64,000 nt of DNA. Origin: Capitulum mitella (Eukaryota; Arthropoda; Thecostraca; Pollicipedomorpha; Pollicipedidae). Positions 1-64,000 of the stretch are shown in pieces; within the stretch, counting starts at the first letter, position 1; every line of letters starts with the position of its first letter. Where the stretch lies: NCBI GenBank assembly GCA_030062745.1, contig CP099843.1:21736583-21800582 (forward strand). Reading direction: 5' to 3'. The position numbers and the translations under genes were made by a program. The notes beneath the pieces were generated by a model. It saw only the letters and a program-made list of their open reading frames with translations. It made no database searches and had not been told where the DNA came from.

Positions 1-186
1 GAGGTTCGGCTGCAGTACCGGGACGTGGCCGGCGACATTTTCGGCGGTCAGGCTCGCCGCAACGAGCTCGTGATCCGCGTGCAGCCCGGCGAGGCCGTCT
101 ACGTCAAGATGATGACCAAGAAGCCGGGCATGACGTTCGACATGGAGGAAACGGAGCTGGACCTCACCTACGCCGCCCGCTACAAG
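1..186 (+). CDS. G6PD: G6PD exon (partial at left edge)
   Basis: It is open from base 1 in frame 1 and encodes 62 residues ending YAARYK. The donor is AAG|GTCAGT at 186/187, phase 0. The exon starts before the window. The intron that follows is only 186 bp. Confidence 0.95.
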
Positions 187-1636
187 GTCAGTCGGTCATG
201 ATGTCGGACCGTCGCCTGGTCTGGTCGGCCGGGTTATCACTGGTCGTAAATGACAGCGATTAGGTTCGGGTGACCCTGAGGTGGCCTTATTGCTCCAGAC
301 GACCAGACCTGCGGCTCGTGACCGGATTAGACCGGACCAGTCGGAGCAGTCTGACATCGTCAATCTCGGCAGAACCTGCGTCTGCCGGACGCCTACGAGC
401 GGCTCGTGCTGGACGTGTTCTGCGGCTCCCAGATGCACTTTGTGCGCTCGGACGAGCTGGCGCAGGCCTGGCGCATCTTCACGCCGCTGCTGCGTCAGAT
501 AGAGAGCGACAGGCCCACGCCGGTGCCGTACAGGTCAGTGTGGTCACTGCGTCCCAGGACAGCGGCATCAACTTCGTGGTGTGAAGACCACTGGAGGTCT
601 TGCGATGTTGGTCAACTCCTACATTACAAAAACGCTATTTTAATTGGCAGCTCGACGGAGTTCATGCCCGCAGCCTGAGAGGCCCGCTGCCGCTTAGCGA
701 ACGAACTGTTGTCTGACAATAGCCTGGTGACGATTGCATTCGAAAACGGCAACTGTGGACGTTTTTTTGCGACATTTTCCGAACTCACAGAACCTCCGAC
801 TGCTACATTACACCCTAAATGTGGTAAATTCGAGTACCCTCCGACCGCAAGGCACACAGATGTTTGGTCGAGTGGGGGCAGGTTGGCTTGGATGCAAGGT
901 TGGACAGTCTTACGTTGATATTTTCAGATATCTCTGGGGTCAGACAACCAGGAGACCGCCTGATGCGGTTAACTTGAATTGTGCTTTATAGTTGTCGGTG
1001 AAAGTAGATGCTGAGCTACAAACCATCACAAATCATTTGTCCAGGCAGAACCAGTCATCTAAGCAAAGAAACAGCGAATCCAACCAGTTCTGAGCTCCGT
1101 CTGTCAGCGTGCAAAAGGCGTTAAATGAAACCAACTGAAGGACATCGGACTGCAGTGGTTAGTTGTTACATGACAGGGAGCAACGACAAAAAGTCCCTAA
1201 CACTCTGATGGGGCTCAGATCCATTACATAGGACAAATGTCTATCGAAGACGAAAGATATTCTCAGTCCTGCATTGCGGAGATGGCGACCTGAGCGAGGA
1301 CGAAATAGAAGGGGACTGCCTCCGAGAAGCACTGGCTCGTGACTGTGGAGTGAAATGGTTACCTGTGCCCTGCGTTTTCAGGTTCGGCTCCAGAAGTCCT
1401 GTCTCCGATGGAGTCGGTGACTGTGGACTTGAGTAGTGACCTGTGCGGCGTTTTCAGGCTCGGCTCCAGAGGTCCTATCTCCGATGGAGTCGGTGACTGT
1501 GAACTTGAGTAGTGACCTGTGCGGCGTTTTCAGGTTCGGCTCCCGAGGTCCCCGGGAAGCGGATGAGCTCAGTCAGCGGCTGGGGTTCAAATACACGGGC
1601 ACCTACCAGTGGAACGGCGACGGAGCTCGCCTCTGA
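1..1636 (+). CDS. G6PD: Glucose-6-phosphate 1-dehydrogenase, C-terminal three exons (5' end outside window)
   Basis: This enzyme makes NADPH in the first step of the cytosolic pentose phosphate pathway. Three exons (1-186, 373-533, 1534-1636) join in phase to encode about the last 149 residues. Recognisable G6PD blocks in order are [87 protein letters not shown] and a terminus ending [15 protein letters not shown]. In human G6PD the C-terminal Tyr and Trp at the matching places contact the structural NADP+, and both are kept here. The substrate and catalytic NADP+ sites lie upstream of the window. The gene converges on TIKI, which lies on the opposite strand. The odd feature is a tandem triplication of the last acceptor (see 1375-1556). 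Confidence 0.96.
373..533 (+). CDS. G6PD: G6PD penultimate coding exon
   Basis: The acceptor is CTCGGCAG|AACCTGCG at 372/373 and the donor is TACAG|GTCAGT at 533/534. The 161 bp encode [11 protein letters not shown] through PTPVPYR, ending in phase 2. The phase fits exactly with the exon at 1534, where AG|G completes an arginine codon. Confidence 0.95.
534..1533 (+). other. G6PD last intron, 1,000 bp
   Basis: This is spliced sequence between the last two coding exons. Up to about 1340 I see no conserved open frame or recognisable repeat. The final 160 bp contain two extra copies of the acceptor region, described separately. Confidence 0.85.
1375..1556 (+). repeat. 76-bp tandem repeat carrying the splice acceptor and exon start, three copies
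   Basis: Copies begin at 1375, 1451 and 1527. Each starts TTTTCAG followed by a G6PD-like exon start (GTTCGGCTCC or GCTCGGCTCC). The first two copies are near identical over all 76 bp; the third runs into the true last exon. Predicted acceptors fall at 1381/1382, 1457/1458 and 1533/1534. Read in the phase left by the exon at 373-533, copy 1 gives 17 residues after the shared arginine and stops at 1434-1436; copy 2 gives 17 and stops at 1510-1512. Confidence 0.9.
1534..1636 (+). CDS. G6PD: G6PD last coding exon with stop codon
   Basis: The acceptor is GTTTTCAG|GTTCGG and the exon completes an arginine codon in phase 2. It encodes [18 protein letters not shown] and then the tyrosine- and tryptophan-containing tail, ending at TGA 1634-1636. 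It is the only one of the three tandem acceptor copies that yields the full conserved C-terminus, so it is taken as the canonical exon. Confidence 0.94.
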
Positions 1637-3804
1637 TCACTGTTCGGCGAACAGTGTGGGGGGACGTGGTTCCAGAATAAGACATCGAGAGTGATGTCAC
1701 ATGTCGTATTGTCTGACTCGGGAGTAGCTCCAACGAGGAACCCAGATGTGGAATAGTACAGTATTAATGTTGCGACAAACGTGATATGATTTTGCTATTG
1801 ATACCGGAAGTAGTTGTTGCGCGAGTGTTAGGGCGTTCATCAGCGGCAGTGGGGAGTGATTGGAAACGTTTACTGATGGCGGTGGCGTCCGCGTTGTTTC
1901 ACTGTATTTGGGGCTCCTGAGGTGTCTGTCTGTGAATTGACAAGTGGCAAACAAAGCAGTTCGGTTGTGTGCGATTGCTCGGTCACTCAGTGGTCCTGTT
2001 TGTCATCGGAAATTTAATCGCAGCGTCCACCGAAATATCGAGGCTGTGTCTGCTTCTTAGGACAATTTTGACTTACTGGGCGTAAAGTGCGATCGTTGTA
2101 CGAACTCCGGGCAAGTAATAACGAGCCAAGCGGTCAGCCTGATTACGAACCTGGGGTCGCATTGTTGTTCATGAACTACAGCTGTTTTAAATTGCAATAA
2201 TGCGTTTTCGAACATTTTATTGCTGCACACACACACTCCCTGCATCGGTGGTTTCTTTGTCGATGGGGGAGTTCCGTTCCTTACCAGACGTATTTCAGGA
2301 AATTCTTACAACTTGGCTTGCTTTGGTACACTGAAATGAGTCTCTTTGTTTTCTTGGTATACAGTTTGCTCTGCATTCCGTCCTGTCCTCACGTTTACTT
2401 TGCGTTTTGCGCTGTAGCAAATACAAGTCACGCCCTCGAGCGGATGAGGAGCTCTGGTGGTCGCCAGCGACCTGACACGATGGCTACGGCTCTTACCGCC
2501 ATCCACAGGTGCCGATTTGTATTCTTTCGAGGTGGCGCTGGCCCACCCAATGTTGATTTGGGTCCCTCCTGTGTTGGTTTGGGCCCCTCCAATATTGCCT
2601 GCCAGTTTGAAAGGAAACTGGGCAAAAATAACGAAAGAAACGGACGCAATAAATAAAAGTCAGGTAGAAAGTATAGAATAAGGCATAAAGTGATGCATCT
2701 ATCGTATATAGCTATATATATGGAGTATACGCAATTTTTTGTTTGAAAAGGGTAACAGAAAAAACAAAAAATTCTGTTGATCAAAATAAAATAGGCTAAG
2801 TCCATCCAGAAACCCACATTTTGAGGGGAGGTTAGGTTGTCGGGCCCACGGCTCGGCCCACCCAATCATTTACAGAAACTGCCGTCCCTGCCGCCATCTT
2901 AGTGTCGAGACACAGAGGGCCGTACCACGAGTGTGCGCCGGCAGAGACAAAAGTATTTCCTCCGTCAATGCCAGGATCTCCACATATCCGGTGTGGTGGT
3001 GGCGGTATGAAGAATGATCGGCAAACAGCCTGTCATCCTGTCCGACGGGGTCGGTCTGTGAGGATAGAAGGGCTACGTGTTCCTGTTGAGTGCTGAAGAC
3101 AGGACCACAGGACAGAGAGTCAGAATTTCGTGTGGCGACAGCTACCATTTGACAAAGAGGTGGTCTGTGGCAGATTTTACGTAAGCGCACGTGGTCGCAA
3201 TCTGACGTTTTTCTCGGAGAGTCACACTATCTTGGGAACGCTGGGATTCTGAATCTTTGGGCAACTTAAAATCTGTACAGCTATGAAGTCTTTGACGATA
3301 ATGATAAACCGCACGTAAACGGGAAACCCCGTTGAATTTTACGGTAGAATACCCAAAAAAGTAAAAAATGACAATTACTAGAGTCCAGTATATTATACGG
3401 TGATCACTAGGAACCCCGCGAATTACTGACCACCGGCCAACCAACGGTCACAGTTACAGTATCCATTCCAGCAACATGTCGTCGCCAGTCATACGATAAG
3501 TCCAATATTAAATCAACGAATGATATCCATGTTGTAAAAAGAAATGTCCAATGCTGAAGTCAGCTGAACGAGGAGCGCATTAACGTCCTCTCGCCACTGT
3601 TTCCAACACTTCTGACAAATACAACTCGTATGTCCACTTTGTTCATCACCAACACGGCATATGGCAACGCGACTAGAACATAACACATCGAAGCGCATCA
3701 CTTTTCGACAGCGTCCCTCGAAACGAAACGCCAGCGGCGAGCGGCCAACCGCCATGGGGAGCACCGCCGCCCGCCACTGCCACCTGTCGGCGGCTGCGAG
3801 AAGC
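1637..3804. other. Convergent intergenic region and 3' UTRs between G6PD and TIKI
   Basis: It holds the 3' UTRs of two genes meeting tail to tail. The best + strand poly(A) signal for G6PD is AATAAA at 2648-2653, with an overlapping second one just after. A candidate - strand signal for TIKI is the reverse complement of TTTATT at 2216-2221, which would make the two transcripts overlap. A short imperfect repeat of about 22 bp (GGGTCCCTCC-like) lies at 2530-2605. The open frames here are low-complexity and not conserved in look. Confidence 0.5.
2648..2653 (+). terminator. Candidate G6PD polyadenylation signal AATAAA
   Basis: This is the first consensus AATAAA hexamer on the + strand after the G6PD stop codon, about 1 kb downstream; AATAAA-like sequence is repeated immediately after it. 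No transcript evidence is available. Confidence 0.35.
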
Positions 3805-3988
3805 TCAAGTCCGCGGCGGCGACAGCGCCATCACTAGCAGCAGCAGTGCGGCCAGCAGCAGGGCGGACGGTGCCGGGACGGCTGCGCCGGACGGCTCGTC
3901 GGCGTGTGGCCGCAGACCGAGCCCCAGCCGTACGGACTGACCACCCTGAGCCGAAGCCGTGTCGGCCGACAACGCGGAGCCGGCCACG
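3805..3988 (-). CDS. TIKI: TIKI last exon, hydrophobic anchor
   Basis: The acceptor is GCATTTCAG|CGTGGCC at 3989/3988 and the stop is TGA at 3805-3807. It encodes [17 protein letters not shown], a linker, the small-residue stretch [11 protein letters not shown] and a Leu-rich hydrophobic end closing with SPPRT. The layout (small-residue site, spacer, hydrophobic C-terminus) is that of a GPI-attachment signal or a single membrane segment, as known for TIKI proteins. The residues themselves are not conserved, as is usual for such tails, so the call rests on phase, position and hydrophobicity. Confidence 0.8.
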
Positions 3989-6900
3989 CTGAAATGCACC
4001 AGGTTCGATCAGCTGGGGGAACTCCGGCTCACGGCATTAACGGACCCCAAGGCCGCCCGTTCGACCTGCTCCGCGGCACGAACGTCGACGAAAGGCTAAA
4101 GACCAGTGGTATCCGAAAGTATTTTCATTTATTACACGGTTACCACCAGACTGCATGGTTATCGACGACATACTCAACCACATACTTACCTATCAAAGCA
4201 TTTCTAGCATTTGACGACACAAGCGTCTGTGCCCGAGGGGGCGACAGGAACCTCACCTCGTCGCCGCGTCGTCAATTCGCACCCACAGGTCGCTGAAGTT
4301 TTCGGTGTACTTGTCGCGCGGGCCGGGTGGCGGCCGTCCTCGCGGCACCTCCGGCCGGCCGCTGCTCCGACCAGAGCTGTCCAAGCTCAGCCGCTCCTCC
4401 GCAGGCAGCTCCACCGACCGGAAATCGGCCGCTTCCGGCTCCTGCCCGCCCGGCCGCCGGCGGCGATTGTACCTGGGCACGGCGAGACGGGGGCGTCAGA
4501 ACGGTCTTATGGCTACCCTGCTGTACTGGTACCAAGGATGAAACTTGTTGAAAATGATTGGGGGGCGAGCATATTAAGTTTCGGAACCCATGCTTTCTAG
4601 TCAACACCCATAGGACCCATGTAAAATCCCTGCAACTTCTGGGGGGGAGAGCAGGTACGTGCCTCTCCAGAATATATCAAGGTTCCATCCCTGAGCGGTA
4701 CTCTCACCGCAGTCAGCTAACATTTACAATATTAAATGGTTGCCGGATTCAAGGGTGTGAACATAATATTCAAGGGTATTTCCACCTGTAATGCGATTGG
4801 CCATCACACTGCATGGCTATCAATAGAATAAGCGGGCAAGCCGTGATTTCATTGCCCAGGAACAAGAACGAAGCTGCGCAAGAAGTAAACTATACAACAC
4901 GGAGCCAGGGGTAAGTGGTGTGTGAGTGTGGGGGGGGCAGTCAATTTTTTACGTCGGCAAGGGTAATGTTCCAATTGCCCAAGTACTTCGGTCCATGTAT
5001 CAAGCGTGCACCGGCCACTGTACATCCGTCAAAATGCGATACAGAATGCACCATCAAAAAAGAAAAAATAATAATACAGCCGGCAGTCTCCGTGGTTGTA
5101 AGAGGACTTCCATTCAAAACAAACTCCAGTCTCCGAGCGCAGCCACAACCCCTGTCGGCGGGAGCTTCCAGGGGCCACTCGAGCTTGCTGCGGTGCCGGC
5201 TGTGACTCACCTTCGTATCCTCTCCCTGGGGCCGACCTTGGTCACTTTGTAGCCGGCCTGCCGCAGCACATCCAGCACCGTGAAGTTGCCCAAAAAGTGG
5301 CCTGGAAAACAGCACTGAGTCAGGGGCGATCTCTGAGTAAAGTATTGGGCTGTTTGCACTTCACACATGCTACTGTGACCGCAAACGCTTGGCAGCGCCA
5401 AAACCATTCTGAAGCTATTTCTTTGCATGCAACACTGCAGACCTGCGTTATATTTTCCAAACCAGACAGGGCTCCTGACCTATCTGCCCTATGGACTTCT
5501 ACACCCATACATGTAATGTCCTGCAGACCCAAAGTCTCTTGGGTGCCGGCTCCATATACCTGTCCAAAAGGGTTCTTTGTTGAATGAAAATATTTTTTTA
5601 GGATGATCACTCAATCCTGGGCGTGATATAGCCAACGGCGTCGCCACGGATTCTTCAGTGGCGGTAAACACTGGCGAACCTTAACCCAGCCTACACGCAA
5701 ATCCTGACTGATTTCCCTTGGGATTTCAGCCACTTTATTTCCCGATTTGGGGGAAATGGGCAAATAAATGCATATGTTTAGGCCGCAAGATGAAGGAGAA
5801 GCAAGAGATACAAACGCGGCGGGAGGCACAAAAGACGTTTTGCACCCGTGCCCCGGCGTGCGGGGGCGCTTACATTGTACGCTGTGTGGACCGCCCATGC
5901 ATTGCGGTGGCGACACCCACGGCTGCAGCACCAAACAAATAAAAAATTCCACGCACCCTTAGCGATACATGCTTTCACCACTCATCTTTTGCATACCAGA
6001 GAATCAAGGAACGCAATCGTTTTGAACAACAGCACGGAGCAGGGCGCACGCCTGGGCCCGGGAGGCCATTGCGGAACAAAGACGTATGCCTGGCCAGTTG
6101 GCGTCCGCACCAGGTCAACGGACACAAACAAACCAATCACCGACCGCCCGGCCATACATCATCGCTACCTCTGGAGACAGCGTATGCAAATTAACAACCA
6201 CTGGAGACCGGAGCGTCCCCCCCCCCCCTCCGTGTCTCTTTTTCCTTCTGCCTTCTGTCCCTCTGACACCTTCTCCCATTCCCTGCAACTGCCCGATTTG
6301 TTCGTTTGACGTACAGACCGTGCGCGTGAGATCGTCCCGTGATTATCAAATCACAGGTAGCGGTAATAACCATGATCCCTTTGGAACACATCAGAAACAA
6401 AGTTTGGCCTAACGTGTGAACAAGAGACCAGCTTGTTATCATGGACCAGACGTGTGCCTGGATCCTCATGGAATGCAAGCTATCCCCAAGTTGTATTTAA
6501 CTTCTCGTTGACCTGGGCGGGCCACTGCGTCATCTCGGAAAGGTCGCGTCCTTCCGGAATAAAACGGTGTCCAGGTGACGCAGCACTTACCCTGGTCAGC
6601 TTAGACTCCGACGCAAAACGAGGATAACCTGCACGCCATAGGGATGCCGGCACATGTCTGCCATCAACCACATCAGACTAGAGATTCCCTAAAATTACTG
6701 AAGGGTCCACGTTGGAGTTCAGACCGTTTCTTTCCCGTGATTGCCATATGCCAAATGTTAAAATCCCTGAATATTGGGGGGGGGGTCTCTGGATCGCCCA
6801 CCCTCCCCACGGGATCGCCAGCCATGATAACCGGCCAGTATCCTGCGCGCACTCAATCACGCACCGTGATAACGGTGTTTTCCGGCGGGAGCGTTAGCGC

Positions 6901-9900
6901 TCTGTGCAGCGTTCTGGATCGCGCCATTCGTCACGGTGGCACGCGCCGCGTTTTATTGTGTCTGCCGGCTGCCGGCCGCGAGCCGGTGACCTCGCTGACC
7001 GAGGCCACACACGGCTCCCGACCGCACGTGCAGACCTCAGTCCGGCCCGGCGGCGGCCCACTGACCCGGGGTCAGCGGTTCCCCCCCCCCGCCCCGCTCT
7101 CAGCGCCTCGACCGGGCCGGCCGACGCCGGCTGTGGCGGCCATCCAACTTAAACAGTCGCCCTCGGATAAACGGCGGCGTCCACACAACTCCGGATCAAA
7201 GGCGCCGCCCGTGCCCCGGGGGAGCCGGCCGGCCGCTGCCGGGTCAAGGGTGAGCCACGCGCCGCGCGCCGACTCCCGCCGAGACGGTCACGTGACACCG
7301 GCGCACCGGGCGGCGTCGGCGTGTTCAGTGTTCCCGGCACCGACGGACGTCACCCGGTCCAGTGCGGGCGTTTGAAGAATCGCCCCTGGAGCCAGCACTC
7401 GGGGCCTGACTGAGTTACGACCCATCCCAACGAGCCCGAGATATGCAGCCAGAGTAACTCCGGCGTGTGATACACGGAGCAGTGACTGTCGCGGCCGCGA
7501 AGGATGGGCGCCAGTAAAAGCCGCTCGTAAAGCAGAACGCCGCCTCGTCACAAACTACGCGCGCAAATAAAACCGTCGCGGGCCACGTTCGGCGCGGCAG
7601 AGTGGATCGGTCGGCCTGCTGCCGCCGTGCAGGTACACGGTTCTGGCGCGCACCTGCCCTGCAGGTAAGCCGGCGTTATGGCGTCGCCTGTGGGTGGGCC
7701 GGCGAGGGCCACTGGCCGGGCTGCGCGTACCACCCAGGCCGGCCCGGCGGCCCACTGAGAAATGGCCGTCCCGTCCCGTCCCGTCCCGCCCGTCCTCAGC
7801 CGTCCCGGCCCGGGCAGGTGAGGAGCGAGGGCCGCGTCCGCTCATCCCCGTCTGTGGGGACAACAAATGCCAGCTGGCGAACGGTGCAGCCAGCCCCGCG
7901 GCGTGATGCCCCGCAGGGCCCCAGAGGATTCGGCTGTCCAGCGACTTACTGAATAGCAACGCGATGTCGTAGGTGCCTGGCAAGAATTCACAGTCACGGC
8001 CCATTTTTTGCATCAACCTGCTTCTGACGAACACGGGCACAAGAGACGGTAGCCATGCCCAAAACCGTACAAGCTCGTCAATATAGGCCGCGAGACGGTA
8101 GCGTAGCTTGACAATTCTGGGTTATGCAGAGCAGCAGTTACATGGTGGGTGGAAGCCACAAAGGGTCCACAACGGCGGGGAACAAAACGTGTTTTTGTTG
8201 GCTCCAAATCAGTTACCAGTACTACACCAGTGTGCACGCGCATTTTCATTCCAGAACGTCACGTACCACGAGTCAAGCACATCAATAAGAGGTGAATATT
8301 AAGCATTTCGGAAACAATACGCGACGTAAAAGGTGCCGCAGGCGCGAGCTGTCCATAAAACCCGACAATTCTGCCAGAAAGTGAAGTGCAGGCATTTCTG
8401 TTATTGTTGTGCCCTTTTCACGGCTGAGCTTTTTTGTAACTTCAGGCGCGGCTATCTCGCCGTCGCCGACACTGAACAGTCACGCCGCAGTCGGCGGGAA
8501 TCTTGAGCGTCTTTCCGCTCCTCTCGCCAGCTCGCCGCCGCCCAGGTGGCTGGCCGGTCCGTTTGTTTTGGACGAGCGAAGATACCAGGCTGCGGCGGAA
8601 CTATTTACCAGGGCGGCCGCCCAGCTGTCGGGGTCGACACTTCAGGGCCGCCTGGCCCTTCGTTCGACCCCCTGTTGTCTGTGTACGGCCTCCAGGGACT
8701 GAGCATCGAGCCAAAATCAGCTCTGCCGCCACCATCGCCACCACCATCGCCGTCAGCACAACCAACACGAGCGCCAGCACCAGCGCCACCCACCAACACA
8801 GATACCACCAACACAACACCGGTGGTTTTCTGATGGTGTCGATGGTGACACCGACACCATCAGAAAACCACCATCGACACAACACCGCCACCGCCACCAC
8901 CCTCAACAACACCAGCACCAATACCGACATTACCACCACCAGCAAGATCAGCAACGCCGCCAACACCAAACGACAATACCAGGGTTTAGTGGTATCTGGC
9001 GCGTTTCGACCACTGCTATACAGTGACGAAAATATTGAACAGCAGCCGGGCTGGGCGTGACAGCCGCTCAAAGCTCCGGCCGCCGTTATCACAGCCCCTG
9101 CACAACCCCCGAACCCCTGCTGTCCCCCCCACCGTTCCCCCGCGCTCGCCAGCCCAAGGCCTGTACCGCGGCGGCGTTACTTTATTGAGGGCGGCCGCGC
9201 CGGCGCCGGCCCCGGCCTCCGCCAGTCCTCTGTTCTCGGCCTTTTCAGCGGCGGCCGCAGCCAGCTGGCTCTGCCGCCTGGTTAGGGCGTCCTAACGAAT
9301 CAGCGGCGACCGCCGCCGCACCGGCAGGCCGGCCGGTGGTAATTGCCGGGCCATGGGCGTGATTGGCTCCTCTGCCGGGCCCGCACGCAGGGCTCGCAAG
9401 GGACACTGATCGAGGGTCGACCCTGTCGCTGTGTCCAGGTGTTGTCGGGATTTACCATACGGATCTCACTGACAGCCCGCAGATCCGTACTGGAGGTGTG
9501 CACACTGAACGACTCAAACTCCAGAGCTGCGTCCTGGCTAGGGGTATCGTTTTGTCATCAACAGCTATTATTTTTTATGTTTTAGATCATTTTATGTTTC
9601 ATTTTATACTTCCTGTCAGTTTCTTATCTGCTGCGGTCGCTCTTTTCGTTATTATTGCCTTATTTCCGTTATCAAAACGGGTAGGAAATATTAGGGGCGC
9701 CGAAATCAGCTTTGCAGGCGCCAAGATCCACATTAGGGAGGAAGGGCCAGGGTCCTCAAAATGAATCTAATTCGACACCCCTTATCCCGATCTCAGGTGA
9801 TTTACACCGACACCACTCCGGCCTCTGAGGATCCACAGCAGAACAATAACGTCACCACTCCGGCCTCATCCACAGCAATATCATGACATCACCCCTTCCG

Positions 9901-12900
9901 GCCCCACCTGCTCCACAGAGGCGATGCAACGTCACAACTCTGGTCTCAGAGGACCAACAACGACATAATATCTTCAGCCGATCCACAGCGGCGTTACAGC
10001 GCCAGCCAGGAGCGCAGCCACGATTTTCTTAAGGGGGGAGGCGGAGCTCAGTGTGAACTGAAACTGTACGAAAGCCACCTGCCGGGAGGACGATGTGCAA
10101 TGGTTTCCACAAAAATGCGGGCCTTAGGGGGGGCCCGGGCACTCAGCCCTCCCCCCCCCCCCCACCCCGGCTGCGCCTCTGGAGTCTGCACGCCTTTCTC
10201 AGGGGCGTTTCCAGTGTTCATGGGTGTCCGGAGGCTGCGTATCCGGTGTCCGTGTCTGGCGTGTGTGCGACTGTTGTCATGGGTGTGGCGAAGTCTGTCC
10301 GAGTGTCTGTCGTAGTCTGGGTGTGGAAGCTGCATGTTTGTGTGTTGGTCGCCTAGGTTTGGAAGCTGATGTTTGCGCGGCGGCAGTTGTGTGTCCGTTG
10401 TCTGTGTGTCCGCAGTCTGGGTGTCCGTAGTCTGACTGTCCGTAGTCCGGGTGTGGCGGCTGAAGGTCTGTCCGTGTGTCGGCGGCTGCGTGTCGGCAGT
10501 CCGGGTGTGTCGGCCGCTGTGCGCACGTCGGCCGTCTGTGTGTCGGAGCCGCGCGTCGGCGGCTGTGTGTGTGTGTGTGTGTGTGTCTGCTCTGCGGTGC
10601 GTCTGTCCGCGTGTGTCGGCCCGGCCGGCCGGAGCGCAGCTGAGAGTCTCCGGGCGGCGGGCGCCCCGCGGCGGCCGTGGCGCCCGGCCACAATGCCCGC
10701 CCGGCCGGCCGTTTAATTCAATCACGCGCCGCGACGGGGGGCGGCGAGGGGTCGCCCGGCGCCCGGCCGGCTCCAGATCGGTCCCAGATAGACCGGCGCC
10801 GGCGCCGGCGCCGCCTGCGCAGCCGGCGCACCTCCCGTTCGGGCGTCACCGGCCGGCGGCGGCGCCGCGACAGCAGCGGCCCAACTGAGCTCCGCAGCGC
10901 CAGACGATCCAGTACCACAGCGTGGCGGGGCGTTCGAGAGCGTTCGTCGCCGGCCCAGTCGAGCCAGGGAGTCTTTGTAGGAGACAATGGGCTGGTTCCA
11001 CGTGGCGCTTGTTTTCGGCCGTCCGTCAGTGTGGCTGGCGCGCCACGTCTGTCAAGTCGGGACATTTGCTGATCGCCCTGGTCCTAAACATAACAAAAGA
11101 ACCATTACTGCCCAATAATGGAACGAATTCGCTCTGCAGGCTTTGTGATGCTGCTGAGTCCTCTAGACTAGCCTGAACACGCACTAGTATTGGTGATAAG
11201 AAGCTGTGCTATCCACGCCTGAGAAACATGCGTTGCAAATATCGGTTCCACTTGAAAAGACGCAAAATTTCATGGCCTCGCGCAGCTACAAAGACCTAAA
11301 CAGTGAAACATTAGTTGCATGACCGGCACGCAACAATTACGTCAATCATTTCGCATTCGTTTTCAACCCTGACGACCGTGCCAAGGGGCCAAGTCGTCCA
11401 CGACGGTGCTCTGCCAGCTACCCCGGTGTTCACCTCTGCTGAGCTGTCGTCACCAGAGTCCACTCGATGTCCGTCAGGCCAGGTCGGCAGCAGACAGAAC
11501 AGCCCCTGCGCCGACGGAGCCAGCACGCTGACAGGAGCGGCCAAGGACGGCGGCACACACAATGGCCGCATCAGTATGCTCGCTCTTTGTGCCATCCGGC
11601 GCGACGCCAAACAAAGGCGCCACTGTTAACCCGGCCCGTAGGTGGACCAACAGAACACAAACTCAGGATGGGATCGACTCGCGTGTTTACGCACATACTG
11701 GACACATTTCAGCCTGCATTTAATCGTATGTGTTCCCATATTTTTCGACGCAACGTCTGGAAGCTTTGCGACGGCGGAAATTTGAGCATTTTGACAATAT
11801 AGTCATTTGCGCCATAACGAATTACGTTAATTTTCCAGCGATGGGCATTTCAAGTGGAAAAACAGGCTTTTAACTGCAATGAGACAAATTGTTCGGTGTG
11901 ACAAATGCTGTTTAAGAATGAATCTAGTGCACCCATGCTGCACCTTGCTTTGGAGCATTTGAGGCACCATTAGATCTGAGCTGATAACACCACCATACCA
12001 CAAAATACCACCAGCACCAACACAGCTTTATCCAGACTTTCAAACGATTCGGAAGTCATCAAAACGGCTCCATCCTCTCATTGCTATTGGAACACCATTC
12101 GATTATCCCATCCAATGATAGACCGCCACGATAGCCTTAAAGTGGCCGATCAGATTGCGTCATACCATCATTCCGCCCCGGCCACCAGTTCCGATATCGC
12201 TGGAGGCAGTCAAGCCTTTTGTCCAGTTAACGTGACGTGATATCTGAGAGTCAAGCTACATGATGCAGGCCACCGACTCACATGAGGGACAGCACGATAG
12301 TATTTCTGTGTTAATGTTTACAAACACCGACCACTTTGCCCAGATAGCTGCTGAGACGACATGAAGGAGAGAAAATCCGTCCGAGCTTAACCCGCTTCAC
12401 AGACACAGACTCAGAACTCCAGAGACACCCAGCTCCGGCTCACCACAGTGTCAGGGCGCCTGGCCAGGCCAGCAACTCCTCGGCACCGCGTCGCTATCGA
12501 ATGTCGTTTTTCCGCGCCGCCCGCCGACCCGCAGCCGGCCGCCGCCTATTTGCAATCCTTTCATGCCGTGCCGCCGGCCGCCGCGTCCGTGAAAGGCGTC
12601 CGACGCGTCGCCGCCGACGGCTCAGTAAGCGCCGCAAATCACCGTGTCAACAGCGCCCCATTAGCTCCATTGTTTGGCGGCGATGGTGGCGCGGGCGGGC
12701 GCTTTTCGCCGCCACGCGCCGGCGGCGGCCGGCGCTGCCGGGCGGCTCCCGCGGTGATCAGTCAATAGTGGCGACACGGGCCGGCCGCGGCCACCGGCCG
12801 ACCGCCGAACACGGTCAGGTCTTCTGATGCTGCGTGGATGTAGTCAGTGAAGGAGACGGCCATGGCCACCGGCCAACCGCCGAGCACGGTCAGGTCTTCT

Positions 12901-15900
12901 GATGCTGGGTGGATAAAGTCAGTGAAGGAGACGAAATACGGACAGCTCAGTTCAAGTAATGCCGCTGTACCTCGTGAAAACACGAATTTGCAGGCTTTGC
13001 TACTGCTTGAAGAGAAACTCGAAACAACAATTTATGCTGAAAATCGCTCATGCTGGGGAAAATATGTTATCGGGGGGAATTCATATGTAAACGAGTTTGT
13101 TTATCCCATTTCAGCAAAATGCTGGTCTCTTCTGCTGAGCAAAGGCTTCACTGATTGCGTTATATGGCATATGTTATGAACGCAAGTCAGTTCACGAAGA
13201 AGGCTGCACGAAATATTACCAAGAAGTGAAACTTGATGGTGAGATCAGGCAGAAGGATTCGTCAAAGACCGAGCTTCAAGGATTCGTCAAAGACCGTCAA
13301 AGACTAGTGTTAATTGCTTCTTTTTTAAATGAACAGCAAGAAGATCTCCATGGTCCGCTTCCGCAAAGAGGAAGATTAAAACAAAGAGCAGTAAAAGAAT
13401 GATAGAGGCATTAAAAAACGTATCGACGTTGAGACCGAAGTAATTGACACTGCCAGCACACATAATAAGGATCAACATTCGACAGAATCAGACTGTTAGC
13501 TACTTTTCGATACAGTGAAAACAATTACCAGAAATACAGCGAAACGCCATGGCACCGAAGCATCGAAAGACGTACTATGAATGCAAAGCACCCGTGCAAA
13601 ATAATAACGCCGAGGGCAGTGACCCAAACGGTGGGGAGCGCAGGAGGAGAAGGCAGGTCATGCGGAGCCAGCCTTTCGCCACTATCAGGCCGAACAAACA
13701 GACGGCCATTCAGCAGGCGTGGGACGGCACACACATGTCAACAGCGGCCTCCTCCAGGCTCTGTACACAGAGGCCAGGACGGTGGCGCGCCCGAGGACCG
13801 AGTCGGCTGCTGCAGGCCGGTCGTCTGCCGCCGCCGTCAGTCGCTACTGCGCCACTTTCGAGCCAAAACGTCGCGTCGATCGACGGGCTGGCTAATTTTT
13901 CCAGTCTGATGCATAACGGATATTGAACCAGGCCAATTTCGGCAGCCGAGGCAATGGCCTATTGAAGCGAACTACAACCGACGTGGGACATCGGAATGAA
14001 AATTTTGCGACGGCAGCTGAGTGATTCCAGCAATGAGATACGTTCTGCCAGCCTTGTTCCGATTTCCTTTTCAGCTTGCTGTCCTAAATGTGAGGAAAAA
14101 CAGTTAATCAGCGGTTGCAACAGGCGAACCTGTCAAGGTTATCTGCGCCAGTGATCACAGCTAAGAAACATAGGCAAGAACGGCTCCAAGCTAAAGCAGA
14201 CTTCAGGTTTGTCTGGCTACCCTAACAAACATCCTGGAGCAAAGGATTGGCAAAGCAAAAGACCCAGGGGCTAATGATGTTAGGCAACACATATTTTTCA
14301 ATCATGAAGAGTAACATTATTTAATGACACCAAAAAGGTGTCAAAAAGGTGTCAGACAATGCTCAAGAGGCACTCACGCAATTTTCTTCCGCAAACAAAC
14401 TGTATTTCACAAGACGGTCGGCCGGAGCCACGTCTGCGAGCCCATCGCCGCACAATACGGGGCGAGATCGGAACGGCTGACGCTGAACTGACGATACTCC
14501 ACCCACTTCCGAGGGTAGGCGGCAACGGCTTAATTAGGCGGTGAGTCATACCAAGTAGCGCTAGGTCAGCCTCCCCACGCCGAAGACCTAGTGGTGCATG
14601 AATATGGACAAGCAGCGCATTATCCCGCTCTTCGGCCCGCTGAATTTTAAACGGGACCGTGAATCACAGCTGCCGGCTGACTCATGCGATCCATACCCAG
14701 TGGGCTCCGGAGAGCGCCCTGGGCTCCGCCTCCAGACCCTGGGCTCCGCCTCTAGGCCACACGGCTCACTCCGAGCACTGCCGAGCCCACAGAACCCCCG
14801 AATCGGCCCAACAATGCCCAACAGTTAGCCCCGACCAGACCGGATGGCGATCAGACGCACGGGCCCGTCAGTCCCCGAAACATCCGTCCTGCTTCGTCAA
14901 ACACCGCCCTCCGACTCTGCCGAACGGCAGAAATCCCAGACACGCCGCGCGGCGGCGGCAGACTTCCGACACCTGCGGCGGTCCGCTGCCGGCGCGGCGC
15001 GGCCCGCCGACGGATCTGCCCGGCCTGATCTGTACCGAGCGGCTCCGCTCCGGGAGCAGGCTGCGGGCCGGCGCGGCGCGGCCGGCCGGCACGCGGCGCT
15101 CGAATTCCGGCAGTCACAACAGACTCGTCACGCCGCGCGGCGCGACCCGGCGCGCGCCGGTCGTCCCGAACTCACCAGGCACAGTCGACGGGTTCATCTG
15201 CCGCTGACGACAAACTCCGACAGTCGGCTGGCCGAGGGTGCAGTGTAGTTGGACGTGACAACTGTGCTACGACGGGTCACCAAGATAAAAGACTCCCAAG
15301 ATGTGAAGAAATGCCTTCGCTGCCAGTTAGATTTCTAGTGAGCTTGGTCGTGTGGAGAGACCTTCGGAATGAAGCCGCTCCCACTCAGGACTGAATTCCT
15401 CCACAGCCTCAGCCGAGTTGAGACATAACCACCCCGCCCTTCCAGCGGCATTTTCCTCCTCGACCAGCCCGTCGGTCTCCATTCGGTCTGCGCCATTCTC
15501 TGTTGTCCGGTGTATCTTGAATGACCGCGTCCCCGCCACTGACTTCGTCATTGTTCAGTCGCCTGCGTCCCCTCGATTCCCTTGCGTCCCGCCAAATGAC
15601 CCGCGTCCCCTCGACTGACCGACTGACCACACGGCTGGCCTACATCCCCTCGGCTGACTCGACCTCCCACGACTGACCTGCGCCGAACGCGAAGAAGAAG
15701 GATTGGTCCGGGTGGGCCCAGAGCAGCTCCAGGATGCGTTCGCCCATGCGCCTGTTCCGCTTGTAGATGAGCTCGTCTCTGAAGTAGCGGTCGATGCTGT
15801 GGGCGGTGAGCCTCTGGGCGGCCGAGGCGGCGGCCGCCGCCGACTGCAGCGGCGGCACTTGAAACACGGACGGCTGCCGGCACAACAGGCGACCGGGTCA

Positions 15901-18900
15901 AGTCACTGGGGTCACAGTGACGACACAGGTGACCGGCTTATGTTGCTGGAACCACACGAACGGCACAGGTGACCGGATCAGACCGCTGTGATCACACGGA
16001 CGGTACAGGTGACCGGATCTTGCCGCTGGGATCACACGGATCGCACTCCTGATCGGCGTCCTGTGGGGGTCTGACAGTGACTTTGCGGGTTTGACAGTCA
16101 CTAGTGTCCGATCGATATGGTCTCGAGATGACGCTCGGTCCTACAGCGCAGGTCAGAGGTTACGGAATCCAAACCAGGTCACAAAGTAAAAACTGTCGAA
16201 GGCTGCAAAAGGCCTTCAGAATAGGCGATCGCAGGTTACAAAGGTCAGGTAACTAGGGCAGCGGGTGTCAACACATCAGCATGTCAGGAATTTCACTCCA
16301 GATATCCGGGATACGGCGTCCACGTTGAAACATTCGCTCGTCCGGTTCCTGATATCGCATGGCGACAAACGCCTATCGGCTGCCAAAGCTCGTGTCATAA
16401 TCTGTCACCAAGAGCGACAAAAGTCACAGACATCGAACGGCCCAGGCCAGCTGCCTGAAGCCCACGAAGCCCACGAAGGCTACGACAGCGCCCGGCGCAG
16501 CGACACCGGGAGGAGAACGGAGCGACAGAACTCACAGTCCAGCTCCACCAAGCCCAGCCCCGTGGGCCTCCAGGGAGACTCCACCACGCCGAGACATCAG
16601 TGGCTCCAGCCTGCCCTTCCCGGCGCGTGTTGTAGTCGTGATTCGCATGCAGGGGACAACCGAGCATCATCCAGATCGCATCCGATGTGGCTCTTTCGTG
16701 CAGCGGTAGTGTAAAAGGGTGCTTGATTCTGGTGACCATATGCGTACAGTCCTATAGGCACGAAGCAGACAAAAAGCAGGGAGGCCAAATGTAGATTACG
16801 AAGCAATAGCCTCCATCTAACCCTAAAGACTTGATGATATGTTTTGATATGATATGCTATATGATATACGACAAAAATACTCGAAAATTCGGCGGCCATG
16901 ACAAGGAGACTTCACCGTTTTTATTCATATGAATATAATCAAAACTGGCAGTCTGTTCTTTATCGCCACTGTCTTAAAATTTTCAAAAAAGGGTCGACCG
17001 AGTATACAAGGTAGTTATTTCCGTTACAAAAAAAAACATCTACAACAACCAACGCTACGCCTGACCACGATTATGGCATGGTGTTTGAGAAACCTCAGAT
17101 ATGAACAGTGCACAGCGTGAGTGGAATTTCCAGTCTCTGGTACATCCGACATCCACAAACACTGCCTGATTTTGCACAGATACGCAACAGTTGTATCTGA
17201 ATGATCTGCCCAAATCCCCCTAAAACCGCATGAAACAGCGCTGATTGTGGCTATTTGGTGTTACCAGATTTCTTAGCCAACACTATCAATAACATGGCGC
17301 GATGGCCCGTTATGCCCAAAACATTTCTCCAGAACCTCCGCCCATGACCGCACTTTTCACTATTTTATTTTATCTTTATCCAATATCTATTTTAATCTGA
17401 TTTTCATCAGCACCACCGACGAAAACGCAGTAAAAACAAAATGGCAAAAATGCCCTACCGTTGGCGCTGATTACCGTCCACTTTCCCAGCTGGGTAAGTA
17501 TTCTTGTCCAGCGGTGGCCTTGAACTATCATCCAACATCATAGCTGTGCCAGGAAGATAAAGCGAGGTACGTGACGGATTAGCCACTCGGCCTGTGGGAA
17601 CAATGAGCAACGGTCTGCGCTCCTCCCACAGCCAGCCGGCGGCCCGTACGACTAACAACACCCGGCGCGAACACCGTCTCCATTAGGTCATCATGAAGCC
17701 ATTGGGCAAGAGCTCATGAATAAATTAGAGCGGCCGGTTTATTATCTCCACTAGCGCCCGTGATTGGGGGCAGGACGGAATGAATGAGAACGAAGCCACC
17801 TTGACATGATACGGGAGCGGTAGCTGGGGGAGGGAATGGGGGTCAGCACGGCAGCTGCAGACCCATCTGGTGTTTGTCAGTGGACCAGTCGGTCGGACTG
17901 ATAGCGTCTCAGCTTAACTGCGCCCAGTAGCAATCGATGACCCGGAGCGCAGTGCGGTTGCTGAAACGGCTACGTCTTCTTCGGGTACGTCTCACGAATG
18001 TTTGTGAACGCGGAACAAAATGGCAAATGGCCCCCGTCCTCTTGGTTCTGTTTTCCCCGGCTGTTGTCATGCACCGCACGGCACGGACGTGATCTCACGC
18101 AGTGTCCGGGGGTCAGGTGACCCACAATGGCTCTTCAATTCCACATCCCCACACCGGCGGCCGTATCCAAACCGGTAACTCATCAGTCGTCAGGGGGACT
18201 GTCTGTCATCAACTCACTGTCCTCAGTGGACAGGTCAGGCCAGCTGACGAACCAACCCATTATACCCCCGACAGACTGGCGGCATACAAAACAGATCGAT
18301 CTTCTTCCGACCGCTGAAACCCGCTTTCGCTGCCGGCGCGAAGCTCCAAACAGGAGTGATCTCGGCGACGGGCCTCCGGGTGATTAGTCTCCTCCGGAGC
18401 GCCGAAGAACGCCGAACCGTTCGTCGCCCGGGGCGGGAGAGTCCTCGGCCGGCGCGGCGGCACTCTGGCATTCTAATTACGGCGCGGCAGTGTTTGCTCT
18501 GTCTCTGGGAGGTGCGCAGTTCAAACGGGCGCGGCCGACCGAGACTAATCGCTCGGTCAACACGGCGCCATATTTTCGTTTCAATCGCGGCGGCCCGAGC
18601 TCGGGATCCCGGCCCCGGCGGAGCCAGCGGCTGACGGCTCCCGCTGGTCTGCTGCTGATCTCCTCTGCCGGTCTCCGCTGCTGGTCCGACGGACCGGCAG
18701 TCGCGGCCAAAGGCCCAATTGCGTGGTCGGCAGAAAGCTGGCGGTCTGAAGAATTTGGCCGATGGTCTCCGGCAGAGGGCAGATTCAGGGTTTCAGAGCG
18801 GCAGCACTTTTGGCAGCCCATCTTTCGGTGAAGTTTATCACCTAGTTGGCCTTGCCGAGTTTTCCCCCAGGCAGTCAGCAAATTGGGGAACGGACACATG

Positions 18901-21900
18901 CATCATCTTCTGCGTTTGGCCGCCAGGCCCCAGAAAGGGCCCCAGTGAGGGCTTGCCGTCGGGTCTGAGAAGCTGCTGGCCTGATAAGGCGGCTACTAAT
19001 CTGCGAGACCTGCTGAATATCTCCGGCCGACGGTATGGAAAGCCGTGCGCCGTCCCAGGCCGTCACTGCCGCCTGTCGGACCGGTGAGATCTCTTGGCGC
19101 TGCGTCTCGCTCTGCCTGGACCGTGATCCGCCGCCTGGACCGTGTCCTGCGAGCCGCTGCCTGGATCGTGTCCTGTGAGCTGCCGACGTGCGCTGCCACC
19201 GGCGGCGCATACCGCGCACGAACAGCGGCAGCCGACCGAGGCCGGCCAAGAGAACACAGACGTCCGCAGAGGTGACACCGGCCGACCACAGACGCCCGCA
19301 GAGGTGTCACCGGACGACCACAGACGCCCACAGAGGTGTCACGGGCCGACCACAGACGTCCACAGAGGTGTCACCGACCGATCACAGACGCCCACAGAGG
19401 TGTCACCGGCCGATCACAGAGGTGTCATCGGCCGACCACAGACTTCCGCAGATGTGTCACCGACTGACCAAAGATGTCCAAAGAGGTGTCACTGGCCGAC
19501 CACAGACGTCCTCAGAGGTATTACCGGCCGATCACAGGCGTCCACAGAGGCGTCACTGGCCGACCACAGACGTCCACAGAGGTGTTATCGGCCGACCACA
19601 GACGTTTACAGAGGTGTCACCGGTCGACAACAGATGTCCACAGAGACGTCACTGACCGACTGGGCGCAGACCTCGACAGAGGTATCACCGACTGACCAGA
19701 CGTGTATGTCCAGACAGGTGTCCTAGACCGGCCGGACACAGGACTCAATCGGACACAAATGTCCACAGATGTGACACCGGCTAGCTAGGGACATCAACAG
19801 AGCTATCACCGGCCGGCCGGACGCAGCACACGGTCATTCACCGGCCCCTTGGCGCCTCACGCAAGGATCGCAGCGAAATCTGTCCGGCCCCTCCGTAATG
19901 TGCCGGCTCCGGCCAAGCGCCAGACTTTGATGATCTCACTCGAGAGGATCAGGAAAGCATCAACGAACAGAATACTCAGAATAACGCGGAATCTTAGGTG
20001 CTAAGCAGACGGTAAGAGGGTCGTCGACTTGTAGATCGGCTAGTTTGACGTGAAACGTTGACAACGATGCAACTGTGCTGCTGAGGTCCGTGCAGTTCGC
20101 AGGTTCATTCTGACAGTCTAACTGGGAAGTAATGACTCCGAGACTAGTTCCACGAAGGCTTGCGATGCCGCTACGAAACCAATTTTTAAACCAGAGTCTG
20201 GTGCGTCATTTCTTAGATATTATAGAATTTCAAAAAACTAAGGTGCTAGTACCAGGCTTTCTCAAAGCTCAGGCTTCCATAGGCTATCCGGCTGGAGTCA
20301 GGCATTGATAACTTCAGCCTGCAGCTACCAATGACTGCAATTTGCAGGCATTTCAGCAGGGAGGTCTTGAGTCCGGGCAAAAGTTATCTTACGCATACTG
20401 CTCGCAGTGCACCATAGCATGTATGACCAAACAGTGCCCCTGGATCGCAGCAGTTTCTTGATTCGTCGCTTGCTTATCAACCGGATACTCCCCGGATCAC
20501 AAAAGCACACTTGTCGTACGCAACAAATGCAAGTTTTGATGATATTTGCAAGAGCTGGGCACTCGAGTACATCAGCATTACAGCCGGTGCTGTATGTAAA
20601 CACCATGACATTAAATCCGCAATTAGAAGCCCCTCAAGCTTTCTCACGGAAGCTCCGACTAGATATCTGAAGTTTCCAGGAACATGTCCGATAACAAGCA
20701 AAAACAGGTTCTTCCGGCTTGAAAGGTGCTTCTGAACCCACCGATGCATCGGCCATGAAATCGGACTTCACGCAAGGGGCGATAAGAATGATTCCAGGCA
20801 AGACTTCTAAAGGATGGGCCGAAAGACCTATTCTAACGTTCTTGAGTTGACTTCCCACGGCTGCAGATTTCCAAAAATTATTAAGAGACATCTGACAATG
20901 ATTCCAGACCGATTCTTTCCAGTCATAGGGATAATTTTGCCACTTCATTCCAGACCTAGGCCTAATGTTAGTATTAATGAAAGCAACAGCAGCTAGATCC
21001 TCTCCCCCCCCGTTCCCGAGATGTTCAGTCATGCCTGTCCTATCGCTTGCATGTCACCACTGCGTCCCACTCATGACCCAAGTCCACCGCTATTCGCATT
21101 CCATACACGTAATAAACGCCTCACGGCAGCCGCTTCTGTGGGGCAGGCCATGCAGTTCCAATCGACTTTATTTTCTTATGCGCAGTACAGGCCCAGCCGC
21201 CAGACATGCCGTCTTGGCTCGAACGTTCTCGTCGGGCCGGTGGCAATGATGAAAGGCAGACGAGAAGCAGGAGCGCAGTGACACTAATTGTTACTCACCC
21301 ACAACCACCCACACCATACCGAACTTCGCGTAGTGAAAGCTCCTTCTCCCGCCACCCCACCGCCCATCCCGCCCATCATGGGAAATCAGGAAAGCTATGT
21401 CGCACGGACAGCTTCATAGATACTGCAGACGTGCTTCTTCGGAAAGCAATGGCATTGCTTACACCCCTCACCGTTCCGCCAGTGCGACAGACCACCTGCT
21501 AGGTCATCCACCACCAGAGCCCGCAGTCCAGAAAGGTACCGCCGCAGTGCCAATGGAACTCCTGCCAGAGGCCGGGTGTTCCGAGATGACAGCGCGTGAC
21601 CCCCGTCACCAGCAGGCGTGACGCCGGCCCCGACCGTGACGTGCCGCGGCACCGTCCTCACCGGTATCTGCGACGAGTCGCGTCGGAAGATGACCTCGTC
21701 CAGGTCGCCGCAGTTGTAGTGCCGGATCAGGTCGTCGGTGGTGTAGGCCGGCTCCTCCTGGCCGGCTCGGATGCTCTCGTGCTGGTTCAGCGTCTGGTTC
21801 AGCGCGAACACCACCTGGCGGAGCAGCGGCGGACGCGTCACGCGCGGCCGTCACGAGTCGTCACGGATCCCGGCCGCCGACGGGTCGCCGTCACCAGGAC

Positions 21901-24900
21901 AGCGCCGCCGGGAACGTCACATAACGTCACAGCACGGGTACAAACGCTTCACGGGTAATGTCGCGACCGCAGGAGAGGATGGCCGGACGGTGGTGTCAGC
22001 AGGGGGAGGGAATTACCGGGCGCCAGGGTAATCGGGTACACGACAGCTCTGTCGACGACTCACGCAGCCAGCGAACAGATTCCTGAAACATGCACAGGCA
22101 TTACAGAAACGACAGGGGTTTTTTGGTTTGGCGGGGCGGCGGCGACGGCTGCGGCGGCGGCGCAGAGTGCGTGCGGCGAGGATGGCGTATACCCGCCGGG
22201 ACCTCCGGCAGGTCCGGAGCATCTGCGCTGCTCCACGCTCACAGCCGCACCGGCCAGTATGCAGATATCAACCTTGAATCTGCTTTAAACCGGTTGTCGA
22301 ACTCCCCGTTGGCCAAGTGAGCATCAGGGCATATGGCGATAACTAGCGAAAACGAGCATCCACCCTCGGTACGCTGGCCTCAGGGCTCGCGTGCAGCGCT
22401 GCACCATCCACGGCCGCCAACTAGCCGTCGTCTCCTTCTGAGTGATGAGATCATTAAGCCATTGAAAACAAAGAGGTCGCCGTCTAATTATCTGTTTACT
22501 GTCGTAAAATTTGTCGGGAGAGGGGCTGTTCATCGCACGATACACAGACGGGCAGCCCGCTCAGTCAATTCCCACCTCCACAGTTTGCTTCCCGACACTC
22601 CGCAATGCCGTCTGATATCAAACAACCGCTCTGGTCGCGCCGCAAATCAAACACGTGACTTTCCGGCGGGCACAGTCGGTGCCATCACATATACCTGTCA
22701 TCGGAGGCCGCCGACCGGGTCAATGTTTAACCGGCAGATAAACGCGGCCCGTCCCGACAGGGAGGCCGCCATCATCTTCTCAAGTCCCCGCAACACACCG
22801 CGGCGGCGACCGGGCAAGAATCGCGCCGCCGGCGCTCGGGCGGCGCTCGGACCGGGCGGCCGGCGCCGCGCAATATCGGCGCCGCGTCGGTGCAGCTGTG
22901 ACGGCGGCCGAGCGCCGCGCGGCCGGCCGGATAATCCGGCCAGCTGCCGGCGGCGACGACGGCCGCGCCCGGCTCATCCACGGCCGGCCGGCGAGGCCCG
23001 ACCGGACAGGGCGCCGACAGCGGCTGTCGTCCGGGGCTGCGCGGCGGAGCTCAGCAGCCGCGCAGCCGGCCGCGCGGCGCCGGCCGGGCCGAGGTGACCG
23101 GCACAGCGCGACCGAGCCCGTGCCTCCCGTCACGGACAGGCGAACTAAGGCAGAGGTCGGCCCCGAGGTGGAGCAGCCTCTGCGGCGCGGCGGACCCGCC
23201 CTACTCTGACGAAGACAAGCCGGCGATACGGGAGCAGCCTAGCAGCTGCGTCAACCCTCAGTCGAGCTGCCGACACGAAGGCGGCTCTCTTCCGGTCGTG
23301 TTGAGAGCACGGAATTTCGTCTCAACCATTAGTCGCGACGAGAACACGAAATCAGCTCTGTACCAACTGAGCTGAGGACACGGAGACACCCGAGCCTTAG
23401 CACCCGTGCCCTGGAGCTAACGTCACGGAGGCAGTCCGATCCCGGCTCCGCCGCGGACGCGCGGGCAGCGCCGCCTGCCCCGCAGCGCCTCTCCGGCCGG
23501 CCGCCGCGGCTGCGGCCAAGATGGCCCGATACCGCTCCGAGTCCGTCATCAAAGCGGGCGCCGGGCATCCTGGTGGGCCCGTATCTGATGCCGGGCCGGC
23601 CGGCTCCGGCGGTCACGCGCAGGCCGCTCACAGACGCCGCCATCGACGTCATCTGCGGCGGCGCTGTCGTCGCCAACATCGCCTCATCTCGGCCCTCCGA
23701 CCGCCGCGATCAGGGGGCCCGGGACACCTGCGACGCGGGTCTGACCGCGCGCGGCTGCAGTCCGCCCAGGGTTCAGTCCTATCGCGGGGATGCCGAAGAC
23801 TCGGGCGGCGTGTTCCGGCGCCGCCTCGTTCTTGTTGCGGTCATCGACACGCTGAGGACCCTCTGAAAGCGTTCTCCTGCATTTGCGTTTTCGGTTCTTC
23901 TAATCCCCGTGGCGCAATCACGCCGGTTGTGACCGACAGATCGGTCCTTTGCACGACAACAGTGCAGTCAAAAGCTGGAGATAAGGGAACGGGAATCTTA
24001 GATCCACAGCTCCTCTTCTGGAATTTTCGCCACCGTGGAAGATCTCCCAGCAGCCTGTGTCCAGAGTCTTGCGGTGCGCTTAGGTTCCCAATGGCGGTAG
24101 TATATCTTGTACGGACGGGTCCTTCCTGATCGCATTTGGCCATGGCAACGTAATCTCACGATTTCAAATTGCTCATCGTTACCTGTTTCGTCACTCAACA
24201 ACCACTGATTTTCATCGGTCAAGAAACGACTAAACGACGGAATACGTGATACTGGTGCAGACGGCACGGTAATTTCAAAATACACAAAAATGCATTTGCT
24301 TTGAGGTTGTTTTAAAGTTCTTTGGGCATGTAAAAATCCAGAGGGGAAGGCCTTGGCAAATGTGGAATCGACTGATGCGAACACCAAAAACTACTCCAAT
24401 GGTAACTGCGGTCAACTGCACCTAATTATATTAGGTCGTGTTATTTTACAGTTGTGCTGTATGTCTGTGCTGCCAAATGATCACACACAAACACTTACAA
24501 AGCCTAGGATATTTTTATAACCGAAACCCGTTTGCCGTAGTCACACTTCAGTACACCAAGTGCCCCATTATGCAGATTCTATCATGGCAAAGTGCAAGCA
24601 CAACGGCAGCCGTATTATACTGCATTATATCATCCTTCTGTATTTCATAACGTTATTATACCCTTGCATTTGAACTTGCTTCGTCTGATTAAACACGCAC
24701 AACCTGTGCCGACGAAATCAAATGATATGCCAGCCAGCCTGTATTTGAAACGAAACGCCCATCTGGCTGTGAGGATATACAGCCCTGTTGTATATGTCTT
24801 GATCAGAGTCGGAGGTAGCCAATTATCCTCAGACATATGTAGCCAGTTTGGGCAACAAACATGCATTTTTCCGAATACGGCATAAATTGCGACAGAAACT

Positions 24901-27900
24901 GTGTGCTTTAAGTCTTTGGTATACAGCAGTAATATCGTATAATGCAATACATGCCGGATTTCAGGCGGACTATGGCCATTTGGATTCTCCCGCTCCGATC
25001 CATGCGCATCCAGGCGAACAGTTTTTTTTTCGCAAAACAGATGTCCTCTTATTCTGGGCACACAACACTTCGGTCAGAGACATTCCAGGGGTTATGACAG
25101 AATTCAAAAAGGAGGCCGAGACAAATGCACATTACATAACACGCCTTCTGGCTGATTCCTGGATTTCCCTTATCATCATCACGTTCTTCGAGCTGCCTGG
25201 GCCGGCAAAATTTGCAACTCTGTAATGTGCAGGTGGTCTAAAGATCTCCTTGGTCTGAAGGTTTGAAAAAGATACATCCATCAGATTATCCTCTCCGAAC
25301 TTTCATACCAGGCATTCAGGGGGGGGGGGGTTCAGACCAAAAAGTTCCAGTTCCCCTCGGGGAAAATCGGGGAGCACAACGGAGCGATTCAGCGCCCTGA
25401 ATTTTCTTCTTCATGTGTCTTATTGTGACAGGAGGGGCAAACAGAGCCAACGTTCATTCCTGAAAACCTATTCCAGCAAACCATCGACATTCCAACCCAA
25501 GTGGAGTCATTCGGACCGTGCCATGCAAGATGTGAATTGAATAACACTCTGTTTTTAGTTCAACGGAGCCACGACTTGCAAACAGCCATACTCAGGTTAT
25601 GGCTGTTTTATGGAATTAAGGAACCTTTTGTGTACCAAGATAGGTTTTGTGGGTACAAAAATTGTTTTGATGTCGGACTTTGGATTGCGGTTCTATGAGG
25701 CTGTCTTCCGGAATTATCAAACGATTAAGTTACGATACTCAAAATGAAAAAGAACGTGGCATTCAAACAACCAGTCTCACAGTTACAGACATGAAAGTCA
25801 GCAGGACAACCTCAAGAGACATGAGTCGCATCAATGCCGTTCGACATAATCTTGAGTCGCCTGTTTATTCTGACGCTTCATTATTACCGCATTCACTACA
25901 AGCACGCATAAAATATACAACCACATAAGCTCCAAACAACCACTACATCATTTCTTTCCCTTTTTCCTTTTACATTTCTAATGATATACTAAGGTGCGGG
26001 TAGTTTGTGTACATCATGGTGTCCGGAGTTTTTAAATGCGCTGTCCCTCGCGGCGGCTAGTATGTCGATCGTGAAGTTCGTGATGGTGTCTGTATCTTAC
26101 ATGGTGGCGCAGTTTTTATCGTGAACTCTCCAACAGGCGTCCGTGCTGAGGAGTCTGACATGCCGCAGATGTTCGTTAACACATATGGGGGGGGGGGACT
26201 CACAGGCTCCAGGGTTTTTTTCACCATTTCCAGGGGTTTGCAAAAAGCTTTACGAAACTTTGGTATTTTTCTGGTAGTTCTTTATACGTATTATGTCCCA
26301 TTTTCATAATTTTATTCGTCCAAGGGGTGGAGTCATGCCACTTTTTTGGATGGCACCTCAGACCATTTTTGGAACAACTGAAGATAAAAGAGAGATGGCT
26401 GCCAAAAAACTTAGCTTTGAAGATAGAACTTCAAACCTTATGAGTGCATAGGTAAGTAACTGGAAAACATACAATAATATCCATGTTGATCTGAGGTTAC
26501 TTCACAGTGTCCTGTCAAGGTCGAAATTCAAAATTCGGTTTTATGCACAGATTTTGGCGCTAATTTTCAAAACGAAAAAGCCGAAAATGTGTGCCTTAAG
26601 GAGCATGTCTTAGGGAAATGTAATCTACTTGTGACCACATCTCAGGTCGAAATCAGGTAAGATCACGGATCTATTACCTAAAATGTTCTTGCGCATACCT
26701 ATGCCGCGACAGTCATGAACAGAACATTGAGAAATATCATCAAATCAAACAACTGGAATCGTTTGAAAGACACTATAAAATTAATCCCAAGGCCATTCCA
26801 TGTGACTCTGAGGTCATTTGGCGACATTTAAGGGCAAAGGTCGTAACCTGACCCCACGGGCATGAAACCATGAACAGTTCCACCTTTGTCATGCTTTTGG
26901 AGTCCCTATGCCAACATTATACCAACAGCATAATGCGATTTGCAATAAGTTTAAAACGTCTGGTACAAGCTAGGATAAAAATTGGTGAACTTTTATGTTC
27001 ATCCGGTTTTCAAGAACAAAACATTTCTCCCATTTTCCACGCCCTATGAGTAACTATGAATTTTCTACAATTTTAAACGTTTGGGATGAGCAAAAAGAAC
27101 TACCGATTAGGTCCTCATTCATGCCAATAGCATCAAAATTAGTCCGTAAACATGGGAGTCACAACACGAAAAAAAATCTCCTCCATGACATTTTGCCTCC
27201 CATATCCGCCGCTTACAAAACTTTCGAAACGTCTTTTTATAAAAATGCAGTCGCCATGGCGAATCGATTGCCGTTTGTTGCGATCAAATCGAACGGGAAG
27301 TTGCAGAGATCTCGGGGGGAAGGGAATGAGCATAACCCTTACCAGAACTAATCAAGCGTTATGGATACGGGAATAAGGCCAAACCTATCTTGAATGAAAT
27401 GTCGGCTAAGGCACAATATTTTCCAACAGCAGTCGCAACAGATCGTTTACGACATTATTTTGTTGCGTACACCTGCCATTTAACCTGTTTTACATCTGTG
27501 GCATTTACCCACTTGATATGTTGAGTTTCCCGATGTCCAGCGTTCAATAAGGGACCTCAAGGTGGGTCCACTGGTCCACGCTACCCTGACTTTGTCGAGG
27601 TGAGACGAACTGATGACTGAATTTACCTGCCTGCAAAGACTGTTGTCTACGCAATCTGATATAATTACTGTTTGCGTTATGTTTTGTTTTTTGCTTTTGT
27701 TTTGTTTTGTTTTGTATGCAGCTTACGGGGCGGTTTCTTCGTGAGAGGATCAGCAATCAGAATATCCTGAAGTCGAACAGTCTGTGCCACACTCCTTACC
27801 CGATTTTAAGGGTATCCGTTTTCTCCAGAAACAAACCTGTCACTTCGAAAAAAATCCCGGAGATACAAAGAAGTATTTAAAAAATATCTCCCAAGACAGA

Positions 27901-30900
27901 TTCCGAATTCCGAATTCGAAAGACGAAACTATTTCGCGAGATTTCAAATCGGAAGAGACTCGTGAAAGCACGAAGCATTCGTGAAACGACCACAACTTTC
28001 TTTGTATACATCAAATTGCCCAATTCATAAAGTAATGTGATACGGTCCTCAATGGTTTAACGTAGAATTATGTAGTATATCTCCCGTTCTTGACTACTAG
28101 TTACGAACAAATGCCAAAGAATTAATGTTCTTTTTCTCTAAGGAATGCTCCAAAGTAAAGGATACATTAGGATTTTGCCGGTCGATAGTCTCCAAGAAAG
28201 CACGAAGCTTCTCTAGGTCGTGCGTCCAAATTCCAAAAATACCATCTATATACCACATGTAGACATCGGACGCACCGAAAATGATGCCAGAAAAGCAGAC
28301 TTAAGACGATGCATGAAGGCCATGGCGAGGGGCGGTGCACGATTGCCCATCGTTACACGTTCTGCACTTTCCGCCGGCCCCCGCACAGGGCTCGGCCAAC
28401 TTGCCAACTAGACCCGACCACGGCCGCTGGCCAGCTCTGCTTAACAAGCCCCGACCACGGTCGTGTTCGACGCCCCTCCACGTCAGGGCCTGCAACCCGC
28501 AGGAGGTGCAGCCTGCAGCCCAGGTACCCCGTGTCTGCCCGCGGTCCTGGCGAGCGTGCGCCGTGCGCGGGGGCCTGCCTGGGCAGCTTGTTTCTGTCTC
28601 GGAGGAAGCAGTCTCAGCGCGGCTGGGTCTCTCTGTCAAACGTCTCTGTCAGCCTGTCTGTCTGTCTGTCTGCCTGCTTGTCTGTCCGTCTTTAGCGTCT
28701 GTCAACCGCCAGATAAAAAGACAGCCTGCCTTTGATCTCTCTCGCCCGACCAAAGCCGACTTTGGGTCTCTCTTGCCAGCCTACGAGTGCCGGTTTTTTA
28801 TCTCTCTCGCCAGGCAAAGAGCCGACCTCTGGTCTCTCTCGCCAGGCAAAGAGAGCCGACCTTTGCGTCTTCGCCAGGGAAGGAGTGCCGACCTGTCACC
28901 ACCTCCGCACGATGAACCGCCGCACGATCGCGTGACGCGCCGGTCCGTGAGTCAGTCGGCGGAGAGCGCCGATCAGGGCGCGGCGCAACCTCCGGCAGCC
29001 GGAGAACGTCTCCACGGCGGCGGCCGCGGGCGCGCCCCAGGGTCGAGCGAGTGCGGGGACGGCCGACATGCACGTCCGGCGACGCCGCGAGCTCCACCGC
29101 CGCGTGCGGGAATGCCCGGCGGAATCGCCGCGCCGCAATCGTCCGACAGTCGGCGACTGTTCAGTCACGGAGCCGACAACACTGCTGCATCGCCGCTGAA
29201 TTCCGACTAACCATTGGACGAGTCATTGGGCATTGGTCGGGATAATGATTCCGATTGAATCGATCAACATAATGACGCATAATTATTTCAAAAGAGCCGA
29301 TCTACATAATAACAATGTTTCAGCTGAGCCGGTGAATATAATGAGTGTAACAACTGAACGAGGAAGAATCAACAGTCATTACGTCGAACTCGCAACATAA
29401 CATCATATACATTATTTATACCTCCGTCTGTTCAACCCTTTCTCGTCATGAGTTTACCGTTGTTGCGCAGTTACAGCTGCAGCTTTGGCTCGCCTCGCTC
29501 AACAGTCCATCCTTTAGTTCCGATTCGACGATACCTCAGCCGGCATCCCGTCCACAGAAATCGTCTCGAGAGTACCTCAGTGTTCATAGGCTGCTTCATC
29601 CGGTCCCCTATCCTCCAGGCCAAGGTGGGAATTGCCTCTACAGCCTGAGGCTACGAAGCGTTCACTTATTTTGACCTTAGCCGGGAGGAGCCTCGGGTAA
29701 GGCGCCACAGTCGATACCCCTCCCTTGACCCCAGCGCTACCTTGGAGAAGGTTTAAGACTTTATTGTACTTCGGGGGGAATCGGTTCCGAATTCGACTCA
29801 TGGCTTGCTGAAACGACTCTGGTTCTGAATCAACGCGGTCTTTCCGAAACTGAATCGACTCCAGTTTCGACTCAAAATGGAATGAGTCGATTCCGGAACT
29901 GATTCCACTACGACCAGTACCAAAATTTTATACTCCTGCATACAAAATATACTACGAAAAGTTGTAAACAGCTATTTTGTTAAGAGGATTTACTTAGTAT
30001 ATTACACTGTCCCATTATATTATATAATGATTTACATTACATTTATGTACATGTAACATAATTATATGTATAAAATAAATGATTATATGTTATAAATCAT
30101 TATAATAAATTACATTATTACATAACATTATTACATTATCTTGTCAATCTTGATTTACTTATCAGTATATTTATGAAAAAGTGCACAATGTTCCGCGTAC
30201 ACAAAGTATTTGGTTGTGTTTTACTTTCACGTCACCAGTAACAAGAAGAAAGCAGACAACAAAGCGAACACAGGGTCACAATAAAATACATGGCCTTTTA
30301 TTAAATTAATTTCCATGTAAAGGAATCTGGCGAATCTAAATGTCCGTCTGCGGAATTCTGAAGAGGCCATCTTACCATTTCAAAAACTCCTAAGCCATTT
30401 TCAAACTCAACAGACAGCAACTCTAGTGTTAGACCCTGCCAACAGAGTCCATTCCAGTCTCCCTGGACAACCGTGTGATTCAACTCAGACTCTGATTCCG
30501 GCATTTATCAATGGAATCGACCCCGATTCTGACTCTGGCCGGAACGGTATCGATTTCGGAGTCGATTTTGGTTCCAATGGAATCCAATACCAGTCTGGAA
30601 AGTACCACTGCCCACACACCCTGTCCCCGAGGCCCCAGCTCGCTCTCTCTCTCTGCCGTCCGGCTGGCGGGCCGTCCGGGCTCCTGCCGTCTGTCTGAGC
30701 GGTCCGCGGTCCGAGCCGTCAGAGCCGGCGCACCTCTTCATCCATCACGCGCCATACAGGGCGCCGCGCCGCCTCTGTCCCGTCCAGGCCGCCGCTCCGG
30801 CCTTCTCTGACTGGCGGTCGGCGCCGCCGCCCCCACACGGAGCGGCGCGACGAAGCCATCGCCGACAGGTCAAGGCGCCGCCCGACTCCTCGGCGAAACC

Positions 30901-33900
30901 GAGCACGTTCGCCCACCCCGGACAGTGACGTCACTTGCCGGCGTACTTGTTGCGCACATCAGGACCGGACGCCGCCGCGCAGCAGCGAACGCCGCCGACG
31001 CGGCGTGACGGACGTGCTGCTCCGAGGCCGTCCTCGCGCCGCCGCCGGCACCGTCAGCTCAATTAGGACGACGAGGCGTGGGCGGACGGCCCTGGGTCGG
31101 AGCGGCGCGCCGTCCGCCGTCTGCACTCTGCAACGGCCGCCCCGTTCCCGGCCAGGGCGCCCGGCAGCGGAGGCGGGGCGGCGGCGGCGGCGGCGGCGGC
31201 GCGGGACCCTCCGCCGCCGCCGCCGCCGCCCCCGCCCCGACACGCGGGAAGCCGCCCGCCGCAGCCCGGTTAATGAGGTGAGGACGGCGATACGCGCGAG
31301 ACGACGGCACCGGCCCGGCCGAGCGTCAGGCGGGCGGGGGCGGGCGGTAACGACCCGAGAATGAAGATAACAAGTACGGCGCCGGCGCAGAATCGCCGTC
31401 GCTCAGCGCAGCCGGAGTCAGAGTCAAGCGATGTCAGGGGACGGCACGGCGAGCAGGGGGATGACTCTTATCCGGCGCCAAGCGCACGCATCGCCAAGCA
31501 TGCTGGTTAAGATCAGAAGATAGTCAGGACACGCAGTACCGCTGAGGGTAACTCTGGGCGCCCTTATCTGTACCGCTCATCGGTCCCTGGCGTCGGTTTT
31601 CGTGCAGAGTACCGAGGCCCGCTGCCAGGTGGCCCAGGACGACGCTGATCGGGCCGACAGAAGCGATAGGCGACGGCCAATGTCTGTTCCGGGTGACACG
31701 TCAGTCGGGTCAGCGCGAGGTCATCCAAACCGGACTGCCGGCCAAAGGGTCGGCGCCAGGTCACTGCGCCGCGTGACAGGCCGGGGCTCCGAGTCGGGTC
31801 TTCCCGGAGAATGACACATCGGACGGCTGAATGGTGAAGCGCCGGGTCCACCAGCAGGGCGGGACGATGGACGAAACAGGTCCTCGGGTTCAGGTCAGCG
31901 GCGGCCGCAACCAGGCCGGGGTTAAAGTGGCTCGGTCGGCGCTGCCGACAGGTCTACAGCAGCCGACCGATGACGTAAGACGGACTCTCAGAAGGATTGA
32001 CGGGTCGAGGAAGAAAAATGGAGGAGATATTTATGAACCGGCAGACACCGGTCACCTAACGAACTGAATGAAGGAAATTCAGTAATTTGGCGACAGAATT
32101 AATCAACGCCATAGCCTCTGCACCAGACGGTGTCAAAAAGCCACGACTCAAACCTGCCGGCAATTTGTCGGACGTCTTCGCGTGGAACAAAAGCTCCACC
32201 CGTCACGCGATGCCCGTGCAAACCGGCCGGAAGAATGTCCCAGCCCGTGAATGGACACAGGTGCAACCAGTTCTGATTGAGGCACCTAGCCGCAGTCCAC
32301 AGACGGGGGCAGAGGGGGCCACTAGCTGGGATGGAGGAGCGAACTGCAGCCCGCGGGCGGAGACACAAGATGCGACTGGCAGTGAACCCGGACCACAGCT
32401 CGTGATGGAGGGAGAGCCCCGTTTGGTGCCGTGTTGCACCTTCCACGCAAAGTCCACCCCAAGCGTCTTAAGAGCAGCTTACCGTCGCCATTAGCCACGT
32501 TTTTCTTTGTGTTTCCATAAAAAATGAATAGCATAGAACAATAAAAACATGTCTATGCATTAATGCGGAGAAAAGCATTGTCGTAAGGCCAGTGTATCTC
32601 TTGTCTGGTACAAAATCAGCGTCTTTTCCCATTTTTGGTAAGAAACACAGAAACTAAGCGAGGCTGCGCACAACCTACACCTGCAGATTTTGCCAGAAGG
32701 TCGGCTTCGCGTACAACTACAGCGCATCACCAGTGTACAGGGGGACGGACAGCGCCTTGGGGGAGTGCGAGGGGATGGGAGGGAAGCGGGTGCTCCCCGT
32801 GGCTCCGCAGGTCATCAATCACCCCCGGTGTCACATGTATCATCCCAAACCCGCCAGGAGGGGGAGGTGGCAGTCGCCCGCGTGCCACGCCAGGGAGCAG
32901 GGGAAGGGACCAGCGCTCACCGCTACCGCCTTCCACAAACAACCGCGGGGGACATTGCGCCCGGAGTCCGGCACCTCAGGCACGTCAAAGCCGGCGTAGC
33001 GACTCGGCGGGTCCTTTGAGGCGGGATTTTTGTCGGTTTCTGCATGTCTGCACGGTTCCGGTCCGGGGTAGATAGGACGGGTGCAGCTGCTCGTGCCGCC
33101 GACTCCAGGCGACTAATTGGCGCCCATACGGCCAGGAAACTCTGCAAGGCTGAAGCTCAGCTTCTCCATGGAGGCACGCCACTGAGCATGGCCGCCAATG
33201 GTCTCACGACGGTCACAGGACCCTGCTTCACCGTCAGACACGGGACCTCGCTTTTAGTGATCTCAAGGCGGTGCCACGGCTGGCGTCCTCCGTCACACAT
33301 GCGGAGCATACTTTCTGCGAAATAACCACCGCATCGTCTGCTGACCCACAGCGAGCAGACCCGACCCGGGCCTCTCAGGCCGGCTCAGCTGCGCGGCAGG
33401 CTCAACACGAGGCCTCCCGCACCCGCGCGCGGCCGCGGACGGCGGCTACGCGCGGGTGCCGCCCCGACCGGCGCGGCGCCGCCCGCCGCCCGGCCAGCTT
33501 TGTCCCGGCGCGCCGGCCGGTCGCCCGCCGAATTCCAGCCGGGATTCCGGCGTACAGCCGGCGATGACGAGTGACGGCGGGCTGACGTCGGCCGGCGCGG
33601 AGCCACGGTCCTCAGCCGTCCCCGGCCGGCCAGCGACAACAGCACGGGCCGCGGATTAGGGCGCCTGATCCTCGTCGTCAGCCCTGACAGAGCGCCACGA
33701 GACTCTCCGGAGACCTCGCCGCAAAGCCAGGGATTTGAATATTGCGCAGGGAGCGCTCTGCTGTTACTCTGGTCAAGTGCTGCCCGCGTGTCAAATGCGG
33801 CTTACGAAAAACGCTGACAACGTCATGTCAGCTGCGTCAAATGGCAGGATTTCGCCGGCCGCAAATGGAACGCACTTTGCCAAACGGAAACCAGATTCAG

Positions 33901-35262
33901 CGCAGGCGATATGGGCACATGAATGGGTTTGACTAAAATGTGCACCTCATTATAAAGTTTGCGCATATCTTGGTCACGCGGTGTCCCTTCAAAGCGAACG
34001 CTTTGAATTATCAGCTCATGAAACAAGGCTAATGGTTTATTCAATTCGCACACTGTTGCATCATGCCGACGCCCGATTTTCGTGTGCCACTGATAGCACT
34101 TCGATGAAAAGCAAATCACCGGAGCAGAATCTCAATGAAACGATCTCGGAGGCGCGCGGCAGGCGTAAGTCCAGATCTGGTAGCCAAATGAGAGGATCTC
34201 GGGCGTCTATACGTTGATTCGCGAGCTTGCAAGGAGCGCGTCACAGTGATCTCTCGTCGGGATCAAAGAGTGCTCAGCCCGGCCCGCGACGATAAGGAAA
34301 GTACATTCAGCGGCGGACACGAAAACGATGTCAATGGCGACTCAAATCGTCATTGTAAAAACCCTTCGGCCGATGTTATTTGATCATTGCGCTTGGGTTG
34401 GGTAATCAAATGCGTCGAGGTGTTTTAAAAGCATTTGCAGCCCCTTCTAGATGAGACATACCTTGGCACAGACACCAACCACCGCCAATGTTCTAGCCGA
34501 ATGATGTTCTCGACGCCCCCAGCTCATTTTCTTCCGCACTGGACCCCGATTTTACGTAAGCATCCCTTCCAGTTCGCAAGGATCAAAGCAAACTGGCGGC
34601 GATGCGAAACCGGAAAAAACACGCCAAGTCAGTCTGCCTGCTGACCGAGCTCTGGGCCCCGGCCGTCTCTGATCCAGCACACAGCGCCGCCCGCCCGCAC
34701 CCACCTGCGATATGTTGAGCCCGTTGAGCGGCAGACACTGCTCCTCCACCTTCTCGACGGCGCCGGTGCGCTTGTTCCGCTTCTCGGCCTCCAGGGCCAG
34801 GTACAGGTCCAGCACGGGCACCCCGCGCGAGCGGACGTCGCTCTCGGTCAGCGTGTTCACCATCAGCATCACCCAGACGGGCCGCTTCTGCCGCCAGTTG
34901 CCGGTGATGGCGTTGAACAGGTAGTCGGCGTAGAGGCCACGCCCGCGCTGGTCGGCCGTCATCCAGAGAGGCATCATGTGGCGCACGTAGTCCAGGTGCT
35001 TCTGCAGTCTCCGGTAGATGTCGGTGGGGAGCAGCTGGTCCAGCCGCGCGCCGGGCGGCAGCAGCTGGCACTTGGTCAGCGCCGAGACCGTCCGCGAGTC
35101 GGTCAGGTCCAGCTCGAAGTACACCGAGTCGGCCAGGTGGAAGGCGCGCTTCACGTTCTCCGGCACGTAGTCCCACACGCGGTTGTAGGGCACGTGGATC
35201 GTGCCGAAGAAGTAGGACGGAGGCTTGGCCTCCACCTTCCACATAAACGACGACTTCCGCGA
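3805..35262 (-). CDS. TIKI: TIKI-type Wnt-inactivating metalloprotease (TRABD2 family), six exons, signal-peptide exon not found
   Basis: TIKI proteins are membrane-tethered metalloproteases of the TraB/PrgY fold that clip the N-terminus of Wnt and block its signalling. Exons at 35262-34705, 21814-21662, 15873-15678, 5301-5211, 4472-4257 and 3988-3805 join in phase to about 465 residues. Counting from the first exon found, the first GX2H motif (GTIH in [10 protein letters not shown]) is at residues 20-23 and the second (GAGHFLG) has its His at about 304. Between them lie [85 protein letters not shown] and [17 protein letters not shown]. Near the end is the family motif [10 protein letters not shown], then a small-residue stretch and a hydrophobic tail ([14 protein letters not shown]) fitting a GPI or membrane anchor. 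Length and order match vertebrate TIKI proteins of about 500 residues. The signal peptide must lie upstream (above 35262) but could not be fixed. Confidence 0.95.
3989..4256 (-). other. TIKI last intron, 268 bp, with in-frame stop just past the donor
   Basis: GT at 4256-4255 and AG at 3990-3989. The phase fits (ACG AG|C GTG). Reading through the donor gives TGA at once. An earlier CCCCCAG acceptor candidate would place a stop in frame, so the GCATTTCAG site is preferred. Confidence 0.75.
4257..4472 (-). CDS. TIKI: TIKI stalk exon with [10 protein letters not shown]
   Basis: The acceptor is GTGCCCAG|GTACAATC at 4473/4472 and the donor is GACGAG|GTGAGG at 4257/4256. It enters in phase 2, completing an Arg codon, and encodes a basic Arg/Pro-rich stalk followed by [13 protein letters not shown], which matches vertebrate FNDLWVRIED. 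If the donor is not used, the frame reads Arg then TGA at 4253-4255. Confidence 0.92.
4473..5210 (-). other. TIKI intron, 738 bp
   Basis: This lies between the HFLG exon and the C-terminal stalk exon. I see only short purine- and G-rich runs and no conserved frame. Confidence 0.8.
5211..5301 (-). CDS. TIKI: TIKI exon carrying HFLGN, second catalytic motif
   Basis: The acceptor is CTGTTTTCCAG|GCCACTT at 5302/5301 and the donor is CGAAG|GTGAGT at 5211/5210. The 91 bp enter in phase 1 and leave in phase 2. It encodes (G)[19 protein letters not shown] through RERIR. The His completes the second GX2H motif. Confidence 0.95.
8821..8872. repeat. Perfect 20-bp inverted repeat with 12-nt loop
   Basis: The left arm is 8821-8840 (GGTGGTTTTCTGATGGTGTC) and the right arm 8853-8872 is its exact reverse complement. 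The 12-base loop is GATGGTGACACC. It sits in ACC-rich low-complexity DNA inside a TIKI intron. Confidence 0.9.
10013..10145. repeat. Dispersed repeat, copy 1 (partner near 61089-61225)
   Basis: It shares GATTTTCTTAAG, GGAGCTCAGTGTGAACTGAA, TGCAATGGTTT and GGGCCCGGGC in the same order and spacing with the stretch at 61089-61225. Identity is roughly three quarters by eye. A G/C-rich end follows both. Family unknown. Confidence 0.75.
10220..10600. repeat. GT-rich minisatellite with (GT)n run
   Basis: Imperfect repeats of GTGTCCGTAGTCTGGGTGT-like units run through 10220-10560 and lead into a pure GT run at about 10566-10588. Open frames on both strands are by-products of the repeat. Confidence 0.75.
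12786..12935. repeat. 75-bp tandem duplication
   Basis: Two copies with CCACCGGCC starting at 12791 and 12866 share CACGGTCAGGTCTTCTGATG and GTCAGTGAAGGAGACG with few differences. Confidence 0.85.
15678..15873 (-). CDS. TIKI: TIKI exon ending in FAFGA|G
   Basis: The acceptor is GTGCCGGCAG|CCGTCC at 15874/15873 and the donor is GCGCAG|GTCAGT at 15678/15677. The 196 bp end in phase 1. It encodes an Ala-rich lead, then [20 protein letters not shown] and FFFAFGA. The glycine of the second GX2H motif is split by the intron that follows. Confidence 0.95.
15895..16050. repeat. About 48-bp imperfect tandem repeat, three units
   Basis: Units share ACAGGTGACCGG followed by a GCTG-GATCACACGGA segment. 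It lies directly upstream of a TIKI exon on the transcribed strand, within the intron. Confidence 0.65.
19250..19720. repeat. 32-bp minisatellite, about 14 units
   Basis: The unit is CAGAGGTGTCACCGGCCGAC followed by CACAGACGTCCA. The CAGAGG core recurs at 19331, 19363 and 19395, exactly 32 bp apart. Because 32 is not a multiple of 3, all three + frames stay open and show a 32-residue period. It lies in a TIKI intron. Confidence 0.92.
21662..21814 (-). CDS. TIKI: TIKI exon [13 protein letters not shown]
   Basis: The acceptor is GCTCCGCCAG|GTGGTG at 21815/21814 and the donor is ATACCG|GTGAGG at 21662/21661. It has 51 codons in phase 0. It encodes [19 protein letters not shown] through [12 protein letters not shown] and ends DSSQIP. 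The adjoining text matches vertebrate TIKI, which reads FSQVIFALNQTL across the same junction. Confidence 0.95.
28080..28365 (-). mobile_element. Penelope-like retroelement fossil, reverse transcriptase fragment
   Basis: The - strand shows a block like the [20 protein letters not shown] motif, then the catalytic-loop region in the YxDD context ([15 protein letters not shown]) and [16 protein letters not shown]. These are the order and spacing of reverse transcriptase in Penelope-like elements of invertebrates. Only part of the domain is recognisable; the element is broken and looks old. The ends were not found. Confidence 0.7.
28649..28690. repeat. TCTG microsatellite
   Basis: An imperfect CTGT/TCTG run (CTGTCTGTCTGTCTGTCTG then degenerate units). 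Confidence 0.85.
28735..28890. repeat. CT-rich tandem repeat, four to five units
   Basis: Units of about 36 bp share CTCTCTCGCCAGGCAAAGAG and GCCGACCT. Confidence 0.7.
29760..30620. repeat. Degenerate repeat of GATTCCGGTT/GAATCGACTC words around an AT-rich core
   Basis: Words such as GGTTCCGAATTCGACTC and GAATGAGTCGATTCCGGAAC crowd 29770-29915 and again 30470-30600. Between them is a very AT-rich core (29930-30170). A similar word set occurs at 52005-52130. It looks like an old transposon or satellite remnant of unknown family. Confidence 0.4.
31176..31232. repeat. (CGG)n followed by (CCG)n, inverted triplet tract
   Basis: About eight GCG/CGG triplets are followed, after the spacer CGGGACCCT, by about seven CCG triplets. 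The two runs are self-complementary and could form a hairpin with about 21 bp of stem. It lies in a GC-rich block of a TIKI intron. Confidence 0.9.
34705..35262 (-). CDS. TIKI: TIKI exon with first GX2H motif
   Basis: The acceptor is GTCCGTTCCAG|TCGCGG at 35263/35262 and the donor is CGCAG|GTGGGT at 34705/34704. The 186 codons are in phase 0 at both ends. It encodes [30 protein letters not shown] and on to GLNISQ, most of the catalytic N-half. It is the longest and best conserved exon of the gene. Confidence 0.96.
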
Positions 35263-35997
35263 CTGGAACGGACAAGACGCAGTTAATTTCACAAGTAAGC
35301 TGCGTGATGCTGCGATTCGTTGACGGATGAGAATACGGCCTTATCTACACATAATGCATCCCAAGACAGAGAAGAAGCAATTTCCGCGTCAAAGCAAAGG
35401 CTTTCTGAAATAGTCAATTATCGGCGGTTATAAGACAGATATGTGCTGCTAAACACTAACAGACAGCTTTGTTACGCACGCTTCTTTACTCAACCTACGG
35501 CCTGAAAAAGTAATTTTTTAATGTTATTTAAAAGAACCGGTTGTCATGCACACACCTGTGTTGCGGTTCCAGTGCCATTGAGCTCATAACACGGTGCATA
35601 TCTCATCATCAGTGGTATAAAAGCCAAGGTTCATCGCAAACCGTCCATCAACTACAATCAGGTAGCCACTGCGGCGAACCTTTAAACTCTGGCTCTGAGC
35701 TCCGTTTGCGTGATGAAAACACGCCGCTGACATCTGCAGGCGCCGCGTGACATGCCGTCACGCTCCGCCGGCAATTCATAGCTGTTGCCCAATTCGCGCC
35801 CCGCCAATCTGTCAGCGGGCTGATATGTAGGCGATCCACGATCGGCCAGCGGTCCCCTGCTGGGTAATGACCGCCTCATCACGTGCGTCCGGCGCCGACG
35901 ATCCGTGTGAAGGCCGCCTCATCACACGTGTCCGGCAGCCGTTCCCCTAAACTGTTCAGCAGCGGCTCCCTCCTGCACCAGCTGCCCGCAGTGCAGA

Positions 35998-36395
35998 CGG
36001 CCGGCGCCCAGGGACAACTCCGGTTCCAGACAACGACGGCACCCCGGACAACTCCGGCTCCGGATCGTGGCGGCGCCCAGGGACAACTCCGGCCCCAGAC
36101 AGTGGCGGCGCCCCGGGACAACTTCGGCTCCAAACAACTCCGGCTTCAGACAGAGGCGGCGCCGCCGGGTCAACTTCGGCTCCAGACGGGCTGGCAGAGG
36201 CGGCGCCCTCGGCTCTAGTTGGGCCGACAGAGGCGGCGCTCCGGGACAACTCCAGCTCCAGACAGAGACGGTGTCCCGGAGCTGGAGCTCCGGGAGACGG
36301 AGTCGGAAACCTCCGGCTCCAGTCGGGCCGACAGAGGCGGCGCGCTCGGCTCCGGGCGGGCCGGCAGAGGCGGCGCCCTCGGCTCCAGGCGGCTG
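35998..36395. repeat. About 36-bp GC-rich minisatellite
   Basis: Units resemble GGCGGCGCCCCGGGACAACT followed by CCGGCTCCAGACAGA, repeated roughly ten times with variation. All frames are open over parts of it, which explains the open frames of 80-165 codons here. Confidence 0.8.
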
Positions 36396-37305
36396 ATAGG
36401 CATCGGGCCGTGTCGGCGGCGGCGGCGCGTCATTACAGGGCGCCAGGCCGCCGCCGCCCGGCCCGGTAACGAGCCCGCCCGGGACGAGCCGGAGCGGCCG
36501 GCAGTCGGCGGCCGGCGGCCGAGGCGCCTGCCGCCGCCAGCGTCACGGGGATGGAGAAGGGCGACGTCGCAGGAACAGCAAAATTTGAGGAGGTCGAGAC
36601 GGAAAAAGGAAAAAAAGAAGAGGAAAAGGGAACACAGGAGGCCAGCCGGCCGTCTCTCAGCACTGATGGCCGAAGGGGCAGACACCTGGAGGACCTGCCA
36701 CGTTCTAATTTAGTGGTATGCAGACGCAAAATTCGTCTGATAATACGTCCATAGGCCGAACGTGACATGAACACTTGAATGGCAGTCCAATAACGATAGA
36801 TGAATCGATGATAAAACGGATGAATAAGAATGTGATCTGGTACCCCAAAATCGCCGTTCATACTGGCCATCAGATCTGCTGACAGGAAAACCAGATAAGC
36901 TGAGACTATCCAATGGCTTTTTGACGAAACCAGGACCAAAACCGAAGTTCACAACGTATGTGTGGAAAGCAGTGCTACGCACACTCATAACTCTAGCTCG
37001 ACTTTTTCAGCAAAACAGTGCACTGACTTCCACAGATCAGCGCCAAACCACGATGTTTTGTGACGTCAGAAATCGCTCCAGCCATCGGTACCAATGTTAG
37101 ACCGCTGCATTTAGCAGCGTTTCATTCACCAGCGCATCGCAAGTACTCAGTATTACACTATATTACCGCCCAACGGACTGCTGAACATAATTGTCACCCT
37201 GTTTGGGCTGCCAGATTAGGCACAACCAGATCGGATTAAGATAGTTAATTTATTAATGTCCGAAATCATGGGATTACGTTTCGAAATGACTCAAATGACT
37301 CAGTG

Positions 37306-37346
37306 CACCAAATATTGTCCGACATGATGTCGGGCAATATTTGGTG
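37306..37346. repeat. Near-perfect 41-bp palindrome
   Basis: The left arm CACCAAATATTGTCCGACAT (37306-37325) and the right arm 37327-37346 differ from perfect complementarity at one position, which would be a G-U pair in RNA. The central spacer is one base. Confidence 0.9.
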
Positions 37347-38377
37347 TGACTACAAGTTATTTAGTTCGGGCAAAGAAACGCAAGACCAAGAGAGTTCTAG
37401 TATTATAAAACCTTCTAGTTACGTGTTGTAGAATAAGGTCAGGTTGGGCAGGCCAGGTGAGGTACGATGAAACACGTTAAGCTAGGCCAGGTTATAACCA
37501 GAAGATATACAGATTAAATTAGGTTAGGTACCGTCAGGTCGAAAAAGCATGACTGGGATTCTAGACCTTGGGCATCTAGGCCAGCGAAGGTCGCAACATG
37601 TCTGAGCTAGGATGGATGAAGTTCAGGTGTTTTTTTTTTTTTAATTTATTTTTTTTGTCAGGCTAGGTTAAGTTAAATGGTACGAGGTAACAACTTTCAG
37701 AAAATCAGCAGCACTGTGTAATGTGTTCGCAAACGCTTTGGGGTCTTCACTGAGCACGGAGAACGCTAACAAAGAGCTGTGTTGGTAAAGACGCCCGGCG
37801 TTGCCGAACAAGCTGGCTCTTAAGTTTACTAGTTTTCGACTCGTTCGGCCATTTTGCAGACGAATTTTTGCACGCAAACCAAACAAACCTCACTGGAGTA
37901 GGCTCGCATGGATAAACTGAGTGGACTGTGATTAAAATTATAAACCTCTTTTGCAGAATACACAAACAGTCATATATTCATAAATAACCTTTTCTCGTTT
38001 ATGAAAGCGGGACGGAGCACTTTAGCGAGACGTTTGACGTGAGTCATTCTAATATACGCTCTCCATCGCCACATGGTTCGCCGGCAAACAAAAATAAACT
38101 GATCGGACGACACTTTGCCCCATGACAGCGCCGACGGCACACCTAACAGCAGGTCGAGACAATCGCAGAGATGCGCAGGTAGCTCAGCCCCGGATGTTCT
38201 TGCGCCGGGTACCTTCCAGGCGCAAAAAGCGAGCGTGGGCTCTGTGCCCGTCAGTTGCGGCATTTACAGCCTCGTTTATATAAAGCGCCGTCCGTTTTTC
38301 GGCCCATCCGTCTGGCTCACCTGTTTGTCGCAGTACTCGGGCCGGCGCGACCTCCGCGTCTCGGCGACCCCCGCAAA

Positions 38378-39030
38378 AACGGCCACCGTCACCAGCTGAA
38401 ACAGAGGGCCACCGTTAACGGCTGAAACAAACCGGCCACTGTCACCAGTTGAAACAGAAGGCCACCGTTAACGGCTGAAAGAACCGGCCACCGTTAACGG
38501 CTGACACAAACTGGCCACCGTTAACGGATGACACAAACCGACCACCGTCACCAGCTGAAACAGAGGGCCACCGTTAAAGGCTGAAACAAACCGGCCACTG
38601 TCACCAGCTGAAACACAAGGCACCGTTAACGGCTGGAAAAACTGGCCACCGTTAACGGCTGAAAAAACCGGCCACCGTTAACGGCTGACACAAACCGACC
38701 ACCGTCACCAGCTGAAACAGAGGGCCACCGTTACCAACTGAAACAGAGGGCCACCGTTAACGGCTGAAAAAACAGCCACCGTTAACGGCTGAAACAAACC
38801 GGCCACCGTCACCAGCTGAAACAGAGGGCCACCGTTAACGGCTGAAACAAACTGGTCACCGTCGCCAGCTGGAACAGACGGCCATCGTTAACGGCCGAAA
38901 CAAACTGGCGACCGTCACCAGGTGAAACAAACAGTCGACCGCCACCCACTGAAGCAAACAGGCGAATGCCACCAGTTGAAACAACCGGGTGACCGTCACC
39001 AACTGAAACACAGACCATCAACAATTGAAA
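38378..39030. repeat. About 27-bp minisatellite with CCGTTAACGG palindromes
   Basis: About 24 units of two kinds mix: GGCCACCGTTAACGGCTGAA plus ACAAACC, and GGCCACCGTCACCAGCTGAA plus ACAGAG. The 10-bp palindrome CCGTTAACGG occurs ten times intact and twice with one change. CAGCTG occurs in most of the second kind. A shorter array of CATAAC-CC words follows at 39050-39110. Confidence 0.92.
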
Positions 39031-39479
39031 CAAACAAGGGGCAGTCGCCATAACGCGACCCAACTGCATCATAACACCATAACGCCATAACACCATAACT
39101 GCAACATAACGCGACCATCAACCTCCGAAACAAATGAGCCGCCACCGAATGCCGAAACACACGGGCACGAGACACCACTGTTGGCACGAGAATAACAGTC
39201 AGATCAAAATAATAATAACAGTCAGATCAACAAAACTGGATCTGCCCGGCCGTCACAGAGAAATACCGCTGAACCTTATCAGAGACGGGTTCGATCTTAT
39301 ACAACTCTGCTATGCCGCCACATAGGCAGGGCTGCCACTGCAGGCTGGCCTGGCCCGCTGTGTCTTCCCTGTCCGTTTCGTGCTGTTGAAGGTCCACGGC
39401 CGGTCGGCGGTTTTGTTCTCTGGGGCCACGCCTGAGCGAGGGACCCAGTTTGAGACGGAACCTGGGACCTGCTCGGCCA

Positions 39480-39710
39480 TGGGTAGCGGCCGTCTCGAGA
39501 CAGGAGGACACGGTCCTCGCAGTGTAGAGACCGGCCTGCGTGAAATACCATCTCGAGACAGGAGGGACCCGTGGTGGTCCTCAAGCCCGGCCGGGACGAG
39601 GGGCCGTCTCGAGACCGGAGACAGACAATACCCAGTGGAGGTACTCGCAGTACGAGGCTCGGCCGCAGCCGGGTGAAGAACCGTCTCGAGACAGGCAGGA
39701 CCTGGTGACG
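39480..39710. repeat. Irregular repeat with CGTCTCGAGACAGG core, four copies
   Basis: TCTCGAGAC occurs at 39493, 39551, 39607 and 39684, each followed by a GG-rich segment and a CTCGCAGT- or TTCGCAGT-like word. Spacing is uneven (56-77 bp). Confidence 0.6.
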
Positions 39711-42286
39711 GTGTTCGCAGTAAAGAGCGGGCTGCGGCCTCCCGCGGCGGCGGCCCGCGGCCCAGGGGCGGCCGCGGGGCGGTGATGGATGCTGCGGCCG
39801 GCGGCCGTCGTGCCGCCCAGCTGGACCCGTCGCCGCCCGCAGATCGATGATGGCCGCTATTAGAAGTGAATCGCAGAACGCGCGCCGCTAACCAGCTCTG
39901 ATGGACGAGCTGCCTCCTGTTAAATAACGAGAAAACGTCGTCGCCGGTCCGGGAACACTGGCCCGTGGCACGAGTTACCTTGAGCCGCTGCTGGATGCCT
40001 GCGGGTGAGGATTTCCCGCCGGCAAAACTTCGAACGGCGTGAACACGCAGAGTGCTAGGGTGCCTGGTTCCCAGCCCGCTTTTCAAAAGGGTCCCACGCG
40101 CCCTTTTCGTTGGCTGCCGAGCCGACCATGCCTGGCGGCGTGGCGAAGGGACGGAAGGCTCAGACAATGTCAGGCGACCATCCATCACCTGGACGTAAGC
40201 CGTGACTTCCCCGAAAAAATGGCCCGCTCGTCATGAGGTCTTAATCCCCGCAGCCGGATCCCCTCGATAACGGGTTCGTCCCCGCAAGACGTAGGCAAAC
40301 TGTACGCGGACCATCGCCGGGCCGTTGTCACAATTTGATGGTAATGAGCCGGCCCGGCGGCGGCGATGGCTCGGCCGGCCGGCCGCCGCGGCGCCTTTGA
40401 TCTGACGGCGCCGTCTCCCGGCTGCGTCACGTGACCGCCAGGTAGGGCCGGGCCCCAGCAGGGCGCCGCCGGCCGGCCACGGCCGCTGCCGCTGCCGGCC
40501 CGAGCGGGGTTCAGCGCGGCCAGAACGGAGCACTGCGGGCACGGCTCAGCAGCCGACCAGCGCCGCTGCTGGCAGTACAGCACAGCAGTACAGCCGGCGC
40601 AGAACGCTGAAGAGAATATCGAGCAGTGCAAACTGGACGGCTGCCGACGCATCGTCTCGCACGGCATGGCACAGCTACAGGCATTGCACCGTAACGAGAA
40701 TAGCGAACTGCCGGCAGAGCTGCCGGGGCAGGAAATTGCGCAGCACCGCATAGCTTTTGGCACAGCGTGCTACCCTGCACAGCACAGCTGCTGGCGCAAC
40801 GTGTTGCACGACACAGCAAAGCTACTACTAGTAGTGTGCAGTATCGCACAGCACCCTGACAAAAACGGCACTGCCGTCAGTCGGGACACCGCAGCTGCTG
40901 ACGTAGAGGACCGCACGGCGTAGCACAACCGTCGGCACAGTAAGCTGCCCGACACAGGCTGTGCCGCAGATCACAGCGCACGCCGCGCGCGGCACAGTGC
41001 GCCGTTCCACACGGCGCCGCGGACAGGCTCCGGTCCGCCGCCGCTCGGCAGCGCCCCGGCGCAGGTGTTAGTGTTTGCGCCGCGGGCCGGCTGGCGCCAC
41101 GAGCTGGAACAAATTGGTAATGGCACGGGCCCCAAACAGGGGTGCCGAATTTAAACGGCCCGACTCCGGCTCTTCCCTTGACCGGGTGGGGAGCGCAGCG
41201 TCACGGGTGGCACCGGGAGGTGAAACTGGTGTCGGGCGTGCGCTCAATTCTGCATCAGTCGGCGTTATCCCGAGGTAATGCTACAGTTAAAGGATACAAG
41301 GGAACATGTAGGTCTCTGCGGTATTGTTTTCTTCGGTAGGTCCAAATGTGAGTTATTGGATTCCTCAAAAATTGAGATGCGCCACAGCGCACTGAACAAC
41401 TGTTGTGTGTAGGGCAAGCTATGACACTGAGGTTAGATCACAAGCTGTTGGCGCGGTCGTGTAAACCAACAAACGTTGATTTAAGCGACTCAATTCAGGT
41501 AACTTATTGACATGAAGTGAAGTCCCCGCAAATCCTGGGCGCTACGAGCGTTTGTCAAACAAGATCAAAATTGGTCTTATTTGCTGCTTTGCTGAAGTGG
41601 ATGCAAAGCTCATGATTAGGACTGAGTCCCGGCCAAACTGCATGATGAAGCACCGATTAATGAAGTCCAAGGTGAGATTTTATCTAAGACAGCGCAGCTC
41701 GTGCCAGAGGCAAGAGGGCGGTCTACCACGTCAGGATGCGCTCGCGATAAAATTCCCTCCAATCGTGCACCGCTGCGCCCAAGAACAGCTGCATATTGCC
41801 GTTGCACATCAGTGATTGCTTGCCTGGGAGGCGCCATTAATGAGAAGCACAGTGTGCACTGATTGCGGGATTTCGCTCGGGGTCAGAAGGTTAATAGCAT
41901 GAAAAAGCGTCGAAACTTGCGGCGATTGAATGGTTATGCGCCCCGCGTCGTCATTTGGCCGGAAATGATAGCTGTCAGACACTCGGTGGTCAAATACTTG
42001 TCGAAAGTTTACAAACACATCACATGATACCTTTGGGCGCGTCGTCACAGGCACAGTCAACTACGCTCGTTCTACGTTAAGCGGGCGTTAATAGTATCGC
42101 AAACAAAACTGCATCCATCGTCGTGAGATACGGACTTCATACATAATGTACAAGAAAATAAACAAGAAAAAGCACTTAATCACCAGTTTATCCCAGCTTG
42201 AAATTTTACAAGCACCAGACCATATTACGGCAGGACAAAAATAAACGAAGCGGCCGAGGCATACCCACCATAAAAATGAGTCCATG

Positions 42287-42384
42287 ACGCAGTTCGCTTC
42301 GAACCCTCGAACTCATTTTCCCGGCTACGTAAATCACCGATCAAAAAAGCACTCACGCCTCAACCACTCGGCCATAATTCGTGC
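42287..42384 (-). repeat. tRNA-Ser/Leu-like sequence, probable SINE head
   Basis: On the - strand an RNA polymerase III A box, TGGCCGAGTGGTTGAGGCG (42374-42356), is followed about 50 bases later by a B-box-like GGTTCGAAG (42305-42297). The A box is of the class used by long-variable-arm tRNAs (Ser, Leu). The T-stem does not pair well and no sound acceptor stem forms, so this is more likely a tRNA-derived SINE or pseudogene than a working tRNA. The SINE body would run towards about 42090. Confidence 0.45.
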
Positions 42385-42964
42385 ACCGCCAGCCCGCTCG
42401 CCGCAGACCGTACGCACTCCCCCGGTTACTGGCGTCCAACTGGCCGGGGCCGGCGGCCAGCAGCGGCCGGAGCCTGCTGAACCTGCGAGCCCCGCGGCCA
42501 CAGCAGTCAGCTCCCCGGCGCCGGCGTCAACCAATCAGCGGCCGGCGCCGGCCCGGCCGGCCGCCAGACGCGGGTCGGGCCTGACCCGAGACGTACTGAG
42601 GGCCGTGGAAGGACATAGCGCCTCTGCGTGGCCGACTGACGCCTGATCAGGCGCGAGAATGGGCCCAACATTGGACGCGTGAGCCCAAGAGGCTGTGCGT
42701 CCTACCCCACGAACAAACAGAGCTCCTCCTGGACATCGACTTGTTGTTGCGTCAGGTCAGAGATGACCCAACATAGGCGTCCGGTACTGGTAAGAACACC
42801 TCCAGAGCAGCAGCCAGCTGCCGGCCAGCTGACGCCACCTCAGACCGGCTGAACTCGGCCGGCAGTGTTTAGTTGTTTTGGCTCGCTGGACGGGCGGCGA
42901 CTTCAGGGGTGATATCTGAGATCTCTGCTCTCGAGCGAGCCCGGCTGTCGAGCGGAGAGCGCAT

Positions 42965-44075
42965 TCCCCCCTCCCCCTTGGGGGGGGGGTTTTTCCCCCC
43001 CCCTGGGTTTTTTTGGGGTTGGGGGGGAACCAACAAACACAGATTCACAAAACTTTGTGTACCTTTTGCTCCATCAATTTTACATCTTGTATCAAAATTT
43101 TGACCTCAGGTCAGTCAGGTGCCTAACCTATGTCAGGTCAAACAGACCTATGTCAAAAAAGTTAGCGCCACATTAAAAGTCGAAACAAGATTTTTCCGGC
43201 AATTGATGGGGGTATTCCAAACATTTTTACTGTAGCGGCGATCTGGTTACCGTCAGATTGGGCAAAGTATCAGTGACTTCCAGCCATTGACCTGAGGTCA
43301 GGTCACGAATAACTGTAGTGGCCAAAATGTACCACCGTCAAAATCGACGATGAATTACTCAGAATGGGTAGAAAATGGCAGAACTAGCGTGCCAGACGTA
43401 ATTAATACCAGGAACCTCAAAAAGTTGAAAAGAGCATATTTTGGAAATAAACAGGCTCTCGCGAATAAAGCTCCGCCAACTTTGTACATTGGCAACTAAT
43501 AAATTTTTCCAAGATTTAAGCACGAGAAACCATCACAAGATCCACAAAGATCAATAAAATTTACATAGATCGTCTTTTTTCGCGAAAATAAAGGAACGCT
43601 AAAATTAGTTCCCGTCAATTTGGTACCGCATACGGCCGCGGCGCACACTTGACCGCTGACGGGAGAATTACGGTGTCTTTAACTCAACGTTTCGGCGTAT
43701 ATATTGAACAAATCTGGGGGAATTAGACGTGTATCGGCATCCGCGGACATTTACTTGTGCGCTGGTGCCTTTACCTATGCGTTATTAGTCACAGTCCTTG
43801 AGATTCAGGCCATTTCTCGGTCTCATGCAGTCGGCTATGAGAAAACATATATAGGGCGTAAATTGGCTTAAATATTATCTAAAACTAAAAATGAGACCAG
43901 TTTCGAGCTCTACTCGTCACAGGCTTTCCAACGGTATGCTTATTTTTATCGTGAGGCCACGTTTCTCGAGACGCTTGCCTTAAAAGTGGACGTTTTTTTT
44001 TGTTTTTTTTGGGGGGGTTCGCTTTTATTTTGGGGGGGGTGGGGGGGGGGGGAGGTGGGTTGGCCTCCCCTTTTT
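42965..44075. repeat. 1.1-kb repeat, left copy (inverted relative to 48545-49710)
   Basis: 43029-43970 matches the reverse complement of 48592-49668 over nearly its whole length at roughly 85-90% by eye; the right copy has some extra sequence. Examples: AACCAACAAACACAG at the outer edge, CTCGCGAATAAAGCTCCGCC in the middle and CGGCTATGAGAAAACATATA near the inner edge. G/C-run sequence bounds it at both ends. It has no coding potential I recognise. Confidence 0.92.
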
Positions 44076-46964
44076 TTTTAAAAAATCGGAGGCCCGTTTC
44101 TCGGAGCTATAAGTGCATTCTCGCTGCCACTGACATTTTCTGCAGCTTCTCAATGCCATCTTCCCGCATATCGTCTTTTGATGACGTCAGGGAAGACAAT
44201 GAAGCCGACAGCGCACTGTTCGCTGAGTTCGTAATCCTTGCCATTCCCAATCAGGAAACAGAAGAGCTGAAATGTGTTGCTAGTCGTAACATCCTCTCTG
44301 ATAACAATGGCTATGGCCAGGCTATTACAGGTATTGCAAGTAGTGTCATTTCAATATTCGGAAATTGGTGGCAAAAAGTAGATTATCTGCAGTTTCTTCT
44401 CGATCTTATCAAGCTGTAAAGGGCACAAAGGCATACAAAGTACGATTCATTCCATTCGGGGGTCTTGGATATGTCATTGCGGATACGTTTCAATCCACAA
44501 TAGTGCGTAAATAAATGTAACACCGAAATCGCAGACCTCAGGCAGTTCAACCACAGAATCTGTCATCGATTAAAACAACTGTTTATTAAAACGTGACTTA
44601 CTTGCAACAGACATCCTCATTTTGTGATTTTGAAAAACGTATTTATTTTGAAAGTTTAAAAATGCACAGTAGGTAAAATCCATTCTTTTCAAAACCTTCC
44701 ACACAACATTGCAAAGCGACAGAACAGTACGTACGTATTTAACTATTTCTAATGTGGTTTGTGGTTACGTCACTGATGCTTGAGAACATTTTTTGTGATG
44801 GGAAATATCCTCTTGTATTTCAGCTACATTTCCCCTCCCTTTCCACTGAAAAAGATTTGATTCAGGCACGATCCGTATAGGCTTAAGAAGTCTCCGATGA
44901 AGGACGGACATGTACCCAGCTATATTTGATCTTAGAGGAAACGTCTCGGAATGGCGCTAAGGCCTCCTGAATTTACTCTGCCGATGCGAATGGAAAGCAG
45001 GGTTCATCTCTGTACAAGGGAAACGCATGTGTGAGCACGCATGACGAGTCGAAACCAGCACATCGGACGAACACAACGTCTCGAAACGGATTCTTCAGAT
45101 TAGTTAATCACACCAGCATCTTTTGTCAACGCTTGCATCCTTTAAAACCTGTTGTGCTTCGAAACAATCTGCCGTTGGAAAACTTTTTGTGTCCATCAAA
45201 CTGGGTGTACACTCGACGTCGAAAACTACAAATTTCGTCACACCAGATGTTGCCTTTACTAAAATCCATCATGCGGTGGATTTCGCTTGCTGTCCGTATG
45301 TCGGGGGGGGGGGGTATTCGGCCTTTCTTGAGACCTGCCGATCTACAAGGACTGATTTAGACGACATAGGGCTTAAACAAAACTTTGTGATCTGAACGAA
45401 CTTTTCGTATATTCAAAAGTTGCAAAAAACGTCAGTGGCGCGTTCAGGAGAGGTAGAAATGGGGTAAACAGCCGATTTTCGTCGCTTGGCATGCGACACT
45501 GCAAGAACTTACAATGATCCCTATATCAACTTTTTAGCCTTAAGTTTCAAGATATGTTTGGAAAATGTTTTGGACAGTTATGGATTCAGGGTTTCAAAAA
45601 TAAGCGCGGGGCAATTATCTATAACTTTCGTGTTATTTTTACTCAGCTGCTCCCATTATCCGCGCCATTTTCAGTACCTTTATGTGAGGCGTTAGTCAAA
45701 ATATATTGGAGTCATCAATGGCGTATTCAGGAAACAAAGATAGGGGTAATCGTATCCTACTGAATTCGCCAGTGGTGTCTGCCCAAAATGAAGTCATAGC
45801 TGGCATTTTCTTGTTTCTCTCCTTTATTTACATTTATAATTTTGCATATCCTTTTTTATAAATCCTCGGCCCGTCCCACCAAGGGGGGGGGACAGCAAAT
45901 ATTTCAGAAACATCAATATTGAGTTGAAATTGTCATGAAAATCATTCATACCTGTGGCTCGAAATTTGAGCTTAACCAAATTTTTCCGTTGTCTGGCTCT
46001 AATCATTATTTGTGTTTCTACCACAATCTGGATACTTTTTATGAGTGCTGTGTTATCTAAAAACGTTTACTTATCGAACCGTACTTTCTTTTCAATCCGT
46101 ATAGTTCCCTTCCATGATGTTGCATGACCCCCTGTGATGTTACCTGTTAAATACCATCGGCAACGTCCTAGCATTCTGTAGATTATGTGGACAGTCAGTT
46201 ATGATAAATCGCACCCATTAAAATCATGATATTGTTAAATATTGGAATACATCACCGATATCTGAAGGAGCGAACACGCGTCAGAAACGACCGCAAATAG
46301 CCCGATATGCCTCCTAGAAAGGTCTCCTGGAGCCGCTCTTGTTGGAAGCAGAAAATTCAGTTTTTGCATTATCTGTAAAAGTGATGCGAAGGAGAAGTTA
46401 CCAAATTTCAGCGCGATAGCGGAAACGTTTTTCCGGCTTTTGAGCCGGAAAAACGTCTAGGGGTACCGAATCGCCTCCCCTCACCGCATGAAGAAGAGTT
46501 AATTTTTATCCGGACTTTGGCTTTGGATGGGACTTACGAAGTCTTTGTTTAGGAAACAGGCACCAAACGTTATAATGCGATGACGTATGATGCCACTGCC
46601 GCATTACGTAATAACCAAGAACCAAGTCATTTTGCATGTTATTAAACACAAATTATGATTGCCAGCGAGGCCAAAGGCCGAGTCTTATTTCAACCGGCAG
46701 AAAACAAATCACATTGAGTGGTCCGACCCGGCCCGAACATGATGGTTTCAGGAGGTAAATAACTTTGCAACTACTGGGCACAAAATCATGAAATTTTGAT
46801 GAGAAGATTGCTCATTTATCTAAATGTTATGCTGTTGCATTTACAAAGTGTTAGCTTGCAAGTTCTTCCTTTCACATAACTACTCTGGGAGTAATGTTTT
46901 CATTCCTGGATTCAATTTTCCATGCGTGTTTTTCAACCGCTCACTAATGACAGCGAATAATAAC
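44076..46964. other. AT-rich interior between the two inverted repeat copies, left part
   Basis: No protein family recognised. An open frame at about 44100-44419 (+) ends QFLLDLIKL and looks protein-like but matches nothing I know. A 12-base poly-G run is at 45303-45314 and a perfect hairpin at 46425-46456. Near 46350 a short open stretch contains FCIICKSDAKEK, perhaps a transposon relic. Confidence 0.5.
46425..46456. repeat. Perfect 14-bp hairpin with TTTG loop
   Basis: ACGTTTTTCCGGCT (46425-46438), loop TTTG, then AGCCGGAAAAACGT (46443-46456). It is fully complementary. Confidence 0.92.
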
Positions 46965-48279
46965 AGGTGGGCACTGGAAAATGGGACAATATTGGAAGTC
47001 ATGCTATGAGCATATTTATTACACCATGACTATTTAAATTTTGCAGAAACTTAGTCATGGATGTTTCAGTGAGTTCTTGCCTAGTGGATCATCTCCCCCA
47101 CCCCTACTTTGTCGGCAGCGCGCACGCGCCTGGGCACGCTCACCAGCATTCCGCGCGGAATTTCTGGGTCCAGAACAGCGATCACCTGGCGCATCCTGCG
47201 CTTCAGGGCGAGGTCGGATGTTGGATACCAGCTTCCCTGTTACACTTTCTGTTTAAAGATGCCCCATACGTCTTCAGTAGGATGTAGCTGTGGCACAAAG
47301 GGGGACTGGTGCCACACGTCACGTACGGCGCTCTGGCTTCTTCCAGCAACTCGAGGGTTTTCGTGACAATGAGCTCCGGCCAAGTTTGGCCAGAACAGCA
47401 TATCCCTGTCGGGGTAATTCTCATCCAAAAACGGGATGAGCACATTTCTGCATATCGCACGGTACACGTTGTCATGAACATTATCCGTACTCAGCATGAT
47501 AACCGGACATGACACACCCCTTGGAGAGATGGCGAGCCACACGAAACGTTTACGGGGGAGTTTGCCCTTTGGCCTCAGTTATACTTGCGCTGCACAGTTT
47601 CCACCAGGTCAAACATGATATCCAAGGTTTCCTGGCATATGGTTTCCGTGGTAGGTTAAGTAACTTTCGTCATGCCATGACGATGTCGCATTCTTCTCGA
47701 TTTGACATGCGTCCGCGCGACGGTTCCCGGATACGGGACTTTTTAGGGCCATTGCTTTTTGGGTGATCTCGGGTGCCTTCTTGCTTCTTCGGCACTGAAC
47801 CTTGTTTGCTGCCAAGATTTTTGTCGTATACGTTCTCGAAGTCCCAAACCTATCAGCCAAAACGAGCTGGGACATCTTTTATTCGCCAACTGCAGCTCGA
47901 ATCAGCTAGCGTTGTGTTTTGATGCTCATTTTGGTTAGCTGGTGATGATTGCCACCATGAGGAGCACTCCCACGTTTTTTTGAGGGCTGCCAGCGTTCTG
48001 TAAAGAGTTGCTCGCGGGATCCCAAAGGATACAAAATGCCTTCAAACAAGATGATTTGGGACGTCCCGGATCCCCATGGAGAAGTCTCGCGACAATCTCA
48101 CGGGCACCTTGCCTTGGCATTGGCTACAGAACTGAAAATAACTGCAGTTCATCACAACTTTTCGTATGATTCCGAGGTCAACAATGGGTAGAATGCATGT
48201 TGCAAATGCTTTTTGCGAGATCTGTGATGTTCAAGAAACATGTATAGTTAAAAAGTGTCTCATTTCCAGTGCCCACCCG
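46965..48279 (-). mobile_element. Tc1/mariner-superfamily transposon, 1.3 kb, defective
   Basis: Short terminal inverted repeats (left CAGGTGGGCACTGGAAAATG, right on the other strand CGGGTGGGCACTGGAAATGA) bound 1,315 bp, the usual size for the superfamily. The transposase reads on the - strand: N-terminus near 48120 (MPRQGAREIVARLL), a helix-turn-helix region with RFGTSRTYTTKIL, the first catalytic Asp in HDESYLTY, GVSCPVIM, FLDENYPDRDMLFWPN, FVPQLHPTEDVWGIFKQKV, and an ALKRRMRQVIAVLDPE tail. The second catalytic Asp (WPD in relatives) is Asn here and the frame is broken, so it is dead. It lies between the two 1.1-kb inverted repeats. Confidence 0.85.
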
Positions 48280-48544
48280 TGACTATGGGAGCCTACGATT
48301 TTTAAACTCGTAATTCTTCGGATGCAAAACATTGAAACAGATCGACAAATATCCTTTTGTATTGCCAAATTCATAAAGGAAAGCAGTGATGCAATCAGCA
48401 CCGAAGTAGTAGGCCTCGCTCGTCTTGCACCCCACAAGACGTATTGCTGGTTCATCTCACAAAGCACTTATCTAACAAAGCACTTCAATAGAGTTAAACG
48501 TTATTTTACCCGCACACGACCGTCGGTCGGTTTCGAACATGCGC

Positions 48545-49710
48545 GACTGGTGGGGGGAGGGGCAGTTGGCCGCCCCCCCCTCTAACTCACGAACCGTTGG
48601 TCGCACGATGAAAATAAACATACCGTTGGAAAGCTTGCGACGAGTGCAACTCGAAACTGGTCTCACGTTTAGTTTTAGATAATATGTAAGCAGTTTACGC
48701 CCTATATATGTTTTCTCATAGCCGACTGCATGAGACCAAGAAATGGCCTGAATCTCAAGGGCTGTGACTAATAACGCATAGGTAAAGCCACCAGTGCACA
48801 AGTAAAGGTCCGTGGATGCCGATACACGCCTAATATCCCACATTTGTTCAATATATACGTCGACACGTTTAGTTAAAGAAACGGCAATTCTCCCGCCAGC
48901 TGCGGGCGTGCGCCGCTGCCGTATGCGATAGCAAATTGGCGGGAACTAATTTTGGTGTTCCTTTATTTTCGCGACAAAAGACGATCTATGTAAATTTTAT
49001 TGATCTTAGTGGTTCTTGTGATGGTTTTTATGCTTAAATTTTGGAAAAATTCGTTAGTTACCAATCTACACAATTGGCGGAGCTTTATTCGCGAGAGCCT
49101 GTTTATTTGCAAAATATGCTACTTTTCCAAACTTTTCGAGGTTCCTGGTATTACTTACGTCTGTGCAAGGTAGTTCTGCCATTTTCTACCCACTCTGAGT
49201 AATTCGTCGCTGATTTGGACGGTGGTACATTTTGGCTCACTACAGTTATTCGTGATCTGACATCAGGTCAATGACTGGAAGTCATTGATACTTTGCCCAA
49301 TGACGGTAACTAGATGTCTGCTTCACTCCACACAAAAAATGTTATGAAATGTTCCGTCAATTTCCGAAAAACGACGACATGTCTTAAAAATGGGGTTGAC
49401 CTTGGGTCAATGACCCAGAAAATTCCGAAAAATCTGAGATAGCAGATTTGTTACATCTGTCACGATCACTAATCCCTGAACGTATTATTGAAATATCCTG
49501 TTTTGCGGAAAAGTTAGGGGACTCTAAACTTTTTTTGGCATAGGTCTGTTTGACCTGACCTAGGTCAGGCACCTGACTTGACCTGAGATCAAAATTTTGA
49601 CACGAGATGTAGAATTGATGAAGCAAAAGTTACACAAAGTTTCGTGACTCTGTGTTTGTTGGTTCTCTCGCAATCTCAGAAAGACCTAGGGGGCAGTCAA
49701 CTGCCCCTCC
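48545..49710. repeat. 1.1-kb repeat, right copy
   Basis: It is the inverted partner of 42965-44075. Both its ends carry a G/C palindrome of the same kind: GGGGCAGTTGGCCGCCCC near 48555 and GGGGCAGTCAACTGCCCC at 49690-49707. This suggests that each copy may be a separate element with its own ends. Confidence 0.88.
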
Positions 49711-50137
49711 CAGTCGGGGACGGGTTAATGTGCTGCGTGTTTCACGAACGACGCTCCATATTTTTATTTCTTGTATTTTTACATAGCTTAAATCCATTTA
49801 GCATTATGAAAACAAGTAAGTAACAGGTGACGAGAACGAGTCGTTCATCTGGAAATATCACCTGTTTAAGACAAGCCGAATGCAAGCTCACTGCCTCTGC
49901 ATACGGCCCCGTTTGAAAAATGCTTGCTACCAGAAACACATTTCGTACTACACGTCTGAAGCGTCAAACCGGATAATGAAGCTGAGAACGTGAGTGACGA
50001 GAAGTGCAAAATGTGAGTGTTTCAGACACACAAATGCTTACATAGAGTGTTTGAAGACTTGAAGGTGATGTATTCGATACTTACGTTCAAGAGTTTTGAA
50101 ACTCTTCCGAACAAAGTTCGTAACCAAGAGTACAGAG

Positions 50138-50140
<3 letters not shown>

Positions 50141-50192
<52 letters not shown>
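50141..50192. repeat. (AT)26 microsatellite
   Basis: An uninterrupted AT dinucleotide run of 52 bp. Confidence 0.97.
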
Positions 50193-50194
<2 letters not shown>

Positions 50195-51399
50195 AACAAT
50201 GTATCGTTGATCAGCGAACCTTATAGGCAGATGTTACGCAGTCATATGTACTCAATTTCTCAGAGCAGTTCCTGCCTTTTGCACATTCTTGGTTGTTGTA
50301 TACGAATGGTTGCTTGGCTTGCACTGAGATCATTTTTTTGGCTCATAACTGTCGTAACTCGTCACTCAAGACACCAGTGTTGTCGGAGAAGCCTTATTTC
50401 ATTATTTCCCTTTTGGGTGTTTCTCGTGTTTGCAATATCACGGTGCGAATTTCTGATCTTGCAGATCAGAAATCTCTGCGGTATCGCCACTGTACTCCCC
50501 CTAAACCAATGTCTATGTAATCTTCATCGTCGCAAACAGCGCAGTCTTAGAAGACTGACTATGCGTATGTGCAGACGAAATTTTCCTCAAGATTTGAAGT
50601 GGCCACCAGGTCCTCTAGACGTCAGCGGATCTAATGTTCTAGGCCATTTTTAAATTTTGCAGGAGCGAAATGCATGGACTGGTGCAGTTAAATCAAAATT
50701 ACCCCTGGTCAAAAAGCAGATAAAGCAAAAAAGAAGGATTTGAAGGGAAAATGAATGTGTTCGAAAGATAAATTCTGCAGCAGTTAGAAGACAACCTTCG
50801 AAGTGCACGGTTGTTTTCTACTTACTAATATTTAGTTCCATAAAACAATATGAGTGTCTCTCCTTTACCTTAACGTTCTCTCGCAACATCCTAAGGGTGA
50901 TGTTCACCGACCACACAATTTTTCCTTTTGTTTTCTGCGGGAAAACATGTTGCAAACGATGTCCCGCAAGTTTATGCCATTGTTTGTATATGTCAGCCAG
51001 ACTGCTTTACTTTAGCGGTTTAACCTTAATCGGTACAATCGGGCCAATCCCCCCTCCCTCACAAGGCTTTTTGCAAGGCTTTTTGCTCTACAGTGACTGT
51101 TGTGATCGCTCCAAAATTTTGGGTAGTTGGGTGCGGGACCCATTTACTTATCCTCGGAAAATCTGAGGTCCCCCCGGAAAAAGAGAGGTCACTGGCCTAT
51201 AAACCCTTTCCCGTGGCCACGTTAAGCAGAAATCATGATACGACGACGGCTGTCATCGTATGACAAAAGCTCCATGTTTTACGATGCTCTTTCTCCGAAT
51301 TTTACGTATACGTTTCACCCACGGTGTCTGTGACATTCAAAAGTGTGTTTTCACTTGTTGTAAGGCCAAACATATGTCAGGATTTGGCAAGTATGGGTC

Positions 51400-51740
51400 C
51401 GGGATCCAGATCAACAGTCTGGACCCTGAATTCTTCAGTGTTCTGGGTTCTACGTGCCAGTTTTGTCGAAAGACCCCTTCAGATCTCAGATCCTTAGTCC
51501 ACACTTTGTCGAGAGATCCTTCAGTTCCGAGATCCTATGTTGGAATATCCCATTAGATCTCAGATCTTAAGTCTACACTTTGTTGCAAAATCCTTCCAGA
51601 CCTTATCTCTAGTGTTCACTTAGCCAGAATATCCTCAGAACTAATGAATCAGGGTTCCATGCCAGTTTTGTTAAAGGCCCATTTCAGACTTTAAATCCAA
51701 GTTCCATTTCAGACTTTAAATCCAAGTATGCTTGGATGAG
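51400..51740. repeat. Degenerate tandem repeat with CAGATCTCAGATC and CACACTTTGT words
   Basis: Words such as TCAGATCTCAGATCCTTAGT, CCACACTTTGTCG and TTTCAGACTTTAAATCCAAG recur two to three times at uneven spacing. Confidence 0.6.
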
Positions 51741-51943
51741 AGACTATTAGGAACATCTAGCAACATGGTATCCAGCTCTGCAATCTCAGTGCCGGCAAAT
51801 GACACATATCTCCACAATCATGGCAAGATCAGGTCTGGAACACTCAGAGATCACTAATCGGGTGAACACTTTATTCAATCTAATAAAATAATGATTATTA
51901 GATGCAATGAATAGATTTATTTCATCTAATAAACACTTATCGC

Positions 51944-51950
<7 letters not shown>

Positions 51951-51976
<26 letters not shown>
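51951..51976. repeat. (TA)13 microsatellite
   Basis: An uninterrupted TA run of 26 bp. Confidence 0.95.
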
Positions 51977-51980
<4 letters not shown>

Positions 51981-54004
51981 GATTTATATACATGGTGTCC
52001 ACATGGTTCTGAAACAAATCGGAACTAAATCGATTCTCTCAGGACTCTAAACCCGCATTGCATTGATTCGCTTTTTACAAAATAATTCACTGAATCTGAA
52101 GCAGAACTGATTCCCCGCTCTGGAAATCCGAAAGTCAGTTCATTTACTTCGTGCAGAAAATGGATGTAAGCATGAAAAATGGTGCGAAAACGCCCCAGAC
52201 AATGGTGATTACATGTACTACATTTTTCATCGCAGACTTGTAACAGGTCATGTTTCCGGATTATATGACCTGAGACTTAATCACACACAGTTATGCCTAA
52301 AGCAAAGAACTCACAGAACGTCATTACGGGTGTCGAATGACAGCTATGCAGTCAGATGCAGATAACAAGATGTCCATACTACTGAAAGAGGATTAAAAAA
52401 AAACAGTTAACCCGACAAAAGCCGCTACGTTACATTTAAGGGTTTTTCAGGACATTCCAAAAGGCAGCCCACCATAGGCAAATTTAAATCAGGCCGCCGT
52501 TCATGTTAACTCTGCATGTCGCCGCACCGAACAGTCTGCCTGATTGCGCTAGAGACAATGAACCGCGGAAGGAGGAGCCTACCTACCAGCAATTCATGCG
52601 TTTTTACCGCCTTCCCCGCTCGGAAAAATACTGAGTGCCCCCCTTATCATTATTCATCTGTTTGTGCTTGGAAAAAGAGCCAAAAGTGTTTAAATGTTTT
52701 AGGTAGTGGAAAAGTGAGCCACAACATGCATAAATAAGCCACGTATATGCTCAGAATTTGCAAAACCGACTATCACACTACTAGCGCCATCTATGGACGT
52801 AATGTGTAACTTGACCTTATGATGTTCCATTTTGACGGAAACTAAACTAAGAAGCCATGGTCAGATGATAAAAAGGGAATGAATGGAAACACACATATCT
52901 AAAACGTAGGCCAGATGTCAATATGGGTTTCATTTCCCCGATTCAGAAGCAAACAGTGAAAAATGTGTTCTTGATTTTGTTTTCATCGACGGTTGCGGAA
53001 AAAAATGTATTTTCAATTTCAAAAAATAAAAATCAGGTTTTGATTGAGCACATTAAATTGCTTTAAAAAATACTCAGGTTAAAAGATTTTGTTGAGACGT
53101 TTGCTTACAGCTTTCCATCGTTAGCCTTTAGTGAAATAATAATATGAATGAAATAAAGACAACATCCATTTTTATTGCTTTCTATCGAGCAAATTAATCG
53201 ATCTATTATTGTTGTGCTGTATTCTTTTTTTGCTTGACTTAAGGTCAAGCCAGATCATCGAATATCAGGTCGCAAAGCCAGCTGTATAAATGGTATCAAA
53301 TTCCAAAACGTCATCATTTTTAGGACATTTTTTGAACATTTAGACATGCTGGAACGTTTAGAACCTTGAACGTTTTTGGATATTGCAGTGTATCTCGATA
53401 CGCCATAATGGTGAATTTTGTCTGTTTTTTACTAACTGTCAAAGACACCCATCATAGGCAGCAGCTCCAAAGTTCTGGGGTCCATAACTCCGAATCCCAA
53501 ATATACTGAGAGGCGTTATATCGAGTAAATAAATCGATTCTGTATTGTTGCGCAACAAAAGTTAATGTCGTGCTTCGGTGATAGAAATGATCTTAGGTGG
53601 CATCGTGCTCGCTTTTATATTTGTATTTACTGTATACTATGCATGTGTGTTTTTATCCTGCATGTTCATACCTGCATTTTATTGACATGAGGGTCATTAT
53701 AACGACATGTACTGTGGACGAGTTTTTAATAAAGTATTGCTATTAATTACTACTTAGCGGCGAAGTACCTGTCAGCCGTATATGGTGCCAAAGACTACAT
53801 TTGGGACCAATTTTCGCCAAAATCGGAGATATGAGGCTATTGGGCATTGGCCAGTCTGTCGCTGAATGCCCAAGATGTGGTACTGCCGTATTAAGTGAAT
53901 CACTTCCAGTACAAATAACGCATATCTGCAACACAAAACACAGATTCCCAACCAGTGGTGTTACGTCAAGCGCAATGCGAGTGAAACGGAAAAAAATGTC
54001 GCAT

Positions 54005-56152
54005 ATACGAGGGGTGACTAAAAATGTTCTCGACCTCACCCGCACGCAGTGCGAGAAAAACAGCCGTATTAGCAATACATTACTTTGGATCTCTTGCCCA
54101 TGTGCGCGCAAGCTTGCAAATATCTAACCATGATGTTTTGCTTCACAGGCATTGGCATAGTCTATGCTGTGGAGACCAGATGATGATGATTCGGTTTTAT
54201 ACAACGATTCGGCCACTGAGAATCGCTGTAGCCGATTTCGCGCTGGAAGTTGTGGAAACTGTGAAAATGGCAAGAATGCGGTGCGCGACGTAAAATATAT
54301 TTTGCTTACAACGTCTGTCAACTCAAGAAATTTTTACCAATGTGCGTGGCACATTAGGTGATTCAGGTCGACCAAACTTCAAAATAACGCAGTGGTGTGC
54401 CTCACTTAACCCTGTTCCCGGATGGTTGACGATATGACCGATTCCCGGCAGGGGGGGGGGGAGATTCGGCTCCCCCGAAATCTCGAGAATACAGATCCGA
54501 TTAAGTCGCAACAAACAGCCTTTGAATTTGCCATGACGTAAACTACATTTTTATAACACGGAAGTTTTCAAAATTTTCCGAGGGGTGTATACATGGGGGC
54601 AAAAAGGCCAAAGTGGGGGTATTTTTGGACTTCTTATAACTCCCTTGTTTATGGGCCGATTCTCATGAAATCGGCATGAATCGAGAGGATTATGGATGGG
54701 ACTTTTACCATTTGGATATAAATTTGAAATTTTGAGAAAATTTATAGGCGTTCACAGGCCTTCGAAAATAGGAGGATAAGTTTCGTTCAAAAACTAAAGT
54801 AAAAAGAAAAATTAAAAGCACTTTTTGGGGTTCTTCTAGTCGTGTTATGCTGAAAAAAAGTACAAATTATATCACAATGTTTGTATAATGTTAGCATAGG
54901 CGGCACCAGGGACATGACAAAGGGGGAGCTGCCATGGTCACATGTCCTTCAGATCAACTTACGACTTTTGACCTTTAATGACGTCCAGTAACCTTTAAGT
55001 CATTTGGGATGATTTCCTGCGCATTTAAGATCATCCTAAAAAAAGTTTCCAGTCATTTTAATTCACTCCTCTTTCTAAGATTCCATTTTACGGCTGTTGT
55101 GACGTAGGGTACGCGCACTCACATTTTAGGTCATAGCGCTGTGACCCGACTTGATATCTAGCTGAAACTTGGTACAAGAGTAAAGGACACCCTTCCACGT
55201 CATATAAGTTTCGGGTTCGGCATTTAAAAAAATAGCACCAAAATTATTACCATGAAACCAAACTTTGACTTTTGACCTTTGACCTGACCTTGTGAAGTGA
55301 CCTCAGATGAACAAAATTGTATTTTTCAGCAAGTTCTATCCTAAAAATGTAATTTTTGGCAGTTATTTTCCTTTTGTTCTCAACAACGCCAAAAATGGCC
55401 TGAGGCGCCTCCCAAAAACGTTGCCTGGCTCCGCCCCTGAGCAAAACAATTTCACGAATTTCTTTTTTCACAGACCATAAAACGAATAGTTAGGAAAAAT
55501 GGCGAAGTTTCGCGTGAAGATGCGTGAAAAACCCTGGAATTGGCAAGCAAAAACCCGAGGGGGTCGGATTCAGCCCCACTCCCGGGAAAAGGGTTTATCG
55601 GGAAGGCCATGTTCACTGAAGGTACTGAATGGTCAGGGCGACCTTCAACATCCGCAAGCGAAGAAAATGCTGAGAAAGTCCGCGATTTGGTGTCGAGTGG
55701 TCGTCGGCTGGATGTTAAACACATAACCAAGAAAGTTAAGATGTCATGTGGCAGCGCCCATTTGGTACCCGATCGCGGACGTTTCAAAATTTTCTTCGCT
55801 GGTAGATGTTGAAGATCGTTCTAACTAGTCAGCACCTTCAGTGGACATGTCCCCCCGCTTAAAAGTTATTATTGTGAAATCTAATGGAGCTGAATTACCC
55901 AATGTGCCACGTCCATTTGTCCTAAGTTGGCACGTGTTTTAAGCAATTTTTTTACGATGCGCACCTCATTCTTCTACATTTTCACAGGTTTAGAAAACTT
56001 GGACTATACAAACAGAAAACGTATTAAGGTAAGATGTTTGGAAACTTACGTGCACACTGTTAAACAGCATAAGTTAACGCAGAGTTAATATGGTTGTTTT
56101 TTCTCGCGCTACCTCCGGGTCGGGCAGACAACTTTTTGGTCACCCCTCGTAT
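54005..56152 (+). mobile_element. Mariner transposon remnant, 2.1 kb, with an inserted element
   Basis: The two ends are inverted repeats of about 65 bp: both begin ATACGAGGGGTGAC and share GCGAGAAAAA and ATATTA- or GTATTA-like words further in. A TA lies at each boundary, as expected for mariner target sites. At 55540-55790 the + strand encodes WSGRPSTSASEENAEKVRDL, VSSGRRLDVKHITKKV and KMSCGSAHLV, the DNA-binding region of mariner transposases. The catalytic DDD domain is missing. The first half is filled by unrelated sequence, including the element at 54897-55440. Confidence 0.8.
54897..55440. mobile_element. Small inverted-repeat element nested in the mariner remnant
   Basis: The left end AGGCGGCACCAGGGACATGA and the right end, on the other strand CAGGGGCGGAGCCAGGCAAC, are similar, and each leads into a G-rich then CTGCC or GGCGCC word. 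It is about 540 bp, fits a MITE, and has no coding content. Family unknown. Confidence 0.45.
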
Positions 56153-59100
56153 CATGGAAATTTGGGGCATGGGACCAAGGAGAGAGCACGCAGAACATTA
56201 CGGCCTCCCCATGTATCCAGAACTAAGTATGTGAAGTGCTGCTTAAAAAGGTTGAAATGAAAAACAAAGAAAAGAAGACAAAGAGGACAAATTTTCCCTC
56301 GACGGTACTGAAAAAAATGGTACAAATGGGTGAAAGTTCTTGAAGGTCATCTGTAAGGTTTTGGTATGATTTCAGACTAGATATCGCTTTCCGTTTCGCC
56401 AAAAGATCAAGCAACCGGCTTACCTTTAGTTCATTGCTCTACCATAGCAGGTCTGGAAATGGCTAGGGAGTCGCACCAGCAGCTATTAAAGGTGGCTGGA
56501 TGTGGCATGCTGGCTATGGTTAAGACGCCGTGCTGATTTCTACATTGGAATTTTAGTCGACTTGCTGATGTTCTTTGCTCTTTGATTTCTCCATTTTCTT
56601 GTTAGATCTGTGCTGTTGTAGTCGGTATAGACAGGGTGTCGTTTTCAAGCTGAAGTGTTTGTTAAATACTTTTTTTTTAACCGAAACAATGAGCAATCAC
56701 TTGGAGCACAAAAGCATGAAATGTGTTCTGATGGCATCGCTCCTGGCATATTTTATAATGCGCATGGGTTTTGTGGCATGCCAACCATGCCAACTCAACC
56801 GGTGAAGAGTTGAGTACACACCACCAATTCAGATTTTGATGGAATGAAGTGTACAGGGTTATCTCATGTCTTGATCATGGTTCCGAGGTATGGGGCTTTG
56901 CAGAAATCGAACATGGCCTGAAGCGTACATATTTGTTCGGTCTCTCGTCGCTGTAAGCTGGCACGCGCTGTCAGACATCTGACGGCCCGCCGATTCCGTC
57001 ACAAGGACCTTTGCTAATGCCAAGGAAATGCCACTCACAATCTAGGTCGAAATCTTCGTCGCGTAGAGATATGTTTCTAATGTTTCACTGTTCTGCATTT
57101 GCATTTGTTGTGCAGCAAAACTGACAGTGAAATAGTGAATTTTCCTTTTTCCCTGATTTTTGAATTGAAGCGTTTAGTTACCCCTGTCTGGAATGTATGT
57201 ACACATTTAATACTGTGTTGAGTGTTGTCGCTTATCACACAGATCATGCAATAAGTTTTACAGGCTGACCAGCAGTGGTTGTATATACAATAAACGCGTA
57301 AGCGATCACCTGGGCATTCTCTCAGTGGTAATTCGGGGCATCGTCTTGGGCCACAAATGAGTAGTGTTCCGCAAATGCACCCATCACCATTGCTTCATCT
57401 AGAGGAAAATTTGTTTTTAAGTCTAATGGAATTGTTTTGCGCTTGGGCAATGCGACGGTGACGACGCAGTAAAACAAAAAAAAATAAAAATGTTATCGTT
57501 TGTTAGAACGCCGATGACCTTCACTCACTGACGCATTGACACTGAAGTTGTCTTGCCAGTGCTCACCTACGGCATGTATTCCGCCTTATTTACTTCAGAC
57601 AGCTATTCCATATCAGAAGACTGTGTCCTTAGATCAGATTCGTTGAGGTATTTTTCGAATTTTCCTGGCATGAAATGTTCGATATATGAAGAGAATACAG
57701 TTTTTACTATGCAGCCAGTTGTTGTTACATCAGTATTAATTGCTCTTGTCTTGAGTTTGCATTTTGATGACACATCTACAAACAGGAAGAGTGTACCGCC
57801 AGCACTGACCAGCAGGCACGTAGCCAGGATTTTCCTGGGGGGAATGTTAAATTTCGTTATATGTCTCTGGTATACGACAAAATTTGAGGAAAAACAGAAG
57901 TTGTATGAAAATTGACTCATATTCAAGGCTTGAGGAAAAACAGAAGTTGCATGAAAATCGACTCATATTCAAGGCACAATAAAAGCAAAATGTTTGCTTT
58001 TGCATCTTATACCATCACTGTTCCGTATTCTTGCGAAATCGTTAAATATCTAGTGTAGACCTTTTAGCTCAGGGGAGGCATAGTTTCCATGCCCCCCTTG
58101 GCTCTTAGCAGGCGAGTGCACACCATGGAGGCCTCAAACCTGCAAATGATGAAAATCTTACGGGCGCTGTTTTATCTCCATATTGCTGGTATGCTTCTCT
58201 GAAAAAAACGCAGCATTTACCGTTTTTGGTGGTGACGTGTTTCACCGTCTTGGTACCGCACATTCACATTTTTTCTTCAGAACAAAGCCTACTGGTGTCG
58301 TCTCGCTGGTAAAATTTCTCTACAGTTGAAAACATGATAGGTCGCATGTACTGACGACGACCGATGAAAAGTGCGCACTTATTGCATGTGCCTCTAAAAG
58401 ATGGCACAATCCAATATTTTCTCTAATACTTGTCCCACAGGTAAACTGGAGCTGCGTTCGTTGTTGTTTGGCCCTGTTCACAGCGCAGCCATCTGGTGGG
58501 TGTGATAAGTAATCAGCCCGGCCACAGAGCGGACGCCGGCGACGCAGGCCAGCGCCCGCAAAGCTCGACACGGCCGCCTCCAGGACTGTTTAACACCATT
58601 TTGCAACCAAAGTTTCACTATATTTCTCAATGATTCCGGGTCTGAATTGCACGGAAATTACGAGTATCGAGGTTTGAAGAAACACAACTGACACCATCTT
58701 TTATAAATCGCTCTTGTTAAATTTAACCGTGCAAAGCAGAGCTGAGCTATTTTTGAAATTTATTTTCTTACAGACAGTTTAAAACACATTGTTTTGTCCA
58801 AATGACGTCGTTTTCGCATCTTTGAAATTCATACTGGTCGCTAAAATTCAGCGCATTTTAAGGTTTACTGCATGCTGTGCCGTCACATTTTGACGTCACT
58901 GTCAACAGCGGAAAGCTGTTCGGAGAAGTTTACAAACATCAGTATCGTGGTCAGGGCATGAGACAACTGCATGCACATCATTTCATCAAAACTTGAGATG
59001 GCGGTATGTGCTCAACCGTTTGAGTTGGCAAGGGATGACCCGCATTTAGTGACCTGCATATGGTGGTTCCAGTGCAGTATGAAGGGAACCGACCGATCCT

Positions 59101-59714
59101 GATTTAAATGGAGATGTCCAGAAAGCTTTGCAAGCTTTCTCAAACCGCTTTTTCTGCGTTCTGATTTGCGGTCCTCTGAGGTCATGTTTAATGCCAACAT
59201 CCACAAAAGCATTAGGCAGTTCTGTGTGGAGCGCGTATTAGCTAACAGGCGTCCCTTAGGAAACGTCCTTGTCAAGTCCTATGTTTGCTTGTTTTGCAGC
59301 CCCTGTGGAAGGGCATTGCAGAGGAGTATTGGAGCGTGTACTTCTGGTTCCCTCTGAAAAACGTGTATGTCAGTAGTACTCTTGTGGTGAACACGCTTTT
59401 CAAGTGTTGTTATCTTCCGATATTTTTTATGGTATGCAGCGTTTCTAAATACGTTTTGTACATCATATAATCCGGATAAGTTGATGGATTTTCTCGCAGT
59501 GGTGACGCCAATAAGACCCACCATTAGCTTTTGGCTTTGTAATGACCTTGGCTCACTTGGTCACTTATTTTCCCAAGTCCGCGGCCATGATGCGACCTCT
59601 GGTCGCCGCCCGCACTCCGCTCATCCGTGCTCGTAGCTTGTTTGTTTTCTGGCTTCTTTTTCGACGCATCAGTCAGGACTCACCACTAGCGTCGTAGTCG
59701 GAAGCCGACACTCT
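56153..59714. other. AT-rich intergenic DNA, no recognised genes
   Basis: Open frames at 56223-56414, 57553-57926 and 59012-59275 show no known family. A probable small element lies at 57815-58110. Confidence 0.5.
57815..58110. mobile_element. Probable short element with G-rich inverted ends
   Basis: The left end GCACGTAGCCAGGATTTTCC then GGGGGG; the right end, on the other strand, GCTAAGAGCCAAGGGGGGCA. The left end resembles the starts of the dispersed repeats at 10013 and 61089 (AGCCAGGATTTTC). Confidence 0.35.
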
Positions 59715-60551
59715 GGGGCCCGTTCCATCAATGTCGTATTTAGGATAAGTATGAAGTATGACTGACAAAGTAAGACATGGTAAATATCCAGTTTCATTAG
59801 ACGTCCAAATGACGCATAGGACAGCGCGTTCTTACGCAGTTCCCTAAGCAGAAATGAACAAGTATCTGGAATAAACTGCTTGCTGAGTAGTGAAGTTACA
59901 AGAACAAGGCAGATGTTTACCAAGATTATGCTGTGTGCGATTAACAAATATTTCTGCAAGCAGTTTTGTACTAAAAATATATTTATTCCATGCCATCTTA
60001 TACGACTATTTAGATGATGGTAGTCTTGCGTAAAAACAGCCTAACAGAAATAGGCAAAGCTGTAGACAATGAATGGCGCACTGCTTACCTGAGCTTTGAT
60101 AGGAAAGATTTGAACTGACGTGATACCCGAATGCCCACATTCTCCATCGCAAATAGCTATCCTCTACTGGAACGGCGTTCTTTGTCGCAGGATGCTGGTA
60201 AGGCGTTGGTTAACTACAAGAGGAAGCCTGATGACCTTGGAAGATTAACTTTTTCTTCAGTCTGTATTTTGCTAACAAAATACGCCCGCAAAGTATTTCT
60301 GCAAAACTACGTCACGATTGGCGGTCTTACTTTGTTTGCCTTACTTTCCCGTGGGTATTACGCATTTCGGGATAAGTAGAGTCGCCGGTGAAACAAGATT
60401 TTCATAACTACGCCATAAATGTCAAAGTACGTCTTACTTTGACAGGCGTACTTGTTCATGACATTGGAGAAACAGACTACTTCGTATTTAAGATAAAAGT
60501 GTTCTAATTAGGACGCTTTTGTCCTGATATGGCATTGGCGAAACGGGCCCC
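59715..60551. mobile_element. Short-TIR DNA element, about 840 bp (MITE-like)
   Basis: The left end GGGGCCCGTTCCATCAATGT and the right end, on the other strand GGGGCCCGTTTCGCCAATGC, continue to match for about 34 bp. A perfect 10-bp hairpin (TGTCAAAGTA, loop CGTCT, TACTTTGACA) is at 60420-60444. No transposase domain is recognised. Confidence 0.7.
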
Positions 60552-61088
60552 TGCTCGTAATCGGCCACCCCTCCGGCCAGGCCTACGTGGTCATAGGCCA
60601 GGAGGCAGTGACAGGCCGGCCGCGCCGGTTAAACGTTGACCGGCCCGGCTGAATGCCAGCCCGGTAAACCATTACCAATGCTGTACAACATATACACAGC
60701 AGACGTGATGTGCTACATGAAGGCGTTTTATGTTCGTACAAGCTGAATGGCGTAGTCGTAACGATCTCTCGCACGAGAGGTCTCAGCAGATGTTCTGTCT
60801 TACGGTCTTTGATATTCCCCTATGGATGTCCTGTGCTTGCCGCATCCAACCGTCACTATTTGAAAACGTTACCTACCTTGAACTGAAAATGCATTGCTTA
60901 TAACGCTGTTCATTTTGTTGGTCGGGTCGCCGTTAGCGTCCTCTGGCAGGCTAACAGATTTAATGGTGTTTGAGCGCCATTAATTCAGGCGTTATTTCTT
61001 ATTACTGTCTGCCAACATGTCCGATTTATCAGCCCGTAATCATGAAAACGAATCCAATGTTCTTTCCAGCTTGATAGATATCTGCAGG

Positions 61089-61225
61089 GGCCGCGGCCAG
61101 GATTTTCTTAAGCATGAGGCCCGGAGCTCAGTGTGAACTGAAATCATACAAAAACCGTCCGCAGGGAAGACGGTATGCAATGGTTTTCGCAAAAAACGCG
61201 GACCTGAATGGAAGGGCCCGGGCCC
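61089..61225. repeat. Dispersed repeat, copy 2 (partner near 10013-10145)
   Basis: It aligns with 10013-10145 through GATTTTCTTAAG, GGAGCTCAGTGTGAACTGAA, TGCAATGGTTTTC and GGGCCCGGGC in the same order. Confidence 0.75.
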
Positions 61226-61728
61226 CCCGCTCCCCCTTTGACCGCGCCGTTGGATATTTGCATTTCATGAAACGTTTTCGCTGTGACAGTACATAACCTT
61301 TTCCAAGGTCCCTTAAACGAGCTCATTTTGTATGATTTTGTTGTCTGCTACTTCTTGATGTGCGTGAGAAGTGTCACCAGCCGGATATCACATTTAGAAC
61401 CGTATGTCTTCAGCTCTGCCTGGCCTAACCTGCTTCTCGTTTACGCAAAAGAAGAAGGAGATTCAACCTCCCGGGTTGAAACAAAAAAAAAATGATTAAG
61501 ATATATGTCAAGAGACAGCAGGCGCCATGAGACACAATTGATTAAAGGCAACCATATGCATTCGTTAGGCTATTCATGTACGTTATGTTTCGGGCCCTTA
61601 TTTACATTTTCTTCGGTTTTGCTTTCAGTTTTAATTTGTTCTAATTCATTGGCGAATCATGCACAAAAGCGGGTCGATCCATAGATCCTGGCTATGTACT
61701 CAGTTTTACTTTGGTTAAGCTTCCTTCA

Positions 61729-61988
61729 AAATAAAAGACGTACGTAACCTGTCATCTGGGCTAGAGGAAAGATCTCTGTAGCTGTAATTATTTTTTCTTG
61801 TTCGTGAGCCGAAAGGTCAAAAGAAAACGTGAGAGATTCTCCCCAGTCACGTTCAGTTTCAAAAATCACACCACCGAATGGAACGTTATGATTATTTGGC
61901 CCCTCAGGGGTACAAGCTAAGCTCACTATAAACGAGCCATTTCCTGCAGGTATTTTCGAGCAGGTTTTTAGGCCCTTAAAATCCTAGC
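61729..61988 (-). other. Protein-like open stretch of unknown family
   Basis: The - strand is open for about 84 codons, starting just after TAG and ending at a TGA near 61730. The translation starts DFKGLKTCSKIPAGNGSFIV and continues ACTPEGPNNHNVPFGGVIFE, TERDWGESLTFSFDL and AQMTGYVRLLF. Its balanced amino acid mix and lack of low complexity, in AT-rich DNA, look like coding sequence, either an exon or a relic. The leading TAG could be a splice acceptor, with a weak pyrimidine tract. No family recognised and no matching second exon seen. Confidence 0.3.
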
Positions 61989-62169
61989 ATGAGCGCTCAA
62001 TCATGCCATTGAATAGAACTGTTTTGTCACAGTCTGGATGTTTACAGGTATTTGGCATACTCATTGTGCTGATGCTCAGTAGGAATAAAATACTACAGAT
62101 ACTTGACTGCCGGCGTATTTCTCTATCCTTGAGCTCCCCGAGGGTCCTTTGGTAGCCGGCTTACCAAGT

Positions 62170-62644
62170 TCAGCTTCGTCATTGGCCGCTAGATGTCAGA
62201 GACGGCGCATCCGGCTCGTTCCGGCGGCAGGTGTGCCGGCCCGGCGGGCCGTGAACTCTGCGGCGCTGATCGCCCGCGTCGGCGGCCAGCGGCGAGTGAG
62301 AGCGTCGCAGCGGCCGCGCGCAGACCTCAGCGTGCCCGCACCACGTCCGCCAGAGTGCCGCGCGGCCGCCGCGCCGACCCCTGCGACAGCACCTGGCCGC
62401 GGGGAGGCCGACGGCGGGTCCCGCTGTGCGCGGCGCGCCGCTGTTCCGGTCGGCTGCACCGGCGACCGCGTCCAGCCGCCGTCGCCCAGTTGCAGGCCGG
62501 CGGCGCGGCGGGGACTGGCGCCGAGCGACGCGACGCAGGCGGCCGGCGGCGCGGCGTTGAGAGCTCGCCGGCGCCCGCGCCGATGCGTCGCGGCCCCGGC
62601 GGCGGCCACTTCCGGCGGCGTAGCGGCCACTTCCGGCGCACGGG
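62170..62644 (+). promoter_or_regulatory. CpG-rich promoter and 5' UTR region of GIPC
   Basis: Composition changes abruptly from AT-rich to very CpG-rich at about 62170 and stays so past the GIPC start codon, as at a CpG-rich promoter. Two CACTTCCGG words (62607-62615 and 62628-62636), an ETS/GABP-type consensus, lie 30 and 9 bases before the ATG. ATTGG, an inverted CCAAT box, is near 62180. The start site was not fixed. ATGs at 62193 and 62583 are out of frame with GIPC. Confidence 0.55.
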
Positions 62645-62905
62645 ATGCCGCTGTTCGGGCGGGCGCGGCGGCGCGGCCCGGACGGGCCCGACAGCCCGGT
62701 GAACGGCCACCGGGCCGGCTCGGACAGCTCGGGGGACGGGCCGGCGTCGGGCCACGAGCCGCGGGCCGACTCGCCGGCCCGGCCCAAGCTGGTGTTCCAC
62801 TGCCAGCTGGCGCACGGCAGCCCCACCGGCATCATATCCGGCTTCACCAACGTCAAGGAGCTCTACCAGAAGATCGCCGACTGCTACGACATGCCGGTCT
62901 CGGAG
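62645..62905 (+). CDS. GIPC: GIPC PDZ-domain endocytic adaptor, first coding exon
   Basis: GIPC proteins link receptors, through a central PDZ domain, to myosin VI on endocytic vesicles. This exon gives 87 residues. The start [10 protein letters not shown] resembles vertebrate MPLGLGRRKK. A Gly/Ser/Pro-rich lead of about 45 residues follows, then the opening of the conserved GH1 domain, [19 protein letters not shown] and [20 protein letters not shown], close to human [14 protein letters not shown] and [15 protein letters not shown]. The donor is TCGGAG|GTGAGT at 62905/62906, phase 0. In the family the next exon begins with VMFCTLN-like sequence; it, the PDZ domain and the GH2 domain lie beyond the window. 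The start codon was chosen because it begins the family-like N-terminus. Confidence 0.94.
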
Positions 62906-64000
62906 GTGAGTCCAGGGACGGGCACGCAGTGTACGTCAGTGACGGTGCGCGTCAGGGGCTCCCTGCGAACGTCAGTGATGCCCAGAGGAAGCGTCACGCT
63001 CGGCAGCGTCACACCGCGCCAGCTGACCAACGCTACACTGCACCAGCTGACCTCCCTGTGGTCGACTTTTGAAGGCCATGAGGGGCAGTGCTGGCGTGCA
63101 GGAAGGTCCGAATTCCTTGTCTGTTGAACGTCCTTGGGTGGGAAACTGTGTCCGTCTAACTTATCGTGTCCTGGAGATCTTGGCAGATTGTTCAGTTGTG
63201 CGTCCTGCTCTGAATCACCGCTTTGGCGCTTGCCTTTGTTTTGTGATTCTCCTAGAATAGGATCCACGGGCCAGATCTTTCATGGTGCCGAAGGTGACCG
63301 AGTCGTAGATAGAAAACTGTTGGTGTTCTGCTAAGATACAGATGTATAGATCCCCTGTTACTAAGCATTTAAAAAGTTCTAGAAAAAATTTTCAGCTTAA
63401 CTAGCTACCCCCCTCCCCCTTGACCTATCCTCATGTCTCAGATGACCTGACTTGCTGCAGTTACCAGAAAACGTCATTCAGAAGGAAGTAATGCGCTGCC
63501 CCCACCGGATCCACGTCAGTGAATTTCACCAGTTGCTCCTTAAAGCGGTCTAGTTACATCCGAAACGGAATGCTGGAACCACTCACGTCTCCATCCGACG
63601 TTACGGTTAGCGTGGTAAAGATGTCCACTGAGGTAGGAAGTCACACAAGCCAGCTGGGGCGAGAGTATCGCCGTGACGACTCAGGCTCGACACTTGGCTG
63701 GAAAAGGGGAACGCTCCTCACCTGAACCGATCCGAAGGCGTGGTAACCTGGTAAGCAGCGCTCTCTGCAACTGGTGCTCTGACAGAGCGATCTCCCGTGA
63801 TGATCTGGCGACTGACGGCTTATGACGTCCTTCAGACTGGTTTCTGCTAGTCATCGGTTGAATTATTCCAATCAGTTTCTCGGGTCGAAATGGTATTCCT
63901 GTGTTGCGATCGGATGGCGGTGCGACCATGGATCCCCGCGGGTTTTTGTGGTATCCAACGACAGTCAAGGATCTGAGTTCGTGGCCGTCTTGCACGTGCA
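62906..64000 (+). other. GIPC intron 1 (runs off the window)
   Basis: It follows a consensus GTGAGT donor. The first 150 bp contain imperfect repeats of GTCAGTGACG- and AGCGTCAC-like words. Nothing else is recognised and no second exon is reached. Confidence 0.85.

Follow-up and report, generated by a model that had tools for sequence, protein, structure and literature searches.

A tandem duplication across the boundary between the final intron and the final exon of a G6PD gene in the barnacle Capitulum mitella has, almost certainly, given that gene three splice acceptors in a row. We assign a probability of roughly two in three to the reading that the array arose in two steps, that its acceptors would be capable of leaky use, that the normal C terminus is kept, and that the arrangement is tolerated, not selected. 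Because the copies carry near-identical acceptor-side sequence, splicing from exon 10 (donor at 533) could in principle lead to any of three positions: 1382, 1458 and 1534. Transcripts using 1534 would suffice for the normal tail to persist, and those using 1382 or 1458 would encode a G6PD shorter by 16 residues and devoid of the equivalents of human Tyr503 and Trp509. Leaky splicing to such tails is plausible, and the arrangement may be tolerated, perhaps because a second G6PD gene is unaffected.

A tandem array at the end of the final G6PD intron

The window that we analyzed, a stretch of 64 kb (C5:21736583-21800582) from a 477-Mb genome in 16 contigs, starts inside a G6PD gene. The gene identity given in the preliminary description is borne out by PDB matches, which are G6PD throughout the top rows (best 5ukw, E = 3.7e-241; 6e08, a human G6PD entry [PMC11448927], E = 5.9e-240). 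Exons 2 to 11 of this gene join to an open frame of 476 codons; exon 1 was chosen by motif among two candidates, with the start codon not located. All introns of this gene and of its counterpart on contig C4 were placed by conservation, and the smallest of the 19 introns measured in the two genes, C5 intron 1 included, is 186 nt. AATAAA signals lie at 2648 and 2785.

The three acceptor AGs, 76 bp apart, each close an occurrence of GCGTTTTCAG and are each followed by a copy of the start of exon 11 (Table 1; the slash in motifs marks the splice junction). Direct reading of the sequence and a TRF run, which reports a single array (1372-1551, period 76, 2.4 copies, 94% matches, 0% indels), agree with the acceptor positions, the spacing and the exon-start copies listed in the preliminary description. 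The repeat unit consists of the last 58 nt of the final intron plus 18 nt from the start of the final exon, and its duplication copied a splice acceptor twice. Four of the 76 bases differ between the two units, and the 18-nt exon-start copies each match the real start of exon 11 at 16 bases. The preliminary description had not recognized that the duplication spans an intron-exon boundary, nor that an older, diverged copy of the intron end precedes it. The repeat is well beyond chance, and a DNA search of the 477-Mb genome gave, among its best-scoring candidates, no match to 1306-1533 other than at this locus.

Table 1. Features of the 3' part of the C5 G6PD gene, in window coordinates
Feature	Coordinates	Strand	Remarks
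G6PD exon 9, in-window part	1..186	+	exon spans C5:21736563-21736768 and starts 20 bp before the window; donor AAG/GTCAGT
G6PD exon 10	373..533	+	donor CAG/GTCAGT; translation aligned to solved G6PD
Intron 10	534..1533	+	1000 nt; placed by the conserved tail
Older, diverged partial copy of the intronic stretch in the unit, up to acceptor 1	1339..1381	+	33 of 43 aligned columns identical
Acceptor AG 1	1380..1381	+	14-position score 9.59; 26-position score 8.07
Repeat unit 1	1382..1457	+	18-nt copy of exon 11 start, then copy of intron end; in-frame stop TAG 1434-1436
Acceptor AG 2	1456..1457	+	14-position score 9.77; 26-position score 7.18
Repeat unit 2	1458..1533	+	72 of 76 bases as in unit 1; in-frame stop TAG 1510-1512; exon-start copy begins GC, not GT
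Acceptor AG 3, leading to the conserved tail	1532..1533	+	14-position score 9.77; 26-position score 11.09
G6PD exon 11, coding part	1534..1636	+	stop TGA 1634-1636; begins with the third, partial copy (18 nt)

Assemblies are prone to error at short tandem repeats, and the array could in principle be such an error. The copies differ from one another, however, and the older copy of the intron end differs more, a pattern that stutter would not give; we consider an assembly error extremely unlikely.

Arrays of comparable size are not rare on contigs C4 and C5. Under fixed criteria (period of 40 to 150 bp, at least 1.8 copies, at least 85% match), we counted eight in 200 kb of background, sampled as 20 random regions that all lie on C4 or C5 and of which 6 hold at least one; the same criteria return five within the 64-kb window. 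With tandem duplications of this size being common, some would be expected to fall on splice acceptors. Elsewhere in the window, a long array of about 24 copies of 26- to 27-bp units occupies 38376-39010, and a 32-bp array of 13 copies at 19255-19660 overlaps stop-to-stop open frames of 199 and 158 aa.

The second G6PD gene

A second G6PD gene on contig C4, also missing from the preliminary description, matches the C5 gene in exon lengths and intron positions over exons 2 to 11; its exon 1 was not found within the genomic stretch examined for that gene. It has the same final intron in the same phase, with a single acceptor before the last exon and no repeat, and the repeat therefore most simply arose in the C5 copy. 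Across the whole gene the two copies differ with a dS of 0.80 and a dN of 0.11.

The pair apparently stems from a block or whole-genome duplication. A neighboring gene (C5:21771287, minus strand; C4:25266580, plus strand; 92% identity) is present on both contigs in the same relative order and orientation, which argues for duplication of a block; a gene at C5:21799353 also has a C4 partner, but this lies about 8 Mb away. Barnacles are described as having 16 chromosomes, with paired chromosomes derived from whole-genome duplication, and the Ks peaks of paralogs in two barnacle species stand at 0.8 and 1 (PMC11331182). The genome analyzed here fits that of a thoracican barnacle, and the many introns of its G6PD genes, together with their resemblance to human G6PD, mark an animal.

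Three exons of the window also merit record. Exon 9 (C5:21736563-21736768 and C4:25301100-25301305) is 94.7% identical between the two G6PD genes, and the other nine exons compared are 74 to 83% identical. Silent differences are far fewer in exon 9, at about 6 of 46 sites vs 157 of 287 (Fisher p = 6e-8, rounded counts), which suggests either gene conversion confined to one exon or an exon under strong constraint. On the minus strand, the exon at window positions 34705-35235 (C5:21771287, the neighboring gene above), which has the 92% identical partner near the second G6PD gene on C4, resembles a TIKI-type metalloprotease. On the plus strand, the exon at 62771-62905 (C5:21799353), which resembles GIPC-type PDZ proteins, has an 80% identical partner at 17.28 Mb on C4; the two contigs thus share more than one pair.

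Origin and age of the array

The 43 bases that end at acceptor 1 align with the intronic part of the unit, with two of the 43 columns being gaps. No shuffle of 2,000 reaches the alignment score of 35, and if the last 10 bases are removed, the remaining score of 25 is reached by 2 of 5,000. Of the 58 intronic bases in the unit, roughly the first 17 have no alignment upstream of acceptor 1, and a still older copy was not found further up intron 10, where the best score was 17 and 144 of 300 shuffles did as well. The simplest history would comprise two duplications, in which the older separated the first intron end from the remainder and the younger made units 1 and 2.

By hand calculation, the differences between copies 1 and 2 correspond to a Jukes-Cantor distance of 0.055; the older intron-end copies differ at 8 of 41 ungapped columns, a distance of 0.23, counted only where they align. 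Scaled to the dS of the gene pair, the younger duplication would be about 1/15, and the older at least about 1/4, as old as the pair, an estimate that is weak because the sites are few and the copies may have undergone conversion. An array that may be this old sits poorly with a plainly harmful change, and its age counts against our preferred reading of a leaky, tolerated duplication.

Strength of the three acceptors

More than one acceptor-like site lies downstream of the donor at 533, an arrangement that, judged by sequence, is expected of candidate tandem alternative 3' splice sites. For scoring, we trained a 14-position model on the remaining 19 acceptors in both G6PD genes, at introns inferred from conservation; it rates the three acceptors alike and within the range of those 19 (−1.83 to 10.23). 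An unrelated AG at 1107 (9.98) outscores all three, which take ranks two to four out of 77 AGs in 536-1640, so that sites cannot be defined by this score alone. The third acceptor is favored by a 26-position score. We prefer the 14-position score, since far positions are noisy with 19 training sites, and report both in Table 1. The pyrimidine content before the AG is 0.75, 0.60 and 0.60 for acceptors 1 to 3, and 0.45 to 0.80 in 20 inferred acceptors; within 60 nt of any of the three there is no full yUnAy branch motif, only shorter UnAy matches. The last 10 bases before the end of acceptor 1 are unchanged while their flank has diverged (column-shuffle probability 0.049, for a test picked post hoc), and this preservation might hint at use of the site.

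The preference of the 26-position score for acceptor 3 would favor normal splicing, and it too counts against the leaky reading, as do the small training set, the higher-scoring AG at 1107 and the lack of a full branch motif. Taken further, the preference accords with a scenario in which the upstream acceptors are silent: only 1534 would be used, defined by later parts of the exon or by the polyadenylation site, and the repeat would be filler within the intron. The copies do hold just 18 nt of real exon, and exon 11 has a dN/dS of about 0.19. The 14-position score, however, is equal for all three sites, and in human-cell reporters tandem acceptors of equal strength are described as competing without order preference (PMC6783452). 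We judge silent acceptors to be rather improbable. The same reporter result led us to drop the idea that the first acceptor wins by coming first (PMC6783452).

Could the units be small introns?

The AG/GT junction at the start of the array lets the units be read as possible small introns, a point likewise absent from the preliminary description. After a splice to 1382, the potential donor CAG/GTTCGG created at acceptor 1 could be joined to 1534 in a second step, which would remove both units and restore the normal tail. Such a cut restores the frame exactly, and the geometry is that of a potato RdRp gene with a new intron (PMC4974935). The donor scores 5.36, and the 19 inferred donors score 3.5 to 11.2 leave-one-out, with 3 of them lower; the inferred donor of intron 8 in the C4 gene, AAG/GTTCGT, is similar. 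It is a weak donor nonetheless, matched or beaten by 39 of the 568 GT sites in the gene span, counting itself and the real donors, and the training set of the donor score includes that same AAG/GTTCGT. Copy 2 begins with GC, and its potential donor CAG/GCTCGG scores 0.07, outside the range of the inferred donors. Introns of 76 or 152 nt would also be shorter than all 19 measured, and direct splicing from 533 to 1534 yields an identical mRNA with no extra step. Nascent introns are therefore an unlikely account of the array.

Predicted effect on the protein

The structural NADP+ of human G6PD has its adenine placed between Tyr503 and Arg487 and its nicotinamide between Trp509 and Tyr401, with Asp421 binding the amide (PMC11448927). 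Equivalents of all five residues are present in the alignment of the normal C5 protein (query number plus 40 gives the human number in the 6e08 row). Joining exon 10 to each acceptor gives the tails exactly as the preliminary description had translated them; the short ones end at a stop inside their unit. From these it had proposed that either upstream acceptor would yield a G6PD without the structural NADP+ site. The alignment upholds the loss of the Tyr503 and Trp509 equivalents in both short tails, which keep the Arg487 equivalent. The interpretation is supported in part, as to the gene, the lost residues and the acceptor scores, with use of the upstream acceptors being a prediction. Dimeric G6PD lacking structural NADP+ is reported to be active though much less stable (PMC11448927), and the short forms would probably be a less stable enzyme. 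Junction-dependent decay of the short-form mRNAs is not predicted, because the exon that holds their stops appears to be the last one.

These properties could also suit regulated alternative splicing, an extension of the preliminary description's reading in which the cell would deliberately select the upstream acceptors and so produce G6PD that lacks the structural NADP+ site: the short tails are in frame, the acceptor scores fall within the range of real sites, the two NADP+-binding equivalents are lost, and the resulting enzyme could remain active. The preliminary description had regarded as telling that the three acceptors share a phase and that stop and length are kept although 76 is not a multiple of three. 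Neither carries weight. The phase is common by descent from copying, and the spacing need not be a multiple of three, because reading of each copy starts at the acceptor that was copied with it and ends at a stop inside the unit. A stop within a copied piece of intron is unremarkable, and we reject its retention as a notable feature; copying alone accounts for the shared phase and stops, which give no evidence for selection.

The substitutions speak in the same direction. Each of the four bases at which copies 1 and 2 differ alters an amino acid, so that, with few sites, the alternative tails show no sign of being constrained as coding sequence; constrained tails should show mostly silent changes, yet four sites are not decisive. 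Between C5 and C4, exon 11 (dN 0.17, dS 0.90) is consistent with constraint on the normal tail, though not unusually strong constraint, since its dN exceeds the gene average of 0.11; most of this divergence may predate the repeat. A literature search on G6PD, alternative splicing and C-terminal isoforms gave no match, a result that weighs weakly against regulated splicing because all five terms were required. No title on barnacles occurs among the literature matching barnacle G6PD, none on the topic among the matches listed for shrimp G6PDH splicing, and a word search of an arthropod G6PDH review found no instance of "splic." The splice forms described for Arabidopsis G6PD5 are N-terminal (PMC9478949). 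On this evidence we regard regulated splicing as quite unlikely.

More elaborate still is a combination of these ideas, in which the array would be a long-lived set of acceptors and donors that caught intron gain in progress and turned it into a switch between stable and labile G6PD, with the second gene supplying constant enzyme. A splice to the first acceptor would lead either to the short enzyme without the structural NADP+ site or, by resplicing, to the normal tail. We hold such a switch to be very improbable.

Relation to known systems and meaning

The closest parallel comes from potato: in an RdRp gene, tandem duplication over the boundary of an intron and an exon produced a new intron, for which there are 106 RNA-seq reads (PMC4974935). 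As in the barnacle gene, the acceptor, the pyrimidine tract and a putative branch site were copied from the parent intron, and a small piece of exon lies in the upstream copy. The potato gene differs in that its donor, GTAAG, came from a cryptic site in the upstream exon and its new intron has RNA support, whereas the barnacle array has two extra copies and carries a potential frame-restoring donor (GTTCGG) at the exon start.

A second precedent is found in Drosophila, where tandem duplication of AG/GY proto-splice sites has been proposed as the source of certain introns (PMC2891723). There, too, a duplicated AG/GY could make the unit an intron of the size of the duplication, with premature stops inside; those introns, however, arose within coding exons (PMC2891723), whereas the unit in C5 G6PD straddles the end of an existing intron. 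In the tandem alternative 3' splice sites of a reporter library, as may hold here, two or more acceptors compete for one donor, but the library covers spacings of 2 to 59 nt with measured usage (PMC6783452), against 76 nt and acceptors predicted from sequence in the barnacle gene.

A ratchet point in recursive splicing is an acceptor joined directly to a strong donor such as GTAAGT. Copies 1 and 3 of the array resemble one in having GT directly after the acceptor. The donor half, however, is a weak GTTCGG, or GCTCGG in copy 2, so that no strong donor of the ratchet kind adjoins the acceptors; the intron, moreover, is only 1000 nt long.

Most likely, then, the array is a tolerated and nonadaptive duplication of a known kind, lying over a splice acceptor. 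Were the upstream acceptors in use, one of two gene copies for a central NADPH-making enzyme would yield forms devoid of the dimer-stabilizing cofactor site, which the second gene cannot do. If the units are removed as small introns, the gene would display intron gain by tandem duplication still under way, with its single-acceptor duplicate as the picture before the event. If neither holds, it would be a plain example of a tandem duplication tolerated over a splice acceptor.
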